From NCBI GenBank assembly GCA_944388145.1, contig CALXHQ010000002.1, positions 186,001-250,000 on the forward strand: a DNA stretch of 64,000 bases, in the 5' to 3' direction. Shown piece after piece: positions 1 through 64,000 of this stretch; the first letter of the stretch is position 1, and each line of letters begins with the position of its first letter. The translations under genes and the position numbers were made by a program. Under the pieces are notes generated by a model. The model saw only the letters and a program-made list of their open reading frames with translations, was not told where the DNA came from and ran no database searches. The stretch comes from an uncultured Gemmiger sp. (GTDB lineage: Bacteria > Bacillota > Clostridia > Oscillospirales > Ruminococcaceae).

Positions 1-986
1 GGGATGTCGCTGGGCGCCAGGGGTTCCCTGCCCTGCGCCGCCCGCTGCCGGTTGGAGTGCACCTCCGCCGCCAGCGTGATCTTGCGCCGGTCAGCGGTAA
101 AACCGTCGAACACAAAGGCAAAGGTATCCTCGGTGTTTTGGCTGTAACTGGTGTCCACCCCGCAGGCAAAGCGGGTAAAGCGCAGGCCTCCGTCCTCCAT
201 CTGCCGCCGCAGCGCGGCGCAGGGCACCCGGCAATGGTCGGGCAAGTGAAAGACCAGCCCCTCGCTGCGGCCCCGCAGGCCCAAAATCTTGCTGCGGTAC
301 AGCTGGGTCCCCGCCGGAGCCGCCTCGATGATCCGCCGCCGCTTTTCCGGTGTCAGCGCCGCGTTGTCTCCAAAGCCGAAGAACCAGTGCACCCAGCCGC
401 TGCGGGCCGGCTTTGCCAGCTGGGCCAGCAGCGGCGCCGGGGTATCGTGGGCCCACTCGGGCAGGGGGCGGGCGTGGTTGATGTACTCGGCGTAGACGGC
501 CTTGCGCGGGTCATCGGGGTTGAGGGTAGCCAACAGGTAATCGCTGCGCATGGCGGCCTCCCGCACATACTCCATATCGGCAATGTTGATCTCGTCGATG
601 TAAACGCAGCCGTACTGGCCGCCCAGTGCCTTTTTCCAGCGGGCCTTGTTGTCGTAGCCCAGCACATAGATGACCCGCGCCCCATCCGAGGTATGCAGCA
701 GGATGTGGGGCGCGCTGTGTTCCCCCTTGCCGGCGGGGCGATACTCGGCCAGCGGGCCGAAATCCTCCAGAACGCCAAGCTCCTTGTTGATGATGTTCTT
801 CTCGATGGTGCCCAGATCCAGCCCAGACAGGATATGCAGCTTGCGGCTGCTGGCGGCACAGCGCAGCACGAACTTGAGCAGTGCCAGCGTGGTCTTGCCG
901 GCGTAGGTGGTACCCTCCAAAAATTCGCACCGGGCCCGGCACCGCAAAAATGCCAGTCCCTTGGGGGAAAGTTTCAGTTCAGCCAT
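1..986 (-). CDS. Phage terminase large subunit, N-terminal part (runs off the window)
   Basis: This frame stays open from ATG at 986 to the left edge, about 328 residues, and has no stop in the window. The product is the ATPase/nuclease motor that packages phage DNA into proheads. An adenine-binding/Walker A stretch EGTTYAGKTT lies near residues 24-33 and a Walker B strand YGCVYIDEIN near 125-135. The start of an RNase H-like nuclease fold (FACGVDTSYSQNTEDTF) lies near 275-290. The start overlaps the stop of the small-subunit gene by 8 bp, a usual terminase arrangement. The rest of any prophage must lie to the left. The role is clear from motif order; the phage type is not. Confidence 0.85.
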   Translation of the reverse strand, partial: MAELKLSPKGLAFLRCRARCEFLEGTTYAGKTTLALLKFVLRCAASSRKLHILSGLDLGTIEKNIINKELGVLEDFGPLAEYRPAGKGEHSAPHILLHTSDGARVIYVLGYDNKARWKKALGGQYGCVYIDEINIADMEYVREAAMRSDYLLATLNPDDPRKAVYAEYINHARPLPEWAHDTPAPLLAQLAKPARSGWVHWFFGFGDNAALTPEKRRRIIEAAPAGTQLYRSKILGLRGRSEGLVFHLPDHCRVPCAALRRQMEDGGLRFTRFACGVDTSYSQNTEDTFAFVFDGFTADRRKITLAAEVHSNRQRAAQGREPLAPSDI

Positions 987-1251
987 CCCACTCCCCCGCC
1001 TTGCAGCCCCACAGCGCCCGCAGCACCTCGTCCAAACGGCCCACCGCAACGGTTTCCTCCCGGCTTGCCTTCTCCCGCTCGGCCGCCTCCCGGCTGTCGA
1101 TGGCCCGGGCGCAGAGTTCCGCCGCATGCATCCGGTCTTTGATGCCGGCGGTGTCGTCCCGCATCACTGCCGCCCACAGCGCTTCGACCTCCTCCCGGCC
1201 GGGCGGCTTGGGTTTGCGCCGCCGGGTCTTTTTTGGTTGTTCTTCTGTCAC
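979..1251 (-). CDS. Probable phage terminase small subunit (GTG start)
   Basis: A 90-residue protein starting MTEEQPKKTRRRKPKPP, with a very basic N-terminus followed by an alpha-helical body. It includes IKDRMHAAELCARAI, which resembles the 'DR..A.ELL.K' helix of small terminase subunits that bind the packaging site. GTG at 1251 is chosen because GAGGAGG lies 11 nt upstream; the frame is open further upstream but without a better start. It sits directly before the large subunit and overlaps it by 8 bp. Position supports the assignment more than sequence does. No other phage gene follows on the right, so this is the edge of a prophage or a remnant. Confidence 0.65.
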   Translation of the reverse strand: MTEEQPKKTRRRKPKPPGREEVEALWAAVMRDDTAGIKDRMHAAELCARAIDSREAAEREKASREETVAVGRLDEVLRALWGCKAGEWDG

Positions 1252-1387
1252 ACGCCGCCGTTTTCCTCCTCTCTCCGGGCCAATCCTCCGCACGGTTCCC
1301 ATTCTGTGAAAATGCCGTTCTGCTGCGCCTGCCGCCTTTCGGCAAATTGTACCGCGCATCTGGGACGGATCGGTTCCCCAAACAACA

Positions 1388-1424
1388 AGAGCGCCGGACG
1401 GCTTTCGTTTCCGTCCTGCGCTCT
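1388..1424. terminator. Hairpin in the gap between arsR and the terminase genes
   Basis: A 14-bp stem with one mismatch (AGAGCGCCGGACGG / CCGTCCTGCGCTCT) and a 9-nt loop, flanked by short T-rich stretches on both strands. It lies in the 300-bp gap at 1252-1551, which otherwise holds only the arsR terminator and, presumably, a promoter for the terminase genes that I cannot define. It may insulate the phage genes from the metal locus. Confidence 0.4.
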
Positions 1425-1497
1425 TTCCAGTATCGTTATACCACACCTCGTCGGGGGTCTGCGAGGGTGCAGGAGGGTGTGGGAGGGTCAGCCAGGC

Positions 1498-1540
1498 AAA
1501 AAAATACCGGGCAGTCCGCACAACAGGGCGGACCGTCCGG
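1498..1540 (-). terminator. Rho-independent terminator of the ArsR-type gene
   Basis: The segments at 1507-1519 and 1528-1540 pair over about 13 bp with two mismatches. On the minus strand the hairpin is followed by TATTTTTTTT. It begins 12 bp past the stop of the repressor gene, so it ends that transcript. Confidence 0.7.
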
Positions 1541-1551
1541 CAATGGGGGCG

Positions 1552-1929
1552 TCACGGGGCGTCGGGATGCCCATAGTTTGGGCAGGTGATCGCCACCAAG
1601 TCCTCGATCATATGGTGCAGCAGCCGGACCGGTGCGGTATCGGCTGCGCGGTAGTAGACCTCCTTGCCCTCGCGGCGGCTGACGATCAGCCCGCCTGCCT
1701 TGAGCTGCTTGAGATGGTGGGACACCGCCGGGCTGCTCATGCCCACCATGGCAGAAAGGTTGATGACGCACTCCTCGCAATGGCAGAGCAGCCAGAAGAT
1801 GCGCACCCGCACCGGGTCGCCCATCTGCTTGAACAGATCCGACACCGTGGCAAAATCTTCCACTGCGGGCATATGGTCAAAGGCGTGCTCAAACGCCTGG
1901 CCGTGGTCATGGGGCAAATTGCTGGGCAT
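1552..1929 (-). CDS. ArsR/SmtB-family metal-responsive repressor
   Basis: A 125-residue winged-helix repressor starting MPSNLPHDHGQAFEH. The His-rich N-terminus is followed by the recognition region VINLSAMVGMSSPAVSHHLKQL and a wing (GLIVSRREGKEVYY). The conserved ArsR pattern C-x-C appears as LLCHCEECV at the start of the DNA-binding helices, a candidate metal-sensing thiolate site, with His residues at the C-terminus (LLHHMIED). ATG at 1929 follows AGGAGG; the open frame extends upstream into the promoter, so longer starts are rejected. It is divergent from the HMA protein and ATPase, whose operator it very likely binds. The family suggests Zn, Cd or Pb derepression; the metal cannot be read from sequence. 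Confidence 0.88.
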   Translation of the reverse strand: MPSNLPHDHGQAFEHAFDHMPAVEDFATVSDLFKQMGDPVRVRIFWLLCHCEECVINLSAMVGMSSPAVSHHLKQLKAGGLIVSRREGKEVYYRAADTAPVRLLHHMIEDLVAITCPNYGHPDAP

Positions 1930-2012
1930 GGGTTTTCCTACCTCCTGTTCTTGTGTGTATTGTACCACAACCCGCCGCTTTGGACAAAAAATAAATTTTG
2001 CTTTCAAAGGGC

Positions 2013-2041
2013 TTGACATCGGGCGGCGTGGGGTGTATGGT
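2013..2041 (+). promoter_or_regulatory. Promoter of the metal-efflux operon
   Basis: TTGACA at 2013-2018, a 17-bp spacer, and TATGGT at 2036-2041. The palindromic operator begins 10 bp downstream, over the expected transcription start. Confidence 0.75.
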
Positions 2042-2050
2042 ATAGATACA

Positions 2051-2076
2051 GTTAAACAATCGCTTAATTGTTTAAC
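2051..2076. promoter_or_regulatory. Perfect palindromic operator for the ArsR-type repressor
   Basis: GTTAAACAAT, a 6-bp spacer (CGCTTA), then ATTGTTTAAC: a perfect 10-bp inverted repeat, strikingly AT-rich in GC-rich surroundings. It lies just after the -10 box of the efflux promoter and between the divergent genes, where a bound repressor would block transcription start. Confidence 0.75.
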
Positions 2077-2131
2077 AAAATCCGGCGGCGCCCGCCGCTG
2101 CAATCCATCTTACAGAAAGGGAGATCCCTCC

Positions 2132-2350
2132 ATGAAAAAGTCCTACAAGATCGACGTCGACTGCGCCAACTGCGCCAACAAGATGGAGGAGGCCGCCCGC
2201 AAAACCCCGGGTGTTGCCAACGCTGTGGTCAACTTTATGACGCTGAAAATGAACGTGGAGTTTGAGGAAGGCCAGGACCCCAAGGCCGTCATGCAGCAGG
2301 TCCGTGCCAACTGCAAAAAAGTCGAGGATGACTGCGAGATCTTCCTGTAA
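2132..2350 (+). CDS. Stand-alone heavy-metal-associated (HMA) domain protein
   Basis: A 72-residue protein that is a single ferredoxin-like HMA domain. The metal site is DCANCANK near residues 10-17, a C-x2-C pair preceded by Asp, as in the N-terminal domains of Zn/Cd ATPases. ATG at 2132 follows AGAAAGGGAG; the frame is open upstream across the operator and is not coding there. It lies before the P-type ATPase at 2481, which lacks its own HMA domain, so the metal-binding domain appears to be encoded separately. It is probably a soluble chaperone or regulatory domain for that pump. Confidence 0.88.
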   Translation: MKKSYKIDVDCANCANKMEEAARKTPGVANAVVNFMTLKMNVEFEEGQDPKAVMQQVRANCKKVEDDCEIFL

Positions 2351-2362
2351 GCTGTGGCTTCC

Positions 2363-2406
2363 CCGCTCCCTTCCTGCCGCTGCGCCGGGGGGGGGGGAGC
2401 GGTTTT
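2363..2406 (+). terminator. Hairpin with T-tract between the HMA gene and the ATPase gene
   Basis: CCGCTCCC at 2363-2370 pairs with GGGAGCGG at 2395-2402 and is followed by TTTT. It could partly terminate the transcript after the HMA gene, giving more HMA protein than ATPase. Confidence 0.5.
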
Positions 2407-2418
2407 CGCGGTCAAAAG

Positions 2419-2442
2419 ATTAAACGCTCATTAAATTGTTAT
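2419..2442. promoter_or_regulatory. Possible second operator before the ATPase gene
   Basis: The AT-rich segment ATTAAACGCTCATTAAATTG resembles the operator at 2051-2076 (TTAAAC at the left, ATTGTT at the right) but is not a clean palindrome. It lies 39 bp before the ATPase start, after the intergenic hairpin. No convincing promoter was found beside it. Confidence 0.35.
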
Positions 2443-2480
2443 GTATCCGGGCAGCCCTTCGCCCCAAGGAGGAATCAACC

Positions 2481-4367
2481 ATGAACAAGAAGCAGCGGAT
2501 CATGCTGGTGCGCATCCTGGTATCGGCCGCCCTGCTGATTGCCCTGAACTTTATCCCGGTCACCGGCGTTTTGCGGTTTGTGCTGTATCTGGTTCCGTAT
2601 CTGGTCATCGGCTACGACATTCTGATCAAAGCCGGCAAGGGCATCAAAAACCACCAGGTCTTTGACGAGTGCTTCCTGATGGCGGCTGCCACGGTAGGCG
2701 CCATTGCCCTGGCGATCTATGAGCGGAGCGGCGATTACACCGAGGCTGTCGCCGTCATGCTGTTCTACCAGGTGGGTGAGTGGTTCCAGAGCTACGCGGT
2801 GGGCAAAAGCCGCCGCAACATCAGCGAGCTGATGGACATCCGTCCCGACTACGCCAACATTGAAAAGGACGGCCAGCTGGAAAAGGTCGATCCCGATGAG
2901 GTGGAGATCGGCAGCATCATCGTGGTGCAGCCCGGCGAGAAAGTTCCCATCGACGGCACCGTGGTGGAGGGCAGCTCCACCCTGAACACCGCCGCTCTCA
3001 CCGGTGAGAGCCTGCCCCGGGAGGTCTGCCCCGGCGACGAGATCATCAGCGGCTGCATCAACATGAACGGCCTGCTCAAGATCAAAACCAGCAAAGAATT
3101 TGGCGAATCCACCGTCTCCAAAATTCTGGACCTGGTGGAGAATGCCTCCTCCCGCAAGTCGAAATCGGAGGATTTCATCTCCAGGTTTGCCCGCATCTAT
3201 ACCCCCGCGGTCTGCTACGCGGCGCTGGCGCTGGCTGTTCTGCCGCCCCTTGTGCTGATGCTGCTGGGCCAGCCCGCCGGCTGGCATACTTGGATCTACC
3301 GCGCGCTGACCTTCCTGGTCATCAGCTGCCCCTGCGCGCTGGTCATCAGCATCCCGCTGTCCTTCTTTGCCGGCATCGGCGGCGCCAGCAATGCCGGTGT
3401 GCTGGTCAAGGGTTCCAATTATCTGGAAACACTGTCCCAGACAAAAGTGGTTGTCTTTGACAAAACCGGCACCCTGACCCAGGGCGTGTTTGAGGTCAAC
3501 GGGATTCATCACAGCACGCTGGAAAATGAAAAGCTGATCGAGTATGCCGCCCTGGCCGAAAGCGCCTCCAGCCACCCCATCTCCAAGAGCCTGCAAAAAG
3601 CCTACGGCAAGCCCGTCGACCGCAGCCGCGTCACCGACATCCAGGAGATCAGCGGCAACGGCGTTATGGCCAAGGTGGACGGCGTGCAGGTAGCCGCCGG
3701 CAACGACAAGCTGATGGCCCACCTGGGCATCCAGGCCATCCCCTGCCACAGCGTGGGCACCATCATCCATGTGGCCATTGACGGCAAGTATGCGGGCCAC
3801 ATTGTCATCTCCGACGTCATCAAGCCCCACGCCAAACAGGCCATCCAGGCCCTGAAAGCCGCGGGCGTGAAAAAGACCGTCATGCTCACCGGCGACGCCA
3901 AAAAGGTAGCCGATCAGGTGGCCGCCGAGCTGGGCGTGGATCAGGTGTACAGCGAGCTGCTGCCCGCCGATAAAGTTGCCAAGGTGGAGCAGCTGCTGGC
4001 GCAGACCTCCTCCGCGAAGGCCAAGGTTGCCTTTGTGGGCGACGGCATCAACGATGCGCCGGTGCTGCGCCGGGCCGACATCGGCATTGCCATGGGCGCC
4101 ATGGGCTCTGATGCCGCCATCGAGGCTGCCGACGTGGTCCTGATGGACGATGACCCGCTCAAGATTGTCAAAGCCATCAAGATCAGCCGCAAGTGCCTGG
4201 GCATTGTCTACCAGAACATTGTGTTCGCCATCGGCATCAAGCTGATCTGCCTGATGTTGGGCGCAGTGGGCGTTGCCAACATGTGGCTGGCCATCTTTGC
4301 CGATGTGGGCGTGATGATTTTGGCGGTGCTTAACGCCATCCGCGCTCTGTTTGTCAAAAAGCTGTAA
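2481..4367 (+). CDS. Heavy-metal-translocating P-type ATPase (Zn/Cd/Pb type)
   Basis: A 628-residue P1B ATPase that exports a divalent metal across the membrane. It has two N-terminal helices, then a further pair; the actuator domain with LTGESLP near 170-180; the metal-binding SCPCALVIS in the sixth helix; the phosphorylation loop VVFDKTGTLTQG; the nucleotide-binding SSHPISKS; and the hinge VGDGINDAP. CPC with no Cys-rich N-terminus fits the CadA/ZntA group. There is no N-terminal HMA domain; that domain is the separate gene at 2132. ATG at 2481 follows AAGGAGG. The gene shares a locus with a divergent ArsR-type repressor, implying induction by excess metal. Substrate is inferred from family, not shown. 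Confidence 0.93.
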   Translation: MNKKQRIMLVRILVSAALLIALNFIPVTGVLRFVLYLVPYLVIGYDILIKAGKGIKNHQVFDECFLMAAATVGAIALAIYERSGDYTEAVAVMLFYQVGEWFQSYAVGKSRRNISELMDIRPDYANIEKDGQLEKVDPDEVEIGSIIVVQPGEKVPIDGTVVEGSSTLNTAALTGESLPREVCPGDEIISGCINMNGLLKIKTSKEFGESTVSKILDLVENASSRKSKSEDFISRFARIYTPAVCYAALALAVLPPLVLMLLGQPAGWHTWIYRALTFLVISCPCALVISIPLSFFAGIGGASNAGVLVKGSNYLETLSQTKVVVFDKTGTLTQGVFEVNGIHHSTLENEKLIEYAALAESASSHPISKSLQKAYGKPVDRSRVTDIQEISGNGVMAKVDGVQVAAGNDKLMAHLGIQAIPCHSVGTIIHVAIDGKYAGHIVISDVIKPHAKQAIQALKAAGVKKTVMLTGDAKKVADQVAAELGVDQVYSELLPADKVAKVEQLLAQTSSAKAKVAFVGDGINDAPVLRRADIGIAMGAMGSDAAIEAADVVLMDDDPLKIVKAIKISRKCLGIVYQNIVFAIGIKLICLMLGAVGVANMWLAIFADVGVMILAVLNAIRALFVKKL

Positions 4368-4384
4368 CCTTCCCCCGTCTTTTA

Positions 4385-4423
4385 CCGCTCCCCGCCCCCG
4401 GCGGGGGGGCGGTTTTCTTTTTC
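4385..4423 (+). terminator. Terminator of the metal-efflux operon
   Basis: A GC-rich hairpin (CCGCTCCCCGCCCCC against GGGGGGGCGG) is followed by TTTTCTTTTT, 17 bp after the ATPase stop. Confidence 0.8.
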
Positions 4424-4452
4424 AGTCGTTGGGCCGCTTTCCGTTTTTTCAC

Positions 4453-4482
4453 TTGTTCCCTGGCGGCTGCTTTTGGTATAAT
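4453..4482 (+). promoter_or_regulatory. Promoter of the antiporter gene
   Basis: TTGTTC at 4453-4458, an 18-bp spacer and a perfect TATAAT at 4477-4482, 46 bp before the antiporter start. Confidence 0.65.
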
Positions 4483-4528
4483 AAAATTATAAATCCGCCC
4501 CAAACACCTGTAACAGATAGGAGGGACC

Positions 4529-6131
4529 ATGCTCGTTTCTTTTTTGCTGCTTTGCGCCGTCATTATCTTTGCCTGTGTCGGCTTCAACCGGCTGTCGTTC
4601 CGGCTGGGGTTCCCGGCACTGCTGGCCTTTCTCTTTCTGGGTATGCTGTTCGGCTCAGATGGCATTGCCCGCATTCCTTTTGACGACTACGCCTTTGCCG
4701 ACCAGATTTCCACCGTTGCGCTGCTCTTCATCATGTTCTACGGCGGCTTTGGCACCAATTGGAAGGCCGCCCGCCCGGTGGCAGTCCAGTCGATCCTTCT
4801 GTCCAGCCTGGGCACCGTGCTGACAGCGGTGCTGGCCGGGCTGTTCTGTCACCTGGCGCTGGGCATGTCCCTGCTGGAGGGTCTGCTCTGCGGCGCCGTG
4901 CTGGGCTCCACCGATGCGGCATCGGTTTTTTCCATCCTCCGTTCCCGCAAGCTGGCCCTCAAGGACAACACCGACTCGATGCTGGAGGTGGAGAGCGGCT
5001 CCAACGACCCCTTCGCCTATATGCTCACCACCGTGCTGCTCACCGCCAAGGAGTCTGGCATCACCCCCGCCTCGGTGGCCAGCCTGTTGGCCCGGCAGCT
5101 GCTGTTCGGGCTGGCTTTCGGGTTCGGGGTCGGGCTGGCAGCGCTGTGGCTGTTCCGGCGGATGCGCCTGGGCGCCGGCGGGTTCGACACACTGTTTGTG
5201 GTGGGGGTGGCCCTGGTCAGCTACGCCGCACCCGCCATGTTGGGCGGCAACGGCTTTCTCAGTGTCTACATCACCGGTATCCTGCTGGGCAACGGCGACA
5301 TTCCCAACAAGCCCACGCTGGTTCCCTTCTTTGACGGTGTCACCAGCATGATGCAGATGGTCCTTTTCTTTCTGTTGGGGCTGCTCTCCTTTCCCTCCCA
5401 GATGCCGGCGGTGCTGCTGCCCGCCCTGGCCATCGCGCTGTTTTTGCTGTTGGTGGCCCGGCCGGCTGCGGTTTTTCTGCTGCTGGCCCCCTTCGGCGGC
5501 AGCATGGCCCAGCGGCTGCTGGTCAGTTTTGCAGGCCTGCGGGGCGCCGCCTCCATCGTGTTTGCGGTTATGGTGGTCATCAGCCCCGTCTCCACCGACA
5601 ACGACCTGTTCCACATCGTTTTTCTGGTGGTGCTGTTTTCCATCCTGGTTCAGGGTTCGCTGCTGCCCCTGCTGGCGCGCAAGCTGAATATGATCGATGA
5701 AACCGGTAACGTCATGAAGACCTTCACCGACTATGTGGACGAGACCCCGCTGCAGTTCATCCAGTTTCGGGTCCAGGCTGGGCACGCCTGGTGCGGCCGG
5801 ACGGTCCGGGAGCTGACCCTGCCGCCGGGCACCATCCTGGTCAGCCTGCAGCGGGGGGAGCAGCAGTTGGTGCCAAACGGTTCCACCCGCCTGCAGGACG
5901 GCGACCGGCTGATCCTCTGCGCGCTGGGCAGCGCCAGCCTGCCCGGTGTCTCGCTGACCGAGCGCACCCTCACCGCCGCCGACTTGACCAGGGGCAGCTG
6001 TCTGGCCGACCTGAACCTGTCCCGAGGGTCCCTGGTGGTACTGGTACAGCGGGGCGACAGATACCTGATCCCCCAACGGCAGCACCCAGCTGCAGCCCGG
6101 CGACCTGTTGATCCTGAACCGCACCCAGTAA
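4529..6131 (+). CDS. CPA1-family monovalent cation/proton antiporter with TrkA-C domains, frameshifted near its end
   Basis: About 12 hydrophobic helices fill residues 1-390, with family signatures GSTDAASVFSILR and LEVESGSNDPFAYML (the ND pair of the ion site). Two TrkA-C-type regulatory segments follow (VRELTLPPGTILVSLQRG and SCLADLNLSRGSLVVLVQRG). The layout matches NhaP2/CvrA K+(Na+)/H+ antiporters. The frame breaks at a run of five C at 6070-6074. With four C the protein would continue LIPNGSTQLQPGDLLILNRTQ, mirroring the first TrkA-C repeat, and stop at 6129-6131, just before the terminator. As written, the frame reads on through the terminator into the opposite gene. This is either a sequencing error or a recent real indel. 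ATG at 4529 follows AGGAGG. Confidence 0.85.
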
Positions 6132-6142
6132 CAGAACAAAAA

Positions 6143-6191
6143 GCTCCACCCTTCCCGGCGTGCTGCGCCAAGGGAAGGGTGGAGCTTTTTT
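6143..6191. terminator. Bidirectional terminator between convergent genes
   Basis: A perfect 14-bp stem (GCTCCACCCTTCCC with its complement at 6172-6185). It is followed by TTTTTT on the plus strand and preceded by AAAAA, so it works both ways. It ends both the antiporter and the lipoprotein on the minus strand. Confidence 0.9.
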
Positions 6192-6207
6192 CTATCCTGC
6201 GTTCCGT

Positions 6208-7548
6208 TTACTGTTCCAGCACAAACTCCTCGCTGACCCAGCCGCCCTGGTCCACATACAGCCAGCCGGGCACGCTGGAGGAGGTGCCCAGCACCTGCAT
6301 ATTTCGTCCGGACGGTACGCTGCCCAGCTTGGCATAGTCGGTGCCCGGGCCGGCACGCAGCACCAGGCCATCGTCCGCATCCGCCACCACATTGCGGCTG
6401 GCGATCACGTCGGGTTCCACCTCCACGCCGGTGGCCAGGGTGGCGTAGCCGGTCTGGCTCTCGCTCAGTTGGGTGCTCAGCTGCAGCACACCCCACTTGC
6501 CGTCCTGGCGGGCCCACAGCTTGTCGCCGTGCACCGGGCGCAGCCGCTCATAGGTGCCGTAGTCGATCAGCACGGTGCCGTCGGCAGCCAGCAGCGCATA
6601 CTGGCCTCCGTAATCGGTCACCACCACACAGCCATAGCTGGCAGGGTACGGGATCTGCTGCCTCTCCGGCAGGTCCCGGTTGGCATAGGTCCAGTTGGCC
6701 ATGTGCCTAAATCCAATCGTCTGGATGGCGTCGCTGTTCAGGTAGCCCCAATAGGTGGATGTTCCCTGCTGCTGCAAAACCGGGATGATCCCGCAGCTGT
6801 ATGCGCCAGTCTGGATGTACAGGTCGTTTGTCACCGGTTTTTCGCCGTCGGTGAAAAAGTAGGTCAGGTACTGGGTGGGGCAGTCATACTCGTCCAGCTG
6901 GCCCGCGCCCTGGGCCGCGCAGGGCACGTTGCAGGTGTAGGGGGATTCCAGCGTTCCATCGGCGCCGCTGTTCAGGTACAGGCCATTCAGGTCCAACACC
7001 CAGTACAGGCTCCGGTTGGGGGATGTGCCCACCACATCCACCCGGCCGTTTTCCCCCAGCGGGACGACGCTGCCGTCGCCGTTCAGCGTATCGTAGTTCA
7101 CATCGTCCTTTGTCATGGCATATTGGCCGTTATAACCCGCCATGATGTCGGTGTACTCCACCGGCACCACAATGCTGCCCGCATAATCGATCAATCCCAG
7201 CTTGCCGCCCTGTTCGATGACGCACAGGCCGTCGTCCTTGAACATCTTGTAGGCGTTGTAGTCCAGGTCGATGCCGTTGCCGCGTTCCAGCCGGATCACG
7301 TCAATATTATCCGCCTCGATGGTGGGTTCCACCACCCATTCCACGCCAATGCCCTGGGGTTCCTCCCCCGCCGGGGTGGCCGCAGGGGATTCCGGTTCCG
7401 GGGTGGGGGTCTCCTCCCCCTGGGACGGGGCTGCGGTGGGCTGCTCCGTCTCCTGGCTCGATTCCGGCACGAGGGTGGTTGTGGTGGTACAGCCGGCCAG
7501 CATCAGGGCCGCCAGTGCAGCTGCCAGCAAATGTTTTTTCCGCATCAT
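6208..7548 (-). CDS. Lipoprotein with WG-type repeats and C-terminal SH3-like domain
   Basis: A 446-residue exported lipoprotein: basic start MMRKK, hydrophobic stretch, lipobox LAGC at about residue 20, then a Thr/Pro/Glu-rich linker to about residue 80. Residues 90-370 contain short beta units of the form 'GLCVIEQGGKLGLIDYAGSI' typical of WG (KWG) beta-repeats. The last 65 residues (LVLRAGPGTDYAKLGSVPSG) form a bacterial SH3 domain, usually a cell-wall-binding module. ATG at 7548 follows GGGAGG with 5-nt spacing; ATG at 7545 is an alternative. It is divergent from the LytTR operon. It acts outside the membrane; its specific role is unknown. Confidence 0.8.
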   Translation of the reverse strand: MMRKKHLLAAALAALMLAGCTTTTTLVPESSQETEQPTAAPSQGEETPTPEPESPAATPAGEEPQGIGVEWVVEPTIEADNIDVIRLERGNGIDLDYNAYKMFKDDGLCVIEQGGKLGLIDYAGSIVVPVEYTDIMAGYNGQYAMTKDDVNYDTLNGDGSVVPLGENGRVDVVGTSPNRSLYWVLDLNGLYLNSGADGTLESPYTCNVPCAAQGAGQLDEYDCPTQYLTYFFTDGEKPVTNDLYIQTGAYSCGIIPVLQQQGTSTYWGYLNSDAIQTIGFRHMANWTYANRDLPERQQIPYPASYGCVVVTDYGGQYALLAADGTVLIDYGTYERLRPVHGDKLWARQDGKWGVLQLSTQLSESQTGYATLATGVEVEPDVIASRNVVADADDGLVLRAGPGTDYAKLGSVPSGRNMQVLGTSSSVPGWLYVDQGGWVSEEFVLEQ

Positions 7549-7834
7549 GGTTCCTCCCTTATTTTGTCAGATCAGATTGCCGGCAGCACCGCCCGGCCGG
7601 CGCGGGATATAGGTTCAGTGTACCATCTGTGGCGGCAGTTTGCCACAGTTCACGCAAAACTCGCCCTGTTTGCCGCAAAATCGGTATTCTCCCGCCCGAG
7701 ACAAAGCCCCGGGGGTCTTTTGCGGAGCCGGCCGGCCGTGGTATAATTCCGGTATACCCCTGTATGCGCGGCGATCCCATACGGCTTCGTCAGGAACCAC
7801 CATGTAATTTATTTTCCGGGAAAGGGGAACCACC

Positions 7835-8593
7835 ATGCCTACCGCCAATCTTTCCATTGCGGTCTGTGACGACAGCGCCGCACTGCTGGCCCGTGTGGAG
7901 TTGCTGCTGCAGCGCCAGCTGGACGGGGTGCCCCACACCATCCGCAGCTTTACCAGCGCCAGCGCCCTTCTGGAGGCCGCCGCCCTGCAACCCTTTCAGC
8001 TGGCGGTACTGGACATCCAGCTTCCCCAGCAGAACGGCATCACCCTGGCCCAGCGGCTGCAGGCGCTGCGCCCGGGCTGCCAGATCATCTTCCTCACCGC
8101 CTATGTGGCCTACTGTCAGGATGTGTACGACGTGGACCACATCGCCTTTGTGCTGAAGGAGGAGATGGACAGCCGCCTGCCGGTGGCGGTGGCCCGGGCC
8201 TGCGCTCGCCAGGCAACCCCCGTCCGTCCCCGCCGCACCGGCCGGCTGCTGATGGTGGGGCCGCCAGGCGCCGCTGTGCAGATCCCCCAGGAGGACATTT
8301 TGTATCTGGAGCGCCGGGTGCGCACCACCTGGCTGCACACCATCGGGGGCGAGGTCCCCGCCCCCGACAAGCTGGAACCGCTTTTGGCCCGGCTGGACCC
8401 GGTGCACTTTTGCCAGACCCACAAGAGTTTTGCCATCCACTGGCCGTTTGTGGAGCGGTACGGGAAAACCACGGTCCGCATGACCGGCGGGGTCGAGATT
8501 CCTATCAGCCGCAGCTGTGCGGCGGCGGTGCGGCAAAGCTTTCTTGCCTATGTGGCCACGCTGCAGCCAACGGATGGGGAGGACATGCCATGA
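7835..8593 (+). CDS. LytTR-family response regulator (AgrA/ComE-like)
   Basis: A 252-residue two-domain regulator. The receiver domain covers about residues 1-125, with acidic pair D12-D13, phospho-acceptor D60 in LAVLDIQLP, Thr in IIFLTAY, and the Lys of FVLKEE. A LytTR DNA-binding domain covers about 145-245 (VQIPQEDILYLER, FCQTHKSFAIHWPFVER). ATG at 7835 follows GAAAGGGGAACC. A TATAAT box at 7742-7747 could serve as -10, with a poor -35. Its stop overlaps the kinase ATG by 4 bp, so the two are translationally coupled. No AgrB/AgrD-like peptide genes are nearby. Confidence 0.9.
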   Translation: MPTANLSIAVCDDSAALLARVELLLQRQLDGVPHTIRSFTSASALLEAAALQPFQLAVLDIQLPQQNGITLAQRLQALRPGCQIIFLTAYVAYCQDVYDVDHIAFVLKEEMDSRLPVAVARACARQATPVRPRRTGRLLMVGPPGAAVQIPQEDILYLERRVRTTWLHTIGGEVPAPDKLEPLLARLDPVHFCQTHKSFAIHWPFVERYGKTTVRMTGGVEIPISRSCAAAVRQSFLAYVATLQPTDGEDMP

Positions 8594-9921
8594 ACTCCTG
8601 GCTTGTCGCGCTGTACACCACCATCCCAATGGTGCCCTCCTACTTCTGCGGCTTTTACCTGCTGGGGGTCCTGCTGCAGTACCGCCCCGGCAGGCGCTAC
8701 CGCATCTTCTTCCTGATATACTGCCTGATCCTCCTGACGCTGAAGCCACTGTTCGATTTCTACTGGCAGATCTACAACACCGGCCGGCTGTACGCCTACG
8801 TCATCTGCACCTTTATGGTGCTCTCCCTGCCTTTGATGCTGCTCGTCTGCTTTCAGGACAATTGGCGCCGCAAGCTGTTCATGGTCTTTCCCTATATCTG
8901 CATTCAAAGCGCCATCATCACGCCCTTCTGCCTGCTGCTGATGAGCCAGCCCTGGCCCATGCCGCTCTCGCAGGAGCTCCCCATCGCGTCGATCTTTTTT
9001 GTGGGTTCGCTGCTGTCCTGCCTTGTTGCCATCCTGCTGACCCGCCGCCTGCTCATCCTGGTGGAAGCGCTGCCCCGCCCGGTCTACACGGCGCTGGCCG
9101 TGCTGTCTCCGCTGGTCAACCTGCTGTTCAATGCGGAGCAGATGATCGCCATGTGGGGCACACTCACCCGGCTGGAGGGTGTGTTCCGCCAGGTTCCCCG
9201 CATCATGCTGCAAGGCATGCTGATCGCCTTCTGCTTTTTTCTGCTGGTGCGGCGGGACTCCCGCCAGGCGGTGGCCATCGCCACCGCGCGGGAACAGATG
9301 CAGCAGCAAAATCTGGCAGCCCAGCAGCGCAGCCTGCAGGCACTGCGCACTCTGCGGGCGCAGCACCGTCAGAGCCTGCTTGCCGTGCGCGCGCTGCTGG
9401 AACAGGGCGACAACGCTGCCGCGCTGGCAACGGTACAGCAGCTGACCCGGCAGGAATCCCGGGTGGTCCACCGCTATGCGGACAATCCGGTGGCGGATGT
9501 CTCACTGGCCAACGCCGCCCGCCTGTGTGAGGAGGCCGGTGTAACCCTGACGGTCCACGGCACCCTGCCGCGGAACTGCCCCCTGCCGCCGGTGGACCTG
9601 GCCAGTATCTTGTACAACCTGTTCAGCAACGGTGCCCGGGCCGCCGCCCAGGCCCCTGCCCCCGCCCGTATGGATGTGGATTTTGTCACCGCGGCAGGCT
9701 GCCTGTGTGTGATGGTGCGCAACTCGGTGCCGGTGCAGCCGGTCCGCCGCGCCCGCAGCGAGGAGCACGGTTTCGGCCGCAAGATCCTGCGGGAGATCAC
9801 CTCCCGCTATGACGGCAGTTATACCCTGGAGATACGGGATGGGCAGGCGGTGTCCACCGTCATGGTCCGCCTGCCCGAACCGAAGCACCCGCCTGAGGAG
9901 GACACCCATGCACTTTTTTGA
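8590..9921 (+). CDS. AgrC-like GHKL sensor histidine kinase with atypical histidine motif
   Basis: A 443-residue kinase: six predicted membrane helices in residues 1-220, a coiled helix at 225-255, then the dimerisation helix and a GHKL ATPase domain (N-box LASILYNLFSNGARAA around N343/N347; glycine box EEHGFGRKILREI). In this family the acceptor motif is normally H-D/E-x-x-N-x-L. Here the only candidate is H259 in RAQHRQSLLAV, without the following acidic residue and Asn. The short gene immediately downstream carries the canonical motif instead. ATG at 8590 overlaps the regulator's stop (ATGA); the open frame extends further upstream only as a shadow. Confidence 0.88.
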   Translation: MNSWLVALYTTIPMVPSYFCGFYLLGVLLQYRPGRRYRIFFLIYCLILLTLKPLFDFYWQIYNTGRLYAYVICTFMVLSLPLMLLVCFQDNWRRKLFMVFPYICIQSAIITPFCLLLMSQPWPMPLSQELPIASIFFVGSLLSCLVAILLTRRLLILVEALPRPVYTALAVLSPLVNLLFNAEQMIAMWGTLTRLEGVFRQVPRIMLQGMLIAFCFFLLVRRDSRQAVAIATAREQMQQQNLAAQQRSLQALRTLRAQHRQSLLAVRALLEQGDNAAALATVQQLTRQESRVVHRYADNPVADVSLANAARLCEEAGVTLTVHGTLPRNCPLPPVDLASILYNLFSNGARAAAQAPAPARMDVDFVTAAGCLCVMVRNSVPVQPVRRARSEEHGFGRKILREITSRYDGSYTLEIRDGQAVSTVMVRLPEPKHPPEEDTHALF

Positions 9922-10240
9922 CTTCATCACCCGGGTCTGTTCCGAAAATATCCTCTATGTGGGTATTTTTATCATTCTGGTGGTGTTCAGCGGCAGCGCA
10001 GCCTACTGGCTGCAAAAACGGCACACCACCCGGGAGATCGACGCCATCGCCATGCAGGAGCGCCACCTTTACCGCGCACTGGCCGAACAAATGCAGGCCG
10101 CTGAGCAGCTGCGCATGGTCAACCATGACGCCAAGAACGAACTGTTCGTTCTGCAGGGCTTTTTGGAGCGGGGCGAAACCGCGCAGGCGCTGGCCTATGT
10201 GGCGGATCTGACCGATCGGGAACCCCTGGACGGGGATTGA
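9908..10240 (+). CDS. Short membrane protein carrying a GHKL-type histidine acceptor helix without an ATPase domain
   Basis: 110 residues. One membrane helix lies at about 15-35 (ILYVGIFIILVVFSGSAAYW), followed by a charged coiled-coil linker. Then comes RMVNHDAKNELFVLQGFLERG, in which H73-D-A-K-N77-E-L is the canonical acceptor motif of AgrC/ComD/Spo0B-like proteins. The protein ends about 30 residues later, with no catalytic ATPase domain, and a strong terminator follows. It overlaps the preceding kinase by 14 bp. It could be a phosphotransfer partner, a decoy for the long kinase, or a truncated kinase copy. ATG at 9908 sits after GAGGAGGACACCC. Confidence 0.75.
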   Translation: MHFFDFITRVCSENILYVGIFIILVVFSGSAAYWLQKRHTTREIDAIAMQERHLYRALAEQMQAAEQLRMVNHDAKNELFVLQGFLERGETAQALAYVADLTDREPLDGD

Positions 10241-10303
10241 GCGCCGGATTTGCCAAACTGCGGCAGCGCACCGCCATCTGTGCCCCGCCCTCCCCTGTGC
10301 GGA

Positions 10304-10342
10304 CAAACCGGCACCCTGCCCCAGTGGCAGGGTGCCGGTTTG
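10304..10342. terminator. Strong hairpin between the LytTR operon and the opposing lipoprotein gene
   Basis: A perfect 17-bp stem (CAAACCGGCACCCTGCC and its complement) with a 5-nt loop, between convergent genes. The stem tips are A/T-rich in both directions, but there is no long T-tract. Confidence 0.75.
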
Positions 10343-10374
10343 TGATTGATGGCAACTGTTCCGCCGGCCGGGCG

Positions 10375-11778
10375 TCAGCTCAGCGGCAGCGGAGTCATAT
10401 CGGCGGTGCCGGCCCAGAAATCCGCCTTCGGCACCAGTGCGTACTGGCTGCGGCTCTGGCTGCCCTGGCCCTGTCCCTCCGGTGCGCCGGCCACCGTAAC
10501 CTGAATGTTGGTGGTTCCCACCTGGCAGAGCAGTTTGTCGCCGGCCTCGGCCAGGGGCAGGCAGGGCTGCGCGCCGCCTGCCCCATCCTCATAGCAGTAC
10601 GGCAGATCGGTGCGGGCGCCGCTGGTGGGGTCGATGGCAAAACTGCACAGGGTTCCGGATTGGGTGACGCTGCCGTCGGTCCAGGTAACAGCCACCAGGC
10701 GCCCGTCATACACGCCCTCCAGCCGCTGGATGCTGCTGCACCCTTCCGGCAGGGTAACGGGCAAACGGGCCGCAGTGCTGCCATCCACCAGGTTGATGCT
10801 TTGCACCGCGGTGGAATCCAACAGATAGAGCATCTCGCTGTCGCAGGTGACCAGCGCGGTGCCAAAGGGGTAGCTTGCCAGCGGGGTCAGGGTGCGGGTG
10901 GCCAGATCCAGCTTGACCACCTGGGTGTCGGCGGGGGCGGTGTCCAGGCTCTGGTTGATGCCGGGGGTGTACTCCAGCACCAGGGCGTTGTCGGTTCCGC
11001 CCACCAGATGGGTCTCATCCTCCGGCAGGCCGCAGAGGGCAAACACCTGCCCGCTCTGGATGTCCGCTGCGCAGAGGATAGCCTGCCGGTCCCCGGACTC
11101 CGTTGTCTCCAGAATGACAAAGTAGAGGTTTTCCTCATCCCGGGCCATATGGTAGTGGGGCAAGGTGCTGACCCAGCAGCTGGCCGGGAAGGTAAACACC
11201 GTCTGCCGTCCGCTGCCGTCGGCATTCATCACATCCACCTTGGCCAGGCCCCGGTCTCCCAGCCAGTCCCGGGCGTAGGGGGCGCCGCCCTGCAGCACCG
11301 CCAGCTTGTCTCCGATGGGATAAACCCGCAGCGCATTGCCATAGCTGTACCAGGCGGGGCAGGCTTCGGAATTGTGGGCGCAGTTGGGCTGGCTGCACAA
11401 AACCACCCACTGGTTTGTGGCATAATCCACAAAGGTCAGCAGGGCGGAGCCATCCTCCTGCCCGTAAATGTCGTAGTACCCGGCAGCAGAGCCGGCACCG
11501 GACCGGCTGTCTGCCATGGCGCGTACCACCCCGGCGGGAGCAAAGTTCTCAATGGGGGCAAACTCGATGCCGGTGGCAGGCACCGGCCAGGCCTCCTGGC
11601 CGGCCGGGGCGGTATCCTGCGCGGGGGCCGCGCTGCCGGGGTCCGGCGTCACGGCGGGGGCCTGCGCCGGGTCAGACGCCCCGCCTGAAGCGGGCGCTCC
11701 GGCGCCGCAGCCGGCCAGGGCAGCCAGGGAGAGCGTCAAAGCCAGCAGAAGGGCCGGCAGGGCAATGCGGTGTTTCAT
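10375..11778 (-). CDS. Secreted lipoprotein, probable beta-propeller, with a C-x4-C-x-H-x4-C motif
   Basis: 467 residues: a signal peptide with lipobox LAGC at about residue 24, a Pro/Ala-rich linker, then about 390 residues of short beta-rich units (SALLTFVDYATNQWVVLCSQ, QTVFTFPASCWVSTLPHYH and similar) suggesting a propeller on the outer face of the membrane. The motif LCSQPNCAHNSEACPAW near 130-150 has the spacing C-x4-C-x-H-x4-C, shared with the neighbouring secreted protein at 11981-13147. ATG at 11778 follows AAAGGAGG. The 202-bp gap upstream separates it from the two-component operon, so it may have its own promoter. Function unknown. Confidence 0.72.
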   Translation of the reverse strand: MKHRIALPALLLALTLSLAALAGCGAGAPASGGASDPAQAPAVTPDPGSAAPAQDTAPAGQEAWPVPATGIEFAPIENFAPAGVVRAMADSRSGAGSAAGYYDIYGQEDGSALLTFVDYATNQWVVLCSQPNCAHNSEACPAWYSYGNALRVYPIGDKLAVLQGGAPYARDWLGDRGLAKVDVMNADGSGRQTVFTFPASCWVSTLPHYHMARDEENLYFVILETTESGDRQAILCAADIQSGQVFALCGLPEDETHLVGGTDNALVLEYTPGINQSLDTAPADTQVVKLDLATRTLTPLASYPFGTALVTCDSEMLYLLDSTAVQSINLVDGSTAARLPVTLPEGCSSIQRLEGVYDGRLVAVTWTDGSVTQSGTLCSFAIDPTSGARTDLPYCYEDGAGGAQPCLPLAEAGDKLLCQVGTTNIQVTVAGAPEGQGQGSQSRSQYALVPKADFWAGTADMTPLPLS

Positions 11779-11980
11779 GGGATGACCTCCTTTGGGATGG
11801 AAATGGAATGCTTTTCTTTAATCTCCATCATAAAGACCGCTTTTTGCAAAACTGTATCAGTCGGAGGGTTACTGTGCAGAATTTGCGGTCCTGCCCATTT
11901 TGCAGCTTTGCTTTCTTGGGGTATGCTCAAACAATCCCCGGCATTTTTGGCTTTTCCGCTGCACTCCCCGCGCCACCGTG

Positions 11981-13147
11981 TCACCGCTTTTTTACCACGT
12001 CGGTCAGCACCACACGGCCTTCCAGCCAGGCGTCCACATCCAGCAGGCAGGGCACCATCTGGCGGCTGCTGGCCAGTGCCAGGGTGCCGTAGCTTGTCAG
12101 TGTGTACTGGCGGCCGGTGCGGGCGTACCCCATCACCAGCGCATGGCCGGGCGCATAGCAGCCCTCCTCCACCTCGGGATAAACATTCTGCACACCGCCG
12201 TTGTATCCGGGTTCCAGCCAGGCGGGCTGCACCAACGTCCGGGCGCCGGTGTTCAGGTCCACCGCCCACTGGGCACCGGCCCGGTCCAGCACCACCCGAT
12301 CGCCCCCGGCCTCGGCCAGGGAGACATAGCTGTTGCCCAGCGATTCCAGCCGGCAGCGGAGCCGGGGCGGCTCACCGTCGTTCAGGTTCTTGGTGTAAAG
12401 GGCGCAGCCATCCTGCCAGTCGCAGAAATAGAGGGTGTCCCCCCGCAGCATCCACTCCCAGCACTCAGGCACCGTGCACAGGGTGCCTGTCGCACCGGTG
12501 TGCAGATCCCGGGCCACAATGCGGTTTTGCCCGTCCGCCGGCCACTCGAAGCCGTACCAGACGCCGTCTCGTACCTGGATCAGGATCCCGGGGGCAGGCT
12601 GCACCGTCAGCTCACCGCCGTCCGCGGGCAGGAAGGCCAGGTACACGGCCGGGTCATTTCGGCTGACCTGGCTGAACCAGAAGCCGCTGGCATCCTCCCA
12701 CAGCAGGCTGACCAGCGCCCGGTCCTGTTGCGCCGGGCAGCGGGCCAGCAGGGTGCGGCCGGTGCCGTCCGCCGCCACGGCCCAAATCTCCCGGATGCCC
12801 TCTCTTCTGCCCTTCAGCAGCAGCAAACGGCCGTTTGCCCCAAACAGCATCCAGTCGGCGCTGTCCACAAAGGCGGGGCAGGAATTGTCGCTGTGGGTAC
12901 AGCCTCGCCGGGCGCACAGCGGCATGGATACAGCGGTGTCCCACCGGGTGTACCAGAGCAGTCCGGCGGTATCCCCCTCCCTCCATTCCAGGCTGTACAC
13001 TCCGTCGGCGGTGGCAACCATGTCGGGGCCCTGGCTGGCGGCGGGGGGCAGCGTCCGGCCGGCGGCGTTTCCGGCCGGGGCGGCAGGCGGCAGCAGAACC
13101 AGCGCGGCGGTCAAAAGCGCCGCGGCGGCAAGACGCAGCGGCTTCAT
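11981..13147 (-). CDS. Exported protein related to the neighbouring lipoprotein (C-x4-C-x-H-x4-C motif)
   Basis: 388 residues with a Sec signal peptide (MKPLRLAAAALLTAALVLLPPAAPAG) and no lipobox. The mature part has repeated beta strands with aromatic residues (DGVYSLEWREGD, GRLLLLKG, YFCDWQDGCALYTK) consistent with a propeller. LCARRGCTHSDNSCPAF shows the same cysteine/histidine spacing as the 10375-11778 protein. The start at 13147 overlaps the upstream gene's stop (ATGA); longer starts are inside that gene. It is the last gene of the operon begun by the OmpR-type regulator at 15952. Possibly an extracytoplasmic sensor input or a target of that system. Confidence 0.7.
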   Translation of the reverse strand: MKPLRLAAAALLTAALVLLPPAAPAGNAAGRTLPPAASQGPDMVATADGVYSLEWREGDTAGLLWYTRWDTAVSMPLCARRGCTHSDNSCPAFVDSADWMLFGANGRLLLLKGRREGIREIWAVAADGTGRTLLARCPAQQDRALVSLLWEDASGFWFSQVSRNDPAVYLAFLPADGGELTVQPAPGILIQVRDGVWYGFEWPADGQNRIVARDLHTGATGTLCTVPECWEWMLRGDTLYFCDWQDGCALYTKNLNDGEPPRLRCRLESLGNSYVSLAEAGGDRVVLDRAGAQWAVDLNTGARTLVQPAWLEPGYNGGVQNVYPEVEEGCYAPGHALVMGYARTGRQYTLTSYGTLALASSRQMVPCLLDVDAWLEGRVVLTDVVKKR

Positions 13148-13893
13148 GGCGCAGCCTCCTGTGGGGGTTGACGCAGCTGATCCAGCAGGGCCTGCCAGTC
13201 CTGGCTGCTCAGGCTGTACGCCCGCACTGCCAGCGTGCCCTCGGCGCTGTACGCCGTCAGCAGCAGCTGCCGGTCGGCGCAGTAGCAAAGGCGGGTGTCC
13301 GGGTCGGGACACTCGGTCTGCCAGCTGCCGCTTTCCTCCCCCAGGTAGGTGCGCCAGGCGGCCAGCAGCTCGTCCGGGTCGGCGGCGGGCAGCATGGCGT
13401 GGGCCAGCATCAGTTCCACCGGCTTTGCCAGGTCCGGCTGCCAGACCATTTGCATCAGGTAACCGGAATAGGCAAAACCGTCATACTGCAGGGTACCGTC
13501 GTCCCTGCGGGCAGCCGTAGCGGTTTCTAGCACCTGGGCCAGCTCGCCGGACAGGGTGGTCGCTTTTCCGGACACCACCCCGGCCTCAAACAGCTCCTGC
13601 ACGGCGCTGTACAGCGTCTGGGCGATGGTGGTTTGGTCCAGCTCCAGCGGCTGGCTGCCGCTGCCAAACAGCGTGCGGCCCTGGTAGAGCACCCGGGCCA
13701 GCGGGTCAGCCTGCCCCTCGGCGGACAGGGTGCTTTCCAGCGCCGGGCGGGTCAGGTGGCCCCGTTCCAGCGCCGCGATTTCGGTGCGGCAAAGCAGCGA
13801 AGGCAGCGCCAGGCAGAGCGCCAGCGCCGCGGCAATGCCCAGCCCGGCCGCCCGTTGCCAGGCAGTGCGGCGGGGCGCGGCGGTTCCGGTCAT
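13144..13893 (-). CDS. Membrane-anchored protein of unknown function in a two-component operon
   Basis: 249 residues: a basic N-terminus, one membrane helix at about 14-33 (AAGLGIAAALALCLALPSLL), and an extracytoplasmic domain of about 210 residues. It is predicted helix-rich early (LELDQTTIAQTLYSAVQELF) and strand-rich at the end (YCADRQLLLTAYSAEGTLAVRAYSL). I recognise no family. It is translationally coupled on both sides by 4-bp overlaps, with the histidine kinase upstream and the exported protein downstream, suggesting an accessory sensor part of that system. Confidence 0.68.
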   Translation of the reverse strand: MTGTAAPRRTAWQRAAGLGIAAALALCLALPSLLCRTEIAALERGHLTRPALESTLSAEGQADPLARVLYQGRTLFGSGSQPLELDQTTIAQTLYSAVQELFEAGVVSGKATTLSGELAQVLETATAARRDDGTLQYDGFAYSGYLMQMVWQPDLAKPVELMLAHAMLPAADPDELLAAWRTYLGEESGSWQTECPDPDTRLCYCADRQLLLTAYSAEGTLAVRAYSLSSQDWQALLDQLRQPPQEAAP

Positions 13894-15296
13894 GGGGCAT
13901 CCTCCTTTCGGGACAGACGTTGGATGGCAAAGCGGACCCGGGTGCCCTGCCCCAGCCGGCTTTCAATGGTCAGGTCGGTGCCGTGGGCCACCGCGATAGC
14001 CCGGCAGAGGGCCAGCCCGATGCCGCTGCCGTTCTGGGCACGGGCGCGGGACTTGTCCACCATATAAAAGGGTTCGGTCAGGCGGGGCAGCTCCCCGGGC
14101 GGGATGCCCCGCCCGGTATCCCACACGGCAAATTCCACCGTGTCCGTCCGCAGCGACACGTCCAGATGGACGCAGTGGTCCTTTGGGTCAGCCCGCATGG
14201 CGTTGGTAACCAGGTTGAGCAGCAGGTCGCACAGCAGGTCGGCGTCGCCGTACAGGGTGCAGAGGGTGTCCGGCGCGCGCAGATCCAGCGGCAAACTGCC
14301 CGCCGGCAGCGCCCGGCGCAGGGCGGTCAGCACCGCGGCCAGCGGCACCGGCGCCGGCGTGATGCCCTGCCGGGTGACCTGCATCAGGTCCAGCAGCTTG
14401 CGGCTTAACGTTTCCAGCCGGCGGGCCTCGTGGGCGATATAGCTTGCGGCCTGCTCCCGCAGCTCCGGGTCGGCACCCTCGGTGCGCAGCAGCTGGGCAT
14501 AGCCCAGGATGCTGGTCATGGGGGTTTTCAGTTCATGGGTCAGCGCCGAGATAAAATCCTCCCGCTGGCGCAGGGCCAGGGCCCGGTGGTCCAGTTCCGC
14601 CTGCAGGGCGTCAGCCATACCGTCAAAGCTGCGGCTCAGGGCGGCGATCTCGTCGCTGCCGGGGACGGCAGTGCGGCGGGCGTAGTCTCCGGCAGCAATC
14701 TGCCGGCTGGCGGATTCCAGCACCCGCAGCGGACGGGTGATCCGGTGGATCATCAGCCAGACCGCCAGCCCTGCCGCCAGAAAAGCCCCCAGCTCGATCC
14801 AGAAATAGTTTGTCAGCAGCATGGATTGGGTGGCGTAGGCCGCGTCCATGGGGTAAGCCCCCACATAGTGGACGCCAGTCTCCCGTACCGGGATGCGGTC
14901 AGCGATCAGATACCAGTGGCTGCCGTCGGCCGCGGTGCGCAGGATGCCGCCCTCCTGTCCCAGCAGTTCCAGCTGCCAGGCAAGCGGTACGCCCTGCGGC
15001 ATGGCCGAGTAGGCCAGCACGCCGCTGTCGGTAAAGAGGGCAAAGGCCCGCTCGCCGCCGGCATAGCGGGAGACCGCCGCGCCGTAGTCCGGCAGGCGAA
15101 GCGCCGGGTCGCCGTCGTAGGCCAGCAGCTCGGCCTGCAAAGCGCTGCGCTCCCGCAATTGTTCGGTCTCGGCCTGCCGCTGCAGCGTCTCCAGCGCGGT
15201 GCGGAAGTCCTGCCGGATCAGCAGCCATCCCCCCAGCGACAGCACCAGCCCCAGCACCGGCAGCACCGCCAGCAGCAGTTTGCGGGAAAGTTTCAT
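13890..15296 (-). CDS. Sensor histidine kinase (HAMP-HisKA-HATPase)
   Basis: 468 residues. Helices at about 7-27 and 163-183 flank a 135-residue extracytoplasmic sensor. HAMP covers about 185-235 (ITRPLRVLESASRQIAAGDY). The H-box FISALTHELKTPMTSI places phospho-acceptor H254. The ATPase domain has N-box DLLLNLVTNAMRA, G1 VWDTGRGIP and G2 NGSGIGLALCRAI. It pairs with the OmpR-type regulator whose stop it overlaps by 4 bp. The stimulus is unknown; co-transcribed exported proteins point to an envelope signal. Confidence 0.93.
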   Translation of the reverse strand: MKLSRKLLLAVLPVLGLVLSLGGWLLIRQDFRTALETLQRQAETEQLRERSALQAELLAYDGDPALRLPDYGAAVSRYAGGERAFALFTDSGVLAYSAMPQGVPLAWQLELLGQEGGILRTAADGSHWYLIADRIPVRETGVHYVGAYPMDAAYATQSMLLTNYFWIELGAFLAAGLAVWLMIHRITRPLRVLESASRQIAAGDYARRTAVPGSDEIAALSRSFDGMADALQAELDHRALALRQREDFISALTHELKTPMTSILGYAQLLRTEGADPELREQAASYIAHEARRLETLSRKLLDLMQVTRQGITPAPVPLAAVLTALRRALPAGSLPLDLRAPDTLCTLYGDADLLCDLLLNLVTNAMRADPKDHCVHLDVSLRTDTVEFAVWDTGRGIPPGELPRLTEPFYMVDKSRARAQNGSGIGLALCRAIAVAHGTDLTIESRLGQGTRVRFAIQRLSRKEDAP

Positions 15297-15952
15297 GGCG
15301 CGCCCTCCAGCATATAGCCGATCCGGTAAGCAGTCTTAATATGGTCTGCCCAATGCAGTTTTTTGCGCAGGCGCTGGATGTTCAAATCCAGCACGCGGGT
15401 GTCGGTCTCACTCTCACCACCCCAGACCCGCTCGTACAGCACGTCCCGGTGCAGCACAATGCCCCGGTTGCGGATCAGGCAGACCAGCAGGTCAAACTCC
15501 CGCGGGGCCAGCGACACCGGCCTGCCGTTCTGGGTGACCGTGCGGGAGACCGGCTCCACCTCCACGTCAAAGGCGCGCAGGATGTGGCTGCCCCGGCCGG
15601 TGCGGCGCAGCACCCCCTCCACCCGGGCCAGCAGCTCAGCCGGCTCAAACGGTTTGACGATGTAGTCGTCGGCGCCCATCCGCAGCCCCCGCACCCGGTC
15701 GGCCACCGCCCCTTTTGCGGTGAGGAAGATCACCGGCGTACCGCTGTCCACCAGCTGGGGCATCAGGGTAAAGCCGTCAATGCCGGGCAGCATCACATCC
15801 AGCAGCACCAGGTCGTAGACCTGCCCGTCCAGCAGGCGGGAGGCAGCGATGCCGTCGGCGGCCGTCTCCAGCTGCCGGCCCAGCGGTTTGAGCACCAGCC
15901 GGATCAGCTCCCGGATGGGCTGTTCGTCCTCAACGATCAGGATGGGGTTCAT
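15293..15952 (-). CDS. OmpR/PhoB-family response regulator
   Basis: 219 residues. The receiver domain covers about 1-118, with acidic E8-D9-E10 and phospho-acceptor D52 in LVLLDVMLPGIDG; the conserved Lys is in DDYIVKPFEPAEL. A winged-helix DNA-binding domain covers about 125-219 (LAPREFDLLVCLIRNRG, then RVWGGESETDTRVLDLNIQRLRKKL in two parts of the recognition region). ATG at 15952 follows AAGGAGG. It is the first gene of an operon of four and is preceded by tandem 11-bp repeats at its promoter, suggesting autoregulation. Confidence 0.93.
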   Translation of the reverse strand: MNPILIVEDEQPIRELIRLVLKPLGRQLETAADGIAASRLLDGQVYDLVLLDVMLPGIDGFTLMPQLVDSGTPVIFLTAKGAVADRVRGLRMGADDYIVKPFEPAELLARVEGVLRRTGRGSHILRAFDVEVEPVSRTVTQNGRPVSLAPREFDLLVCLIRNRGIVLHRDVLYERVWGGESETDTRVLDLNIQRLRKKLHWADHIKTAYRIGYMLEGAP

Positions 15953-16038
15953 GGCGTCCTCCTTCTGGCGCGGCGGGCCGTGCGGCTGCGCCCTCGGTTT
16001 CATCCCTGCGGCCTTTCTTTTCTGTTTTTCCCTATTTT

Positions 16039-16081
16039 ACTATATGATAAAACCAGAAATGTATCAATTCTGTATCAATCA
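16039..16081 (-). promoter_or_regulatory. Promoter and tandem 11-bp regulator repeats of the OmpR-type operon
   Basis: On the minus strand TTGATA (16062-16067), a 17-bp spacer and TATAGT (16039-16044) form a good promoter. On the plus strand TGTATCAATTC (16060-16070) and TGTATCAATCA (16071-16081) are head-to-tail repeats with an 11-bp period, the spacing typical of OmpR/PhoB dimers. They cover the -35 box and the bases upstream of it. A divergent lipoprotein gene starts 149 bp further on and may share the control region. Confidence 0.65.
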
Positions 16082-16230
16082 AGTGCCCCGGCGGCCGGGT
16101 GGACCAACCAGTTTTGCGCCAAAGCCGTCCACTTTTGCAATCGGCATGGACGGGGCACGCATCTTCTGATAGAGTAGAGACAGCATACCATCCCTGCCCG
16201 TAGACGCAAAAAGAGAGGAGCTTTTTGACG

Positions 16231-17121
16231 ATGAAACGATCCCTGTGTTTCCTGTTTTCCGCCCTGCTGCTGGCCGCCGGCAGCGGCTGCGGTACCCCCG
16301 CTCTGCAGCCGCTGCCCGACGACTTTGCTGTCTTTAACCCGGAGGTGCCGGTGGAGCTGACCGGCACCCAAACCGTCAACGGCGAGTCCGTGACTGTCCG
16401 ATGGGTGTTCACCTACGATGCGCAGGGGCGCGCCGTGCGGGAGGACCATTTCTCAGATGGGAGCAGCTATGCTACGTATCTGCTGAAATCCTATGACGAC
16501 GACGGCAACCTGATCAGGGAAGAGACGTATACGGATGATGTTCTCACCTCCGCCATCGAGTATGACGCTCTCGGGCGCATGACGCTTCAAGAGAGTTATG
16601 GTTACCAGTACACGTCAGACGGCGGCGTTGTCCCCGACACCAGCAAGAATTCTTCGCTCGCCTTTACCTATGATGAGCAGTGCCGCCCGGTCAACGTAAC
16701 CGAGACAGAGACAATAGACGGTCAAACCATCAGTCTCACCCTTCCCTTCACCGTGGACGAGCAAGCCCGCACGGCAGTGGCGGAACTCCCGGGTAACGAT
16801 GGCAGCGGCAAAATTGCGTGCAGCTTTGACGATGTCGGGCGCTTTCTCTCCCTCACGAATATCAATGCGGAGGATGAGGCAGTCACCGCCTTCACCTATG
16901 AATATGACGGGGATGGGAATATGATCCGCCAGAGCATCACATACCCCGCCCTAGTTGATCAGACAACAACAACCACATATCAGTACGACGAAAACGGCTA
17001 TCTAACCGAATACCAATTTACCGACACCGTAAACGGTATCGAATCGTACACCAACACCACAACCTTGACCGTTTCCGTCTCCATGCCCCTCTCCGAGGCG
17101 CTGGCCGCCCAGGAGGAGTAA
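16231..17121 (+). CDS. Lipoprotein with YD/RHS-like repeats
   Basis: 296 residues: signal peptide MKRSLCFLFSALLLAAG with lipobox GSGC at about residue 20. The rest is repeated beta units of the pattern 'YDxxGRxxxxxxY' (FTYDAQGRAVREDHF, SYDDDGNLIREETY, EYDALGRMTLQESY, TYDEQCRPVNVTET, EYDGDGNMIRQSIT, QYDENGYLTEYQF), much like YD repeats of RHS/teneurin proteins, but with no toxin domain. ATG at 16231 lies 10 nt after GAGGAG; a TTG at 16225 is a less likely start. It is divergent from the OmpR-type operon. Probably surface-exposed; function unknown. Confidence 0.78.
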   Translation: MKRSLCFLFSALLLAAGSGCGTPALQPLPDDFAVFNPEVPVELTGTQTVNGESVTVRWVFTYDAQGRAVREDHFSDGSSYATYLLKSYDDDGNLIREETYTDDVLTSAIEYDALGRMTLQESYGYQYTSDGGVVPDTSKNSSLAFTYDEQCRPVNVTETETIDGQTISLTLPFTVDEQARTAVAELPGNDGSGKIACSFDDVGRFLSLTNINAEDEAVTAFTYEYDGDGNMIRQSITYPALVDQTTTTTYQYDENGYLTEYQFTDTVNGIESYTNTTTLTVSVSMPLSEALAAQEE

Positions 17122-17141
17122 CCCCCTTTCCTGTGATACAA

Positions 17142-17181
17142 AACGCTCCGGGTGAACCGCGTCACCCGGAGCGTTCTTTTT
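17142..17181. terminator. Terminator between convergent lipoprotein and peroxiredoxin genes
   Basis: A perfect 14-bp stem (AACGCTCCGGGTGA and its complement) with a 6-nt loop, followed by CTTTTT on the plus strand. Confidence 0.88.
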
Positions 17182-17259
17182 GATGTGAAAGTCCGGCTCA
17201 AATGCCCGCCCGGCGGGACCGTGCATCCCCGCCTCCCGCAAAAGGGAATGGCAGGCACA

Positions 17260-17712
17260 TTACAGCAGCGCCAGCATCTGGGCGGCGTTTTCGTCCGGCT
17301 TGACCTTGGGCAGCGCTGCGGCAATGACGCCGTTCTCGTCAATCAGGTAGGTGGAGCGCACCACCCCCATGCTGACCTTGCCGTAAAGCTTTTTCTCCTT
17401 CCAGACATCGTACAGCTGCAGCACGGCAGTCTCGGTGTCAGAGAGCAGCACAAAGGGCAGTTCATACTTGGCGGCAAACTTCTGGTGGCTGGCGGCACTG
17501 TCCTTGCTGACGCCGATGACCACCGCATTTTTGTCGGCAAACTCCTGGTTTGCCTTGGCGAAAGCGCAGGCCTGGCGGGTGCAGCCGGGGGTATTGTCCC
17601 GCGGATAGAAGTACAGGATCACTTTTTTACCCCGGAAATCCGACAGGCTGACCGAATTGCCGTCCTTATCCGGCAGGGTAAAATCAGGTGCTTGGGTGCC
17701 AACAGGCAACAT
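17260..17712 (-). CDS. bcp: Peroxiredoxin of the Bcp (thioredoxin-dependent peroxidase) family
   Basis: 150 residues, full length for the family. It reduces H2O2 and organic hydroperoxides with thioredoxin-derived electrons in the cytoplasm. The peroxidatic motif is [15 protein letters not shown], with the catalytic Cys near residue 46 and a second Cys five residues later, as in atypical 2-Cys Bcp. The N-terminal [19 protein letters not shown] and the Arg in [12 protein letters not shown] are also typical. ATG at 17712 follows GGAGG. It lies directly downstream of yaaA, another peroxide-stress gene. Confidence 0.92.
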
Positions 17713-17768
17713 GAAAAAGACCTCCTTTGCAGGGTGTTATGGCAGTTCTGTATTTGCGGCGCAGCGGC

Positions 17769-18539
17769 TCAGCGGCGGCGCATGGGCGGGCCGTCCGGGC
17801 TGCGCAGAAAGGTATAGCAGTCGTCGGTGGACGCCTCCGGCAGAAAGCGGTACCCCAGCCGGTCAAAGCCTCTGGCCGCCTCCGGCGTCTCAGCGCCGGT
17901 CTCGGCCAGAAAGCGCACCATCTCGCCCCGCGCCATCTTGCAGTAGGTCCCCTTTTCCGCCAGCCTTCCGCCCACATCCTCCACAAAACGGCATGTGATG
18001 ACGCGTGCGCCCGCCGGGCGGTAGCGGGTAACGCACCGGCTGTACTCCCGGCTGGCCAGGTCCAACACCGCGTCAGTCTCGGCAAACAGGGCGTCCGCAA
18101 TGCGGCTGCCCCAAAATTCGTACAGGTCCCTGGCGCCGTCCACCGCCAGCTTGGCCTGCATCTCCAGCCGGTAGGGCACCACCCCGTCAAAGGGGCGCAG
18201 CAGACCGTAAAAGCCGGACAAAATGCGCAGATGCTCCGCCACATGGGTAAGTTCCGCGTCGGTGAATACGCCGGGGGCCATCGTCTTGTACTGGATGCCA
18301 TTGTAGGCCAGGATAGCCGGCGTCAGGCTTCGGCGCAGGTCCGCGGTGCGCAGCCGCACCTCGTTCTCGGCTGCAATTTTGTCGTTGCAGCGCCACAGCG
18401 TCCTGCGGCTTTGCGGCGTCATGGCCCGCAGCGCGGCCAGCAGCCGCTCCGCCTGGGGCAGAAACTGCGGCAGACCGCCGCAGGCAAAGCTGTCGGTGTC
18501 CACGGTCATCTGTTTGGCGGGTGACAGGATGATGCGCAC
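17769..18539 (-). CDS. yaaA: YaaA (DUF328) peroxide-stress protein, GTG start
   Basis: 256 residues, full family length, starting MRIILSPAKQM, the hallmark N-terminus of YaaA. Other family signatures are ILAYNGIQYKTM, LSGFYGLLRPFDGV and FVEDVGGRLAEKGTYCKMARGEMVRF. In E. coli, YaaA limits intracellular free iron during H2O2 stress; the fold binds DNA. The start is GTG at 18539 with AAAGGAG 8 nt upstream. Pairing with bcp 57 bp downstream suggests one oxidative-stress transcript. Confidence 0.92.
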   Translation of the reverse strand: MRIILSPAKQMTVDTDSFACGGLPQFLPQAERLLAALRAMTPQSRRTLWRCNDKIAAENEVRLRTADLRRSLTPAILAYNGIQYKTMAPGVFTDAELTHVAEHLRILSGFYGLLRPFDGVVPYRLEMQAKLAVDGARDLYEFWGSRIADALFAETDAVLDLASREYSRCVTRYRPAGARVITCRFVEDVGGRLAEKGTYCKMARGEMVRFLAETGAETPEAARGFDRLGYRFLPEASTDDCYTFLRSPDGPPMRRR

Positions 18540-18575
18540 AGGGTTTGCTCCTTTACCGGGCGTCCCCGCCGGGCA

Positions 18576-19889
18576 CTATTCCAGCGGGAACTTTTGTTTG
18601 TCATGCACCGAGATATCCCGGCCCAGCTGCACCTCGATCAGCTGCAGCTCGCTCTGGGCCAGGACGGTGTGGCGGCAGCCCGCCTTCATGGTGATCACGT
18701 CGCCGGGGTGAACCTCCCGCTCGGCACCGTCCACCACTGTGCGCCCGGTGCCGGAGATAACCACCCACACCTCGTCCCGGTGCTGGTGGCTGTGATAGTT
18801 CATGCTGTGGCCGGGGTTTAAGGTGACCTTGATGGTCAGGCTCTCCTTCTCCACATCCAGCACGCGGAAACTGCCCCAGGACTTTTCGGCAAACATGATC
18901 TGCTGGTCGATCTTGTCCACATAGGGTTTGATGTAGCTGGACTGCTCCTTGTCCGAGACAAGGATTCCCTCCGGGCTGGCCGAGATGACCACGTCCTGCA
19001 GACCCATGGCCAGCACCGGCACATCCAGCTCATTGACAATATGGACATTTTGGCAGGTATCGTTCAGGATGCCCTCGCCCACCACCTGCTCGCCCATGGC
19101 CTCGGTCAGGGTGTTCCAGGTTCCCAGGTCCTTCCACTGGCCGGCAAAGCGCATCACCTGGATTCTGGGTTCCTTCTCCACCACTGCGTAGTCAAAGCTG
19201 ATCTTGGGCAGCGTGTCGTACCGGTCAAACAGATCCTGGTAGCTGGTGTAGTCCAGCAGCTCCCGGGCCTTGTCCAGCACATAACCCAGTTTGTAGGCAA
19301 AGACGCCGCCGTTCCACAGCGCGCCCCGGGCAATGTAGCCCCTGGCGGTCTCGGCGTCCGGTTTTTCCTGGAAGGTTTCCACCTCGCTGACAGGGGTATC
19401 GGCTTTGGGGATAATGTAGCCGTACTTCTCGCTGGGATAGGTGGGCTGGATGCCCATCAGCACCAGGTTGGCCTCCCCCTTGGCCGCCTGCTCGCCCAGC
19501 TGTTTCAGCGCGGCGAAGTAATCATCCTCCACATAGGGGTCCACCGGACAGACCACCACGGCCGCGTCGGGGCTGACGCCCTGCACATCGGCCAGATAGG
19601 CGGTGGCCAGCGCGATGGCGGGGAAAGTGTCCCGCCGGCAGGGTTCCACCGAAATGCCGATCCCTTCCCCCAGCTGGTTGTGGATGGCCGAGACTTGGGT
19701 CTTGCTGGTGGCGATGGTGACGGTGGCATCGGCGTCCACCTGCCTGATCTGGCGGTAGACCCGCTGGACCATCGATTCATGGCCGCCGTCGGCGGTCTTG
19801 AAGATCTTGATAAACTGTTTGGAGCGCACGTCGTTGGACAGCGGCCACAGCCGCTTGCCCGACCCGCCCGAGAGCAGCACAATGTTCAT
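18576..19889 (-). CDS. manC: Mannose-1-phosphate guanylyltransferase with C-terminal cupin
   Basis: 437 residues. The nucleotidyltransferase domain (about 1-290) begins IVLLSGGSGKRLWPLSN, with the GTP-binding G-G-x-G-x-R-L-W-P pattern and the family FQEKPD motif. A C-terminal cupin (about 330-430, MNYHSHQHRDEVWVVISGTG) resembles the mannose-6-phosphate isomerase domain of ManC/AlgA. It makes GDP-mannose, precursor of GDP-fucose and mannosyl glycans. It follows GDP-fucose synthase by 30 bp. ATG at 19889 follows GGGAGG. Slightly short for bifunctional enzymes, so isomerase activity is uncertain. Confidence 0.9.
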   Translation of the reverse strand: MNIVLLSGGSGKRLWPLSNDVRSKQFIKIFKTADGGHESMVQRVYRQIRQVDADATVTIATSKTQVSAIHNQLGEGIGISVEPCRRDTFPAIALATAYLADVQGVSPDAAVVVCPVDPYVEDDYFAALKQLGEQAAKGEANLVLMGIQPTYPSEKYGYIIPKADTPVSEVETFQEKPDAETARGYIARGALWNGGVFAYKLGYVLDKARELLDYTSYQDLFDRYDTLPKISFDYAVVEKEPRIQVMRFAGQWKDLGTWNTLTEAMGEQVVGEGILNDTCQNVHIVNELDVPVLAMGLQDVVISASPEGILVSDKEQSSYIKPYVDKIDQQIMFAEKSWGSFRVLDVEKESLTIKVTLNPGHSMNYHSHQHRDEVWVVISGTGRTVVDGAEREVHPGDVITMKAGCRHTVLAQSELQLIEVQLGRDISVHDKQKFPLE

Positions 19890-19919
19890 AAAAGCCTCCC
19901 GTTGCCGGACTGCGGCGGG

Positions 19920-20864
19920 TTACCGCTCGGCGCGCATGGGGTTGGTGAGGAAGTCCTGATAGGTCATCCGGATGCCATCCTCCAGTTCGGTCTTGTAGGT
20001 CCAGCCCAGGGCGGTGGCCTTGCTCACGTCCAAAAGCTTCCGGGGCGTACCGTTGGGCTTTGTCGGGTCCCAGCGGATCTCGCCGGTATAGCCCACCACC
20101 TTGGCCACCAGCTCGGTCAGCTCTTTGATGGTCAGTTCCTTGCCGGTGCCGGCGTTGACTGTCTCGTTGCCGGAGTAGTGGTTCATCAAAAAGACGCACA
20201 GGTTGGCCAGGTCATCCACATACAGGAACTCCCGCAGCGGGCTGCCGTCGCCCCAGCAGGTCACGTAAGGCAGGTTCTGCTCCTTCGCCTCGTGGAAGCG
20301 GCGGATCAGCGCCGGCAGCACATGGCTGTGGGTGGGGTGATAGTTGTCGTTGGGGCCGTAGAGGTTGGTGGGCATAACGCTGATATAGTCGGTGCCGTAC
20401 TGACGGTTAAGGTACTCGCAGTATTTCAGGCCCGAAATTTTTGCCAGGGCGTAGGCCTCGTTGGTCTTTTCCAGGGCCGAGGTCAGCAGGCAGTCCTCCT
20501 TCATGGGCTGGGGCGCCAGGCGGGGGTAAATGCAGGAGCTGCCCAAAAATTCCAGCTTTTTGCAGCCGTTTTTCCAGGCCGAATGGATCACATTCATCTC
20601 CAAAATCATGTTGTCGTACATGAAGTCGGCCTGGGCCTCGTCATTGGCGACGATGCCGCCCACCTTGGCCGCCGCCAGGAACACATACTCCGGCTTTTCC
20701 TCGGCAAAGAAGGCTTCCACCGCGTCCTGACGGCAGAGATCCAGCTCCTTATGGGTGCGGGTAACGATATTTTGATAGCCCTGGCGGTTCAGCTCCCGCA
20801 CAATGGCGGAGCCCACCATACCGCGGTGGCCGGCCACATAGATCTTCGCATTTTTGTCCATCAT
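19920..20864 (-). CDS. fcl: GDP-L-fucose synthase
   Basis: 314 residues, full length. It converts GDP-4-keto-6-deoxymannose to GDP-L-fucose with NADPH (epimerisation and reduction). The Rossmann motif is VAGHRGMVGSAIVREL; the catalytic Ser region is FLGSSCIYPRLAPQPMKED; the Y-x3-K pair is in EAYALAKISGLKY. Either of two adjacent ATGs (20864, 20861) may start it. It precedes manC on the minus strand. GDP-mannose 4,6-dehydratase, the intermediate step, is not in the window and must be elsewhere if the pathway is complete. Confidence 0.93.
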   Translation of the reverse strand: MMDKNAKIYVAGHRGMVGSAIVRELNRQGYQNIVTRTHKELDLCRQDAVEAFFAEEKPEYVFLAAAKVGGIVANDEAQADFMYDNMILEMNVIHSAWKNGCKKLEFLGSSCIYPRLAPQPMKEDCLLTSALEKTNEAYALAKISGLKYCEYLNRQYGTDYISVMPTNLYGPNDNYHPTHSHVLPALIRRFHEAKEQNLPYVTCWGDGSPLREFLYVDDLANLCVFLMNHYSGNETVNAGTGKELTIKELTELVAKVVGYTGEIRWDPTKPNGTPRKLLDVSKATALGWTYKTELEDGIRMTYQDFLTNPMRAER

Positions 20865-20959
20865 TTTGGATGCACTTCCCTTTTTTTGAAATCAAGATGA
20901 ATGGGAACGGGCAGCCGCCATCCAGGGTGGCGCCTGCCGCCCGCAAAAGGTACCGCCGC

Positions 20960-21535
20960 TCACTTTGCGTTGACAAAACACGCCCGGTTCTGCCACAGGT
21001 AGATGGCGCCGGACAAAACCGTCACCGCGGCCACCAGCCAGCACAGCACCTGCACAATCAGGCCAAAAGCCAGAATGTCGGTAGGACCCATAAAGAACTG
21101 CACCACATAGTAGAAAATAATGGTGACCATCTGCAAAACCGTCTTGACCTTGCCCCACAGGTTGGCGGCAATAACGGTGCCCCGCTCGGCGGCGATCATC
21201 CGCACGCCGGCCACGGCAAACTCCCGGAACAGGATGACTGCCAGCACCACCGGGTGGCAGATGCCGTCCACCACCATGTAGATGAAGGCGGCAGTGGTCA
21301 GGCACTTGTCCGCCAGCGGGTCCATGAACTTGCCGAAATCGGTGACCAGATGCTGCTTGCGTGCGATGTAGCCGTCCAAAAAATCGGTGAAGCTGGCGGC
21401 CGCAAAGATGATGCCGGCCGCCAGCATGGCGGTGCGGTTGTAATCGGCGGTGCCGATACGGCCAAAGGCCGCAAACACCATAAAGACAGGCACCAGGATC
21501 ACCCGCAGCATCGTCAGTTTATTGGGCAGGTTCAT
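20960..21535 (-). CDS. pgsA: CDP-diacylglycerol-glycerol-3-phosphate phosphatidyltransferase
   Basis: 191 residues with four to five membrane helices. The CDP-alcohol phosphotransferase signature is split over DFLDGYIARKQHLVTDFGKF and MDPLADK (D-G-x2-A-R-x8-G-x3-D-x3-D). It makes phosphatidylglycerol phosphate, the first committed step to phosphatidylglycerol and cardiolipin. The start lies 3 bp after the rimO stop with GGAGG overlapping it, so the genes are co-translated; rimO-pgsA linkage is common in Firmicutes. Confidence 0.94.
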   Translation of the reverse strand: MNLPNKLTMLRVILVPVFMVFAAFGRIGTADYNRTAMLAAGIIFAAASFTDFLDGYIARKQHLVTDFGKFMDPLADKCLTTAAFIYMVVDGICHPVVLAVILFREFAVAGVRMIAAERGTVIAANLWGKVKTVLQMVTIIFYYVVQFFMGPTDILAFGLIVQVLCWLVAAVTVLSGAIYLWQNRACFVNAK

Positions 21536-21538
21536 GGG

Positions 21539-22897
21539 TCATTCCTCCGTTTCCCCGGTCTCCTCGATCCGGTCTTCCACATAGCCGTACAGGTCGTAGG
21601 TATCGCTGTCGGTGATGGTAACGTGATAGAACGCCCCCGTCTCCAGCGGGGTATCGCCGGGGGTCAGCACATTGCCGTCAATCTCGGGGCAGTCAGCCTT
21701 GGAGCGAAGCAGATACATGCCGCTCTCCTCGTCAAAGCCGTCGCAGATGCACTCCAGCGTCTGCCCCACTTTTTCCTTCTGGCGGGCCTCGCTGATCTCG
21801 GCCTGGATCTCCATGATGTGGTCGGCACGGCGCTGTTTGGTCTCCTCGTCAATCTGGTTGTCCATGCGGGCGGCCACGGTGTTCTCCTCAGCCGAGTAGG
21901 CAAAGCAGCCCAGCCGGTCAAACCGCACCGTCCGCACAAAGTCGCACAGTTCGGCGTACTGCTCCTCGGTCTCGCCGGGGAACCCGGCGATCAGGGTGGT
22001 GCGCAGCGTCAGCCCTGGGATGCCCGCCCGCAGTTTTCCGATGGCCTGCTCAATCTCCCGGCGGCCGCCGCGGCGGTTCATGGCCTTGAGCACCGCGTCG
22101 TCACAGTGCTGGATGGGCAAATCGAGATAAGGCACCACCTTGCCGTTGCGCTGCATGGCAGCGATAAACTCGTCGGTGATGCGCTCCGGGTAGGCGTACA
22201 GGATGCGGATCCAGCGGATGCCTTCCACCTGGTTCAGCGCATCCAGCAGGGCGCAGATCTCGCCGGGCTTGCCCCAGTCCTCGCCGTAGGCGGTGGGGTC
22301 CTGGGCCACAACAATCAGTTCCCGTACTCCCTCGCCGGCCAGCCATTTTGCCTCGGCCACGCAATCGTCCAGCGGGCGGCTGCGCAGCGGGCCGCGGATC
22401 AGCGGGATGGCGCAGTAGTGGCACCGGTTGGAGCAGCCCTCGGCAATCTTTAAGTAGGCATAGTGGCGCGGGGTAGAGATGACCCGCCGCCCGCCCAGCG
22501 GCATATCGGTCTTGGGGCCGTAGCTTTCCACCTGGCCGTTCTCCCCGGCGCAGACGCGGCGCAAAATGGCCGGCAGTGCCTTGTTGGAACCGATTCCCAC
22601 CACCGCGTCCACCTCGGGCATTTCCCGGGCAATCTCGCTCTTGTAGCGCTCGGCCAGGCAGCCGGTGACGATGACTTTCAGTGCCGGGTTCTGCTGCTTG
22701 TAGCTGCAGGCCAGCAGGATATTCTCAATGGCTTCCTCCTTGGCGGACTGGATAAATCCGCAGGTGTTGACAATGATGGCATCGGCCTCGGCGGGGTCGG
22801 CGACCGTCTCATGGCCGTCAGCCAGCAGTGCGTGGCAGAACACATCGGCATCCACCTGATTTTTGGGGCAGCCCAGGGATACAATGGCAAGTTTCAT
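21539..22897 (-). CDS. rimO: Ribosomal protein S12 methylthiotransferase
   Basis: 452 residues. It has an N-terminal UPF0004 domain with Cys ligands (VSLGCPKNQVDADVF, IIVNTCGFI, VIVTGCLAERY); a radical-SAM core with GCSNRCHYCAIPLIRG (C-x3-C-x2-C 4Fe-4S site); and a C-terminal TRAM domain after about residue 375. It adds a methylthio group to an Asp of ribosomal protein S12. VDADVF and the SRP-like C-terminus favour RimO over MiaB. ATG at 22897 is chosen because family proteins begin KLAIVSLGCPKN; the frame is open further upstream. Confidence 0.94.
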   Translation of the reverse strand: MKLAIVSLGCPKNQVDADVFCHALLADGHETVADPAEADAIIVNTCGFIQSAKEEAIENILLACSYKQQNPALKVIVTGCLAERYKSEIAREMPEVDAVVGIGSNKALPAILRRVCAGENGQVESYGPKTDMPLGGRRVISTPRHYAYLKIAEGCSNRCHYCAIPLIRGPLRSRPLDDCVAEAKWLAGEGVRELIVVAQDPTAYGEDWGKPGEICALLDALNQVEGIRWIRILYAYPERITDEFIAAMQRNGKVVPYLDLPIQHCDDAVLKAMNRRGGRREIEQAIGKLRAGIPGLTLRTTLIAGFPGETEEQYAELCDFVRTVRFDRLGCFAYSAEENTVAARMDNQIDEETKQRRADHIMEIQAEISEARQKEKVGQTLECICDGFDEESGMYLLRSKADCPEIDGNVLTPGDTPLETGAFYHVTITDSDTYDLYGYVEDRIEETGETEE

Positions 22898-23006
22898 AGT
22901 GTTTGGTCCTTGTCTGATGGTGAGGTGTTGGTTTCTGTATGGATTGTAGGTCGGGCGTTCACGCCCCCCGCCCATTGCCGCCGCTGCGCCTGCGGCGCAG
23001 GCCGTA

Positions 23007-23644
23007 TTATAAATGCTCGGCGTCCGCAAACCGCTCCACCGCCTGGCGGATAACCTCGTGGGGGAATCCGCGGCGGGCCAGGGCGGCCATGACCTGGGGG
23101 CGCTTGCCCTCGGCCAGCTTGCGGGTGTAGCTCTTTTCGATCAGCGCCACGGCAGCTGCCAGTTCGGGGCTGTCGCCCTCCCCGTCCTCCGGAGCGGCGA
23201 ACAGCTCCTCCAGCACCGCGGCGGCGGTGTCCCGGTCGATGCCCTTGGCGTTCAGATCCTGCGCGATCTCCCGCCGGCTTTTTCGCTTGCGCAGCAGCTC
23301 GGCGGCACGACGGCGGGCATAGCTCTCGTCGTTCAGCAGGCCCAGCTCTTCCGCCCGGGCCACCGCGGCGGCGGCACTGTGGGGGTCAAACTTGCGGCAG
23401 AGTTTCTGGTACAGTTCCCCGGCAGCGTGGTCCCGCAGCGCCAGGATATCCAGCGCCCGGTCGATGGCCTTGCGGGTATCGCTCTGGCGGCGCAGCTCCT
23501 CCAGCTGCCAGGTATCCAGCTCGTCCTCCACATGCAGGTCCGCCTTGGCAAAGGTCTCCTCGTCCAGCGAAAAGGCAAACTCCCCGTCCAAAAACAGCGC
23601 CAGCCTGCCCTTTTTTGTCTCTTTGATGGCGGTAATTTGCGGCA

Positions 23645-23645
<1 letters not shown>
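23007..23645 (-). CDS. recX: Regulatory protein RecX
   Basis: 212 residues of three-helix RecX repeats (RALDILALRDHAAGELYQKL, LGLLNDESYARRRAAELLRK, ARRGFPHEVIRQAVERF) with a short N-terminal strand region. RecX modulates RecA filament growth. Its ATG at 23645 overlaps the recA stop (TAATG), so it is translationally coupled to recA, the commonest arrangement of this gene. Confidence 0.93.
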
Positions 23646-24817
<1,172 letters not shown>

Positions 24818-24914
24818 CGTTCCAGTTCTCCTCTTTCTGTCTATGCCGTATCCGGAATGGTGTATACGAAAAATTTCCATTGCGCAGCGGACATTCCCTG
24901 CGCATCTGTGTACT

Positions 24915-24954
24915 ATTATATCCCGCTTTTCAGCAAATTACAACCATTAGTTGT
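24915..24954 (-). promoter_or_regulatory. recA promoter with overlapping inverted repeat
   Basis: On the minus strand TTGTAA (24938-24943), a 17-bp spacer and TATAAT (24915-24920). ACAAC-N5-GTTGT at 24940-24954 is an inverted repeat over the -35 box. It differs from the Bacillus SOS box (GAAC-N4-GTTC), so assigning it to LexA is a guess. Confidence 0.6.
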
Positions 24955-24969
24955 TGCTTTATGGTCCTG

Positions 24970-25848
24970 TTACTCGGGCTTCTGCATCCAAACCACCCGC
25001 GGGTTGCCGCCATAGTCCCGCCGGGCTGCGATGCTGCGCCAGCCGGCCGCAATGCCAATATCCTCCACCGCCTGCTGCTGCCGCCAGCCGATCTCAAACA
25101 CCAGCCAGCCGCCGGGGCGCACACTGTGCCGGCAGGCGTTTGCCAGCGCACGGTAAAAGTCCAGTCCATCATTGCCGCCTGCCAGCGCCATGGCGGGTTC
25201 CCGGGCGGTTTCAGGCTGCAGAACAACCATCTCACCGGCGGTCAGATAGGGTGGGTTGGACACCGCCAGATCCACGCTGTCCGCCGGACAGCCGGCGGCA
25301 TACTCCATGGCATCGGCCAGCACCGCCTCCACCGTCAGGCTGCGGGAGGCCAGCGCGCAGGCGGCGTTTTCCTTCAGGTAGGCAAAGGCCGCCGGGCTTT
25401 TCTCCACGCAGGTCACCCGGGCGCCAGGCACAAACCGCTTGACGCCCAGCCCCAGGCAGCCGGTGCCCGCGCACAGGTCCAGCACCCGGGGCGCAGTGGT
25501 ATTCATGTTGCGCAAAAGGGTAACGGCTGCCTCGCAGACCACCTCGGTATCGGCGCGGGGGCAGAGGACGCCAGGGCCGACTTTCAGCGTAAAATCCAGG
25601 AAGTCCCACTCCCCCGCAATGTATTGCAGCGGCTCCCGCCCGGCACGGCGGGCGGCCAGCTGTTCCAGCCGGGCGGCGGTACCGGCGGGTAGCGGGCTCC
25701 GGTCCAGGCGTGGGTCATGCCCGGGGCCGGCGGCCAGTGTGTAAAGTACCTGGGCGTCGTAGTCCGCGTCCGGGCAGCCGGCTGTCCGCAGCTCGGCGGC
25801 GACGGCCCGCACCGCGGCCCGGGGCGCCAGGCCGGCCAGGCTTACCAT
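24970..25848 (-). CDS. prmC: Peptide chain release factor N5-glutamine methyltransferase
   Basis: 292 residues. The N-terminal helical domain recognises release factors; the C-terminal SAM-binding domain has VLDLCAGTGCLGLGVKRF and the catalytic LAVSNPPYL (N-P-P-Y). It methylates the GGQ glutamine of RF1/RF2. The start at 25848 overlaps the yqhQ stop by 7 bp with GGAGGAGGGCAG upstream; a longer open frame is ignored. In many Firmicutes yqhQ and prmC lie beside prfA; prfA is absent here. Confidence 0.93.
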   Translation of the reverse strand: MVSLAGLAPRAAVRAVAAELRTAGCPDADYDAQVLYTLAAGPGHDPRLDRSPLPAGTAARLEQLAARRAGREPLQYIAGEWDFLDFTLKVGPGVLCPRADTEVVCEAAVTLLRNMNTTAPRVLDLCAGTGCLGLGVKRFVPGARVTCVEKSPAAFAYLKENAACALASRSLTVEAVLADAMEYAAGCPADSVDLAVSNPPYLTAGEMVVLQPETAREPAMALAGGNDGLDFYRALANACRHSVRPGGWLVFEIGWRQQQAVEDIGIAAGWRSIAARRDYGGNPRVVWMQKPE

Positions 25849-26789
25849 CTGCCCTCCTCCGGGTTTTCGGGCAGGACGGGGGTGACGGCAGCAATGGCCA
25901 CCTCGATCATCGAATCTTCCGGCTCGAAGGTGGTCAGCCGCTGCAGCCACAGCCCCGGCTGGGACACCGCCCGGGCCAGCCAGCAGTTGGAGCGGCCCGC
26001 CCACTTGATCACCTCGTAGCTGACCCCCACCAGCACCGGCAGCAGCAGGATCTTGTACAGCACCCGCAAAGCGGTGCTGTCCCAGGGCAGGACCGCGTAG
26101 ATCACAATACCGATCAAAATAACCAGGAACAAAAAGCTGGTGCCGCAGCGGGGATGGAACCGGGTGTGCCTGCGGATGTTTTCCACCGTCAATTCCTCGC
26201 CGGCCTCGTAGCAGGCGATGGTCTTGTGCTCGGCGCCGTGGTACTCAAACATCCGGTGCACCTCCTTCATGCGGGTGCAAAGGAACATATAGCTCAAAAA
26301 GATGGCCACCTTCAGCACGCTTTCCAAAATGACCCGGGGCCAGCGGCCCATCTCGATCACATGGCCCAGCAGCCCGGTGAGAAACGTAGGCAGAAAGGTG
26401 AAGAGAAAGATGGCCAAAATCACCCCCACAAAAGCCGAGCAGGTCATCAGCACATTCTGGAATGCGGGGCCGGTGTGCTCGTCCAGCCACTTGTCCAGCT
26501 TGGACTCCGACTCCTCCAGTTCTTCCTCATCCATCGACACTTCGGCCGAGTGCATCAGGCATTTGTATCCGGTGTACAGGTTGTCCACCATATTGCAAAT
26601 GCCCCGCACCAGCGGGACCTTATTATACCAGTGGCTGTGCACCTCCTGCTCGGTCAGGTCGATGGTGCCGTCGGGGCGGCGCACCGCGCAGCACAGCTTT
26701 TTGGGGCCGCGCATCATGATGCCCTCCATCAGGGCCTGGCCGCCCACACTGGTGCGGAATTTTTCGGTGGGACGATTTTCCTGTTTCAT
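25842..26789 (-). CDS. yqhQ: YqhQ/DUF1385 membrane protein
   Basis: 315 residues. N-terminal signature VGGQALMEGIMMRGP, four or more membrane helices from about 115 to 260, and the conserved EYHGAEHKTIACYEAG and RFHPRCGTSFL motifs with potential metal-binding His and Cys. The family is widespread in Firmicutes, often next to prmC, and its biochemical role is unsettled. ATG at 26789 follows AAGGAG. Confidence 0.92.
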   Translation of the reverse strand: MKQENRPTEKFRTSVGGQALMEGIMMRGPKKLCCAVRRPDGTIDLTEQEVHSHWYNKVPLVRGICNMVDNLYTGYKCLMHSAEVSMDEEELEESESKLDKWLDEHTGPAFQNVLMTCSAFVGVILAIFLFTFLPTFLTGLLGHVIEMGRWPRVILESVLKVAIFLSYMFLCTRMKEVHRMFEYHGAEHKTIACYEAGEELTVENIRRHTRFHPRCGTSFLFLVILIGIVIYAVLPWDSTALRVLYKILLLPVLVGVSYEVIKWAGRSNCWLARAVSQPGLWLQRLTTFEPEDSMIEVAIAAVTPVLPENPEEGRW

Positions 26790-26815
26790 AGTTACTCCTT
26801 GCGGCGCATAGCGCG

Positions 26816-28324
26816 TCAGCTGTTCGGTGTGCTGCCGGGCGCGGGCTGGCCGGGCAGCTCCAGCGGGTCATGCAGATGTTCCTGTCCCGCGTGATAGACC
26901 GGCAGCGTGACACTGACGGTGGTACCCTCGCCCAGTGTGCTCTGGATGTCCAGCGTGCCGCCCAGGGCTGTGACGATCTCATCCACCACCGCCAGGCCAA
27001 TGCCCGACCCGCGCACCGCATTTTTGCCTTTGAAGAATTTCAACCGGACCTTGTCCAGGTCCTCGGGGGCGATGCCCTTGCCCTCATCCCGCACCGCCGC
27101 GGTGACGGTGGACGCCGTGCGGGAGAGCAGCAGGGTGACCGATCCGCCGGGGCGGGAATATTTGATGGCATTGTCCAAAATATTCACAAACACCTGCCGC
27201 AGCCGGGCCGGATCGGCCCAGACCGGGTAAGGTTCCGGGGGTTCCTCGTAGATCAGGCGCAGATTTTCCTTCTGCATGCGGGGTTCCACAAACAGGGCTG
27301 CGTCCGTGGCCTCGGCCACCAGGTCCAGCACCTGGCAGTCCAGCTTGACGCCGTTTTGCAGGCGGGAAAAATCCAAAAGATCCTCCACCATGGCATACAG
27401 GCGGTCGGTCTCGGCACTGATGATGGCCATGCCCCGCCGGGCGATTTCAGGGTCCCCGCCGCCCCGGGCGGTGATGGTCTCCACCCAGCCCTTGATGCTG
27501 GTCAGCGGGGTGCGCAGCTCATGGCTGACCGAGGAGATAAAGTCGTTTTTCATCCGCTCGGTCTCGGCCAGGGCCCCGGCCATCTGGTTGATGGTGGCGC
27601 ACAGGCGGCCAATCTCATCGTTGTAGCGGTTGTCCGGCAGGCGGACGGTCAGGTCACCGGCGGCGATGCGGGTGGCCAGCGCTTCCACCCGGCCCAGCGG
27701 CAGCACGATGGACCGGATAAAGAACAGGCCGCTCCACAGCGCCACCCCCAGCACCACCGCCGCAATGCCCACCGAGATCAGGGTGAACTGCATCATCTGC
27801 CGGTCCACCAGCGTCAGGCTGGTGACCAGGCGCATGGCCGTGATGCCGTCGGCGGCATAGGGCACCAGCACAGTGATGGCCATCACCCGCTCGCCCCCTG
27901 AGGTGCGGAAGGTGGATATGCCCGACCCGCTGGCGCCGGTCATTGCCTCGTAAACGTCGGTACCGGCCATCAACTCCTGTGAGAAGGTGCCGCTGGCTGT
28001 TGTAAGCACCGCCCCCGAGGGGTCCAGCAGCATGAACTCGAACTTGTCCTTCTCATCAAACTGCTCCACTGTACGGCGCAGCGCCTGGCTGCGGCTGGCT
28101 GATACCTCGCTGGCCTCGCCGGCGCTGCCGGTGGCCCGCAGCTGGCCCTCAATGGTGGAAAAACGGCTGAGGATGGCCTGCTGTACCCCGCCGTACAGAT
28201 CTTCGTAGGTGGAATACAGGAACAGCGCCTCGGCCAGGATCACCAGCACCATGGTGATCAGCAGCCCGCCGCGCAGCCAGCGCCGGGTGATGCTGCTGGT
28301 CATGCCGGTCGCTTTCTTTGCCAT
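26816..28324 (-). CDS. Sensor histidine kinase (HAMP-HisKA-HATPase)
   Basis: 502 residues. Membrane helices at about 20-38 and 185-205 enclose a 145-residue extracytoplasmic sensor; HAMP about 205-258; H-box FISSVSHELRTPLTSIKG with H268; ATPase motifs NILDNAIKYSRPG (N-box), VRDEGKGIAPEDLDKV (G1) and VRGSGIGLAVVDEIV (G2). Overall order resembles PhoR/WalK-type kinases, though there is no PAS domain. It follows its regulator by 52 bp. Start is weakly supported (GGGGGCGCAGCAA upstream). Confidence 0.92.
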   Translation of the reverse strand: MAKKATGMTSSITRRWLRGGLLITMVLVILAEALFLYSTYEDLYGGVQQAILSRFSTIEGQLRATGSAGEASEVSASRSQALRRTVEQFDEKDKFEFMLLDPSGAVLTTASGTFSQELMAGTDVYEAMTGASGSGISTFRTSGGERVMAITVLVPYAADGITAMRLVTSLTLVDRQMMQFTLISVGIAAVVLGVALWSGLFFIRSIVLPLGRVEALATRIAAGDLTVRLPDNRYNDEIGRLCATINQMAGALAETERMKNDFISSVSHELRTPLTSIKGWVETITARGGGDPEIARRGMAIISAETDRLYAMVEDLLDFSRLQNGVKLDCQVLDLVAEATDAALFVEPRMQKENLRLIYEEPPEPYPVWADPARLRQVFVNILDNAIKYSRPGGSVTLLLSRTASTVTAAVRDEGKGIAPEDLDKVRLKFFKGKNAVRGSGIGLAVVDEIVTALGGTLDIQSTLGEGTTVSVTLPVYHAGQEHLHDPLELPGQPAPGSTPNS

Positions 28325-28376
28325 TTGCTGCGCCCCCCTGTGCGGAAAATCAAGCGTGAACAGGCGGAACCCCGGC

Positions 28377-29075
28377 TCAGGCGTTCCAGCGGTAGCCGTA
28401 ACCCCAGACGGTCAGGATGTGCTGGGGGTTGCTGGGCTCGTCCTCCACCTTCATGCGCAGGCGGCGGATGTTCACATCCACAATCTTCACATCGCCGTAG
28501 TATCCCTTGCCCCAAACGCCCTCCAGGATCTTGTCCCGCACCAGGGCGGTGCCGGGATTTTTGAAGAACAGTTCCATGATCTGGAACTCCACCTGGGTCA
28601 GGTCGATGGGCTTGCCTGCCTTGTACAGCACGCGGCTCTTCTCATCCAGCACAAAAGGCCCGCTGACCAGCTGGTCCGGCTCGGTGGATTTGCCATCGGC
28701 AGCGTTGCGGTGCACCCGGCGGACCAGCGCCTCCACCCGGGCGATCAGCTCCGACACCGAGAAGGGCTTGGTGATATAATCGTCCGCACCGATGGACAGA
28801 CCGCGGATCTTGTCCTGCTCCTGTCCCTTGGCCGACACAATGATGATGCCGATGTCCGGGTCATCCCGGCGGATGGTTTCACACAGTGAAAGTCCATCCA
28901 TACCGGGCAGCATAATGTCCAACAGTGCCGCATCGCAGGGCTGGCCGACATGCAGCAATTCCAGGGCACGCTCGGCGGTGGGTGCCTCCAGCACCTCCCA
29001 GCCGGCCAGCTTCAGGTTCAGGGCCACCATCTCGCGGATGCCAGCCTCATCTTCCACAACCAGGATGCGTTTCAT
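28377..29075 (-). CDS. OmpR/PhoB-family response regulator
   Basis: 232 residues. Receiver about 1-120 with E8-D9-E10, D53 in ALLDIMLPGMDG, and Lys in DDYITKPFSVSEL. Winged helix about 135-232 (DLTQVEFQIMELFFKNPG, VNIRRLRMKVEDEPSNP, ending ILTVWGYGYRWNA). ATG at 29075 lies after GAAGGAGAGCAAC. It is followed by the kinase at 28324 and preceded on the same strand by a lipoprotein with Ca-binding-like loops. Confidence 0.93.
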   Translation of the reverse strand: MKRILVVEDEAGIREMVALNLKLAGWEVLEAPTAERALELLHVGQPCDAALLDIMLPGMDGLSLCETIRRDDPDIGIIIVSAKGQEQDKIRGLSIGADDYITKPFSVSELIARVEALVRRVHRNAADGKSTEPDQLVSGPFVLDEKSRVLYKAGKPIDLTQVEFQIMELFFKNPGTALVRDKILEGVWGKGYYGDVKIVDVNIRRLRMKVEDEPSNPQHILTVWGYGYRWNA

Positions 29076-29228
29076 GTTGCTCTCCTTCCCGTCAATGGGG
29101 TTCCGGCACCGCCAGGTTCGGCCCACGCCGGGCCGCCCGCCTAGCGGGGCCGCATTCTTATGGGGTGGTTGTCCTCTGCAAAATGTCCGGGCCAAAGGGA
29201 ACCGTGCCGGGCTCTTTGCCGCCGCCCT

Positions 29229-30533
29229 CTATTCAAACAGGACCACGCCGGTCTGCAATGCGCTCACATCCAGGCCGCGGTAGTGGTTCACTTCCCGAAA
29301 TTGCAGCTGCTGGCTGCCGATGGTCGCCACCCGCACATAGCCTTCGCCGCCGGCGTCGGCCGGGTCAACGATGCGCAGCTCACAGTAAAGGCGGGTGCTG
29401 GTCTCATTGCAGATGATCCAGCCGGTGCCGCTCGCATTGGACCGCACCGACACATGCCCCCGCATCGAGTCCGGCAGCGGCAGGAAGAACCGGTATTCGG
29501 CGTCATAGATGCCAAAGCAGGCATTGCCGCCCTCCGGTGTGGAGTAGTCCTGCCACAGCAGGAATTTGAGGCGGCTGTCCATAGGTTTGGTCAGGATGCC
29601 GCCGTCATCCAGCTCCATGGGGATATCGATGGTCCCGTTGCCGTCAATGTCGGTGCTGATCAGCGCCGGGTCGTAGCGCAGCGTGCTTCTGCGCAGCGTA
29701 CTGGCGCTGACGCCCTCGGGGTAGTAGGTGCCCAGAAAACCGGTCTCGCTGTCATAGGTGATGATGCTGGTGGCCAGGCTGTTGCGGGCTGCGCTGGTCC
29801 AGCCGTCCATCACCAGCCAGGGTTCGCCCTCGGCATTGGTGCTGGCGTGCAGCGCCGCACAGCCGGAGTAATCCCCCTCGCCCACGTTCAGCGTCTGGGC
29901 CGAGCGGAAGCCATCGGGGGTGTTGGTCAGCAGATTCAGGGTAACGCCGCCGTTCTCCACCTCGGTGGGCAGGGCCAAAACCAGATCCTGCGTTTCGTCC
30001 GAGCCGGTCACGTCGGCCAGCAGCATCTGGGTGTACTGCTGGCTCAGGATCTGCTGCAACGCATTGTCGCTGTACAGATACACCACCAGGAAGCGGTCCC
30101 CCTGGGCACTGGTGTAGCCCACCAGCAGCTGTGTCGAGTCAGCGTCCCGCAGATGGGCGGTGGTGATGATCTCCACCTCGCTGGAAAGCCCCTCCACCGT
30201 CTGGGTCACCTGCCAGTCGGTGCCGTCCGGCTCCAGAATGGCCAGGCAGACGTTGGGGCTGGTGTCGCTGGTGTACAGCACGGCGGCCTCGTTTTCGCCG
30301 TCGCCGTCCCAATCACCGAAGAGGAAGGGGGATAAAAACTCGCCCCGGGTGGGGTAGCGCAGTGTAGCGGTAACCCCCAGGTATCGGTTCAGCGCCCCCT
30401 GTACCGCGCCGGTCTGGCCGGAAAGCTGCGGGGCGCGCAGCAGCGTTTCCACGTCCGACGCCAACGGTGAGGCCGAACATCCCGCCAGCAGGCAGGCCGC
30501 CAGCAGCAGGGCAATCTGCTTGACAAAGCGCAT
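29229..30533 (-). CDS. Lipoprotein with VCBS/FG-GAP-like beta-propeller repeats
   Basis: 434 residues: signal peptide with lipobox LAGC at about residue 19, then blade-like repeats. DWDGDGENEAAVLY and ISTDIDGNGTIDIPM look like Ca2+-binding D-x-D-x-D-G loops of FG-GAP/VCBS propellers; others include LLVGYTSAQGDRFLVVYLY and TQDLVLALPTEVENGGVTL. ATG at 30533 follows AAAAGGAGG. It lies 153 bp upstream of an OmpR-type regulator on the same strand and may be an extracytoplasmic partner of that system. No enzymatic motif seen. Confidence 0.75.
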   Translation of the reverse strand: MRFVKQIALLLAACLLAGCSASPLASDVETLLRAPQLSGQTGAVQGALNRYLGVTATLRYPTRGEFLSPFLFGDWDGDGENEAAVLYTSDTSPNVCLAILEPDGTDWQVTQTVEGLSSEVEIITTAHLRDADSTQLLVGYTSAQGDRFLVVYLYSDNALQQILSQQYTQMLLADVTGSDETQDLVLALPTEVENGGVTLNLLTNTPDGFRSAQTLNVGEGDYSGCAALHASTNAEGEPWLVMDGWTSAARNSLATSIITYDSETGFLGTYYPEGVSASTLRRSTLRYDPALISTDIDGNGTIDIPMELDDGGILTKPMDSRLKFLLWQDYSTPEGGNACFGIYDAEYRFFLPLPDSMRGHVSVRSNASGTGWIICNETSTRLYCELRIVDPADAGGEGYVRVATIGSQQLQFREVNHYRGLDVSALQTGVVLFE

Positions 30534-30604
30534 GGCGGGCCTCCTTTTAGAATGTGCGGGGTGGCGGCGGACAACCTGCGGAACTCAGCCGCGGACTGTT
30601 TATC

Positions 30605-30694
30605 GGGTGTACCTGGGCAATCCAAAGTGCCGGGCATTTCGCCAAGAAGGGCGGCCGCAAGGTGCAAAGCCGCGGAAATACCCGGTATCTTTCC
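30605..30694. repeat. Family A dispersed repeat, truncated copy
   Basis: Begins GGGTGTACCTGGGCAATCC at 30605-30623, then CAAAGTGC, TTCGCC, AAAGCCGCGG and an imperfect hairpin around 30674-30694. These landmarks occur in the same order as in the copies at 47942-48103 and 62009-62168. The right end is not recognisable; the following hairpin (GACGCCC/GGGCGTT at 30699-30739) looks like the terminator of the ZIP gene instead. Confidence 0.55.
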
Positions 30695-30763
30695 ATCAGA
30701 CGCCCTTTTTTGCAAAACAGGACAGCAGCAGAGGGCGTTCAAACACCCTCTAGTATACCACAA

Positions 30764-31531
30764 TCACCCCAGTACCGCAACGCCAAGCAGCATGGTCAGG
30801 CAGCCCGCGGCAGCCCCGGCAGCTCCGGCTCGGCCGCCCCTCAGGGCCTGGGGCAGCAGCTCAGCCAGGGCCACCCAAAGCATGACGCCGGCCACCATTG
30901 CCACCGTGCCATTCAAAAGCCCCGGCGTCAGCACACCGCGCAAAAGCGCCCAGGCCAGCAGCGCGCCCAGCGGCTCTGCCAGGCCGGAGGCCAGCGCCGC
31001 GCCCACCGCCTGCCAGCGTTTGCCGGTGGCCCAGGCCAGCGGCGCCGCAATAGCCAGCCCCTCCGGGATATTGTGCAGCGCCACGGCCAGGGCAGTGCGC
31101 CGGCCCAGGGCCGGGTCCGCCGCGCCGGAAAACAGCGTCAGTACGCCTTCCGGCAGGTTGTGCAGCACCAGCGCCGCCCCCACCGCCAGCCCGGCCCGCA
31201 GCACCGCCGTGCGCCCGGCGTCCCCCCGGCAAAGCTTTGCCAGGGCTGCGTCCTCCGGCAGCAGACGGGCCAGCAGCGCCGCAATCACCGCGCCCGCCGC
31301 CATCAGGCTGACCGCCGCCGCGCCCGCCCCCGCCGGCGGCATCCGGCCGCCGTAAAAGGCCAGCGCCTCCGGCGCCAGGTCTGCCAGGCTGATGGCCAGC
31401 ATAACGCCGCCGGCAAACCCCATGCAGGCGTCCAGCGCCTGCCGTGACGGCCGCACCGCCGCGGCCAGCACCCCGCCCAGCCCGGTGGACAGCCCCGCAA
31501 CAACAGTGTAGAAAAATGGCGACGGAACCAT
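30764..31531 (-). CDS. ZIP-family divalent metal transporter
   Basis: 255 residues, eight predicted membrane helices. The two metal-site helices carry LVLHNLPEGVL and ALHNIPEGLAI, the H-N-x-P-E-G motifs of ZIP carriers. It most likely imports Zn2+ or a related cation, although some bacterial ZuPT-like members are broad. The start is set at ATG 31531 after GGGGAGGGG; a longer open frame upstream has no site. An efflux locus for a similar metal is 27 kb away. Confidence 0.9.
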   Translation of the reverse strand: MVPSPFFYTVVAGLSTGLGGVLAAAVRPSRQALDACMGFAGGVMLAISLADLAPEALAFYGGRMPPAGAGAAAVSLMAAGAVIAALLARLLPEDAALAKLCRGDAGRTAVLRAGLAVGAALVLHNLPEGVLTLFSGAADPALGRRTALAVALHNIPEGLAIAAPLAWATGKRWQAVGAALASGLAEPLGALLAWALLRGVLTPGLLNGTVAMVAGVMLWVALAELLPQALRGGRAGAAGAAAGCLTMLLGVAVLG

Positions 31532-31576
31532 ATGCGCCCCTCCCCTGCCTCTGTAAATTCTGCGCAGCGAACAAAA

Positions 31577-31611
31577 CGCCCGCCGCACAGAAAAACCTAT
31601 GCGGCGGACGG
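31577..31611 (-). terminator. Terminator of the lipoprotein gene at 31645
   Basis: An 11-bp stem with one mismatch (CGCCCGCCGCA against TGCGGCGGACG) is followed on the minus strand by TTTTGTT, between the lipoprotein stop and the ZIP start. Confidence 0.65.
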
Positions 31612-31644
31612 GGGCTTGTATGCGGTTTTGGAAGGGATGGGCCG

Positions 31645-32373
31645 TCAGACCATGGGAATGCAAATGCGGTTCAGCTTGACCTGGCAGACATCCTCCGTCA
31701 GGATCAGCTCGGCGGTTTTTTCCCAGCTGTTCTGCAAAAAGGCGTCCAGTGCGGCGTCGCCCTCATAGCCGTCCATCGCGCCCCAGCTGCCGGAGGCCTG
31801 GTAGGTACCGCTGGCAAAATCGGCCCCCTGCTCCACCAGCGGATCTTTGACCGAGGCTTTCCATTCGGCCTGCTGCTCCTCGCTCCAGGCTTCCGCCAGC
31901 GGCTGGGCACTGTGCCAGGCCAGGTAGTTTTCACTCAGGATACTTTCCTGCGGCACCTCGATGCGGTACGACACACCGCCCAGCGCCGCGCCGCGCATGG
32001 CCGGGCGGTAGCTCTCGGCCGGGGCGCCCATGGCGGCCTCCATGTTGGCCTGCAGCGTTTCGCGGTCGGCGGCGGCAACATAAGCGTTGACCGAGGTCAA
32101 CGCACCGTCTGTGTTGAACCAGAGGATCACCTCGCTGGCGTCCACGCCGAACAGGGTGCCGCTGTCCATGCGGACGCTGGGCTGGTATCCGTCCGCGCCG
32201 GGGTCGGCAGTGAAATCGGCGCCCTGCTCCTCCAGCGCGGCCACGGTCTGGTCATAGCCATTCGCCCAGGGGAACTCCGGCGCGGCGATGTCCTGTTCCG
32301 CCGGGGCCGCGGCGCAAGCAGTCAGCATCAGCGCCGCCGCGATGGCCGCCATGGTATTGTGTATTCCTTTCAT
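31645..32373 (-). CDS. Lipoprotein of unknown function
   Basis: 242 residues with lipobox LTAC at about residue 20. The mature protein starts with a short acidic stretch and contains a possible alpha/beta fold (SEVILWFNTDGALTSVNAYV, GVSYRIEVPQESILSENYLA). A second half is predicted helical (AWSEEQQAEWKASVKDPLVE). No family recognised. ATG at 32373 follows GGAGGGAACCTGA. It appears to be a single-gene unit with its own promoter and terminator. Confidence 0.72.
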   Translation of the reverse strand: MKGIHNTMAAIAAALMLTACAAAPAEQDIAAPEFPWANGYDQTVAALEEQGADFTADPGADGYQPSVRMDSGTLFGVDASEVILWFNTDGALTSVNAYVAAADRETLQANMEAAMGAPAESYRPAMRGAALGGVSYRIEVPQESILSENYLAWHSAQPLAEAWSEEQQAEWKASVKDPLVEQGADFASGTYQASGSWGAMDGYEGDAALDAFLQNSWEKTAELILTEDVCQVKLNRICIPMV

Positions 32374-32455
32374 TCAGGTTCCCTCCTCCGTCTGGGTCAG
32401 GTGTCAAGCTGCCGGGCTGTTTGCCGCCAGGTTCAAAAATTGCTCCTCTATACAC

Positions 32456-32483
32456 AGCATAGCAGTATCGCTGTTTTTTTCAA
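32456..32483 (-). promoter_or_regulatory. Possible promoter of the lipoprotein gene at 32373
   Basis: On the minus strand TTGAAA (32478-32483), a 16-bp spacer and TATGCT (32456-32461), within the 268-bp gap between deoC and the lipoprotein. Nothing else was recognised in the gap except the deoC hairpin. Confidence 0.45.
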
Positions 32484-32592
32484 TGAGCCGCATTATTTTT
32501 TGTCGGTTATGCCAGTTTCGGAGGTCTGTTTTCATCATTTTGCCTGTTTTTCCCGGTTCCCTGCCGACGGGCAGTTCTCCTTCCAGGCAGCA

Positions 32593-32634
32593 CAGGGCCG
32601 TGCCCCGCGCCAAACGGCGCAGGGCACGGCCCTG
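32593..32634 (-). terminator. Hairpin after deoC
   Basis: A 13-bp stem (CAGGGCCGTGCCC and its complement), extended inside by a further GCGCC/GGCGC pairing. It starts 8 bp past the deoC stop. No T-tract follows, so termination is presumed from position. Confidence 0.6.
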
Positions 32635-32641
32635 TGGGATC

Positions 32642-33307
32642 TTATTCAGATTTTGCAGTCAGCAGCCGCACCGCGCGGCTGGTACCCAGGCGGTCGGCGC
32701 CCAGGTCAAGGAACGTTTCCATGTCCTCCACCGTGGAGATGCCGCCGGCAGCCTTGATCTTGCAGCGGCCGCGGACGCACCGGGCAAACAGCTCCACGTC
32801 GTGGAAGGTGGCCCCGCCGGTGGAAAAGCCGGTGCTGGTCTTGATAAAGTCGGCACCGGCCTCGGGCACGATGTCGCACATGATCTCCTTCTCCTCGTCG
32901 GTGAGCAGGCAGGTTTCAATGATAACCTTGAGCACCTTGTCCCCCACCGCGGCCTTGACCGCAGCGATGTCGGCGCGCACGTCGTCGTACTGTTTGTTCT
33001 TCAGCCAGCCGATATTGATGACCATGTCCACCTCGGCCGCGCCGTTTTTCACGGCGGTCTTTGCCTCAAAGGCCTTGCTCTTGGTGTCCATGGCGCCCAG
33101 GGGGAACCCCACCACGCAGCACACCGGCACCCGCCCCTGCAAATATTCCACCGCCTGGCGCACATAGCAGGTGTTGATGCAGATGGAGGCAGTATGGTAC
33201 TGCATCGCTTCATCGCACAGCTTCTGCACCTGGGGCCAGGTGGCCTCGGGCTTCAGCAGGGTGTGGTCCACCTTGGACAAAATTTCTTCTTTTGTGTAAT
33301 GACTCAT
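32642..33307 (-). CDS. deoC: Deoxyribose-phosphate aldolase
   Basis: 221 residues, normal length. It cleaves 2-deoxyribose-5-phosphate to glyceraldehyde-3-phosphate and acetaldehyde in nucleoside catabolism. The TIM-barrel Schiff-base Lys is in ADFIKTSTGFSTGGAT; the second catalytic Lys is in RCKIKAAGGIST; the early Asp/Lys region is VDHTLLKPEAT. ATG at 33307 overlaps the stop of a 53-residue membrane peptide gene, so its translation is coupled to that small gene. Confidence 0.95.
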   Translation of the reverse strand: MSHYTKEEILSKVDHTLLKPEATWPQVQKLCDEAMQYHTASICINTCYVRQAVEYLQGRVPVCCVVGFPLGAMDTKSKAFEAKTAVKNGAAEVDMVINIGWLKNKQYDDVRADIAAVKAAVGDKVLKVIIETCLLTDEEKEIMCDIVPEAGADFIKTSTGFSTGGATFHDVELFARCVRGRCKIKAAGGISTVEDMETFLDLGADRLGTSRAVRLLTAKSE

Positions 33308-33465
33308 CGGAACTCCGCTCCTTTCTTGCAGTGACGGCAAATGCGTGCCTGGCCCATGCTGCAGGCCGCCAGCACCAAACCTGTCAGCGCGGTTGCCAGC
33401 GCCACCAGGCCCAGCACCAGGCCGGCCACGCGCAGGCCGCCGCCGGGGATCTTTTTGGGATACAT
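33304..33465 (-). CDS. 53-residue predicted membrane protein coupled to deoC
   Basis: MYPKKIPGGGLRVAGLVLGL begins a small protein with one long hydrophobic stretch (about residues 12-36). A Cys- and Lys-rich tail (ICRHCKKGAEFR) follows, with C-x2-C spacing. It has a strong site, GAGAGGAGG, 9 nt before ATG at 33465, and its TGA overlaps the ATG of deoC. The arrangement supports genuine translation. I recognise no family; it may be a real small protein or a translational leader for deoC. Confidence 0.6.
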   Translation of the reverse strand: MYPKKIPGGGLRVAGLVLGLVALATALTGLVLAACSMGQARICRHCKKGAEFR

Positions 33466-33480
33466 GGGAACAGCCTCCTC

Positions 33481-33954
33481 TCAGTGCTTTTTAAAGGTGA
33501 ACAGCTTGGAAAACACATAGTTGGAGAGAATGACAATCACCTGGCTGAACAGTTTGACCCCCATAGCCCACAGTTTGGAGGGGCCCATGGCGTCTGCCGC
33601 GGCCGTATCCACCGCAAAACCGATGGCCGGCCCCACCAGCTGCACGCCGATGGTGATGATGACCTGGTCCATCACCAATGTCAGCAGCCGGAACAGGACA
33701 AACTGGCCAAACTCCTTCACTGCCGCTCTGCCGTGGTTCTGGCTGCGGAACACGAAGGTCCGGTTGGTCCAGTAGGCGAACAGGATGCAGATGATATTGT
33801 CGATGATGTTGCCCACACCGGAGGCAAACCCGGTGCCGAAAGCCGCCTGAAAGACGGCGAACACCACCAGGTTGAGCAGCGTGGCCAGGCCGCCAAAAAA
33901 CAGGTAGGCCAGCTGCTCGTAATATTTTGTGATGAATTTCTTGATCGTTTCCAT
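33481..33954 (-). CDS. GtrA-family membrane protein
   Basis: 157 residues, four predicted membrane helices. Family features are the early LAYLFFGGLATLLNLVVFAV, ILFAYWTNRTFVF and a basic end (FSKLFTFKKH). GtrA-type proteins are thought to flip polyprenyl-linked sugars for surface glycan decoration. The start at 33954 has only a weak site. It follows the ispH-rpsA terminator and sits just upstream of the small deoC leader gene, 15 bp away. Confidence 0.85.
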   Translation of the reverse strand: METIKKFITKYYEQLAYLFFGGLATLLNLVVFAVFQAAFGTGFASGVGNIIDNIICILFAYWTNRTFVFRSQNHGRAAVKEFGQFVLFRLLTLVMDQVIITIGVQLVGPAIGFAVDTAAADAMGPSKLWAMGVKLFSQVIVILSNYVFSKLFTFKKH

Positions 33955-33999
33955 GTGTTTTTGTCCGGCCGGGCTTTGCCCGGGAAAATGATGCAAAAA

Positions 34000-34032
34000 G
34001 GGCCTGCCTGGCAATCAGGCAGGCCCCTTTTT
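34000..34032. terminator. Terminator of the cmk-plsC-ispH/rpsA operon
   Basis: A perfect 11-bp stem (GGGCCTGCCTG and its complement) with loop GCAAT. It is flanked by AAAAA and CTTTTT, so it can act on both strands. It lies 55 bp past the rpsA stop. Confidence 0.9.
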
Positions 34033-34086
34033 ACGGGTTAGGATGGGGATGCGGCGGCAAAACCCGCCGCAGGGCAAAGCCGAAGC

Positions 34087-36012
34087 TTATTCAGCGTCGC
34101 CCTCAGCCTCGTCATTCAGGCAAGCTTTCATGGACAGGCTGATGCGCTTGCGGTCAAAGTCCACGTCGATCAGCTTGACCTTGACCTCGTCGCCAACCTT
34201 CAGCACATCGCTGACCTTGTTGACGCGCTCGTTCGAAATCTCGCTGATATGGACCAGGCCGTCAACACCGGGCAGGATGCGGACAAAAGCGCCGAACTTG
34301 GTGATGGAGACAACCGGGGCAACAAACTCGCTGCCGATGGGATACTCGGTCTTGAGCTTCTCCCAGGGGTTGTCCTCTTCCTTCTTGTAGCCCAGAGAAA
34401 CCTTCTGGTTCTCGGGGTCGTAGCTCTTCACATACACCTCAATGGTATCGCCCACATTGACGACCTCAGAGGGATGCTTGATGTTGTTCCAGCTCAGCTC
34501 GCTGATGTGGCACAGGCCGTCCACACCGCCGATATCCACGAAAGCGCCGTAGCTGGTCAGGCTCTTGACCACGCCGGTGTACTTCTTGCCAACCTCAACA
34601 TTGGCCCAGAACTCCTCACGCTTGACCTTGTTCTCCTCGGCAGTCACCTTGTTGATGCTGCCAACGATCTTGCGGCCGGCGCACTCGGTGATATACAGGC
34701 GCACATGCTTGCCAACCAGCTTGGTGTAGTCCTCATCGCGGCGCATGGTAGCCTGGCTGCGGGGAACAAAGACACGCACGCCCTTGACATTGACGACAAC
34801 GCCGCCCTTGTTGGCTTCCATAACGTCGCCTTCCATGATGGTGCCGTTCTCGCAAGCCTCAGACACGTCCTTCATGCCCTTCTGGGCCTCAAAGCGGACG
34901 CGGGACAGGGTGTCAACGCCCTCCTGGTCGTTGGTCTTGACCACAACCAGGTCCAGCTCGTCGCCCACCTTGACCAGATCTTCCATCTTGGCGTTGGGGT
35001 CACGGGTCATCTCGTTGAGCTTGACCACGCCGGTGTGCTTGGAGCCGTCCACGCCGACCGTGCACTCGGTGGGGCTGACGCTGATGACCTTGCCCTTGAC
35101 GATTTTACCAGCAAACAGGGGCTTTGCATCGGATGCCTCCAGCATCTCGGCAAAGCTCATGTCGTCACGAATTTCTTCACTCATACAGTTAAGTACCTCC
35201 TCAATTATAGACGAAGGCGTCGAAGCCCCGGCTGTCACACCCACCACCCTGGCACCTTTCAGCCAGTTCCGGTCCAGCTCGGCGGCTGTCTCGATACTGA
35301 CGGCATCACAGTGCCTGGCGGCGACCTGCAGCAGCTTTTGGGTGTTGGAAGAATGATGACCGCCAATGACGACCATGTGGTCGCATTTTTGGCTGAGGTC
35401 TTCCGCTTCCTGCTGCCTCGCCCACGTTGCATTACATATTGTATCAAATATTTTGGGATTTGTACACCATTTTTTTAGAAAAGCCTTGCATGCTTCCCAG
35501 CTTTCCACCCGGAAGGTGGTTTGGGCCACAACATAAATGGATTTTTGTGGCATTCTATTCTTTGCCCAGTTCTGCAGCTCCTCCAGGCCGGAAAAAACCA
35601 CCACAGGACCCGTCGCATGGCCTACAATTCCCTCTACTTCGGGATGGGTGCGGTCGCCCGCCACCAGTAACGTGGCGCCGTTTCTGCCCGCCTCAGCGGC
35701 AATCTTATGGATTTTTGCAACAAAGGGGCAGGTTGCATCGTGATACGCCAGGCCCCGTGTGCGGATTTTTTCATACACATTCTCAGGGACGCCGTGGCTG
35801 CGGATAACCACCTCGCAACCGTCGGGCACCTGCTCCACCGTGTCACAGGTGACGGCCCCCTTGGCCTGCAGGTCGGCCACCACCTGGGGGTTGTGGATCA
35901 GCGGTCCCAGTGTTGCCACCCGGCGGCCCTGGGCCAGCAGATCATAAGTCAGTTTGACGGCCCGGTCCACGCCGAAGCAAAAACCGGCCGTTTTGGCAAG
36001 ATGGATCTCCAT
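34087..36012 (-). CDS. ispH-rpsA: Fusion of 4-hydroxy-3-methylbut-2-enyl diphosphate reductase (IspH) and ribosomal protein S1
   Basis: 641 residues. About 1-285 is IspH, last enzyme of the MEP isoprenoid pathway, with the Fe-S Cys residues in [23 protein letters not shown] and [12 protein letters not shown]. About 300-641 holds four S1 RNA-binding domains ([77 protein letters not shown]). Such IspH-S1 fusions are known in Clostridia. ATG at 36012 has GGAGG 8 nt upstream; an ATG at 36027 precedes that site and is less likely. Last gene of the cmk-plsC operon. Confidence 0.95.
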
Positions 36013-36049
36013 TGTGGGTTCCTCCATAGTATGGGATGCGCCGTGCGGG

Positions 36050-36841
36050 TCAGGCGCCGCCCTCAGGGTCGGCCCCGCCGGAAACGTCCACCTTGGGCAG
36101 TTCCATCTTGGGCAGCTCCACGGCGGCACGGGCGGGTTCCGCCGGCTGAACAGTCTGCCCGGCGGGCTTTTCTGTTCCGCGGGCATTCAGCTCTTCCAGC
36201 GTGGGCGAATCGGGGAAGCGGTGTTCGGTATACAAGGCATCCCAACTGTCGCTCAGACGCTTTTTCAGCACGCGGATCTGGGCGATGGAACGGCGCGGAT
36301 CCTCGATGTGCAGGTCCTCGGCGGGGATATGGGGCCCAAAGCAGACACGCACCCGGCAGAAGGGGCGCATCCGCCCGCTTTTGGTGTGGTAAATAATACG
36401 GCAGGGGATCATGTCGGCCCCGGCGGCGCTGGCCACCACGAAGGCGCCGCTCTTGATCTTGCCGGTGCGGCCGTTCTTGGTGCGGGTCCCCTCGGCAAAG
36501 ATCAGCATGCCGTGGCCCTTTTCCACCTGGGCGGTCACCTTTTCCAGCGCCTTGGTGTCCGCCTTGCCGCGGGCGATGGGCACCGCGCCCAGGATGCCCA
36601 AAAACCAGCCGATGACCGGGTTTTTGAACAGCTCTTCCTTGGCGATGATGCAGACCCGCTTCCAGCTGAAAATGCTGATGCAGATGAACACGGGGTCGAT
36701 ATCTGAGATGTGGTTGGACGCCACCACATAGCCGCGGCCGGCCTCGTCCCCGATCAGATATTCCCGCCCGGTCACTTCAATGCGCCACACAAGATGCCAC
36801 AGCAGCCAGGCGATCGGCAGAATAACCCAGTACAGTACCAT
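36050..36841 (-). CDS. plsC: 1-acyl-sn-glycerol-3-phosphate acyltransferase
   Basis: 263 residues. One N-terminal membrane helix, catalytic SNHISDIDP (H-x4-D), and substrate-binding [10 protein letters not shown]. It makes phosphatidic acid in phospholipid synthesis. The last 50 residues are a Pro/Ala-rich extension ([20 protein letters not shown]) not needed for catalysis. ATG at 36841 follows GAGGAAAC. It lies between cmk and ispH-rpsA, a conserved clostridial order. Confidence 0.93.
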
Positions 36842-36966
36842 AGTTGTTTCCTCGCTTTATTACTCTTTTACTTCCCCGGCAACCAAAGTATGCCGGCCGG
36901 TTTCTATTTGGTCCGGCCATGCCCGCCCCTGCCAGAGGGCGGGCCGCCGGTTGGTCCTGCAATTGG

Positions 36967-37641
36967 TCAGCCGTTCTGCCGGGTCCTGTCCAGAATCACC
37001 TGCTTCAGTGCGGCAAAGCTCTGCTCAATGTCCAGCTCGCTGGTGTCCACCAGCACTGCATCCTCCGCCCGGCGCAGGGGGGCAGCGGCCCGGTGGATGT
37101 CCTGGTCGTCCCTGCGGCGGATGTCCGCCAGCACGGTGTCATAGTCGGCAGGCTGGCCCTTGGCCGCCAGCTCGGCGTAGCGGCGCTGCGCACGGGCCTC
37201 CGGGCTGGCGGTCAAAAAGATCTTGACAGTGGCGTCCGGCAATACCACCGTGCCGATATCCCGGCCGTCCATCAGCACGTCCCGGCTTTTGGCCAGGCTG
37301 CGCTGGGTGTCCAGCAGGAAAGCCCGCACGGCGGGGTTTGCCCCCACGGCGGAGGCTGCCATGCCCACCTGCTCGGCGCGGATGGCATCGGACACATCCT
37401 CGCCGTTGAGCAGCACATGCTGCACGCCGTCCTGCAGACGGATGTCCAGATGCACCTCGGGCAGCAGGGCCTCGACGGCGGCGTTGTCAGCCGGGTCCTT
37501 GCCGGCGCGCAGGGCGTACAGGCCCACCGCGCGGTACATGGCGCCGGTGTCCACATAGGTATAGCCCAGCTCGGCGGCCAACCGCCGCGCCATGCTGGAT
37601 TTGCCGGCCCCGGAGGGCCCGTCGATGGCAACAGAGATCAT
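36967..37641 (-). CDS. cmk: Cytidylate kinase
   Basis: 224 residues. P-loop IDGPSGAGKSSMARRLA, substrate-binding YVDTGAMYRAVGLYAL, and DGRDIGTVVLPDATVKIFL. It phosphorylates CMP/dCMP. ATG at 37641 follows AAAAGGAG. First gene of cmk-plsC-ispH/rpsA; the promoter must lie in or beside the repeat-filled region upstream. Confidence 0.95.
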   Translation of the reverse strand: MISVAIDGPSGAGKSSMARRLAAELGYTYVDTGAMYRAVGLYALRAGKDPADNAAVEALLPEVHLDIRLQDGVQHVLLNGEDVSDAIRAEQVGMAASAVGANPAVRAFLLDTQRSLAKSRDVLMDGRDIGTVVLPDATVKIFLTASPEARAQRRYAELAAKGQPADYDTVLADIRRRDDQDIHRAAAPLRRAEDAVLVDTSELDIEQSFAALKQVILDRTRQNG

Positions 37642-37857
37642 GAAAATTGCTCCTTTTGTGATGAAAATTGGGGTTGGCGGTTCTATTTTGCGGGAGGATG
37701 CCCGAGGTGGGGGAGAAATAAACGGCAGACTGACAGGCCGTTTTTTCTCAGCCCGGCGGGGATTCTGGTTTCGATTTTAGCGGCAGGGTGCCGGGGGCGT
37801 TTTTTCTCAGCCTGGCGGGGTTTCTGGTTTCTTTTATACCGGCAGACTGCCGGTAGC

Positions 37858-38334
37858 ATTCTTCTTTCATCACTGAAAGAAGAATCAAGAAAGGTGCCAC
37901 CGGTTTCGAGGCGGTGGACGCACGAGCAAAGGGCCTTGCCCTTTGCAATCCTGCCTGCGATAAACGGCAGCCGCCCCGCCAACAGGTGGTGCCCGGCCCT
38001 ACCCTGCGGGCCGGGGGATCGTTTTACTCCCCCCGTAGCGCCTGCCGGCAGGTACATGGCAGAATTTGTAACATTTGCTCACCGTTTGGTTTCTCCTGCG
38101 GTTGCCGGCAGGAACGCTCTGCACGGGCAGCCTTGAACCTGCCGGCAAGGCAGCGGGGGCGAGAATACGTTTCCTCGGCCCGCAGGGTAGGGCCGAGCGC
38201 ATCCCGGTGGTGGGGTGGCTGCCGTCAATCTTGGGCGGGAGTCTTGAGGGCAAGGCCCTCAAGCCGGCGTCCACCGCTTCGGAACGGTGGCTCCTTTCTC
38301 GGTTCCTCTTTCGGGGACGAAAGAGGAACGCCTC
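37858..38334. repeat. Family B structured repeat, two full copies in inverted orientation
   Basis: The 766-bp gap 37642-38407 has no gene. Left copy 37858-38034 and right copy 38155-38334 (opposite strand) each show four hairpins in the same order. (i) 37858-37885 / 38303-38328; (ii) CCACCG...CGGTGG at 37897-37917 / 38271-38290; (iii) 37926-37946 / 38243-38263; (iv) 37992-38015 / 38174-38197. Loops are conserved (TCAC or TCCC; CTT; TACCCTGC) while stems change by paired substitutions. The unit is flanked by CTGCCGGCAGG-type palindromes around 38041-38053 and 38103-38112. Confidence 0.7.
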
Positions 38335-38407
38335 CCGCCGTGCAACGGTAAAAGTAAAACCCGCAACGCTATCGGGCCGGGAAAATGCCCCAACGGCAGC
38401 CTGCCGT

Positions 38408-39631
38408 TTATACCCCCCGGGCCGCCGCCTGCGCCGTGGCCCAGGCGATCTGCAGGTTGTAGCCGCCGGTGCGGGCGTCCACGTCCAGCACCTCGCCGGC
38501 AAAGTACAGCCCGGGGCAGAGTTTGCTCTGCATGGTTTTGGGGTCCACCTGGCTGCAGGCCACGCCGCCCGCGGTAATAACCGCGTGCTGCAAATCTCCC
38601 AGCCCGCTGATGGGCACCTGCCAGTGCTTGCACAGTGTGACCAGCGCCTGCTTTTGCTCCCGGGTGATCTGGGCGGCGCGGGTGGCGGGGTCAATACCCC
38701 ACTTTTCCACCGCCACCGGCCGCATCGACCGGGGCAGCAGCTTTTCCAGCGCGCCCTGGGCGCTGTGCCCGCCCAATGCGGCGAAATCCCGCGTCAGGCG
38801 GTCGTACAGTGTTTTTTCCTCCAGAGCGGGCTTCAGGTCGAACTCGCAGACATAATCATGCCTGGCAAAGTCCTCGATCCAGGTGGAGGCGGACAGCACC
38901 AGCGGCCCCGACAGGCCAAAATGGGTGAACAGCGCCTCGCCCTGCTCGTGGAACACCGGGCGGCCGTCCTCCAGCAGCGTCAGCGCCACGTTTCGCAGCG
39001 AAAGCCCCATCATCCTCCGGCAGGCCAGGTCGGGGGAAACCAGGCTGCACAGGCTGGGCTGGGGCTGCGTGACCGTGTGTCCCGCCTGCCGGGCCAGCCT
39101 GTAACCGCTGCCATCGCTGCCGGTGCTGGGGTAGCTCTCGCCGCCGGTGGCCACCAGCACCGCCCCTGCCCGCAGTTCCCGGCCGTCGGCGGTACGCACG
39201 CCCATGCAGCGGCCGTCCTCAATCAGCAGCTTTTTGGCGGAGCCGTGCAGCAGTTCCGCGCCTGCGGCATAGCGGCGCAGTGCCTCCAGCACGTCGGCGG
39301 CGCGGTCACTCCGGGGAAAGACCCGCCGCCCCCGCTCGGTTTTTAGCGGTACGCCCAGGCGCTCGAACAGCTCCATCGCCGCGGCGGGCGGAAAGGCGTA
39401 CAGCGCCGAGTACAAAAACCGCGGGTTGTGCCGCACCATCGTCAAAAATGTGGGCACATCGCAGTTGTTGGTCAGGTTGCAGCGCCCCTTGCCGGTGATC
39501 AAAATTTTCTGGCCGGGGCCTTTGGGGTTGTGCTCCAGCAGCGCCACCCGGGCGCCCCGCTCGCAGGCGGCGCCCGCGGCCATCAGCCCGGCGGCGCCTG
39601 CGCCCACAATCAGCAGGTCAGGCATCGGCAT
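38408..39631 (-). CDS. HI0933/BaiN-family flavoprotein (NAD(P)/FAD-dependent oxidoreductase)
   Basis: 407 residues. FAD dinucleotide-binding motif LLIVGAGAAGLMAAGAACERG, then ITGKGRCNLTNNCDVP and ATGGESYPSTGSDGSGY, the signatures of the HI0933 family ('aminoacetone oxidase-like'). The C-terminus YNLQIAWATAQAAARG closes the FAD site. Substrate unknown; the family includes bile-acid reductases, but this cannot be assigned. ATG at 39631 follows AAGGAGG and overlaps the upstream membrane-protein gene by 14 bp. Confidence 0.88.
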   Translation of the reverse strand: MPMPDLLIVGAGAAGLMAAGAACERGARVALLEHNPKGPGQKILITGKGRCNLTNNCDVPTFLTMVRHNPRFLYSALYAFPPAAAMELFERLGVPLKTERGRRVFPRSDRAADVLEALRRYAAGAELLHGSAKKLLIEDGRCMGVRTADGRELRAGAVLVATGGESYPSTGSDGSGYRLARQAGHTVTQPQPSLCSLVSPDLACRRMMGLSLRNVALTLLEDGRPVFHEQGEALFTHFGLSGPLVLSASTWIEDFARHDYVCEFDLKPALEEKTLYDRLTRDFAALGGHSAQGALEKLLPRSMRPVAVEKWGIDPATRAAQITREQKQALVTLCKHWQVPISGLGDLQHAVITAGGVACSQVDPKTMQSKLCPGLYFAGEVLDVDARTGGYNLQIAWATAQAAARGV

Positions 39632-41303
39632 GGCGGACCCTCCTTCCGGTCAGAACCCCCACCGCCGCAAACAGGATCAGCAGCGGATGCACCGTTGCCA
39701 GGTACATCGTGGAGGTCCCGATGCCAAAGCTGGACACCTCCACAAAAGCGATCATCGCGCAGCGCAGTGCCGCCATGAACAGCAGCACCCACAACATCGC
39801 CCAGGGCAGGACGGCCCCGGAACAGCGACTTTTGAATACGACGGGGATATTTTTTAGATTCAAATACAATGTGTATAAAAATGCCAGCGGCAGCAGCGCG
39901 GCGTAGACATACCGGATGCCCTCCAGCACGCCGAAGGCCATCTTCTGCCAGGGGCTGTAATAGGGGGTATCCTTGCCGGCCTCGGCGGCGCCGTTGACCG
40001 GGCAGTTGAGGTAACCGGTCCAGGCGGCAAAGTCCTCCTCGGTGCCGATGGAGCGCAGCGTCTCATACGGGGCGCAGTCCTGAAAGGTCAGCGCCCAGAC
40101 AGCGCCCCGGGCGCTCTCGGCCAATACCGGCAGCACATATTCGCCCCGGATGGGCGGGGTGGTGCTGCTGCGCTGCCCGGTCCAGCTGGGCAGTGTGCCG
40201 TCATCACACAGGGCGTTGATGCGGTCGGCCACGCCCTGCCAGTAGGCTTCGGCCCCGGCGGCGGTGTCGTAGATGCCCTCATACTGGGCGGCGCGGCGGA
40301 TGGCCCAGTAGAAGCTGCCCACCCGGTAGTCGTCCAGTTCCGGGTCGCGGAAGTCGTTTTGCAGCTGGGGGTCCTCCTCCAGCCAGTATTCCAACGGCTG
40401 CAGTTCGGGTACCTGCTCGTACAGCAGTTCCCGGGTGCCTTTGGTCACACCCACCAGCGGGGTAAAGCCCTCCGGCGCGGCCACACGGTACATGGCGCCC
40501 ATGGCGTCGGCAAAGCTGCCGCCGGAAAAGTCCGACAGGGCAAACACGCCGTAGTGCTGCCAGTTCAGCCCGCAGAAAGCCAGGATGCCCGCGGCCAGCA
40601 TGGCAAAGGGCCAGGCCAGCGCTCCCAGACGGGCGGGGCAGCGCCGGCGCAGTGCCAGCCAGGCCAGCGCCACGGTGGCAAGGGCGGCAAAAGGCAGCAG
40701 GAACAGCCCGGCGTCCTCCCGGTCCAGGTATCCGGCGGTCAGCCCGCCGCCGGCGGCCAGCAGCCAGGGCCAAAGGCGGGCGTCCGGGGCGAAAAGCGCC
40801 CGCAGCACCGCGCCGCAGAAACCCGCGAAGCAGACAAGGCAGAGCGCCGGGAAGATATTGTCCCGGTAGACGCGCAGCGTGTAGGCCGCGCTGGCCGCCG
40901 GGTTGAAGGCCAGCACCGCGAACAGCGCCAGCCGCGCCCAGCTACCCCAGCCCGCCCTGCGCAGCCAGGGCAAAAACGCCTGGGCCGCCAGCAGCGACGC
41001 CGCGCACCACAGCGCCTGACCGGAGATCAGGTAGGGCAGGTGCAGCGCATGGAGCGCCGCCAGCCACACCGCGAAGAACATGCTTTTGGACAGGGTCAGG
41101 TAGTCGTAAGCCCCCAGCCAGTCCCCGGCCGAGATGGCGTTGGCGGCGCGGAACATCAGCTCATCGTCCAGCGGCGCGCCGCCCACCCAGATGTAGGCCA
41201 TCTGGAAGGAGGCCAGCACCAGCTTGACGGCCACAATGCCCGCCACGCACAGCCAGAAGCCGCGGGCAGACAGCGCCGGGATGCGGGATTTTGCATTGGA
41301 CAT
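39618..41303 (-). CDS. Multi-spanning membrane protein, probable GT-C-type glycosyltransferase
   Basis: 561 residues. About 9 helices in 1-250, a large extracytoplasmic loop of about 190 residues (250-440), then helices to the end. An early acidic pair in the first loop (YIWVGGAPLDDELMFRAAN, D-D-E) and the loop/helix layout resemble GT-C glycosyltransferases such as PMT/ArnT-like enzymes, which use lipid-linked sugars. No family is certain. ATG at 41303 follows AAAGGGGG. The repeat region upstream suggests a new transcript start. Confidence 0.72.
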   Translation of the reverse strand: MSNAKSRIPALSARGFWLCVAGIVAVKLVLASFQMAYIWVGGAPLDDELMFRAANAISAGDWLGAYDYLTLSKSMFFAVWLAALHALHLPYLISGQALWCAASLLAAQAFLPWLRRAGWGSWARLALFAVLAFNPAASAAYTLRVYRDNIFPALCLVCFAGFCGAVLRALFAPDARLWPWLLAAGGGLTAGYLDREDAGLFLLPFAALATVALAWLALRRRCPARLGALAWPFAMLAAGILAFCGLNWQHYGVFALSDFSGGSFADAMGAMYRVAAPEGFTPLVGVTKGTRELLYEQVPELQPLEYWLEEDPQLQNDFRDPELDDYRVGSFYWAIRRAAQYEGIYDTAAGAEAYWQGVADRINALCDDGTLPSWTGQRSSTTPPIRGEYVLPVLAESARGAVWALTFQDCAPYETLRSIGTEEDFAAWTGYLNCPVNGAAEAGKDTPYYSPWQKMAFGVLEGIRYVYAALLPLAFLYTLYLNLKNIPVVFKSRCSGAVLPWAMLWVLLFMAALRCAMIAFVEVSSFGIGTSTMYLATVHPLLILFAAVGVLTGRRVRHADA

Positions 41304-41460
41304 GGCGGGGACCCCCTTTCTTTGGAATCAGGAATTTGGAATTTTGGAGAGGCGGGCGTTCACGTCCGCCGAGGGACGTAAATCCTGCCGCCAGTATCCC
41401 GGAACGATGCGAGCATCGTTCCCTACGGGGCCTGACGGCAGGCGCGATGCAAACCGCGCA

Positions 41461-41570
41461 CCGGAAACCTACCGGCAAAACGGCGGGGGCGACAAAACGT
41501 TCCCTCGGCCCGCAAGGTAGGGCCGAGGCCTCCCGGTAAAGGGGTGCCTGCCGTTCCCCGTCCCGCCCAA
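41461..41570 (-). repeat. Family B structured repeat, partial third copy
   Basis: In the 271-bp gap 41304-41574. Hairpin (iv) is present as CTCGGCCC (41504-41511) and GGGCCGAG (41520-41527) with loop TACCTTGC on the minus strand. The flanks CGGGGGCGAC-AAACGTTCC and GGGGTGCCTGCCGTT match the right copy at 38150-38230. Hairpins (i)-(iii) are missing. A separate stem GGAACGATGC/GCATCGTTCC at 41401-41422 lies just outside. Confidence 0.6.
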
Positions 41571-41574
41571 TCCG

Positions 41575-42489
41575 TCATTTCTGTATCTTCTCCACGCTCT
41601 CAATCAGATACTTCTGCTTCTTGAAGATCAGGTCCACCAGAAGCGACAGATACTTGACCACCATGGCCAGCACCGCAAACACACCGGCAAACCCGACGGT
41701 CAGCACAAACATTGTGGTGGTCCAGCCCGCCACCGGGTGCCCGGTGCAGAACACCACCACCGTGTAGATCAGCTCCACCAGGGCCAGCGCCATCATCACC
41801 AGCGCGATGCCAACGCTGACCTTAAAGCCCGCGTTGGTGTACAGCGCCAGACTGTCCGCGGCCAGGCTGAACCGCCCGGCGGCTTTGTCCCGGATCTGGC
41901 CGGAAAAGGTCAGGTCGGCCATCTTCAGGCCGGAGGCCGCGTAGGCGGCCTTGCGGTAGGGCAGGTGCTCGCTGGAGGCGTGCACCCGGTTGACGGCCCG
42001 GCGGGTCACCAGCCGGAAAGCATCGGTGCGCAGCGCGTAGGCCGAGTGAGAATTGGCGTTGAACACGCCGTAAAACAGCCTGCTGCTGCCCTTGACCCGG
42101 TCGGGGCAGACCGACACAATGTCATTGCCGGCCAGCGCCGTCTGGTAGGCGGCAAAAATCATCTCCGGCGGGTAGGGGGTGTCGGTGGTGTCAAACTCAT
42201 AGACATAGTCGCCAATGGCGGCATCCAGGCCCGCGTTCATGCAGGGCTCCAACTTCTGGTACAGGCTCATGTGCAAAAAGGTCAGCGGCTTGTCCAGGTC
42301 TTTGGCCCAGTCCCGCAGGCTGGGCACGGTGTCATCGGTGCAGGCGTCGTCCACCGCCACCAGCTCATACTGTTCAAAGTGGGCGTCCAGCTGCGCTTTC
42401 AGCATCTGGAAAAACGGCACGGCGCGCGCCCCGTCGTTGTGCAGATAAACCACTGCCGAGATAAAATTCTTTTCTTTATTGGTTGTCAT
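41575..42489 (-). CDS. Family 2 glycosyltransferase with C-terminal membrane helices (GtrB-like)
   Basis: 304 residues. GT2 fold: SAVVYLHNDGARAVPFFQML, ELVAVDDACTDDTVPSLRDW, and a metal-site region YVYEFDTTDTPYPPEM. Two membrane helices follow at about 230-285. The plan matches DPM/GtrB-type enzymes that charge polyprenyl phosphate with a sugar. The start overlaps the upstream flavoprotein stop (ATGA). GtrA at 33481 could be a functional partner although it is 8 kb away. Confidence 0.85.
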   Translation of the reverse strand: MTTNKEKNFISAVVYLHNDGARAVPFFQMLKAQLDAHFEQYELVAVDDACTDDTVPSLRDWAKDLDKPLTFLHMSLYQKLEPCMNAGLDAAIGDYVYEFDTTDTPYPPEMIFAAYQTALAGNDIVSVCPDRVKGSSRLFYGVFNANSHSAYALRTDAFRLVTRRAVNRVHASSEHLPYRKAAYAASGLKMADLTFSGQIRDKAAGRFSLAADSLALYTNAGFKVSVGIALVMMALALVELIYTVVVFCTGHPVAGWTTTMFVLTVGFAGVFAVLAMVVKYLSLLVDLIFKKQKYLIESVEKIQK

Positions 42490-43601
42490 TGGGCCAGCAC
42501 CTCATCCAAATCGTATACGGTATTGATCTTGCCGGACAGCACGCTGACAAAGTCCGGGCCGGAGGCCATCTTCCGCACCACGGTGGGGCGGGAGTCATCG
42601 ATCTCGCTGGCCTTCAGGATCGGCTTCATGCTGAACAGGCTGCCCTTGTAGGCAAAGCCATACTCTTCCCGCAGGTACTTGCGGGCCAGCTGTCCCATGT
42701 AGGGCCAGGCACTTTTGGGTTTGGCCGGGCATTCATTGCAGTTGTACAGGCTGCCGGGGCGGCAGCGGCCGCCGCTCTGCTCCTGGCAGGGGAAGGTGGC
42801 CACCGTGTCGTAGCTGGTCTCGTGGGGGGTGAAGGTCACGCTGGTCAGGCTGTGCAGCCCCGTCTGGCCGAAGGGCATCAGGCTGAAAAAGGGGCCGTCC
42901 ATCACGGTGATGCCGGTGTTGTACAGCCGCTTGTCCACCTCGCACAGGATGATCTCGCACAGCTCGTACTTGATCTTGAACGGCTCAAATCCCGCCAGGG
43001 CGTGGATATCGTTGACGCCCGCGTAGGTGGCGTTCAGCACAAAAGGCGCCTCGGCTGCGTCGCCGCCGGCGGTGACGCGCCAGGTGTCGGGACCGCGCTC
43101 GATTTTTTCCACCGTGCGGCCGCAGCGGATTTCGACCGTGGGGCAGTTTGCCAGCTCCTTCAAAAACCAGTCCCGCAGCACATGGGCGTCGTAGGTGTAC
43201 TCGGTGGTCAGGAAAGCGCCGTCGCACAGGCCGTGGTTGAAATATTTTTCCGGCGGCACATCGTCGCACCGGATGCCCGCCGCCCGGCAGAAGCGCCGGA
43301 ACTCGGCGGCGTTTGTCCAGGAAAAGTGGGCGCTGGTGGCGTAGATCTGGTCGAAATCGGTGCGCAGACAGAAGCCGTAATCCTTGCAGAACCGCTCAAA
43401 ATAGTGGGCGCTCTTGATGGCGGTGGAGTAGCTGCGGGGATAGTGGTATCCCATGTGGACGCGGGCCTGGTTGATGTAGGTGGCCCGCATGAAGGGCTCG
43501 GCGTCCCGCTCCAGCACCAGCACCCGCTGGCCCCGCCGCCCGCTTTGCAGCGCCGCATACAGGCCGTACAGCCCGGCACCGATGATGATTTTGTCGTACA
43601 T
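42486..43601 (-). CDS. FAD-dependent oxidoreductase (DAO-like) in the glycan cluster
   Basis: 371 residues. FAD motif IIIGAGLYGLYAALQSGRRG with LVLERD at the end of strand 2, and substrate-domain residues RVHMGYHYPRSYSTAIKSA. A Cys-rich stretch CNECPAKPK-SAWPYMG sits near residue 290. Members of this group occur in surface-polysaccharide loci; the sugar or amine substrate is unknown. ATG at 43601 has GAGGA 6 nt upstream; an earlier ATG at 43613 precedes that site. Coupled to the glycosyltransferase downstream. Confidence 0.82.
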   Translation of the reverse strand: MYDKIIIGAGLYGLYAALQSGRRGQRVLVLERDAEPFMRATYINQARVHMGYHYPRSYSTAIKSAHYFERFCKDYGFCLRTDFDQIYATSAHFSWTNAAEFRRFCRAAGIRCDDVPPEKYFNHGLCDGAFLTTEYTYDAHVLRDWFLKELANCPTVEIRCGRTVEKIERGPDTWRVTAGGDAAEAPFVLNATYAGVNDIHALAGFEPFKIKYELCEIILCEVDKRLYNTGITVMDGPFFSLMPFGQTGLHSLTSVTFTPHETSYDTVATFPCQEQSGGRCRPGSLYNCNECPAKPKSAWPYMGQLARKYLREEYGFAYKGSLFSMKPILKASEIDDSRPTVVRKMASGPDFVSVLSGKINTVYDLDEVLAQ

Positions 43602-43619
43602 GTCAGTCCTCATATTAAA

Positions 43620-44966
43620 TCATTTCCGAATTCGTGTAACAATTAAAGAAGCGGCCTGTTTCAATGTATCACCAATAAGGGCAAATGCCATAAACACGAA
43701 AGGACAGAACCAGACAAAACCACAGTGGACTTCATGGACAAATGTGTGTGGTTTTGCTAAAACGAACCAAGACAAAGGAGCAAAAACCGAAATCACTGTT
43801 GCTGATGCCAATGCAAGCCAAGAATTGTCTATCATGAATCCCTTTTCTAAATATCGGCGGCAAAGCAGGGATAGAAGCAGATACCCCACAATGCAAACCG
43901 TACAAGCGCCTATGATTTGGAGCATGGTAATCCGGATGCTACCAATGGAAATGCAAGGCTTATTCATCATCCATTTCAAGACCAATGTATAGCTGGCATT
44001 TGCACTCTCTAACAAACTAGCATCCGTCGTATCCGTCGTACCCAGGATTCGCTCTTCCAAATTTTGATAGGTAAATGCAATTGCATCCTGCCAGCCAAAT
44101 TGAATGATAAGCAGCAAAAGTTTGATAGCAAAAGTCGTCACAAACGAAGCAACCGCACCGGCAATTGTGGCTCCAAAGCATCGCACCCAGTCAATGAGCT
44201 TTTTGCGTTCCGCAATAAGCCAGTAAACCAGTGGTACCGTCATTGCAATCATAACCGATGTGACAAATTCAAAGTAAAACAACTGTTTTACCAAGCAGGT
44301 CACAAAAGCAGTCAATGCCAGTTTTTTACATATTTGCTTCGAAGTATCGCAGCAGAATTTTCTGGAGCGCACTAAACAAGTCATAATAGCCATAGGTAAG
44401 AACAAGTTGCCTGCACACCAATACAAATTTGTCCCGTACATGGTAAAAATGGGACAGGCAACTGCGGCAATAACCGAAATGATAAGCGGAAGGATTGCCG
44501 AAGTGTTCAACCCGATCCAATACAAAATTACGCCAAGCATCCCTGCCGTCCATACACAGCAAATAAACTTCAGCAATGTTATCAATGCTTTGTTACTGAT
44601 TGGCAGAATAGCATTTAGCAGTCTGTAAAAATGACCATGGATACAAATATTGCTGATATATTGTGCAAAGTCTTCCTGTGGGAACGAGCGTCCCTCAACA
44701 AAAGCATTTTCCAAAACACCTATTGTGTCAGAATATCCCAATTGGTTCAACATAGGAGGTGTAATGATTTGAATAAATAAAGAGCCGCCATAATTATCTT
44801 GATACATCAAATCAGAAATCATAATTCCCTGGGACCAATCGTCAAAATGGTCAACCGCATCCATACTGAAATTCAGTGGCCAGTTAAACCATAAACCACC
44901 CAGAAGAATAATCGCGCTCAACAGTGATAGCAAAAATGTCGCGTTCTTTTTCACTTTCATCTGCAT
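43620..44966 (-). CDS. AT-rich multi-spanning membrane protein, probably horizontally acquired
   Basis: 448 residues with about 11 membrane helices; a conserved-looking acidic segment AVDHFDDWSQGIMISDLMY lies in the first outer loop. Codon use is strikingly different from its neighbours: AT-rich, many AAA, ATT and TTT codons, near 40 percent GC by eye against more than 60 percent around it. The topology resembles O-antigen-modifying glucosyltransferases (GtrII-like) or polymer flippases, but I cannot assign a family. ATG at 44966 follows GAGGGGGACGG. It sits neatly between two GC-rich genes of the same strand. Confidence 0.78.
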   Translation of the reverse strand: MQMKVKKNATFLLSLLSAIILLGGLWFNWPLNFSMDAVDHFDDWSQGIMISDLMYQDNYGGSLFIQIITPPMLNQLGYSDTIGVLENAFVEGRSFPQEDFAQYISNICIHGHFYRLLNAILPISNKALITLLKFICCVWTAGMLGVILYWIGLNTSAILPLIISVIAAVACPIFTMYGTNLYWCAGNLFLPMAIMTCLVRSRKFCCDTSKQICKKLALTAFVTCLVKQLFYFEFVTSVMIAMTVPLVYWLIAERKKLIDWVRCFGATIAGAVASFVTTFAIKLLLLIIQFGWQDAIAFTYQNLEERILGTTDTTDASLLESANASYTLVLKWMMNKPCISIGSIRITMLQIIGACTVCIVGYLLLSLLCRRYLEKGFMIDNSWLALASATVISVFAPLSWFVLAKPHTFVHEVHCGFVWFCPFVFMAFALIGDTLKQAASLIVTRIRK

Positions 44967-44990
44967 TCCGTCCCCCTCATTTTGCCACTT

Positions 44991-45791
44991 TCACGGATTA
45001 TACTTTCCCGCCAGCGTGGCAAGCAGCACTTTCATCAGCTCGCTGTTGCCCTTGAAGCCGCTGATCTTGGTGGGGGTGGCGCCGGTGGCCGGGTAGGCAC
45101 GGGTTACCGGCACCTCGCAGGCTTTCAGGCCCAGCTGGGTGGCGCGCACGCTCAGGTAGGCCAGCAGCTCATAGCCCACAAACACGTCCCGCAGCGGCTG
45201 CACTTCCGGGTGGGTCAGGTACTCGCGGCTGTACGCGCGGTAGGCGTTGGTGGTGTCGGTGAACCACTGATGCGCCGCCAGGCTGATGATGGGCGCGTGG
45301 ATCAGCCGCACCGCCAGGTAGCGGGATTTGGGCGTGTTGATGGCGTGGCCGCCCTTGACAAAGCGGCTGCCCTGCACCAGGTCGTAGCCCTCTTTCAGCT
45401 TGGCGATGAACTTGGGCACGTCCTCGATGGAATCCTTGTTGTTGCCGTCCACCGTCAGCACGCCCCGGTAGCCGCGGCCCAGGGCAAAGTGGATGCCCAT
45501 GCGCAGCTGGGCGCCCTGTTTGCCGGGGCCGGTCTTGGTCAGCAGCGTGTTGACGCCGTACAGTTCCAGCGTTTCCGGCTTCATGCTGCCGTCGGTGGAA
45601 CCGCCGTCGCAGAGGATAATGTCGCAGACCTTGTCAATCCCCGCCCGCTGGGCGCGGCCCAGCTCGGTCAGGATGCGGGCGCCCTCGTTGATGACGGGGA
45701 TCAGCAGACAGTAGCGGGCGTGGCGGGGGGCCAGCTCGCAGATTTCATAGTCCGGCACGCCGGACACGTTTTTGACAGAAGCGGTCGTCAT
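44991..45791 (-). CDS. Family 2 glycosyltransferase (dolichyl-phosphate-mannose-synthase-like)
   Basis: 266 residues. LLIPVINEGARILTELGRA, ILCDGGSTDGSM and TVDGNNKDSIEDVPKF mark a GT-A fold with a D-x-N type metal site; QGSRFVKGG and TNAYRAYSREYL are typical of the DPM1 group. No C-terminal membrane helices. ATG at 45791 overlaps the isomerase gene stop by 4 bp. It probably transfers a sugar to a lipid carrier in the glycan pathway. Confidence 0.87.
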   Translation of the reverse strand: MTTASVKNVSGVPDYEICELAPRHARYCLLIPVINEGARILTELGRAQRAGIDKVCDIILCDGGSTDGSMKPETLELYGVNTLLTKTGPGKQGAQLRMGIHFALGRGYRGVLTVDGNNKDSIEDVPKFIAKLKEGYDLVQGSRFVKGGHAINTPKSRYLAVRLIHAPIISLAAHQWFTDTTNAYRAYSREYLTHPEVQPLRDVFVGYELLAYLSVRATQLGLKACEVPVTRAYPATGATPTKISGFKGNSELMKVLLATLAGKYNP

Positions 45792-46576
45792 GCAAACACC
45801 TCCGCAATCTCGTCGATGGCGCGGCGCACATTGTCCAGGCTGGTGCGGCCCATCTCGATGGAAACAAAGCCCCGGTAGCCCACCGCCTTGAGCATGGCGG
45901 CCAGCTCGACGTGTTCGGGGCGGCGGCGGACAGGCGCCAGACCCGGCTCGCTGATGTGCACATGGCTGACCAGCGGCAGGTCGGTGATAAAGTCCCGCAG
46001 CCGTTCGCCGTTGGCCAGGATGGTGGACAGGTCCAGATTGACCGCCAGGCCGGGGTTGTCCAGCCGGCGCACCAGCGCGAAGGCGTCGGCGGTGCGGGTC
46101 AGATAGTTGGTGTAGACGGCCGGGTTGGCCTCGATGGCCAGCACCACGCCGTAGCGGGCGGCCATGTTGCCCGCCTGCAGGAAAAACCGCTCCCCCATGG
46201 CGGGGTCGTCGCCCTCGGCCAGGGTGCGGTTTTTGGGACAGCCGAACACCAGGCTGGGGCAGTTGAGGGCGTGGGCAAACTGGTACGCCCCGGCGGTGTA
46301 ATCCAGCAGCTGCTCGGCCTCCCCGGCGTGGAAGATGCTGCCCTTCTGCCCGTACCAGATGCTCTGGATGCTGGGCACCGCAAAGCCCCATTTGTTTTTC
46401 AGATAGCCGCCGAACAGCGCGGCGGCGTTCAGCTGGTCGTAGGGCGCTTCGGGGAAAATGCGGGTGGGGGCCAGTTCCAGCCCGGCAAAGCCATGGGCCT
46501 GCATTTCGGTGTAGACGGCCTCGTCGTCGGCCTTGTCCCAGGCAATGTTCGAGATGCTCAGCCGGATTTGCGCCAT
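45788..46576 (-). CDS. Sugar phosphate isomerase/epimerase-like TIM-barrel protein
   Basis: 262 residues of the AP-endonuclease-2/xylose-isomerase-like fold. It has IRLSISNIAWDKADDEAVY at the start and metal-ligand positions in VVLAIEANPAVYTNYL, AVNLDLSTI, VSHVHISEPG and FVSIEMG. Members isomerise or epimerise small sugars. Its place between an epimerase-like and a glycosyltransferase gene suggests a role in building a surface sugar. The start at 46576 is 1 bp from the upstream stop. Confidence 0.82.
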   Translation of the reverse strand: MAQIRLSISNIAWDKADDEAVYTEMQAHGFAGLELAPTRIFPEAPYDQLNAAALFGGYLKNKWGFAVPSIQSIWYGQKGSIFHAGEAEQLLDYTAGAYQFAHALNCPSLVFGCPKNRTLAEGDDPAMGERFFLQAGNMAARYGVVLAIEANPAVYTNYLTRTADAFALVRRLDNPGLAVNLDLSTILANGERLRDFITDLPLVSHVHISEPGLAPVRRRPEHVELAAMLKAVGYRGFVSIEMGRTSLDNVRRAIDEIAEVFA

Positions 46577-46577
46577 G

Positions 46578-47507
46578 TCAGTTCCTCCATTCCCGCATAA
46601 AGCTGCAGATGTCGTCCAGTTCCTGTTCCGCCGTGCAGAGATAACCGTCCCGGCCGCCCAGCAGCCCGGCATGCAGGCTGCGCAGGTCGTAGTCGAAGGG
46701 CGGTTTGGCCAGCTCGTTCCGCCAGTCGGTTTTCCCGGTGACAGCGGCGTAGACCGCCGCGGCCGAAACCGGCGGCGGGGTCAGGTTCAGGCAGGTCAGG
46801 CCGTTTTCCAGCGCGGCGCACAGGTCCCGCCACAGGCGGCCCAGGTTGTAAAACTGGTAGCGGCTGCGGCTGTCGGTGAAGGCAAGGGCGTTGAAATCAT
46901 TGCCCGCAAAAAATGCCCGCAGCGCCGCCGCGTCCGCCCGGCCGTTCAAGCGATAAAAGCCGTTGTCCGCCAGGGTGTAGCCGACGCGGACCAGTTCGCT
47001 TTTCTGCGCCAGTTCGGCATACTTGTCGGGGCGGAGCATGGCAGGGGTGACGGTGTGCAGGTCAAAGAGAAAGTTCTTTTTCAGCCCCGGGCCGTACAGC
47101 GCGGGCAGCCGGACGATCAGCGCGTTGGGGAAATCCTCCCGCACCCACAGTTCCAGCCGGCGGCGGTTGCGGCCGTAGGCGGGCAGGGCGGGGTCCGCCG
47201 GGTCGGGGGCATCGGCCTCGGTCCGGCCGCGGCTGTCCGGGTAAACGGCAATGCTGGACACCAACACCACCTGCTTCGGCGCGATGCGGCGCAGGTTTTC
47301 CCGCGCGGCGGCCATCACGGCCAGGTCGGCTTCCGGGTCGGCGTTTGCCAGAAACATGGCGGCCGGCACCCCGGCGTAGACGCACAGGTCGGGCGCGGTG
47401 CCGTAACTTTGGGCAATATCGGAGGAATGGCGGGCATCGGCAAAGGCATGCTTTGCCAGCAGGTTGCCCCCCACAAAGCCTGTGGACCCCACCAGAAGAT
47501 CCCGCAT
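46578..47507 (-). CDS. NAD-dependent epimerase/dehydratase-like protein with altered catalytic pair
   Basis: 309 residues. Rossmann start LLVGSTGFVGGNLLAKHAF (G-x2-G-x2-G), catalytic Ser/Thr strand VVLVSSIAVYPDS, then PAYGRNRRRLELWV, where the usual Y-x3-K reads Y-x3-R. The substitution leaves activity in doubt; it may bind a nucleotide sugar without standard catalysis. ATG at 47507 follows AAAGGGGAC. First gene of the run down to 41575, with its own promoter. Confidence 0.8.
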   Translation of the reverse strand: MRDLLVGSTGFVGGNLLAKHAFADARHSSDIAQSYGTAPDLCVYAGVPAAMFLANADPEADLAVMAAARENLRRIAPKQVVLVSSIAVYPDSRGRTEADAPDPADPALPAYGRNRRRLELWVREDFPNALIVRLPALYGPGLKKNFLFDLHTVTPAMLRPDKYAELAQKSELVRVGYTLADNGFYRLNGRADAAALRAFFAGNDFNALAFTDSRSRYQFYNLGRLWRDLCAALENGLTCLNLTPPPVSAAAVYAAVTGKTDWRNELAKPPFDYDLRSLHAGLLGGRDGYLCTAEQELDDICSFMREWRN

Positions 47508-47601
47508 AGAACCGTCCCCTTTCATCTCTGCGCACCGGCACATCAAAGCCACCATGAATTGCCACTGCATGGCAAATGCACAGATTTTCTCATATTAATT
47601 T

Positions 47602-47630
47602 ATTATACTTGGAACCAATGTAAAAAGCAA
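47602..47630 (-). promoter_or_regulatory. Promoter of the epimerase-to-glycosyltransferase operon
   Basis: On the minus strand TTGCTT (47625-47630), 17-bp spacer, TATAAT (47602-47607), about 95 bp before the first start codon, in an AT-rich stretch. Confidence 0.65.
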
Positions 47631-47829
47631 CGCGGGCGCCCGTAAGTCCGGGTAAAATGGGCGTAAACTCCCCGCTGGCAGGCATCCCGTCAACCGCTGC
47701 GCAAAAAAGCCTATACATTGTTATTATGCAACAGGGTACAGGCTTTTGTCATTATACAATTTGTTCAATTTTGTTGAAAGCATTCGGTCTCCAGCAAGGC
47801 GGGGGTACTTTTGTGCTAAATTAATCAAC

Positions 47830-47884
47830 AAAAAGCGCCCTTTCAGGCCGCCTGCACATGGCAGACCTGAAAGGGCGCTTTTTT
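47830..47884. terminator. Terminator-like hairpin downstream of the hisH gene side
   Basis: An 18-nt arm AAAAAGCGCCCTTTCAGG is complementary to 47866-47883, giving a hairpin with A/T ends on both strands. The 638-bp gap 47508-48145 holds this hairpin, a direct repeat of GGGCGCGCCGCT at about 47897 and 47926, and a Family A element; no gene is visible. Confidence 0.7.
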
Positions 47885-47941
47885 CTGTGTATCGCGGGCG
47901 CGCCGCTCACCGTCCCACGGTCTGTGGGCGCGCCGCTTTCA

Positions 47942-48103
47942 GGGTATATCTGATAAATCAAAAGTGCTGAAAAATTCGCTAAAATGCAGTGAATACAAGG
48001 CGCGAAACCGCAGCAATACTTGGTGTATTGCAAGGTTGAGCAACGCAGTAGGCACTGCTTTTTAGTAGAATTTGACAGTGCTGGGGATTTGTCAGATACA
48101 CCC
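47942..48103. repeat. Family A element, complete copy with terminal inverted repeats
   Basis: 162 bp. The left end GGGTATATCTGATAAATC (47942-47959) is complementary to 48086-48103 with two mismatches. Inside are a GCAATAC/GTATTGC hairpin (48013-48031) and a GCAGT/ACTGC hairpin followed by TTTTT (48044-48062). Same order and length as the copy at 62009-62168. No coding capacity, so MITE-like or a structured RNA. Confidence 0.65.
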
Positions 48104-48145
48104 TAACAGAGCCGCGGAACTCTTCCCTCTATGTTTTTTCTCACG

Positions 48146-48799
48146 TCATTCCGCAGTCTGGCACAGCTTGAGATAGCCTTCCACGATGGAAAGGCCCACC
48201 GGGCCGGATTTTTCCGGGTGGAACTGGGTGCCGATCACCTTGCCCCGGGCAACGGCCGCGCAGACACGGCGGTCGCCGTACATTGCATCCGCCAGGCGGT
48301 CGGCGTCGGCGTCCGGCTTTGCCTCGTAGGAGTGGATGAAGTAGCACTCGTCGCCGGGGCGGATGCCAGCCAGCACGGTACCGGCAAAATCGGCGCGGCC
48401 GCCGGCGGGCAGCAGGCCCTCCCAGCCGATATGGGGCACCTTCTGGTGGGTGCCGTCGGCTGCGGTGGAGGGAATGCGCACCACCCGGCCGGGGATCAGC
48501 CCCAGGCCCCGCCATGCCCCGAACTCCTCCGATTGGTCAAACAGCATCTGCATCCCAAGGCAGATGCCCAAAAGCGGTGTGCCGGCGGCGGCCTTCTGCC
48601 GGATGGGTTCGATCAGTCCCAGCCGCTCCAGCCCCTGCATCCCGTCCCGGAAGGCGCCCACACCGGGCAGTACCAGCGCTTTGGCCGCCAGCACGGCGGC
48701 GGGGTCGCCGGTCAGCTCCACCTCGGCGCCGAAATGTTCCAGCGCGTGCCGGACGCTGAGCAGGTTGGACAGGCCATAGTCGATGACAGTCACTTTCAT
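48146..48799 (-). CDS. hisH: HisH-type glutamine amidotransferase subunit of a sugar-amidination system
   Basis: 217 residues. Class I glutaminase: oxyanion strand VLPGVGAFRDGM, nucleophile Cys in GICLGMQMLFDQSEEF, and His-Glu in IGTQFHPEKSG. It releases ammonia from glutamine and channels it through HisF. No other histidine genes are nearby, while a WbpG-type amidotransferase lies upstream in the same run. This matches wbpG-hisH2-hisF2 arrangements in surface-sugar loci rather than histidine synthesis. ATG at 48799 overlaps the hisF stop. Confidence 0.88.
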   Translation of the reverse strand: MKVTVIDYGLSNLLSVRHALEHFGAEVELTGDPAAVLAAKALVLPGVGAFRDGMQGLERLGLIEPIRQKAAAGTPLLGICLGMQMLFDQSEEFGAWRGLGLIPGRVVRIPSTAADGTHQKVPHIGWEGLLPAGGRADFAGTVLAGIRPGDECYFIHSYEAKPDADADRLADAMYGDRRVCAAVARGKVIGTQFHPEKSGPVGLSIVEGYLKLCQTAE

Positions 48800-49557
48800 G
48801 CGCGCACCTCCACCCCGGCGTCCCGCAGCTCGGTTTTCAGCTCCGGCACCGTTGTCTTGTTGTAATGCAGGATGGAGGCGCAGGCCACCGCGTCGGCCCC
48901 GGCGTCCACCGCGTCCACGATGTCGTCGGCACAGCCCACGCCGCCCACACAGATCACCGGCACGTCCACCGCTTTGGTGACAGCCTCGATCAGGTCCAGA
49001 TCCATGCCCCGCTGCAGGCCCTCGCAGTCCACGCTGGTCAGCAGAATCTCGCCGGCGCCCAGCGCCACGCCGCGCTTGGCCCACTCCACCACATCGTAGC
49101 CGGAATGGGCGCGGCCGTTGTCATAGTAGGCCTCCCAGCCGGCCCAGCTGCGGCTGCGCTTGGCCTGGATGGACAGCACCATGCACTGGCTGCCGAAGGC
49201 GTTGGCCACCTCGGTGATGAGTTCCGGGCGCTTGATGGCCGCAGTGTTGATGGCCGCCTTGTCAGCGCCCATGGACAGGATGTGGCGCACGTCCTCGACG
49301 CTGCGCAGGCCGCCGCCCACACAGACGGGGATGAACACGTCGTCCACCGTGCGGCGCACGATATCCGACAGGTTGTTGCGGTTGTACAGGCTGGCGACAA
49401 TATCAATGTACAAAAGTTCATCGATGCCCTGCTCGTAGTAGCGGCGGGCGAAGGCGTTGGGGTCGCCCAGCTTGCGCAGGCCCTCCAGCTGGATGCCCTT
49501 GACAAGGTTTTCGTCCTTCACATCCAGCCGCGCGATCAGGCGGATCTTGCGTTTCAT
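48796..49557 (-). CDS. hisF: HisF-type ammonia-channel subunit of a sugar-amidination system
   Basis: 253 residues, (beta-alpha)8 barrel. Asp in LIARLDVKDENLVKGIQ and LLTSVDCEGLQRGMDL correspond to the two catalytic Asp positions of HisF; phosphate sites are VCVGGGLRS and CVGGVGCADD. The form 'ARLDVK-x2-LVKG' and VASLYNRNNL resemble the HisF paralogues in LPS/capsule loci, not the 'PCLDV' of biosynthetic HisF. Coupled to hisH by a 4-bp overlap. It would pass ammonia to the adjacent PP-loop enzyme. Confidence 0.88.
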   Translation of the reverse strand: MKRKIRLIARLDVKDENLVKGIQLEGLRKLGDPNAFARRYYEQGIDELLYIDIVASLYNRNNLSDIVRRTVDDVFIPVCVGGGLRSVEDVRHILSMGADKAAINTAAIKRPELITEVANAFGSQCMVLSIQAKRSRSWAGWEAYYDNGRAHSGYDVVEWAKRGVALGAGEILLTSVDCEGLQRGMDLDLIEAVTKAVDVPVICVGGVGCADDIVDAVDAGADAVACASILHYNKTTVPELKTELRDAGVEVRA

Positions 49558-49638
49558 ACCGCGGTTCTCTCCTTACCCAACTGTTAAAAATCCGTCATCG
49601 CCGGCGGACCTGTGCCGACGGTGATGACACCGACAGGG

Positions 49639-49701
49639 AAATTTTACGGCAAATTGTGTGCGAGGAGCAAAGCGACGAGTGCGCGATTTGCCGTAAAATT
49701 T
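49639..49701. repeat. Long inverted repeat in the hisF-amidotransferase gap
   Basis: AAATTTTACGGCAAAT (49639-49654) is perfectly complementary to 49686-49701, with a 31-nt loop. It is flanked by another 9-bp stem GTCATCGCC/GGTGATGAC (about 49591-49625, one wobble) and a GC-rich hairpin GGCGTGTCGGG/CCCGACACGCC (49886-49910) just past the amidotransferase stop. The gap 49558-49914 (357 bp) has no gene. It resembles a dispersed palindromic repeat, but no second copy is visible here. Confidence 0.55.
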
Positions 49702-49914
49702 TGTCTAAAAGGCTGCGGAGTTGAGCGCCGCCTGCGGCGGATACAGCAAAACGCAGCAGGGGCAGCGGTCGCAGAATGCAAGTGCGCTTTAGCGCGCGCA
49801 GCATGATGCGGGTACCGCAACCCGGAAATTCAAAGGGGAAAACGCGCCGAGCTGGCGCCAGCCAGTCGAAGCGTTGTCCTCTTTGAGGCGTGTCGGGTTT
49901 CCCGACACGCCGCT

Positions 49915-51288
49915 TTACATCTCGTGGTGGGTGCCCTTCGGGTCACCCCACAGCACCTCGCTGTCGCCCTCGTAAGGGGTGTGGCGCAGCTTCCACATGT
50001 TGTCCTCCCACTTCCACAGGTGCGGGCTGCGGAACCGGTCAGCCAGGTGCATAAAGTAGTCCCGGTCCATCCGGGGCTGCTCGAACAGCTGGCTGGCCCA
50101 GGGGAAGTGCTGCTTGTCGATGGACAGGTACTTGAAGATTTCCTTCTCAAAGCGGTCGGGATACTCGCCGTCGAACTTTTTGCACAGCGCCTTGCCCTCG
50201 TCCAGGGTGATCTCGCCGTTGCGGATCTCCTGGGCGGCGTCGTAGGTGGTGCGGCCGATGCCGTACTTGATGTAGGTGGTGTAGTAGAAGAAATCGTCGA
50301 TCTTGTCGTCGATGGAGTTGTACTTGGAGTAGGTGCCCTGGGTGCGCTCCGGCGCGGGGCGGAAGCCGCCGTGCTCCACCGCGTAGTAGTAGGCGCCCTG
50401 GGGGTGCCACTTCTCGTAATAGCCCAGATACCGCACCTGGACGTGATTCTTCTCCAGGTTGGAAGTCTCGCTGGGCAGATAGATGGCCAGGTCGGCCTTG
50501 TCGATCTTGTAGTCCTCCTCCAGCTGGCGCAGGCTGACGCCGCCCAGATAGATGTGGTCGTAGTCGTTGACCGCGAAGAAGTGCTCGTCCCGCAGGGCCG
50601 AGTTGTTGTCGGCGATGGGGTTGCCGAACTCGGCCTCGTTCTCGCCGTAGAACACCAGCGGGATGCCGAACTTGGCGGCCATCTTGGGCGCCAGCTGCTT
50701 CTGGCCAAGGATGAAGGGCTGGAAGGGGTGGAACAGGTTCTCGGTGGCCAGGCGGGTCAGCAGGCGGTGGGTCATGCCGTTGGGGGTGCAGAGATAGTTG
50801 TCGAACCCGGCGTGGATCCAGGCCTGCATGTTGTCCCAGCCCCAGGGGGTGTAGATGTGGGGCGCCCAGGTGACGGTCAGCGGATGCATCCCATACTTGT
50901 ACTTGAGCAGATGGGCGGCGTAAAAGCTGTCCTTGCCGCCGGAACCGGGCACCAGGCAGTCATAGCTGCCGTCGGTCTTGCGGTACTGGTCGCACAGTTC
51001 CCGCAGTTCCTTCTCCCGCAGGGCCCAGTCGATGTGGCCGTTTGCCTTGTTGTGGCAGGCGTGGCAGGCATCGCAGACGCCGTCCTCCTGAATGACCATC
51101 GTCTTTTTGATGGAGTGGATGGTGTGCTCAAACTCGTAGCAGGAGTTTGGCTTCTGGTTGCTCATGACGCATTCCTTGCAGAACTGGACCTTCTGGGGCA
51201 GGCCGTAGTAGGTTTCCAGCTGGTCCTCCGGGATATCCGGCGCGTACTTGGCGTAGTCAATGTCCACATAGCGGGGCAGCTTGTCCAT
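49915..51288 (-). CDS. N-acetyl sugar amidotransferase (WbpG/PseA-like PP-loop enzyme), copy 1
   Basis: 457 residues. N-terminal zinc-ribbon-like cysteines (FCKECVMSNQKP, GVCDACHACHN), the PP-loop VPGSGGKDSFYAAHLLKYKY, and family motif GIPLVFYGENEAEFGN. In Pseudomonas and Campylobacter such enzymes turn an N-acetyl group of a diamino sugar into an acetamidino group using ammonia from HisH/HisF. The gene stands just upstream of hisF-hisH, strongly supporting that role. ATG at 51288 follows GGGAGAG. The sugar itself is not known. Confidence 0.9.
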   Translation of the reverse strand: MDKLPRYVDIDYAKYAPDIPEDQLETYYGLPQKVQFCKECVMSNQKPNSCYEFEHTIHSIKKTMVIQEDGVCDACHACHNKANGHIDWALREKELRELCDQYRKTDGSYDCLVPGSGGKDSFYAAHLLKYKYGMHPLTVTWAPHIYTPWGWDNMQAWIHAGFDNYLCTPNGMTHRLLTRLATENLFHPFQPFILGQKQLAPKMAAKFGIPLVFYGENEAEFGNPIADNNSALRDEHFFAVNDYDHIYLGGVSLRQLEEDYKIDKADLAIYLPSETSNLEKNHVQVRYLGYYEKWHPQGAYYYAVEHGGFRPAPERTQGTYSKYNSIDDKIDDFFYYTTYIKYGIGRTTYDAAQEIRNGEITLDEGKALCKKFDGEYPDRFEKEIFKYLSIDKQHFPWASQLFEQPRMDRDYFMHLADRFRSPHLWKWEDNMWKLRHTPYEGDSEVLWGDPKGTHHEM

Positions 51289-51360
51289 GGTATCACTCTC
51301 CCAAATGTTGGCGGGGCGGGGATTCTGCCGCCCGGTTTGCCCGCGGCACGTGATAAAGAA

Positions 51361-51403
51361 AACGCCGCCCGAAAAGGGACAGTTATCCCCCTCGGGCGGC
51401 GTC
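51361..51403 (-). terminator. Terminator of the GNAT gene
   Basis: ACGCCGCCCGA at one arm pairs with TCGGGCGGCGT at the other; on the minus strand TTTTCTTTA follows. The upstream arm overlaps the last codons of the acetyltransferase gene. Confidence 0.75.
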
Positions 51404-52381
51404 TTTGCCGTCTTTGCGTATTATAGCACAGGTTTTGGTGGCTTGCAAGGGCAATTCTTTCGATTCCACTGTGCCTTTTTGCGGTTCTCCTGCCCGGCCT
51501 GGCAGAACAAACTCACGGTAGACCACCTCATCGTCAAAGCCGTTTTTCACATATAAGGCGTGTGCCGCCAGATTGTCCCCGCCATGGGTCAGGTTGATGC
51601 TTCGCCTGCCGTACCGCACAGACACCATCCGAAGCAACTTTCCCAGCAGATTGGATGCCACGCCAACTCTCCGGCTGTCTTTTTCCACCGCCAGATACTC
51701 GATCCGTATCTCCCGGACAAAATTTTCGTTCCAAACCAGCACACCGGCCGTTCTGCCGTGAAGGAGGCAGCACAGGAAACTGCACCCATCGCGCAGCAGC
51801 TCCCGGAGGAGGCTGTCGGCCTGCCCTTTGAGGTGAAATCCGTCCTCCAGCAGGAGCTCGATCTCGCGGCACACTGCCTCCTCCTGCGAAAGTTCCTCCG
51901 GGGAAAAGCACCGGTACTTTTCCCCGATCCGGCGCGGCTCCGGCATACAGGCCGGCCACGTAAAGCGCATCACATGCTGGACGCTGCGCAGCGCTCCGCC
52001 CGCCTCCTCCAGCTCCTGACAATATACTGTGTTTTCTTTCGCCGGGAAAATATGCAGTACACCCGCATACACCCCGCGCAGGAACGCCAAACTTTCGCGG
52101 ATCGTCTCCCGATACCAAGCCTCCTCGTTTGTCAGCGGCCCCCAAACGGCAAGGTAATCTGCGTCTTGCAGGACCCCCACAAGGCCAACCGGCATACCGC
52201 CCCGCAGGATCACATAGGCAGAGGTGTCCATCGAGGAATCCGGATACTCACCGTATTCTTTTTCCAGCTCCGGGTAGGAACCAAACCGCGGATAGCCAAG
52301 CCGCTGTTCCCCGGCCAAGGTGTTTCCGGCAAGCCGTTCCACCAGCCAACGATAGCGCGGGTCATACCTGGTAAACTCCAT
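51383..52381 (-). CDS. GNAT-family N-acetyltransferase
   Basis: 332 residues. A C-terminal GNAT domain at about 195-305 has IRIEYLAVEKDSRRVGVASN followed by LLGKLLRMV, the acetyl-CoA-binding V-x3-R-x-x-G-x-A pattern. NLTHGGDNLAAHALYVKNGF is the usual ending of the fold. The N-terminal half (about 1-190) may be a degenerate second GNAT domain (AYVILRGGMPVGLVGVLQDA). ATG at 52381 is preferred over 52396; neither has a strong site. Codon use is somewhat less GC-rich than neighbours. Substrate unknown. Confidence 0.82.
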   Translation of the reverse strand: MEFTRYDPRYRWLVERLAGNTLAGEQRLGYPRFGSYPELEKEYGEYPDSSMDTSAYVILRGGMPVGLVGVLQDADYLAVWGPLTNEEAWYRETIRESLAFLRGVYAGVLHIFPAKENTVYCQELEEAGGALRSVQHVMRFTWPACMPEPRRIGEKYRCFSPEELSQEEAVCREIELLLEDGFHLKGQADSLLRELLRDGCSFLCCLLHGRTAGVLVWNENFVREIRIEYLAVEKDSRRVGVASNLLGKLLRMVSVRYGRRSINLTHGGDNLAAHALYVKNGFDDEVVYREFVLPGRAGEPQKGTVESKELPLQATKTCAIIRKDGKDAARGG

Positions 52382-52552
52382 TTCACACCGTCCCATATCT
52401 GTGTGGCCGGATCTTCCCCCGCCGCCTGCACACCGTCAAAAGGGCCGCCCCGTCACCGGTCCGTCCCGCAAAAGGCCGCTGCGTGCCGCCCGGTCTCGGG
52501 CTTGCAGGGGGCGTTTTTCCCTTGTCGGAAGGGTTCCCGTCTTGCAAGCCCT

Positions 52553-53845
52553 TTACCCCAGATTTTCCGCCCGGGCCAGCTCGGCACCGGTTTCCGGGTC
52601 AAAGGCGATCACACTGTCCCCGCTGCCAAACTGCGCCGGGGCGCCTGGGCTCTGCCAGGCCAGCTCCCCGCCGGCAAGGGCCTGTTCCGGTACGCCCAGC
52701 GCCCGCAGCAGACTGCAGGTGGCCGGGTCCTGCAGCGCCGGGGCAGACAGCTGCACGGTAAACGGCAGGTCCTGTCCCACCAGCAGCATCAGCGCGGTGA
52801 CGCGGTCGGCACCGGGCAGGGCGTTCATCTGCTGCCGGCGCACGCTGGCCAGGTTCTGCCGCCAGCTGTCATAGGCCGGGTCCAGGCGGCAGTCGGCCAG
52901 GCCATACCGGGCGGTGATCCACTGTCCCAGGCAGTCGGTAACCTTGGCAGCCCCGGCGCTGTTCAGGTGACCCTCGGTGTCGGCAAAATCGGTGGCCGGG
53001 TCCACCACATCGGCGTACAGCAGGTTGAGGAAGGTCGCGCCCGGGTACTCCGCCGCCAGATCGGCGATGCCGTTCAGCCGCGCCATCTCCTCCGCCGGCG
53101 CCTGATAGGGCAGCACCAGCAGCACCACCGGGATCTCCCGCCCGGCGCACAGCTCCAGCATCCGGCGCAGATACGCCTCCCCGGTGGGGCTGTCCAGCGG
53201 GGCGGTGCTACCGGCGGGGACTTCCGCCAGCGGCAGCGGCGTGCCGGCGCAGTGCACCCGCAGCGGCATGGCGCCCTTGGACTCCATCCCGTAGGGATGG
53301 AAGTCATCCTCGGTCAAGGTGCTGTACCGGCTGTGGAACTGGGCCAGCGGGAACAGGAAGTTGAACAGATTGTCCAGGTCCCCCGGCTTTGCGTCCAGAA
53401 TATCCGCCAGCGCCCGCACCTTGGTCAGGCTCAGCGGCATACTGTCCATGGAATTGTGCAAAAAGGCCAGGTCGCTGTCACTCTGGCCGATCTTGGCGTC
53501 GGACAGGGCGCGGTAAACGTCCACCACCACCAGGTCGGGGTCCTGCCGGTCCAGCGCATCCACCATCCGCCAGTAGGTCGTGCTGGGGTACTCGTTGGTC
53601 ATGCCCAGATTGTAGCTTGCGATACCGTAGTCCCGGTAAAGCTGCAGCGGCAGCACCCCGTTGAACATATGGCTGGAGCCGAAAAACAGCACCTGGTACT
53701 GCTCCCTGCCGGTGAAAAACTCCCCGTCGTATTTCAGGCCCATCTTGTCGTCCAACAGGCGGCTGAGTGCGGCAAACAGCACAAAGAACCCCAGCAGGAA
53801 ACAGACAGCCTGCACAAGAAAACGTCCCTTGCCCCGCTCTGCCAC
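52553..53845 (-). CDS. Membrane-anchored SGNH/DltD-like protein partner of the MBOAT enzyme
   Basis: 430 residues starting at GTG 53845 (GGGGGTGA upstream). One N-terminal helix (FLVQAVCFLLGFFVLFAALS), then an extracytoplasmic SGNH-like domain: block I VLFFGSSHMFNGVLP with the nucleophile Ser, LVVVDVYRAL, and a late DFADTEGHLNSAGAAKV supplying Asp and His. Such proteins work with MBOAT acyltransferases in O-acetylating or alanylating surface polymers (AlgX/DltD-like). Immediately downstream of the MBOAT gene. A nested hairpin follows its stop at 52498-52551. Confidence 0.85.
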   Translation of the reverse strand: MAERGKGRFLVQAVCFLLGFFVLFAALSRLLDDKMGLKYDGEFFTGREQYQVLFFGSSHMFNGVLPLQLYRDYGIASYNLGMTNEYPSTTYWRMVDALDRQDPDLVVVDVYRALSDAKIGQSDSDLAFLHNSMDSMPLSLTKVRALADILDAKPGDLDNLFNFLFPLAQFHSRYSTLTEDDFHPYGMESKGAMPLRVHCAGTPLPLAEVPAGSTAPLDSPTGEAYLRRMLELCAGREIPVVLLVLPYQAPAEEMARLNGIADLAAEYPGATFLNLLYADVVDPATDFADTEGHLNSAGAAKVTDCLGQWITARYGLADCRLDPAYDSWRQNLASVRRQQMNALPGADRVTALMLLVGQDLPFTVQLSAPALQDPATCSLLRALGVPEQALAGGELAWQSPGAPAQFGSGDSVIAFDPETGAELARAENLG

Positions 53846-53870
53846 ATTCTCACCCCCTGACCGGATCAGC

Positions 53871-55328
53871 TCAAAATTGAAAATAGACAAAATTGGCGGC
53901 GGCGTACCCCGGACCCCAAATGCCAAACACCAGTACCGCAGCGGCCGCGGCGTAGTAGACGATCCACCGGTAGGCCGCCGGCTGCCGGGCCAGCACCGGC
54001 CGCAGCCGGATGCCGCGCTCATGCAGGCAGTCCACGCCAACCAGCAGCAGCACCGCGCAGAACAGCACAAACCATCCCCAGCCGTCCAGGCCCAGGCCCA
54101 GCAGGGTGCCGTTGGTGAACACCCAGGGGTCCGGCCAGCCGGCGATGCCGCCCAAATAGGACAGTGCCTGGTGGACACTGTCCGCCCGGAAAAAGACCCA
54201 GGCCACCGTCACCAGCCCAAAGGTCACCAGCCGCCGGGCCCAGCGGGGCAACAGCCCCTGCCCCAGGTTGATGCGGGTGCGCAGGGGGGCGGTCAGCCGG
54301 CCGGCAATCTGGTACACCGCGTGCAGCCCGCCCCAAAAGACAAAGTGCCAGGCCGCACCGTGCCACAGCCCGCTGACCAGGAACGTGACCATCAGGTTGA
54401 CGTACTGCCGCAGCCGGCCGCGGCGGCTGCCGCCCAGCGGGATATAAATGTAGTCCCGCAGCCAGCTGGACAGCGAGATGTGCCACCGGCCCCAGAACTC
54501 CCGCACGGTCTGCGCCAGGTAAGGCTGGCGGAAGTTGTCGGCCAGGCGGATGCCCAGCACCCCGGCGGCACCCTGGGCGATGTGGCTGTACCCGGCAAAA
54601 TCGGCATAGAGCTGCACCGCATACAGCACCGCAGCCAGCAGCCGTTCGGTGCCGCCGTAGGCCGCGTAACCGCCAAACACCGTATCCACCACCAGCCCGG
54701 CCCGGTCAGCCACCACCAGCTTTTCAAAACAGCCCCACAGCATCAGCAGCAGGCCGTCCCGGACGCCGGCGGCGTCGAAGGGCGCCGGATGTTCCAGTTG
54801 TGGCAGCAGCTGGCTGCCCCGGGCGATCGGTCCCGACAAAATGTGGGCAAAAAAGCTGACGAACAGCCCGTACCGCAGCAGGCTGCGCTCGGGCGCCAGA
54901 TTTCCCCGGTAGACATCCGCCAGATACCCGATGACCTGAAAGGTATAAAAGCTCAATCCCACCGGCAGCGCCAGGGAGAAGGCCGGCGGCGCCACGGTTA
55001 TCCCGAACAGATGCAGCAGATCCGCCGCGGCCTGCAGGGCAAATCCGGCGTACTTGAACACCGCCAGGATGCCCGCCGCCCCTGCAACGCCCGCCGCCAG
55101 CAACAGCCGTCGGCCGCGCCGGGTGCGGGCACATCCCAGCGCGCGGCCCAGCAGGTAGCTGGCCAGCGTTACCACCGCCAGCAGCGCCGCAAACCCAACG
55201 CCGCAGCAGAGATAGAAAAAGTAACTGGCTGCCAGAAGCCATGCCGGGCGCATCCTCCGGGGCAGGCAGTAGTAGACCAGGCAGCAGCAGGGGAAAAACA
55301 GCACAAACCCCAGCGACTGGAAACTCAT
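53871..55328 (-). CDS. MBOAT-family O-acyltransferase (AlgI/DltB-like)
   Basis: 485 residues, about 11 membrane helices. Family core: FWGRWHISLSSWLRDYIYIP with the conserved W-x4-H-I-S-L, GGSRRG, and the catalytic-His region VSGLWHGAAWHFVFWGGLHA. It passes an acyl group across the membrane for polymer O-acylation together with the SGNH protein. ATG at 55328 gives a better distance from GAGGGG than ATG at 55337. Confidence 0.93.
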   Translation of the reverse strand: MSFQSLGFVLFFPCCCLVYYCLPRRMRPAWLLAASYFFYLCCGVGFAALLAVVTLASYLLGRALGCARTRRGRRLLLAAGVAGAAGILAVFKYAGFALQAAADLLHLFGITVAPPAFSLALPVGLSFYTFQVIGYLADVYRGNLAPERSLLRYGLFVSFFAHILSGPIARGSQLLPQLEHPAPFDAAGVRDGLLLMLWGCFEKLVVADRAGLVVDTVFGGYAAYGGTERLLAAVLYAVQLYADFAGYSHIAQGAAGVLGIRLADNFRQPYLAQTVREFWGRWHISLSSWLRDYIYIPLGGSRRGRLRQYVNLMVTFLVSGLWHGAAWHFVFWGGLHAVYQIAGRLTAPLRTRINLGQGLLPRWARRLVTFGLVTVAWVFFRADSVHQALSYLGGIAGWPDPWVFTNGTLLGLGLDGWGWFVLFCAVLLLVGVDCLHERGIRLRPVLARQPAAYRWIVYYAAAAAVLVFGIWGPGYAAANFVYFQF

Positions 55329-55370
55329 TTTTTGCATTCCCCTCTCAGATTCCTGCCCGGCCGCGGCGGT

Positions 55371-56549
55371 TTATTCCCCGTCCGCCACCTGCACGCCGTC
55401 GATGTAAACCGCCTTGACGCGGGTCATCACCTCAAAGGGGCAGCCGTCGGTCAGCACCAGGTCGGCGTCCTTGCCCACCTGGATGGAACCGACGCGGTCG
55501 GCCACGCCGATGTGCTCGGCGGGGTGGATGGTGATGGCCTTGAGGGCGGCAAAGGGGTCCATGCCCGCCTTGACCGCCATGCCGGCACACAGGGGCAGGT
55601 ACTGCTGCGGGATCACCGAGTTGTCGGTGATGATGGACACATGGCAGCCGGCGCGGTCCAGCACGCCGGGGGTGGCCCAGCTCTTGTTCTGCAGCTCAAA
55701 CTTGCTGGCATGGGTCAGCGTGGGACCCACCGCCATGGGCACGTCCTTCTCTTTGGCCAGCTCATCGGCGATCAGGTGGCCCTCGGTGACGTGCTCAAGC
55801 GTGATGCGCAGGTTAAACTCATGGGCGATGCGCAGCGCCGTGAAGATGTCGTTGGCCTGGTGGGCATGGGCTTTCAGCGGGATGGTGCGGTCCAAAACCG
55901 GCAGCAGGGCCTCCCACTTCTGGTTGTAGGCGGGCATTTTGGCGGGGTCGCCGTTCGCCGCCTGTTTGCGGGCAGCGTAGTCCTTTGCCGCCGCCAGCGC
56001 GCCGCGCAGGATGGCAGCGGTGGACATCCGTGTGGAATCGCACTTGTCCCGGTAGACCCGCTTGGGGTTCTCGCCGAAGGCGCATTTCATTGCCGCCGGG
56101 TCCCGGACCACCATGTTGTCCACCCGGTCGCCCACCGTTTTGATGGCCAAAAAGGTGCCGCCCAGCACGTTGGCGCTGCCCGGGCCGGTGCAGACACAGG
56201 TGACGCCGGCGTTGCGGGCTGCCCGGAAGCTGGGGTCGCGGGGGTTGATGCCGTCAATGCCCCGCAGCTGAGGGCAGCAGATATCGTTCATCTCGTTGTA
56301 GTCCCGGCCCTCGTAGCCGATGCCGGAGCCGTCCAGACCGATGTGGGTGTGGGCATCCACAAAGCCGGGGTAGACCTGCAGGCCGGCGGCATCCACAATC
56401 TCACAGCCGTCGGGGATGGCAAGGCCGGTGCCGACGGCGGCGATCTTTCCGTTTTCCAGCAGGATGTCCACCCGCTGCGCTTCGGGATGGATCGCGTCAT
56501 GGACGGCGCCGCCGCGGATCAGGATTAGATTTTTCTGGGTGGGTTGCAT
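55371..56549 (-). CDS. Amidohydrolase family protein (imidazolonepropionase-like)
   Basis: 392 residues. Metal sites: PGFVDAHTHIGLDGSG (H-x-H), LKAHAHQANDIF, LEHVTEGH and the catalytic Asp in IITDNSVIP; the composite beta-sandwich is formed by the two ends (RVDILLENGKIAAVGTG and GKDADLVLTDG). It hydrolyses an amide or cyclic amide; substrate unknown. ATG at 56549 has GAAGGA 8 nt upstream. It lies 33 bp upstream of the MBOAT gene on the same strand, perhaps coincidentally. Confidence 0.9.
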   Translation of the reverse strand: MQPTQKNLILIRGGAVHDAIHPEAQRVDILLENGKIAAVGTGLAIPDGCEIVDAAGLQVYPGFVDAHTHIGLDGSGIGYEGRDYNEMNDICCPQLRGIDGINPRDPSFRAARNAGVTCVCTGPGSANVLGGTFLAIKTVGDRVDNMVVRDPAAMKCAFGENPKRVYRDKCDSTRMSTAAILRGALAAAKDYAARKQAANGDPAKMPAYNQKWEALLPVLDRTIPLKAHAHQANDIFTALRIAHEFNLRITLEHVTEGHLIADELAKEKDVPMAVGPTLTHASKFELQNKSWATPGVLDRAGCHVSIITDNSVIPQQYLPLCAGMAVKAGMDPFAALKAITIHPAEHIGVADRVGSIQVGKDADLVLTDGCPFEVMTRVKAVYIDGVQVADGE

Positions 56550-56593
56550 GGACACATCCTTCTTTCTTAAAGCAATAGACTTCCGGACTTTTG

Positions 56594-57526
56594 TCAGAAA
56601 CAGAGCTGGCCGTCCAGCCAGCTCTGCTGTTTGGCCTCACGGACCACATCGCCGGGGCGCGGCCCGCCGAGGAGAAAGGGGGAGCGGGGATCGTGCAGGC
56701 GCAGGCTGCGCCGCACTGCCTCCGGGCTGGAATTGGCGTAGCAGTAGCGGCACAGGTGGCCGCAGCTGTCGTAGGCGCCGATGTCCCCGCCCAGGTAGCA
56801 GGCGCATTCCTTCCTGCTGGGATGGACGGTGCCGGGCGGCGGGGTCAGCTTTGCGTGCAGCGCGTGCTCGTAGGTAGCAAGCGTCATGCAGCCGGTGCAG
56901 TCCACGCCGCAGGGAGCCAGCTCGTCCCCCTCGCCGCAGGCTTTTATGGCCATGCCGTGGGCTTTGGCAATGCGGGCCATCTCCCGCCCCAGCAGGATGC
57001 GCTGGGGCTTTGGCACCGCGCGGGCTTCAGGGAAATTGCGCTGCACCTTACGGTACAGGTCGAGAAAGCTGATGACGCAGACCTCCACCGCGCCCTCCAA
57101 CGCTGCGGCCATCCGGGAGAATTCCGCCAGATGCCGTTCCACCGTGTAAGTTCCGTCCAGCAGGATGGGGTCGTACCGCCAGGCAACGGCCTCGGGGCCG
57201 AGGGCGGCGGACAGCGCGCGGATGTCGGCGATCACCTGGTCCTTGGGCGGCACATGGGGTTCGATCTTCCGGCCGTAGGGGGTCAGCGTCACCGACCAGT
57301 GCTGCCCTGCATAGGGGCGCAGCCGGTCCAGGTGAGCCAGCATGGGGCGGGGGTTTTTGGTGCAGAAGCCGATCAGGTCCACCACCTCCGGCGAGAGCGA
57401 GTACCGGGTGACGTTCTGCGGCGCATAGGGGCTGCGCACCAGCACGAACCCGGCGTCCAGCCGGTTCAAAAACCAGGGCGTATAAAAGGCAGGGATGTCG
57501 GTGCGCATCCCGGTTTGCAGGATCAT
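56594..57526 (-). CDS. DUF1848 protein with a C-terminal cysteine cluster
   Basis: 310 residues. Family-like start RTDIPAFYTPWFLNRLDAGF and VTRYSLSPEVVDLIGFCTKNP; mid-protein AWRYDPILLDGTYTVERH. The C-terminal third is Cys-rich: CGVDCTGC, CACYLGGD and CGHLCRYCYAN, the last having the C-x3-C-x2-C spacing of radical-SAM 4Fe-4S sites. Function of DUF1848 is not established. The start at 57526 has GGAGAAC 15 nt upstream, so it may begin slightly later. Confidence 0.82.
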   Translation of the reverse strand: MILQTGMRTDIPAFYTPWFLNRLDAGFVLVRSPYAPQNVTRYSLSPEVVDLIGFCTKNPRPMLAHLDRLRPYAGQHWSVTLTPYGRKIEPHVPPKDQVIADIRALSAALGPEAVAWRYDPILLDGTYTVERHLAEFSRMAAALEGAVEVCVISFLDLYRKVQRNFPEARAVPKPQRILLGREMARIAKAHGMAIKACGEGDELAPCGVDCTGCMTLATYEHALHAKLTPPPGTVHPSRKECACYLGGDIGAYDSCGHLCRYCYANSSPEAVRRSLRLHDPRSPFLLGGPRPGDVVREAKQQSWLDGQLCF

Positions 57527-57616
57527 GGCAAATATCAGTTCTCCAGTGGGTGCGGCTTGGGATTGACCGGCGGTTTATTTTTTGCCGGCAGGCAGCTGCC
57601 GTTTACCGCAGCGCTG

Positions 57617-58735
57617 TCACTTCTGCGCCCAGATGGGGTCCTTCAGCACCCACTCGCCGTACTCGTTCTTCTCAAACAGGTCGGGGTTGTAGAACTTGTC
57701 GATGATGGCCCAGAACTCGCTCTCGGTATAGCCGCAAAACTCGCAGAAATCCCGCACGCACAGCGGGTCCAGCTTGCCGTCCCGCGCCTTGATGATGGGG
57801 ATGGCCTCCTCGCGGGTCATCAGGCCGTAGCGGATGTAGCGGGCAGTGTAGTCGGTGGCGGCGGCATGGCCGAACTTGGGATACTTCAACCAGGAATGCA
57901 CCAGATAGGCGCGGGAGTCGATCTGGTCAAAGTTCTCGGCATGATGGGTGCGGTCCCACTCATGGGTCAGGTCATGGAAGCCGTGGGCCTTGGCGATCTG
58001 ATAGTTTTTGTAGCTGTTCCAGGGCACAAAGTAGCTCATGTAGAAGGGGTCCAGCTTTTTCAGTTCCTCGGCGTCGGGGGCCAGGGTCAGGCTCAGGTCC
58101 TTCTCGGTGACGCCATCGCCGATCAGCTCCTCCATGGGGAAGCCGACGGCCACGCCGTTTTCGATCTGGTCCATGGCGGAGTAGGTCTCCTTGTCGTTGC
58201 CGCCGCCGTACTCGAAGCTGACGTTCTCGCCGTAGCAGAGCAGCGGAGTGTTGAACTTGGCGGCCATGTGCAGCGGGAAGGTGTAGATCAGCCGGTCCAC
58301 ATACCAGGTGGGCTTGCCGTACTTTTCAAAGAATTTGCGCATCAGGATCTTCTGCACCTTGATGTTGGGCTTGCAGCTGATGATGGTGCAGCCGAACTCC
58401 TCGCTGAGGTTTTTCAGGTTGTGGATGCCTGCCTGGGTCATGGGGAAGTTATCCTCCACGCTGAAGAGGATGGGGTTCATGTGCATGACCTCTTTGAGCA
58501 TATAGACCTGGAAGTGGCTGTCCTTGCCGCCGGAAACCGCCACCGCGCAGTCGTAGCCGCCGGGGCCGTTGCAGCCGCGGTACTTGTCGCACAGGGCCTC
58601 GAACTCCTTGAAGCGGGCGTCCCAGTCCACCTGTTTGCGGTGCTCGTAGTGGCGGCAGGCGCTGCATACGCCCTCCGCGTCAAAGGTGATGCCGGGGCGG
58701 GTGTCGGGCATGGTACATTTTTTGCAGTAACGCAT
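57617..58735 (-). CDS. N-acetyl sugar amidotransferase (WbpG/PseA-like PP-loop enzyme), copy 2
   Basis: 372 residues. N-terminal cysteines RYCKKCTMPDTRPG and GVCSACRHYEH, PP-loop VAVSGGKDSHFQVYMLKEV, then LLCYGENVSFEYGGG, parallel to copy 1 (SGGKDS and YGEN). It is closer to the typical PseA/WbpG length. No HisH/HisF pair stands beside it; it could share the one at 48-49.5 kb or act on a second sugar. ATG at 58735 follows AAAAGGAG. Confidence 0.9.
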   Translation of the reverse strand: MRYCKKCTMPDTRPGITFDAEGVCSACRHYEHRKQVDWDARFKEFEALCDKYRGCNGPGGYDCAVAVSGGKDSHFQVYMLKEVMHMNPILFSVEDNFPMTQAGIHNLKNLSEEFGCTIISCKPNIKVQKILMRKFFEKYGKPTWYVDRLIYTFPLHMAAKFNTPLLCYGENVSFEYGGGNDKETYSAMDQIENGVAVGFPMEELIGDGVTEKDLSLTLAPDAEELKKLDPFYMSYFVPWNSYKNYQIAKAHGFHDLTHEWDRTHHAENFDQIDSRAYLVHSWLKYPKFGHAAATDYTARYIRYGLMTREEAIPIIKARDGKLDPLCVRDFCEFCGYTESEFWAIIDKFYNPDLFEKNEYGEWVLKDPIWAQK

Positions 58736-59090
58736 GGCAGGTTCTCCTTTTTCAATCGCAGTCGCAGCAATGCGCCCGCGTCCCCTGCGGGCCGGGCGGA
58801 AATGCCGCTTCGGTGCATTTCCGCACTTACCCCGCCGCGCCGCGGCGCCATTGCCGTTTACGGATGTATCTGTTCCGTCCGGACTGCCGTTCCACTGCCC
58901 AAATTGCAGCGAACGCCGCTTTTTTCACAGAATGAGACGATGCCGGTAATTGGGGGATACACCCGGGTTTCTGGTTTCTATGATACCCGATTTGCCCGCC
59001 GGTTGCAAGGGCACGGCAAAGCGGCGGGGCGGGCCGCCGTACAGGCAAGTCCGTCCCGCCGCTGCGGGTCCTGTCCAGAAGATTGCTGGA
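58736..59090. other. 355-bp gap with only degenerate repeat-like sequence
   Basis: No gene seen. GGATGTATCTG at about 58862-58872 and GGGGGATACACCC at about 58955-58967 resemble the ends of the Family A element facing each other about 105 bp apart, but the interior does not align well. Downstream there are GC-rich partial palindromes (GGCGGGGCGGGCCGCC region near 59025). No promoter for copy 2 of the amidotransferase could be defined. Confidence 0.35.
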
Positions 59091-61430
59091 TCAGCCGTTA
59101 TTGAACTGTTCCACCTGCTGCTGTTGCTGTTCCGAAAGCCCCGTGCCATACACCTGAATGTAGTTGAGCTCCGGCAGCTCCAGCAGAGCGCCGATGTCGG
59201 TCAGCTGTTCACAGCTGCCCAGATTGATATACTGGAGCTTGCGGCAGTTTGCCAGCGGCGAAGCATCCGCAATGCCGCAGTTCGACAAATCCACAGTCCG
59301 CAGCTCCGTCAAGGCAGAAATCCCGCTGATATCGGTGAGCGCCGTTGAGGATACGCTCAGATTTTGCAGGGACGCGCAGCGCCACAGGCCATTCCAGCTG
59401 TCCACCGACGGGATGTTGAGCAGGTAGACGCTTTGCAGGTCCGGCAGCGCAGCCAAAGCGTCCAGGCCGGTCAGCGAGGCGTTGCTCACCTGCAGCATGG
59501 TCAGGCTGGTGGCAGCCAGCGGGCTCAGGTCCACCGTGGCACCCTCACCGCCGGGGGTGTAGGTCAAGTCCGTCAGGGTGGCAGCCAGCTGCAGGGATTC
59601 CATGCGGCCGCCGTTCACGGAGAGGGAATCGCTCACATGGCCGGCATTTTTCAGCACCGCATCCTCAGGGGCATCCAGCACAAGCCGCTCCACCGTGCCG
59701 TTGATGACCACCTGTTTCAGCTTGTCGCATCCATCGACCGACAGCCAGGACAAATCGCCGTTAACGGTCAGTGTTTCCAGCGCACTGCAATTGTTCACCG
59801 ACAGGCTGCCGAGGGAGGCATCCACCGTCAGTTCCTTCACCGATTGATTGTCGGCGAAGGTGCCGTCTGCCACCCGGGTCACATTGGCGGACAGGGTATA
59901 CTGTTCCGGCATGCCGCCGGAACAAAAAGCCAGCACGGTTGCGCCGCCATCGGTGGTCAGCACGCCGTCCTGCAGGCGGAAGTCCAGCGCGCTCTCGTTG
60001 TTCAGCACCTGCAGCGACCGCATCCCCGCAAAGGCGGTGGAGTCGATGCTGGTCACACTGTCGGGGATCGTCAGCGTCTGCAGGTTGGCGTTGTCCGCAA
60101 AGGCGTCGGCCCCAATGGCGGTCACCCCATCCGGCACCGTGTACTCGTTCGCCCGGGCATCGATGGGATAACCGATCAGCGTTGTGCCGCCGGCATCAAA
60201 CAGCACGCCATCCCGGGAGCTGTAAGAGGGGTTGCCCGCCTCCACCGTGACCTGCTGCAGGGCCGGGCAGCCCGCCAGGGGGTTATTGCTCTGGAAATAG
60301 TCCAGGCTGGTCATGCTGGCCGGCAGATACAGGCTGTCAAAGTAGGCACCCATATCCCAATCGATGGCGGTGGGGGTATAGGTGGTGCCGTTTGCCCGCA
60401 GTGTGTCGGGGATGTGGTAGTCGCCCGATCCATACAGCGACTCCCATCCGATCTGCAGTGACACTGCCGTGCCCGGCTGCGCGGTTTCAGGGGTGGACGT
60501 CTCTTCCGGCAGCAGCAGGATGGGGGTGCCGTTCTCGTCCACCGGGCCGCTGACCTCCACACTGCTGCCGGCGGAATGTTCCAGCGCGCCGGCAGAAAGC
60601 GGTTGTCCCTGCGCGGCGCCCTGGACCTGAAGGGTGGGCAGCACCTTCAGCAGATCGCCGCTTTCGATGGCGTATTTTCGGTTTTGCAGCCGCAGGTTCC
60701 CCTCCGGGATGCAGTAATTGCGGGAAGTGGCGGTGTCGTAGTAGATTTCCGGCTCCATCACCAGCACAAAGCAGCGGGAAATGCGGCTGCCGTTCACGGC
60801 GGTGACCAACGCCTCACCGGGCAGGCTGCCGCAGGTCACCAGGCCGTTGTCATCCACCTGGGCCACCGCGGTGTTGTCGCTGGACCAGGTCCAGTCGTTC
60901 CCGCCGTCGCCCGGCACCAGCTGCACCTGTTTTTCCCAGTCGGAATCGGTATAGCGAACCAAAACGTCATAGTTGGCGGCCACGTCCGTCAGGGTTGCCT
61001 CCGCCGGTTCCTCCTGGGGCTGTTCCGCCCAGGTTTCAGGCAGGGTGTCCGGCAGGCCGGCACCGCTGTCGGCGGGCAGGGGGTCCGGCGTGCCGCCGGC
61101 CTCAATGGTTTCCATCAGCTGGATCAGCCGCCGGCTGCCCGTCCGCCGGATGGCGCTGTCCAGCTTTCTCAGCGTGGTCTTGCGGTCGGTGGTCGCCAGA
61201 TCGATGCGGGCTTCCAGCTCATAGGCCGGCACATACCCCGGCGCGATGGTCTGGATGTTGTCCAGCACACTCCGGGCGGTGGCGTAGTCCTGTTCCTCCA
61301 CTGCCTGGCTGGCCGCAGCATACAGCCGGGCGGCCTTGCTGCCGGTTCCCGCATCCAAAAGCACCACCGCCAATGTCACCACCGCCGGCAGCACAGCGAT
61401 CAGGACAGAGGGCGAAAGTTTCCGTTTCAT
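59091..61430 (-). CDS. Surface protein with Ig-like domain and BspA/LRR repeats
   Basis: 779 residues. One N-terminal helix (SVLIAVLPAVVTLAVVLLDA) anchors it. A short helical repeat region at about 30-95 resembles TPR (YAAASQAVEEQDYATARSVL), followed by a Big2-like Ig domain at about 165-225 (WTWSSDNTAVAQVDDNGLVT). From about 370 to the end come BspA-type and other leucine-rich repeats (DGVTAIGADAFADNANLQTL; TALTDISGISALTELRTVDL). Such proteins mediate adhesion or binding at the surface. The start overlaps the preceding gene stop by 4 bp, so the two are co-translated. No sortase signal at the C-terminus. Confidence 0.85.
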   Translation of the reverse strand: MKRKLSPSVLIAVLPAVVTLAVVLLDAGTGSKAARLYAAASQAVEEQDYATARSVLDNIQTIAPGYVPAYELEARIDLATTDRKTTLRKLDSAIRRTGSRRLIQLMETIEAGGTPDPLPADSGAGLPDTLPETWAEQPQEEPAEATLTDVAANYDVLVRYTDSDWEKQVQLVPGDGGNDWTWSSDNTAVAQVDDNGLVTCGSLPGEALVTAVNGSRISRCFVLVMEPEIYYDTATSRNYCIPEGNLRLQNRKYAIESGDLLKVLPTLQVQGAAQGQPLSAGALEHSAGSSVEVSGPVDENGTPILLLPEETSTPETAQPGTAVSLQIGWESLYGSGDYHIPDTLRANGTTYTPTAIDWDMGAYFDSLYLPASMTSLDYFQSNNPLAGCPALQQVTVEAGNPSYSSRDGVLFDAGGTTLIGYPIDARANEYTVPDGVTAIGADAFADNANLQTLTIPDSVTSIDSTAFAGMRSLQVLNNESALDFRLQDGVLTTDGGATVLAFCSGGMPEQYTLSANVTRVADGTFADNQSVKELTVDASLGSLSVNNCSALETLTVNGDLSWLSVDGCDKLKQVVINGTVERLVLDAPEDAVLKNAGHVSDSLSVNGGRMESLQLAATLTDLTYTPGGEGATVDLSPLAATSLTMLQVSNASLTGLDALAALPDLQSVYLLNIPSVDSWNGLWRCASLQNLSVSSTALTDISGISALTELRTVDLSNCGIADASPLANCRKLQYINLGSCEQLTDIGALLELPELNYIQVYGTGLSEQQQQQVEQFNNG

Positions 61431-61969
61431 TGTTTCGGCGCCCCTTCCGTCTTATGGGCCGGGTCCTGCGGGGCCGGGTGTACCGGCTGCACCGGCTGCA
61501 CCGGATGCACCGGCTGGATGGGCTGCACCGGGTGTACCGGCTGGGCAGGCTGTACCGGCTGGGCAGGAGCGTTGAACCCCGGTGCGGCAAAACCGGCAGG
61601 CTGGTTTCCGGCGCCGCCCAGCACGGCATGGGCGCCCAGCAAAGCCAGCACGCCAAAGATCAGCAGCACCACGTCCGGCAGCAGGACCAGCAGTGAGTTG
61701 AGGGCGTAGGGCATGTGCAGGTATCCGTCGGCGACAAAGTTATTCAGCAGCGAAACCAGCTCGTTGATAACCGTATAGATGCTGGTAATCCCCCAGGAGA
61801 TCCCCAGCACCACCATGGCCTGGGTGATGGTGGCCTTGAGGGCGGCGCGGTCCTCGGCCAGGATGGCGTAGGCGATCAGCGCAATGGGGATCAGCGGGTT
61901 GATGATGGCGCCGAAATAGATCAGTGCCGCAAAGATGGAGACCGGCAGGCCGATGTTCAGTTTTTTCAT
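61427..61969 (-). CDS. Membrane protein with a Pro-Val-Gln/His repeat tail
   Basis: 180 residues. Four predicted helices in 1-125 (IGLPVSIFAALIYFGAIINP; LVLLPDVVLLIFGVLALLGA), then a tail of about 40 residues made of PVQP/PVHP units, a flexible spacer. ATG at 61969 has GGGAGG 9 nt upstream; an earlier ATG at 62008 is less well placed. It is coupled to the LRR protein gene. The front part resembles small DUF4870-like membrane proteins, but this is uncertain. Confidence 0.75.
   Translation of the reverse strand: MKKLNIGLPVSIFAALIYFGAIINPLIPIALIAYAILAEDRAALKATITQAMVVLGISWGITSIYTVINELVSLLNNFVADGYLHMPYALNSLLVLLPDVVLLIFGVLALLGAHAVLGGAGNQPAGFAAPGFNAPAQPVQPAQPVHPVQPIQPVHPVQPVQPVHPAPQDPAHKTEGAPKQ
61476..61567. 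repeat. In-frame tandem repeat encoding PVQP/PVHP units
   Basis: Imperfect 9- to 18-bp tandem units of the form GGCTGCACC/GGTGTACC repeated about nine times in the coding region of the 61427-61969 gene. Copy number may vary between strains by slippage, changing tail length without breaking the frame. Confidence 0.7.
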
Positions 61970-62008
61970 GACAAGTTTCCTCCCTGATAGCTTGGTTTGA
62001 TCGGACAT

Positions 62009-62168
62009 GGGATGTATCTGGCCAATCCCAAGTGCTGAACCGTTCGCCGAAAAGTGCGGGTGCCCGACGCGAAACCGCGGCAATATCCGTTGTATTGCCG
62101 GGTCCGCAGCGCGGCGGGCACCGCCTTCCCCGCGGGATGGAACAGTACCAAGGATTGCTCAGACACCT
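62009..62168. repeat. Family A element, complete copy
   Basis: 160 bp, left end GATGTATCTGGCCAATCC (62011-62028), right end GGATTGCTCAGACACC (62152-62167), approximately complementary. Interior landmarks CCAAGTGCTG, GTTCGCCG, CGCGAAACCGC, hairpin GCAATATCCGTTGTATTGC (62080-62098) and GCGGCGGGCACCGC align with the 47942-48103 copy. It lies between the O-antigen-ligase-like gene and the downstream membrane-protein gene. Confidence 0.65.
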
Positions 62169-62231
62169 TCCGGGACGGGGCAGGCGCCGCGGGTCCGGCA
62201 CCTTTCCCGGAAAGCCGCCGGCAGCCCGGGA

Positions 62232-63878
62232 TTACCCCGGGGTGCGGGCAGCCTGTTCCAAAATTCGGATCTGAAGCCGGAGGGTTTGCGGCACCTCCAG
62301 CTCCGGCTGGTCACGGATCATCCGGCCCAGTGTGCTGGTGGCCTCCAGCGTCTGGTCCATATAGTCCAGCGTCCAGCCCATGGCCCGGGCAGCGGCGGCA
62401 GGGTCCCAGCCGTCCTGCCAGGCGGCGGTGAGATGTGCCAGCGCCGTATCATAGGCCTGCTGGCTGTACCGCTGCAATACGACTGTCTGCCGCAGCGCCA
62501 CCGCCATGGTATCGTACTCTCTGCGGTCGGCCGCCTGCTCCGCCAGGATGGACCAGGCCGCCGGCTGAAACGCGTTTCGATCCAGAATATCCCCGGCCTG
62601 CTTGGCGGCCTGATCCAGGTCGGTGCCGGCCAGCATTTGTTCCACCGCAATCTCGGTGTCGGTGGGGTCCAGCCGGGCCGCCAGGTCAAACCGTCCGGCA
62701 GCCCCGGCCAGATCGGCAGCGCCGGTGGGCAGCACCAGCAAGGCCAGCGCAGCCGCCGCCAGCCCCGGCGCCCGGCAGCGCACCGCCCGGCCGGTGTTTT
62801 CAGCCGGTGCCAGCGCCAGCAGCGCCGCCAGCACCATTGCCTGAAAGGCAAAGTCTGCATCGGCGCAGGCGTGCAGGCAAAGGATTCCTGCGGCGGCAGG
62901 GGCGCAGGCCCCCCGGTGCAGCCGACCCGCCGTCCACAGCAAAAGAGCCAGAGCTGCGGGCAGGCCGTAGTCCAGCGCCGCCTGCAGCAGCGCGCTGTGC
63001 ACAAACCGAACGTGATAAACGCCTGTCTGCACCATGCCCTGCAGGTAAAGCCATCCCAATCGGCCCACCCCCAGCGGATGCTGCGCCAACAATCGCAGTC
63101 CGTCCTGCCAGTAGAGCAGCCGTCCCCAAAGGGTGCTGTAACTTTCCGGGTCGGCCAGGCGGGCCAGGCTGCCGCCCATCCCGGCGGCCACTCCTCCGGC
63201 CAGCAGTGCCGTCAGCAGCAGCACACCACACCGGGCACTGACCCGGCGGTGGATCCCTTGCCAGGCAATCCACAGCCCAAACACCAACAGTGCCCCCCGG
63301 CTGCCGCTGGCCGCCAGGCCCGCCAGCAGGAGTCCCCACCGGACCAGATCCCGCGCCCGCCGGACGCCGGTGCCCAGCACCGCCAGACCGGCCGCAGCAA
63401 AGGCGCCAAAGGCGTTTGCATACTGGAAACCTCCGGCCATGCGGCCGTTTTCCCACCACAGCGTCCGGGCCGGCGCCCAGGCCAGCCCTGCCAGGCTGAC
63501 CAGTACCATCGCACAGCCCATCCAGGGCAGCAGTTCCAGCAGCGCCCGTCGCTCCCGGGGCGTCCACTGGGCCAGCAGCAGCACAAAGAGGAAGCATCCC
63601 AACAGCCACAGGCAGCCCTCCCACCCGGCGCCGGCATCCACCCCGAACAGCAGGTTCCATATCCCGCCGGCTGCCAGGATGGCTCCCGCGGCCAGCGTGG
63701 CAGTATCCGGCAGGAAAAGCCGCCTGCCGCGCCACACCTGCCAGGCCAGCAGCCCGCCGTGGAGCAGGCAGGCCAGGCACCACTGGCGGTCAAAGTACAG
63801 CCCGCCCAAAAACGGCAGCAGGAAAAAGACCGGGCGGTACAGCCGGCTGGGCGTCAGCCGCTCAGGCAGCTTCCGCAT
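62232..63878 (-). CDS. O-antigen ligase/polymerase-like membrane protein with C-terminal helical repeats
   Basis: 548 residues, about 12 membrane helices to residue 400. The Wzy/WaaL-type loop region is around STLWGRLLYWQDGLRLLAQH followed by PLGVGRLG. GLLLAGLAASGSRGALLVFG matches the conserved SGSRG segment of the family. The last 130 residues are soluble and helical, TPR-like (DLDQAAKQAGDILDRNAFQP), as in Wzy_C proteins. It would polymerise or ligate a lipid-linked glycan outside the membrane. ATG at 63878 overlaps the upstream gene by 17 bp. Confidence 0.85.
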   Translation of the reverse strand: MRKLPERLTPSRLYRPVFFLLPFLGGLYFDRQWCLACLLHGGLLAWQVWRGRRLFLPDTATLAAGAILAAGGIWNLLFGVDAGAGWEGCLWLLGCFLFVLLLAQWTPRERRALLELLPWMGCAMVLVSLAGLAWAPARTLWWENGRMAGGFQYANAFGAFAAAGLAVLGTGVRRARDLVRWGLLLAGLAASGSRGALLVFGLWIAWQGIHRRVSARCGVLLLTALLAGGVAAGMGGSLARLADPESYSTLWGRLLYWQDGLRLLAQHPLGVGRLGWLYLQGMVQTGVYHVRFVHSALLQAALDYGLPAALALLLWTAGRLHRGACAPAAAGILCLHACADADFAFQAMVLAALLALAPAENTGRAVRCRAPGLAAAALALLVLPTGAADLAGAAGRFDLAARLDPTDTEIAVEQMLAGTDLDQAAKQAGDILDRNAFQPAAWSILAEQAADRREYDTMAVALRQTVVLQRYSQQAYDTALAHLTAAWQDGWDPAAAARAMGWTLDYMDQTLEATSTLGRMIRDQPELEVPQTLRLQIRILEQAARTPG

Positions 63879-64000
63879 AGCCGGCAATCCCGTTCAGGGC
63901 CTCCGGGTCGGTTGCCACCAGCACATTGCCGCCGCCGTTGTCCGCAGCGATGGCCAGGCCGTTTTCCTCCCGCAGGATCTGCCAGCGGCCGGCATCAAAG
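63862..64000 (-). CDS. C-terminal end of an unidentified protein (runs off the window)
   Basis: The frame is open from the right edge to TGA at 63862-63864, giving the last 45 residues, FDAGRWQILREENGLAIAAD and on to a stop after GYAEAA. It overlaps the O-antigen-ligase-like gene by 17 bp, so both belong to one transcript. Too little is present to name it. Confidence 0.65.
   Translation of the reverse strand, partial: FDAGRWQILREENGLAIAADNGGGNVLVATDPEALNGIAGYAEAA

Follow-up and report, generated by a model that had tools for sequence, protein, structure and literature searches.

An interspersed palindromic repeat in Gemmiger carrying a predicted pseudoknotted variant of the intrastrand-triplex motif

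An inverted unit of ~700 nt sits between a gene for a TIGR00275-family flavoprotein and cmk, both on the minus strand, in the 64-kb stretch of Gemmiger DNA analyzed here (the window), which belongs to a host genome of 2.73 Mb in 29 contigs. The unit consists of two ~220-nt arms facing each other across a spacer of ~100 nt, with each arm continuing 5' into a 59-nt unit and a GC palindrome and 3' into the palindrome CCTGCCGGCAGG. The outer ends, which are approximate, are inverted over 22 nt with 82% complementarity, giving the unit the terminal inverted repeats of a MITE. Both arms fold better than their shuffled versions (z between -5.0 and -5.2, with 0/200 shuffles folding equally well). The features are as follows.

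~37711..38418, strand not applicable: whole inverted unit, ends approximate; two convergent arms plus spacer
37711-37732 and 38397-38418: inverted outer ends of the unit, 22 nt, 82% complementary (repeat search)
37736..37853, plus strand: tandem 59-nt outer unit at the end of arm A (repeat search)
37821..38054, plus strand: arm A (profile match, 221 bits)
37858..37885, plus strand: arm A hairpin i, made of pyrimidine strand, loop TCAC and purine strand (sequence, fold)
37886..37893, plus strand: arm A purine linker mirroring the purine stem strand, candidate third strand (perfect 7-nt motif)
37894..37896, plus strand: arm A GTG, complementary to loop CAC at 37871-37873, predicted pseudoknot (loop-pairing analysis)
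37897..37917, plus strand: arm A hairpin ii (sequence, alignment)
37926..37946, plus strand: arm A hairpin iii (sequence, alignment)
37992..38015, plus strand: arm A hairpin iv (sequence, fold)
38041..38052, plus strand: arm A 3' palindrome CCTGCCGGCAGG (sequence)
38135..38367, minus strand: arm B (profile match, 209 bits)
38302..38329, minus strand: arm B hairpin i, loop TCCC (sequence, fold)
38294..38301, minus strand: arm B purine linker mirroring the purine stem strand and overlapping the first base of GGA (perfect 7-nt motif)
38292..38294, minus strand: arm B GGA, complementary to loop TCC, predicted pseudoknot (loop-pairing analysis)
38271..38290, minus strand: arm B hairpin ii (sequence, fold)
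38243..38263, minus strand: arm B hairpin iii (sequence, fold)
38174..38197, minus strand: arm B hairpin iv (sequence, fold)
41465..41558, minus strand: third arm, 3'-partial, from hairpin iv to the end (profile match, 51 bits)

A preliminary description of this DNA had reported a repeat of ~180 nt with four hairpins, present as two copies on opposite strands. The coordinates, strands and stem sequences of these hairpins are confirmed in the sequence, and it is the extent that needs correction, since the arms reach ~220 nt and the inverted unit as a whole spans ~37711-38418. The third, partial copy placed at 41504-41527 is likewise genuine, with its length of 24 nt being too short for a match that the profile extends to 41465-41558 on the minus strand.

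The repeat is dispersed in the host genome, where a covariance model search finds 14 arms, and blastn and profile searches add shorter arm fragments. Nine of the 14 arms occupy gaps between identified codirectional genes (two arms each in flavoprotein/cmk, argC/argJ, mnmE/mnmG and mnmG/rsmG, and one in argG/argH). By BLAST, the repeat is matched in 13/35 genomes of the genus and in 0/26 genomes outside it, and arms are also present in other Gemmiger records (loci L193 and L240). Convergent arm pairs are found in G025, G021, G014, G010 and G007 besides the host genome (G000), and G025 carries its own diverged versions of the repeat in the same two mnm gaps. Counted from where the protein match stops, 769 nt separate the flavoprotein gene from cmk here, vs 20 to 255 nt in 27 of the 28 other genus genomes measured. 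That count leaves out three genomes without a flavoprotein match, two others, and G023, in which the contig breaks off within the gap. The exception, G030, is the nearest relative by protein identity and has a gap of 813 nt holding other sequence, with no match to the repeat family found in its genome. G023 is the only second genome with this insertion at this site; its copy has the same junction and occupies the final ~240 nt of a contig of 7 kb (G023:C137; L146, L045). Because identity to the window jumps sharply from ~77% to 92-100% inside the end of the flavoprotein gene, ~70 nt before its end, this contig end reflects either recent transfer or a chimeric assembly. Comparison with the empty gaps reveals no target-site duplication that is obvious by eye, and in the retrieved host-genome loci the 1- to 4-kb frames between opposed arms contain housekeeping genes only. 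With dispersed copies, a gap that is short in most relatives and inverted pairs, a palindromic mobile repeat, one of the options raised in the preliminary description, is the best fit.

Several further observations concern the gaps of the genus. Many copies lie at contig ends in G009 and G025, and copy numbers in draft genomes are therefore likely underestimates. Short derivatives with nothing but an outer unit, a single hairpin i and a second, inverted outer unit are seen at L031:4043-4144, L037:10733-10832 and L039:15260-15359, the product expected from a deletion running between the two arms' palindromic hairpins i. Other palindromic families of the genus (CCTTCCCCC...GGGGGAAGG...GGATGAGGGGC and GTAGGGGCGG...) fill the same gaps in other species (L108, L111, L138, L100, L121), as if gaps shared by several such families were insertion hot spots. 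The mnmE-mnmG insertions of other Gemmiger (L102, L111, L114) show AATAATAAATAATAAATA-type frame repeats around an ORF of ~120 aa, whose product may resemble S23-type (four-helix) proteins. In many Gemmiger (L097-L107) the mnmE-mnmG gap is ~500 nt long and, by eye, apparently holds an ORF for a small membrane protein of ~150 aa; this ORF is absent from the window genome, in which a repeat unit occupies the gap.

Hairpin i has the same layout in all seven aligned genomes: its 5' strand is rich in pyrimidines and its 3' strand in purines, and a purine linker separates it from hairpin ii. Scanning both strands of the window for perfect 7-nt motifs in pyrimidine-purine-purine (Y-R-R) order returns exactly two, at 37862-37893 (plus strand) and 38294-38325 (minus strand), i.e., one in each arm; 60 random sequences matched in dinucleotide composition contain no such motif. 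The literature describes intrastrand triplex motifs (PIT, BoxC, TM-ECO) as DNA repeats that are abundant in bacteria and associated with genome instability, and the published finder, as set out in the main text of its source, requires three runs of 6 to 15 nt in Y-R-R order, canonical triads and loops of 1 to 6 nt (PMC4666352). Both arms satisfy the ITxF sequence criteria, having perfect runs of 7 nt and loops of 6 and 5. The TM-ECO/BoxC consensus CCCTCNCCC...GGGNGAGGG...GGGNGAGGG is not found in the hairpin i sequence.

The linker tends to mirror the purine strand in these sequence comparisons, which is the geometry that a third strand would need. Among 66 distinct purine 8-mers, considering runs of at least 6, the mirror run exceeds the direct one in 11 and falls short of it in 2, compared to permuted means of 2.8 and 3.5 (maximum 8 each, 300 permutations). 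In a looser test, mirror beats direct only 32 to 29, with the direct similarity also exceeding permutation (2/1000, vs 0/1000 for mirror), and in a crude first test the direct reading leads in pan-bacterial loci (129 vs 95) and order loci (10 vs 7) and the mirror reading in Gemmiger (32 vs 18). Mirror and direct are often indistinguishable because the purine tracts are A-rich, and the first mirror tests are uninformative because of A-runs. We therefore regard the mirror rule as less strongly supported than a second regularity, which is that the loop of hairpin i complements the bases directly 3' of the linker (CAC/GTG and TCC/GGA in the window arms), predicting an H-type pseudoknot. Sequence comparison strongly supports this predicted loop pairing. 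In the Gemmiger surroundings the summed match over 18 distinct loops is 55, vs 38.4 +/- 2.6 when permuted (0/5000), and in the pan-bacterial set it is 171 over 53 distinct loops, vs 129.5 +/- 5.6 (0/2000), with 20/53 loops pairing over at least 4 nt. The pairing is also significant for motifs picked by the mirror rule alone, both in Gemmiger and order loci (23 loops, 0/2000) and in pan-bacterial loci (61 loops, 0/2000). In viral loci holding the E. coli-type motif (34 loops) it is not significant (943/2000), nor is it in a second set of 80 loops (525/2000).

An A-rich version of the hairpin pattern recurs well beyond the genus, with at least 120 stretches (raw count) in the genome collection. 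The 80 matches listed include Gemmiger, other Oscillospiraceae, Mucilaginibacter, Pedobacter, Saprospiraceae, Pseudomonas mosselii, Patescibacteria, Sulfurovum and one archaeon; one Acetobacteraceae MAG, PLFB01, accounts for 19 of them. The stem pair that the pattern does not force is Watson-Crick in 95/96 distinct segments (loci L180-L259 and L300-L306), the exception being G-G. Across 295 genomes of the order, the same pattern gives 16 matches in 6 genomes and its backward control none, the unforced pair being complementary in 15/16 matches (exception T-G). The R1 model matches 11/295 order genomes at E <= 0.001, host genome included; G265 (E 1.8e-10) is convincing, several weaker matches show the layout by eye, and L152, L153 and L160 look like chance. 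Two wider asymmetric hairpin patterns were rejected, as ACTTCTTT..AAAGAAGT occurs in 14/398 phylum genomes and ACTCTTTT..AAAAGAGT in 3/295 order genomes, fewer than their backward controls (~21 and ~9 genomes, respectively, by hand count of rows). One order relative, G222, carries the A-rich hairpin plus linker in ten almost identical copies on six contigs and is a good genome in which to seek a mobilizer.

With respect to placement, the pan-bacterial set comprises 123 copies, 31 of which lie at locus edges, leaving 92 that are placeable. We observe that 63/92 are intergenic, compared to ~11% of positions drawn at random from those loci, and since ORFs were called mechanically, some of the 29 "inside" copies may be spurious. 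Copies lie a median of 70 nt from the nearest stop codon (n = 54), and convergent gene pairs outnumber divergent ones around the pan-bacterial copies (17 vs 9). There is no strand preference: relative to 37 codirectional gene pairs, orientation is the same in 18 cases and opposite in 19. Many units in PLFB01 (L185-L259) consist of hairpin, A-tract, long GC palindrome, T-tract and inverted hairpin, some of them directly after a stop codon, and from their sequence they look like bidirectional terminators flanked on both sides by the putative triplex hairpin.

Compensatory change in the Gemmiger stems is far beyond chance. In an alignment of 38 arms (37 distinct) from seven Gemmiger genomes, the stems pair in 98.5% of cells, two-sided changes occur in 13/21 pairs, and 103 two-sided cells are counted vs only 2 one-sided ones; none of 500 shuffles reaches the covariation score, and slid controls score much lower. 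Of these arms, 35 come from 59 matches to a hairpin-ii pattern, which biases helix ii, not helices i and iii, towards pairing, and three come from the profile, after removal of one spurious match, near-duplicates and arms lacking hairpin i. The paired substitutions initially noted between the copies in the window are therefore real over 38 arms, and covariation does not disappear when more copies are aligned.

The preliminary description read such covariation as direct evidence for selection on RNA (or single-strand DNA) structure; for RNA, the composition of the pairs does not support this reading. G-U pairs account for 2/764 paired cells in the repeat stems (0.26%), vs 138/697 (19.8%) in the SRP RNA of the same genus, where variant cells are 53 one-sided vs 33 two-sided. 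This control rests on 30 genus genomes (21 distinct; 33/35 matched, 32 above cut-off, 30 loci available), its structure being an RNAalifold prediction and some of its G-U pairs invariant; when variable pairs alone are considered, G-U makes up 32.0% in SRP RNA vs 0.4% in the repeat stems. Compensatory change passing through G-U intermediates, as looked for in a structured RNA, is not what the repeat stems display. The near absence of G-U pairs and the 18:19 orientation, with no strand preference, both indicate palindromes that are maintained as DNA. Low G-U content could partly reflect exchange of whole modules; the stem types of hairpins i, iii and iv combine differently in different copies, and the order of modules is constant across species.

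These counts bear directly on the possibility that the repeat is a structured RNA, 3'-UTR or operon-internal, in which a pseudoknot and a U.A-U triple helix on the pyrimidine-leading strand would stabilize or process mRNA. In triple-helix pseudoknots, the third strand is made of pyrimidines and runs parallel to the purine strand, and the complementary strand of the arms offers just this arrangement, in addition to the strong fold z-scores, the stem covariation and the location of copies near stop codons. Even so, besides the G-U deficit and the absence of strand preference, inverted pairs would place one sense and one antisense arm in each transcript, presence among the members of the genus is patchy, and no Rfam match supports it, so that we consider an RNA function unlikely. 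A known RNA family, which the preliminary description had named as a finding that would refute it, was rejected, as Rfam yields 0 matches above the gathering threshold in the 64-kb window and, at 37600-38500, one chance match to a microRNA model (E 2.3). The same near absence of one-sided change is what templated correction predicts, and the stems might be functionless and kept complementary by templated hairpin repair (quasipalindrome correction) along with recombination between copies, in keeping with the differing combinations of i, iii and iv stem types. Such repair leaves unexplained the pairing of the loop to bases outside the stem, the mirror linker and the constant module order across species, and we hold it to be quite improbable. 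A cassette that terminates or attenuates transcription, perhaps in both directions, and that spread between genes is very improbable, given that the T tracts serving as tails are weak and mixed and that strong termination between argC/argJ, argG/argH, mnmE/mnmG or mnmG/rsmG, all codirectional, would be harmful if these are operons, despite 5 terminator-like sites vs 1.5 expected at 37600-38500, the A-tract, long GC palindrome and T-tract of several Acetobacteraceae MAG units, and the excess of convergent (17) over divergent (9) gene pairs.

The search for a mobilizer or source did not single out a candidate. The host genome has 0 matches to a Y1 (RAYT) transposase, which is present in 19/35 genomes of the genus; among the 13 repeat-bearing genomes, 7 have no Y1 match (G000, G007, G015, G021, G023, G032, G033), while the other 6 have at least one. 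A RAYT-moved REP was rejected for the lack of a match to this transposase in the host genome. No mobility gene is found among 30 of the 105 hairpin-adjacent ORFs, the number scanned in other bacteria (20 with a Pfam match and 10 without), and a cargo or partner gene was rejected, as none of these 30 neighbors has a mobility domain. A phage or plasmid origin was likewise set aside, with blastn of 37660-38420 matching neither collection.

Compared to known systems, the arms share with PIT, BoxC and TM-ECO the Y-R-R order, the mirror third strand and the run and loop sizes described in the main text of Holder et al. (2015, PMC4666352), as well as the occurrence as inverted repeats. They differ in being A/G-mixed or A-rich, whereas TM-ECO-type motifs are G/C-rich, and in embedding the motif in a 220-nt arm with further palindromes, unlike the triplex motifs presented there (PMC4666352). 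Moreover, in the Gemmiger arms the loop complements the bases that follow the third strand, which is not the case in the TM-ECO loci, and the main text on intrastrand triplex motifs makes no mention of a pseudoknot (PMC4666352). That account also reports that the E. coli motif forms a triplex in vitro, with footprinting giving no support for stable formation in vivo (PMC4666352). Like REP/BIME sequences as described in PMC2817692 and PMC3733652, the arms are extragenic palindromes in alternating orientation, repeated within one genome; unlike the REP/BIME-RAYT systems outlined there, they measure ~220 nt and their host lacks a Y1 transposase. The palindromes of REP/BIME-RAYT systems have 20-40 bp and a GTAG or CGTC tag. 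Like the MITEs covered in PMC2759123 (ERIC, RU elements), they are short non-coding inverted repeats between genes, although they are multi-hairpin where those have simple inverted ends, and no target duplication or parent transposase was found. They also resemble the stem-loop repeat families of Cozzuto et al. (2008, PMC2267715) in being intergenic with a common predicted fold; that survey covered 40 genomes, and the words "pseudoknot," "triplex" and "compensatory" do not appear in its main text. A literature search of limited scope returned no account of the Gemmiger repeat or of the exact hairpin-linker strings. Judging from its sequence, we class the element as an interspersed palindromic DNA repeat with a predicted pseudoknotted variant of a known intrastrand-triplex motif.

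We therefore favor, with a probability of roughly 0.6, a non-autonomous interspersed DNA repeat of foldback or BIME-like type that carries a pseudoknotted variant of the intrastrand-triplex motif. A ~700-nt inverted unit would have inserted between the flavoprotein gene and cmk, with arms or pieces of it lodged in other intergenic gaps. Its stems may be kept since the element acts, or gets repaired, as single-stranded or extruded DNA, e.g., in a lagging-strand gap, and the putative triplex-pseudoknot located at the arms' outer ends could tag the element for an enzyme acting in trans or for a stalled fork during copying. Any folding of RNA upon transcription of the unit would then be a by-product. 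More tentatively, and on balance doubtfully, the arms could belong to a cross-phylum class of DNA repeats set by a rule and not by sequence, in which the triplex-pseudoknot would be the tag for a non-RAYT machine acting in trans. The rule of such a class, a possibility we put no higher, would be a pyrimidine/purine hairpin, a mirror linker and loop-complementary bases, extending over Clostridia, Bacteroidota, Alphaproteobacteria and Patescibacteria.

Repeats of this kind could be misfiled as novel RNAs from covariation alone, and the G-U content of covarying stems, taken together with strand bias, offers a simple way to tell DNA-level palindromes from structured RNAs. The proposed triplex-pseudoknot tag is directly testable with oligonucleotides, and a checkable folding rule connects unexplained intergenic palindromes of unrelated bacteria.
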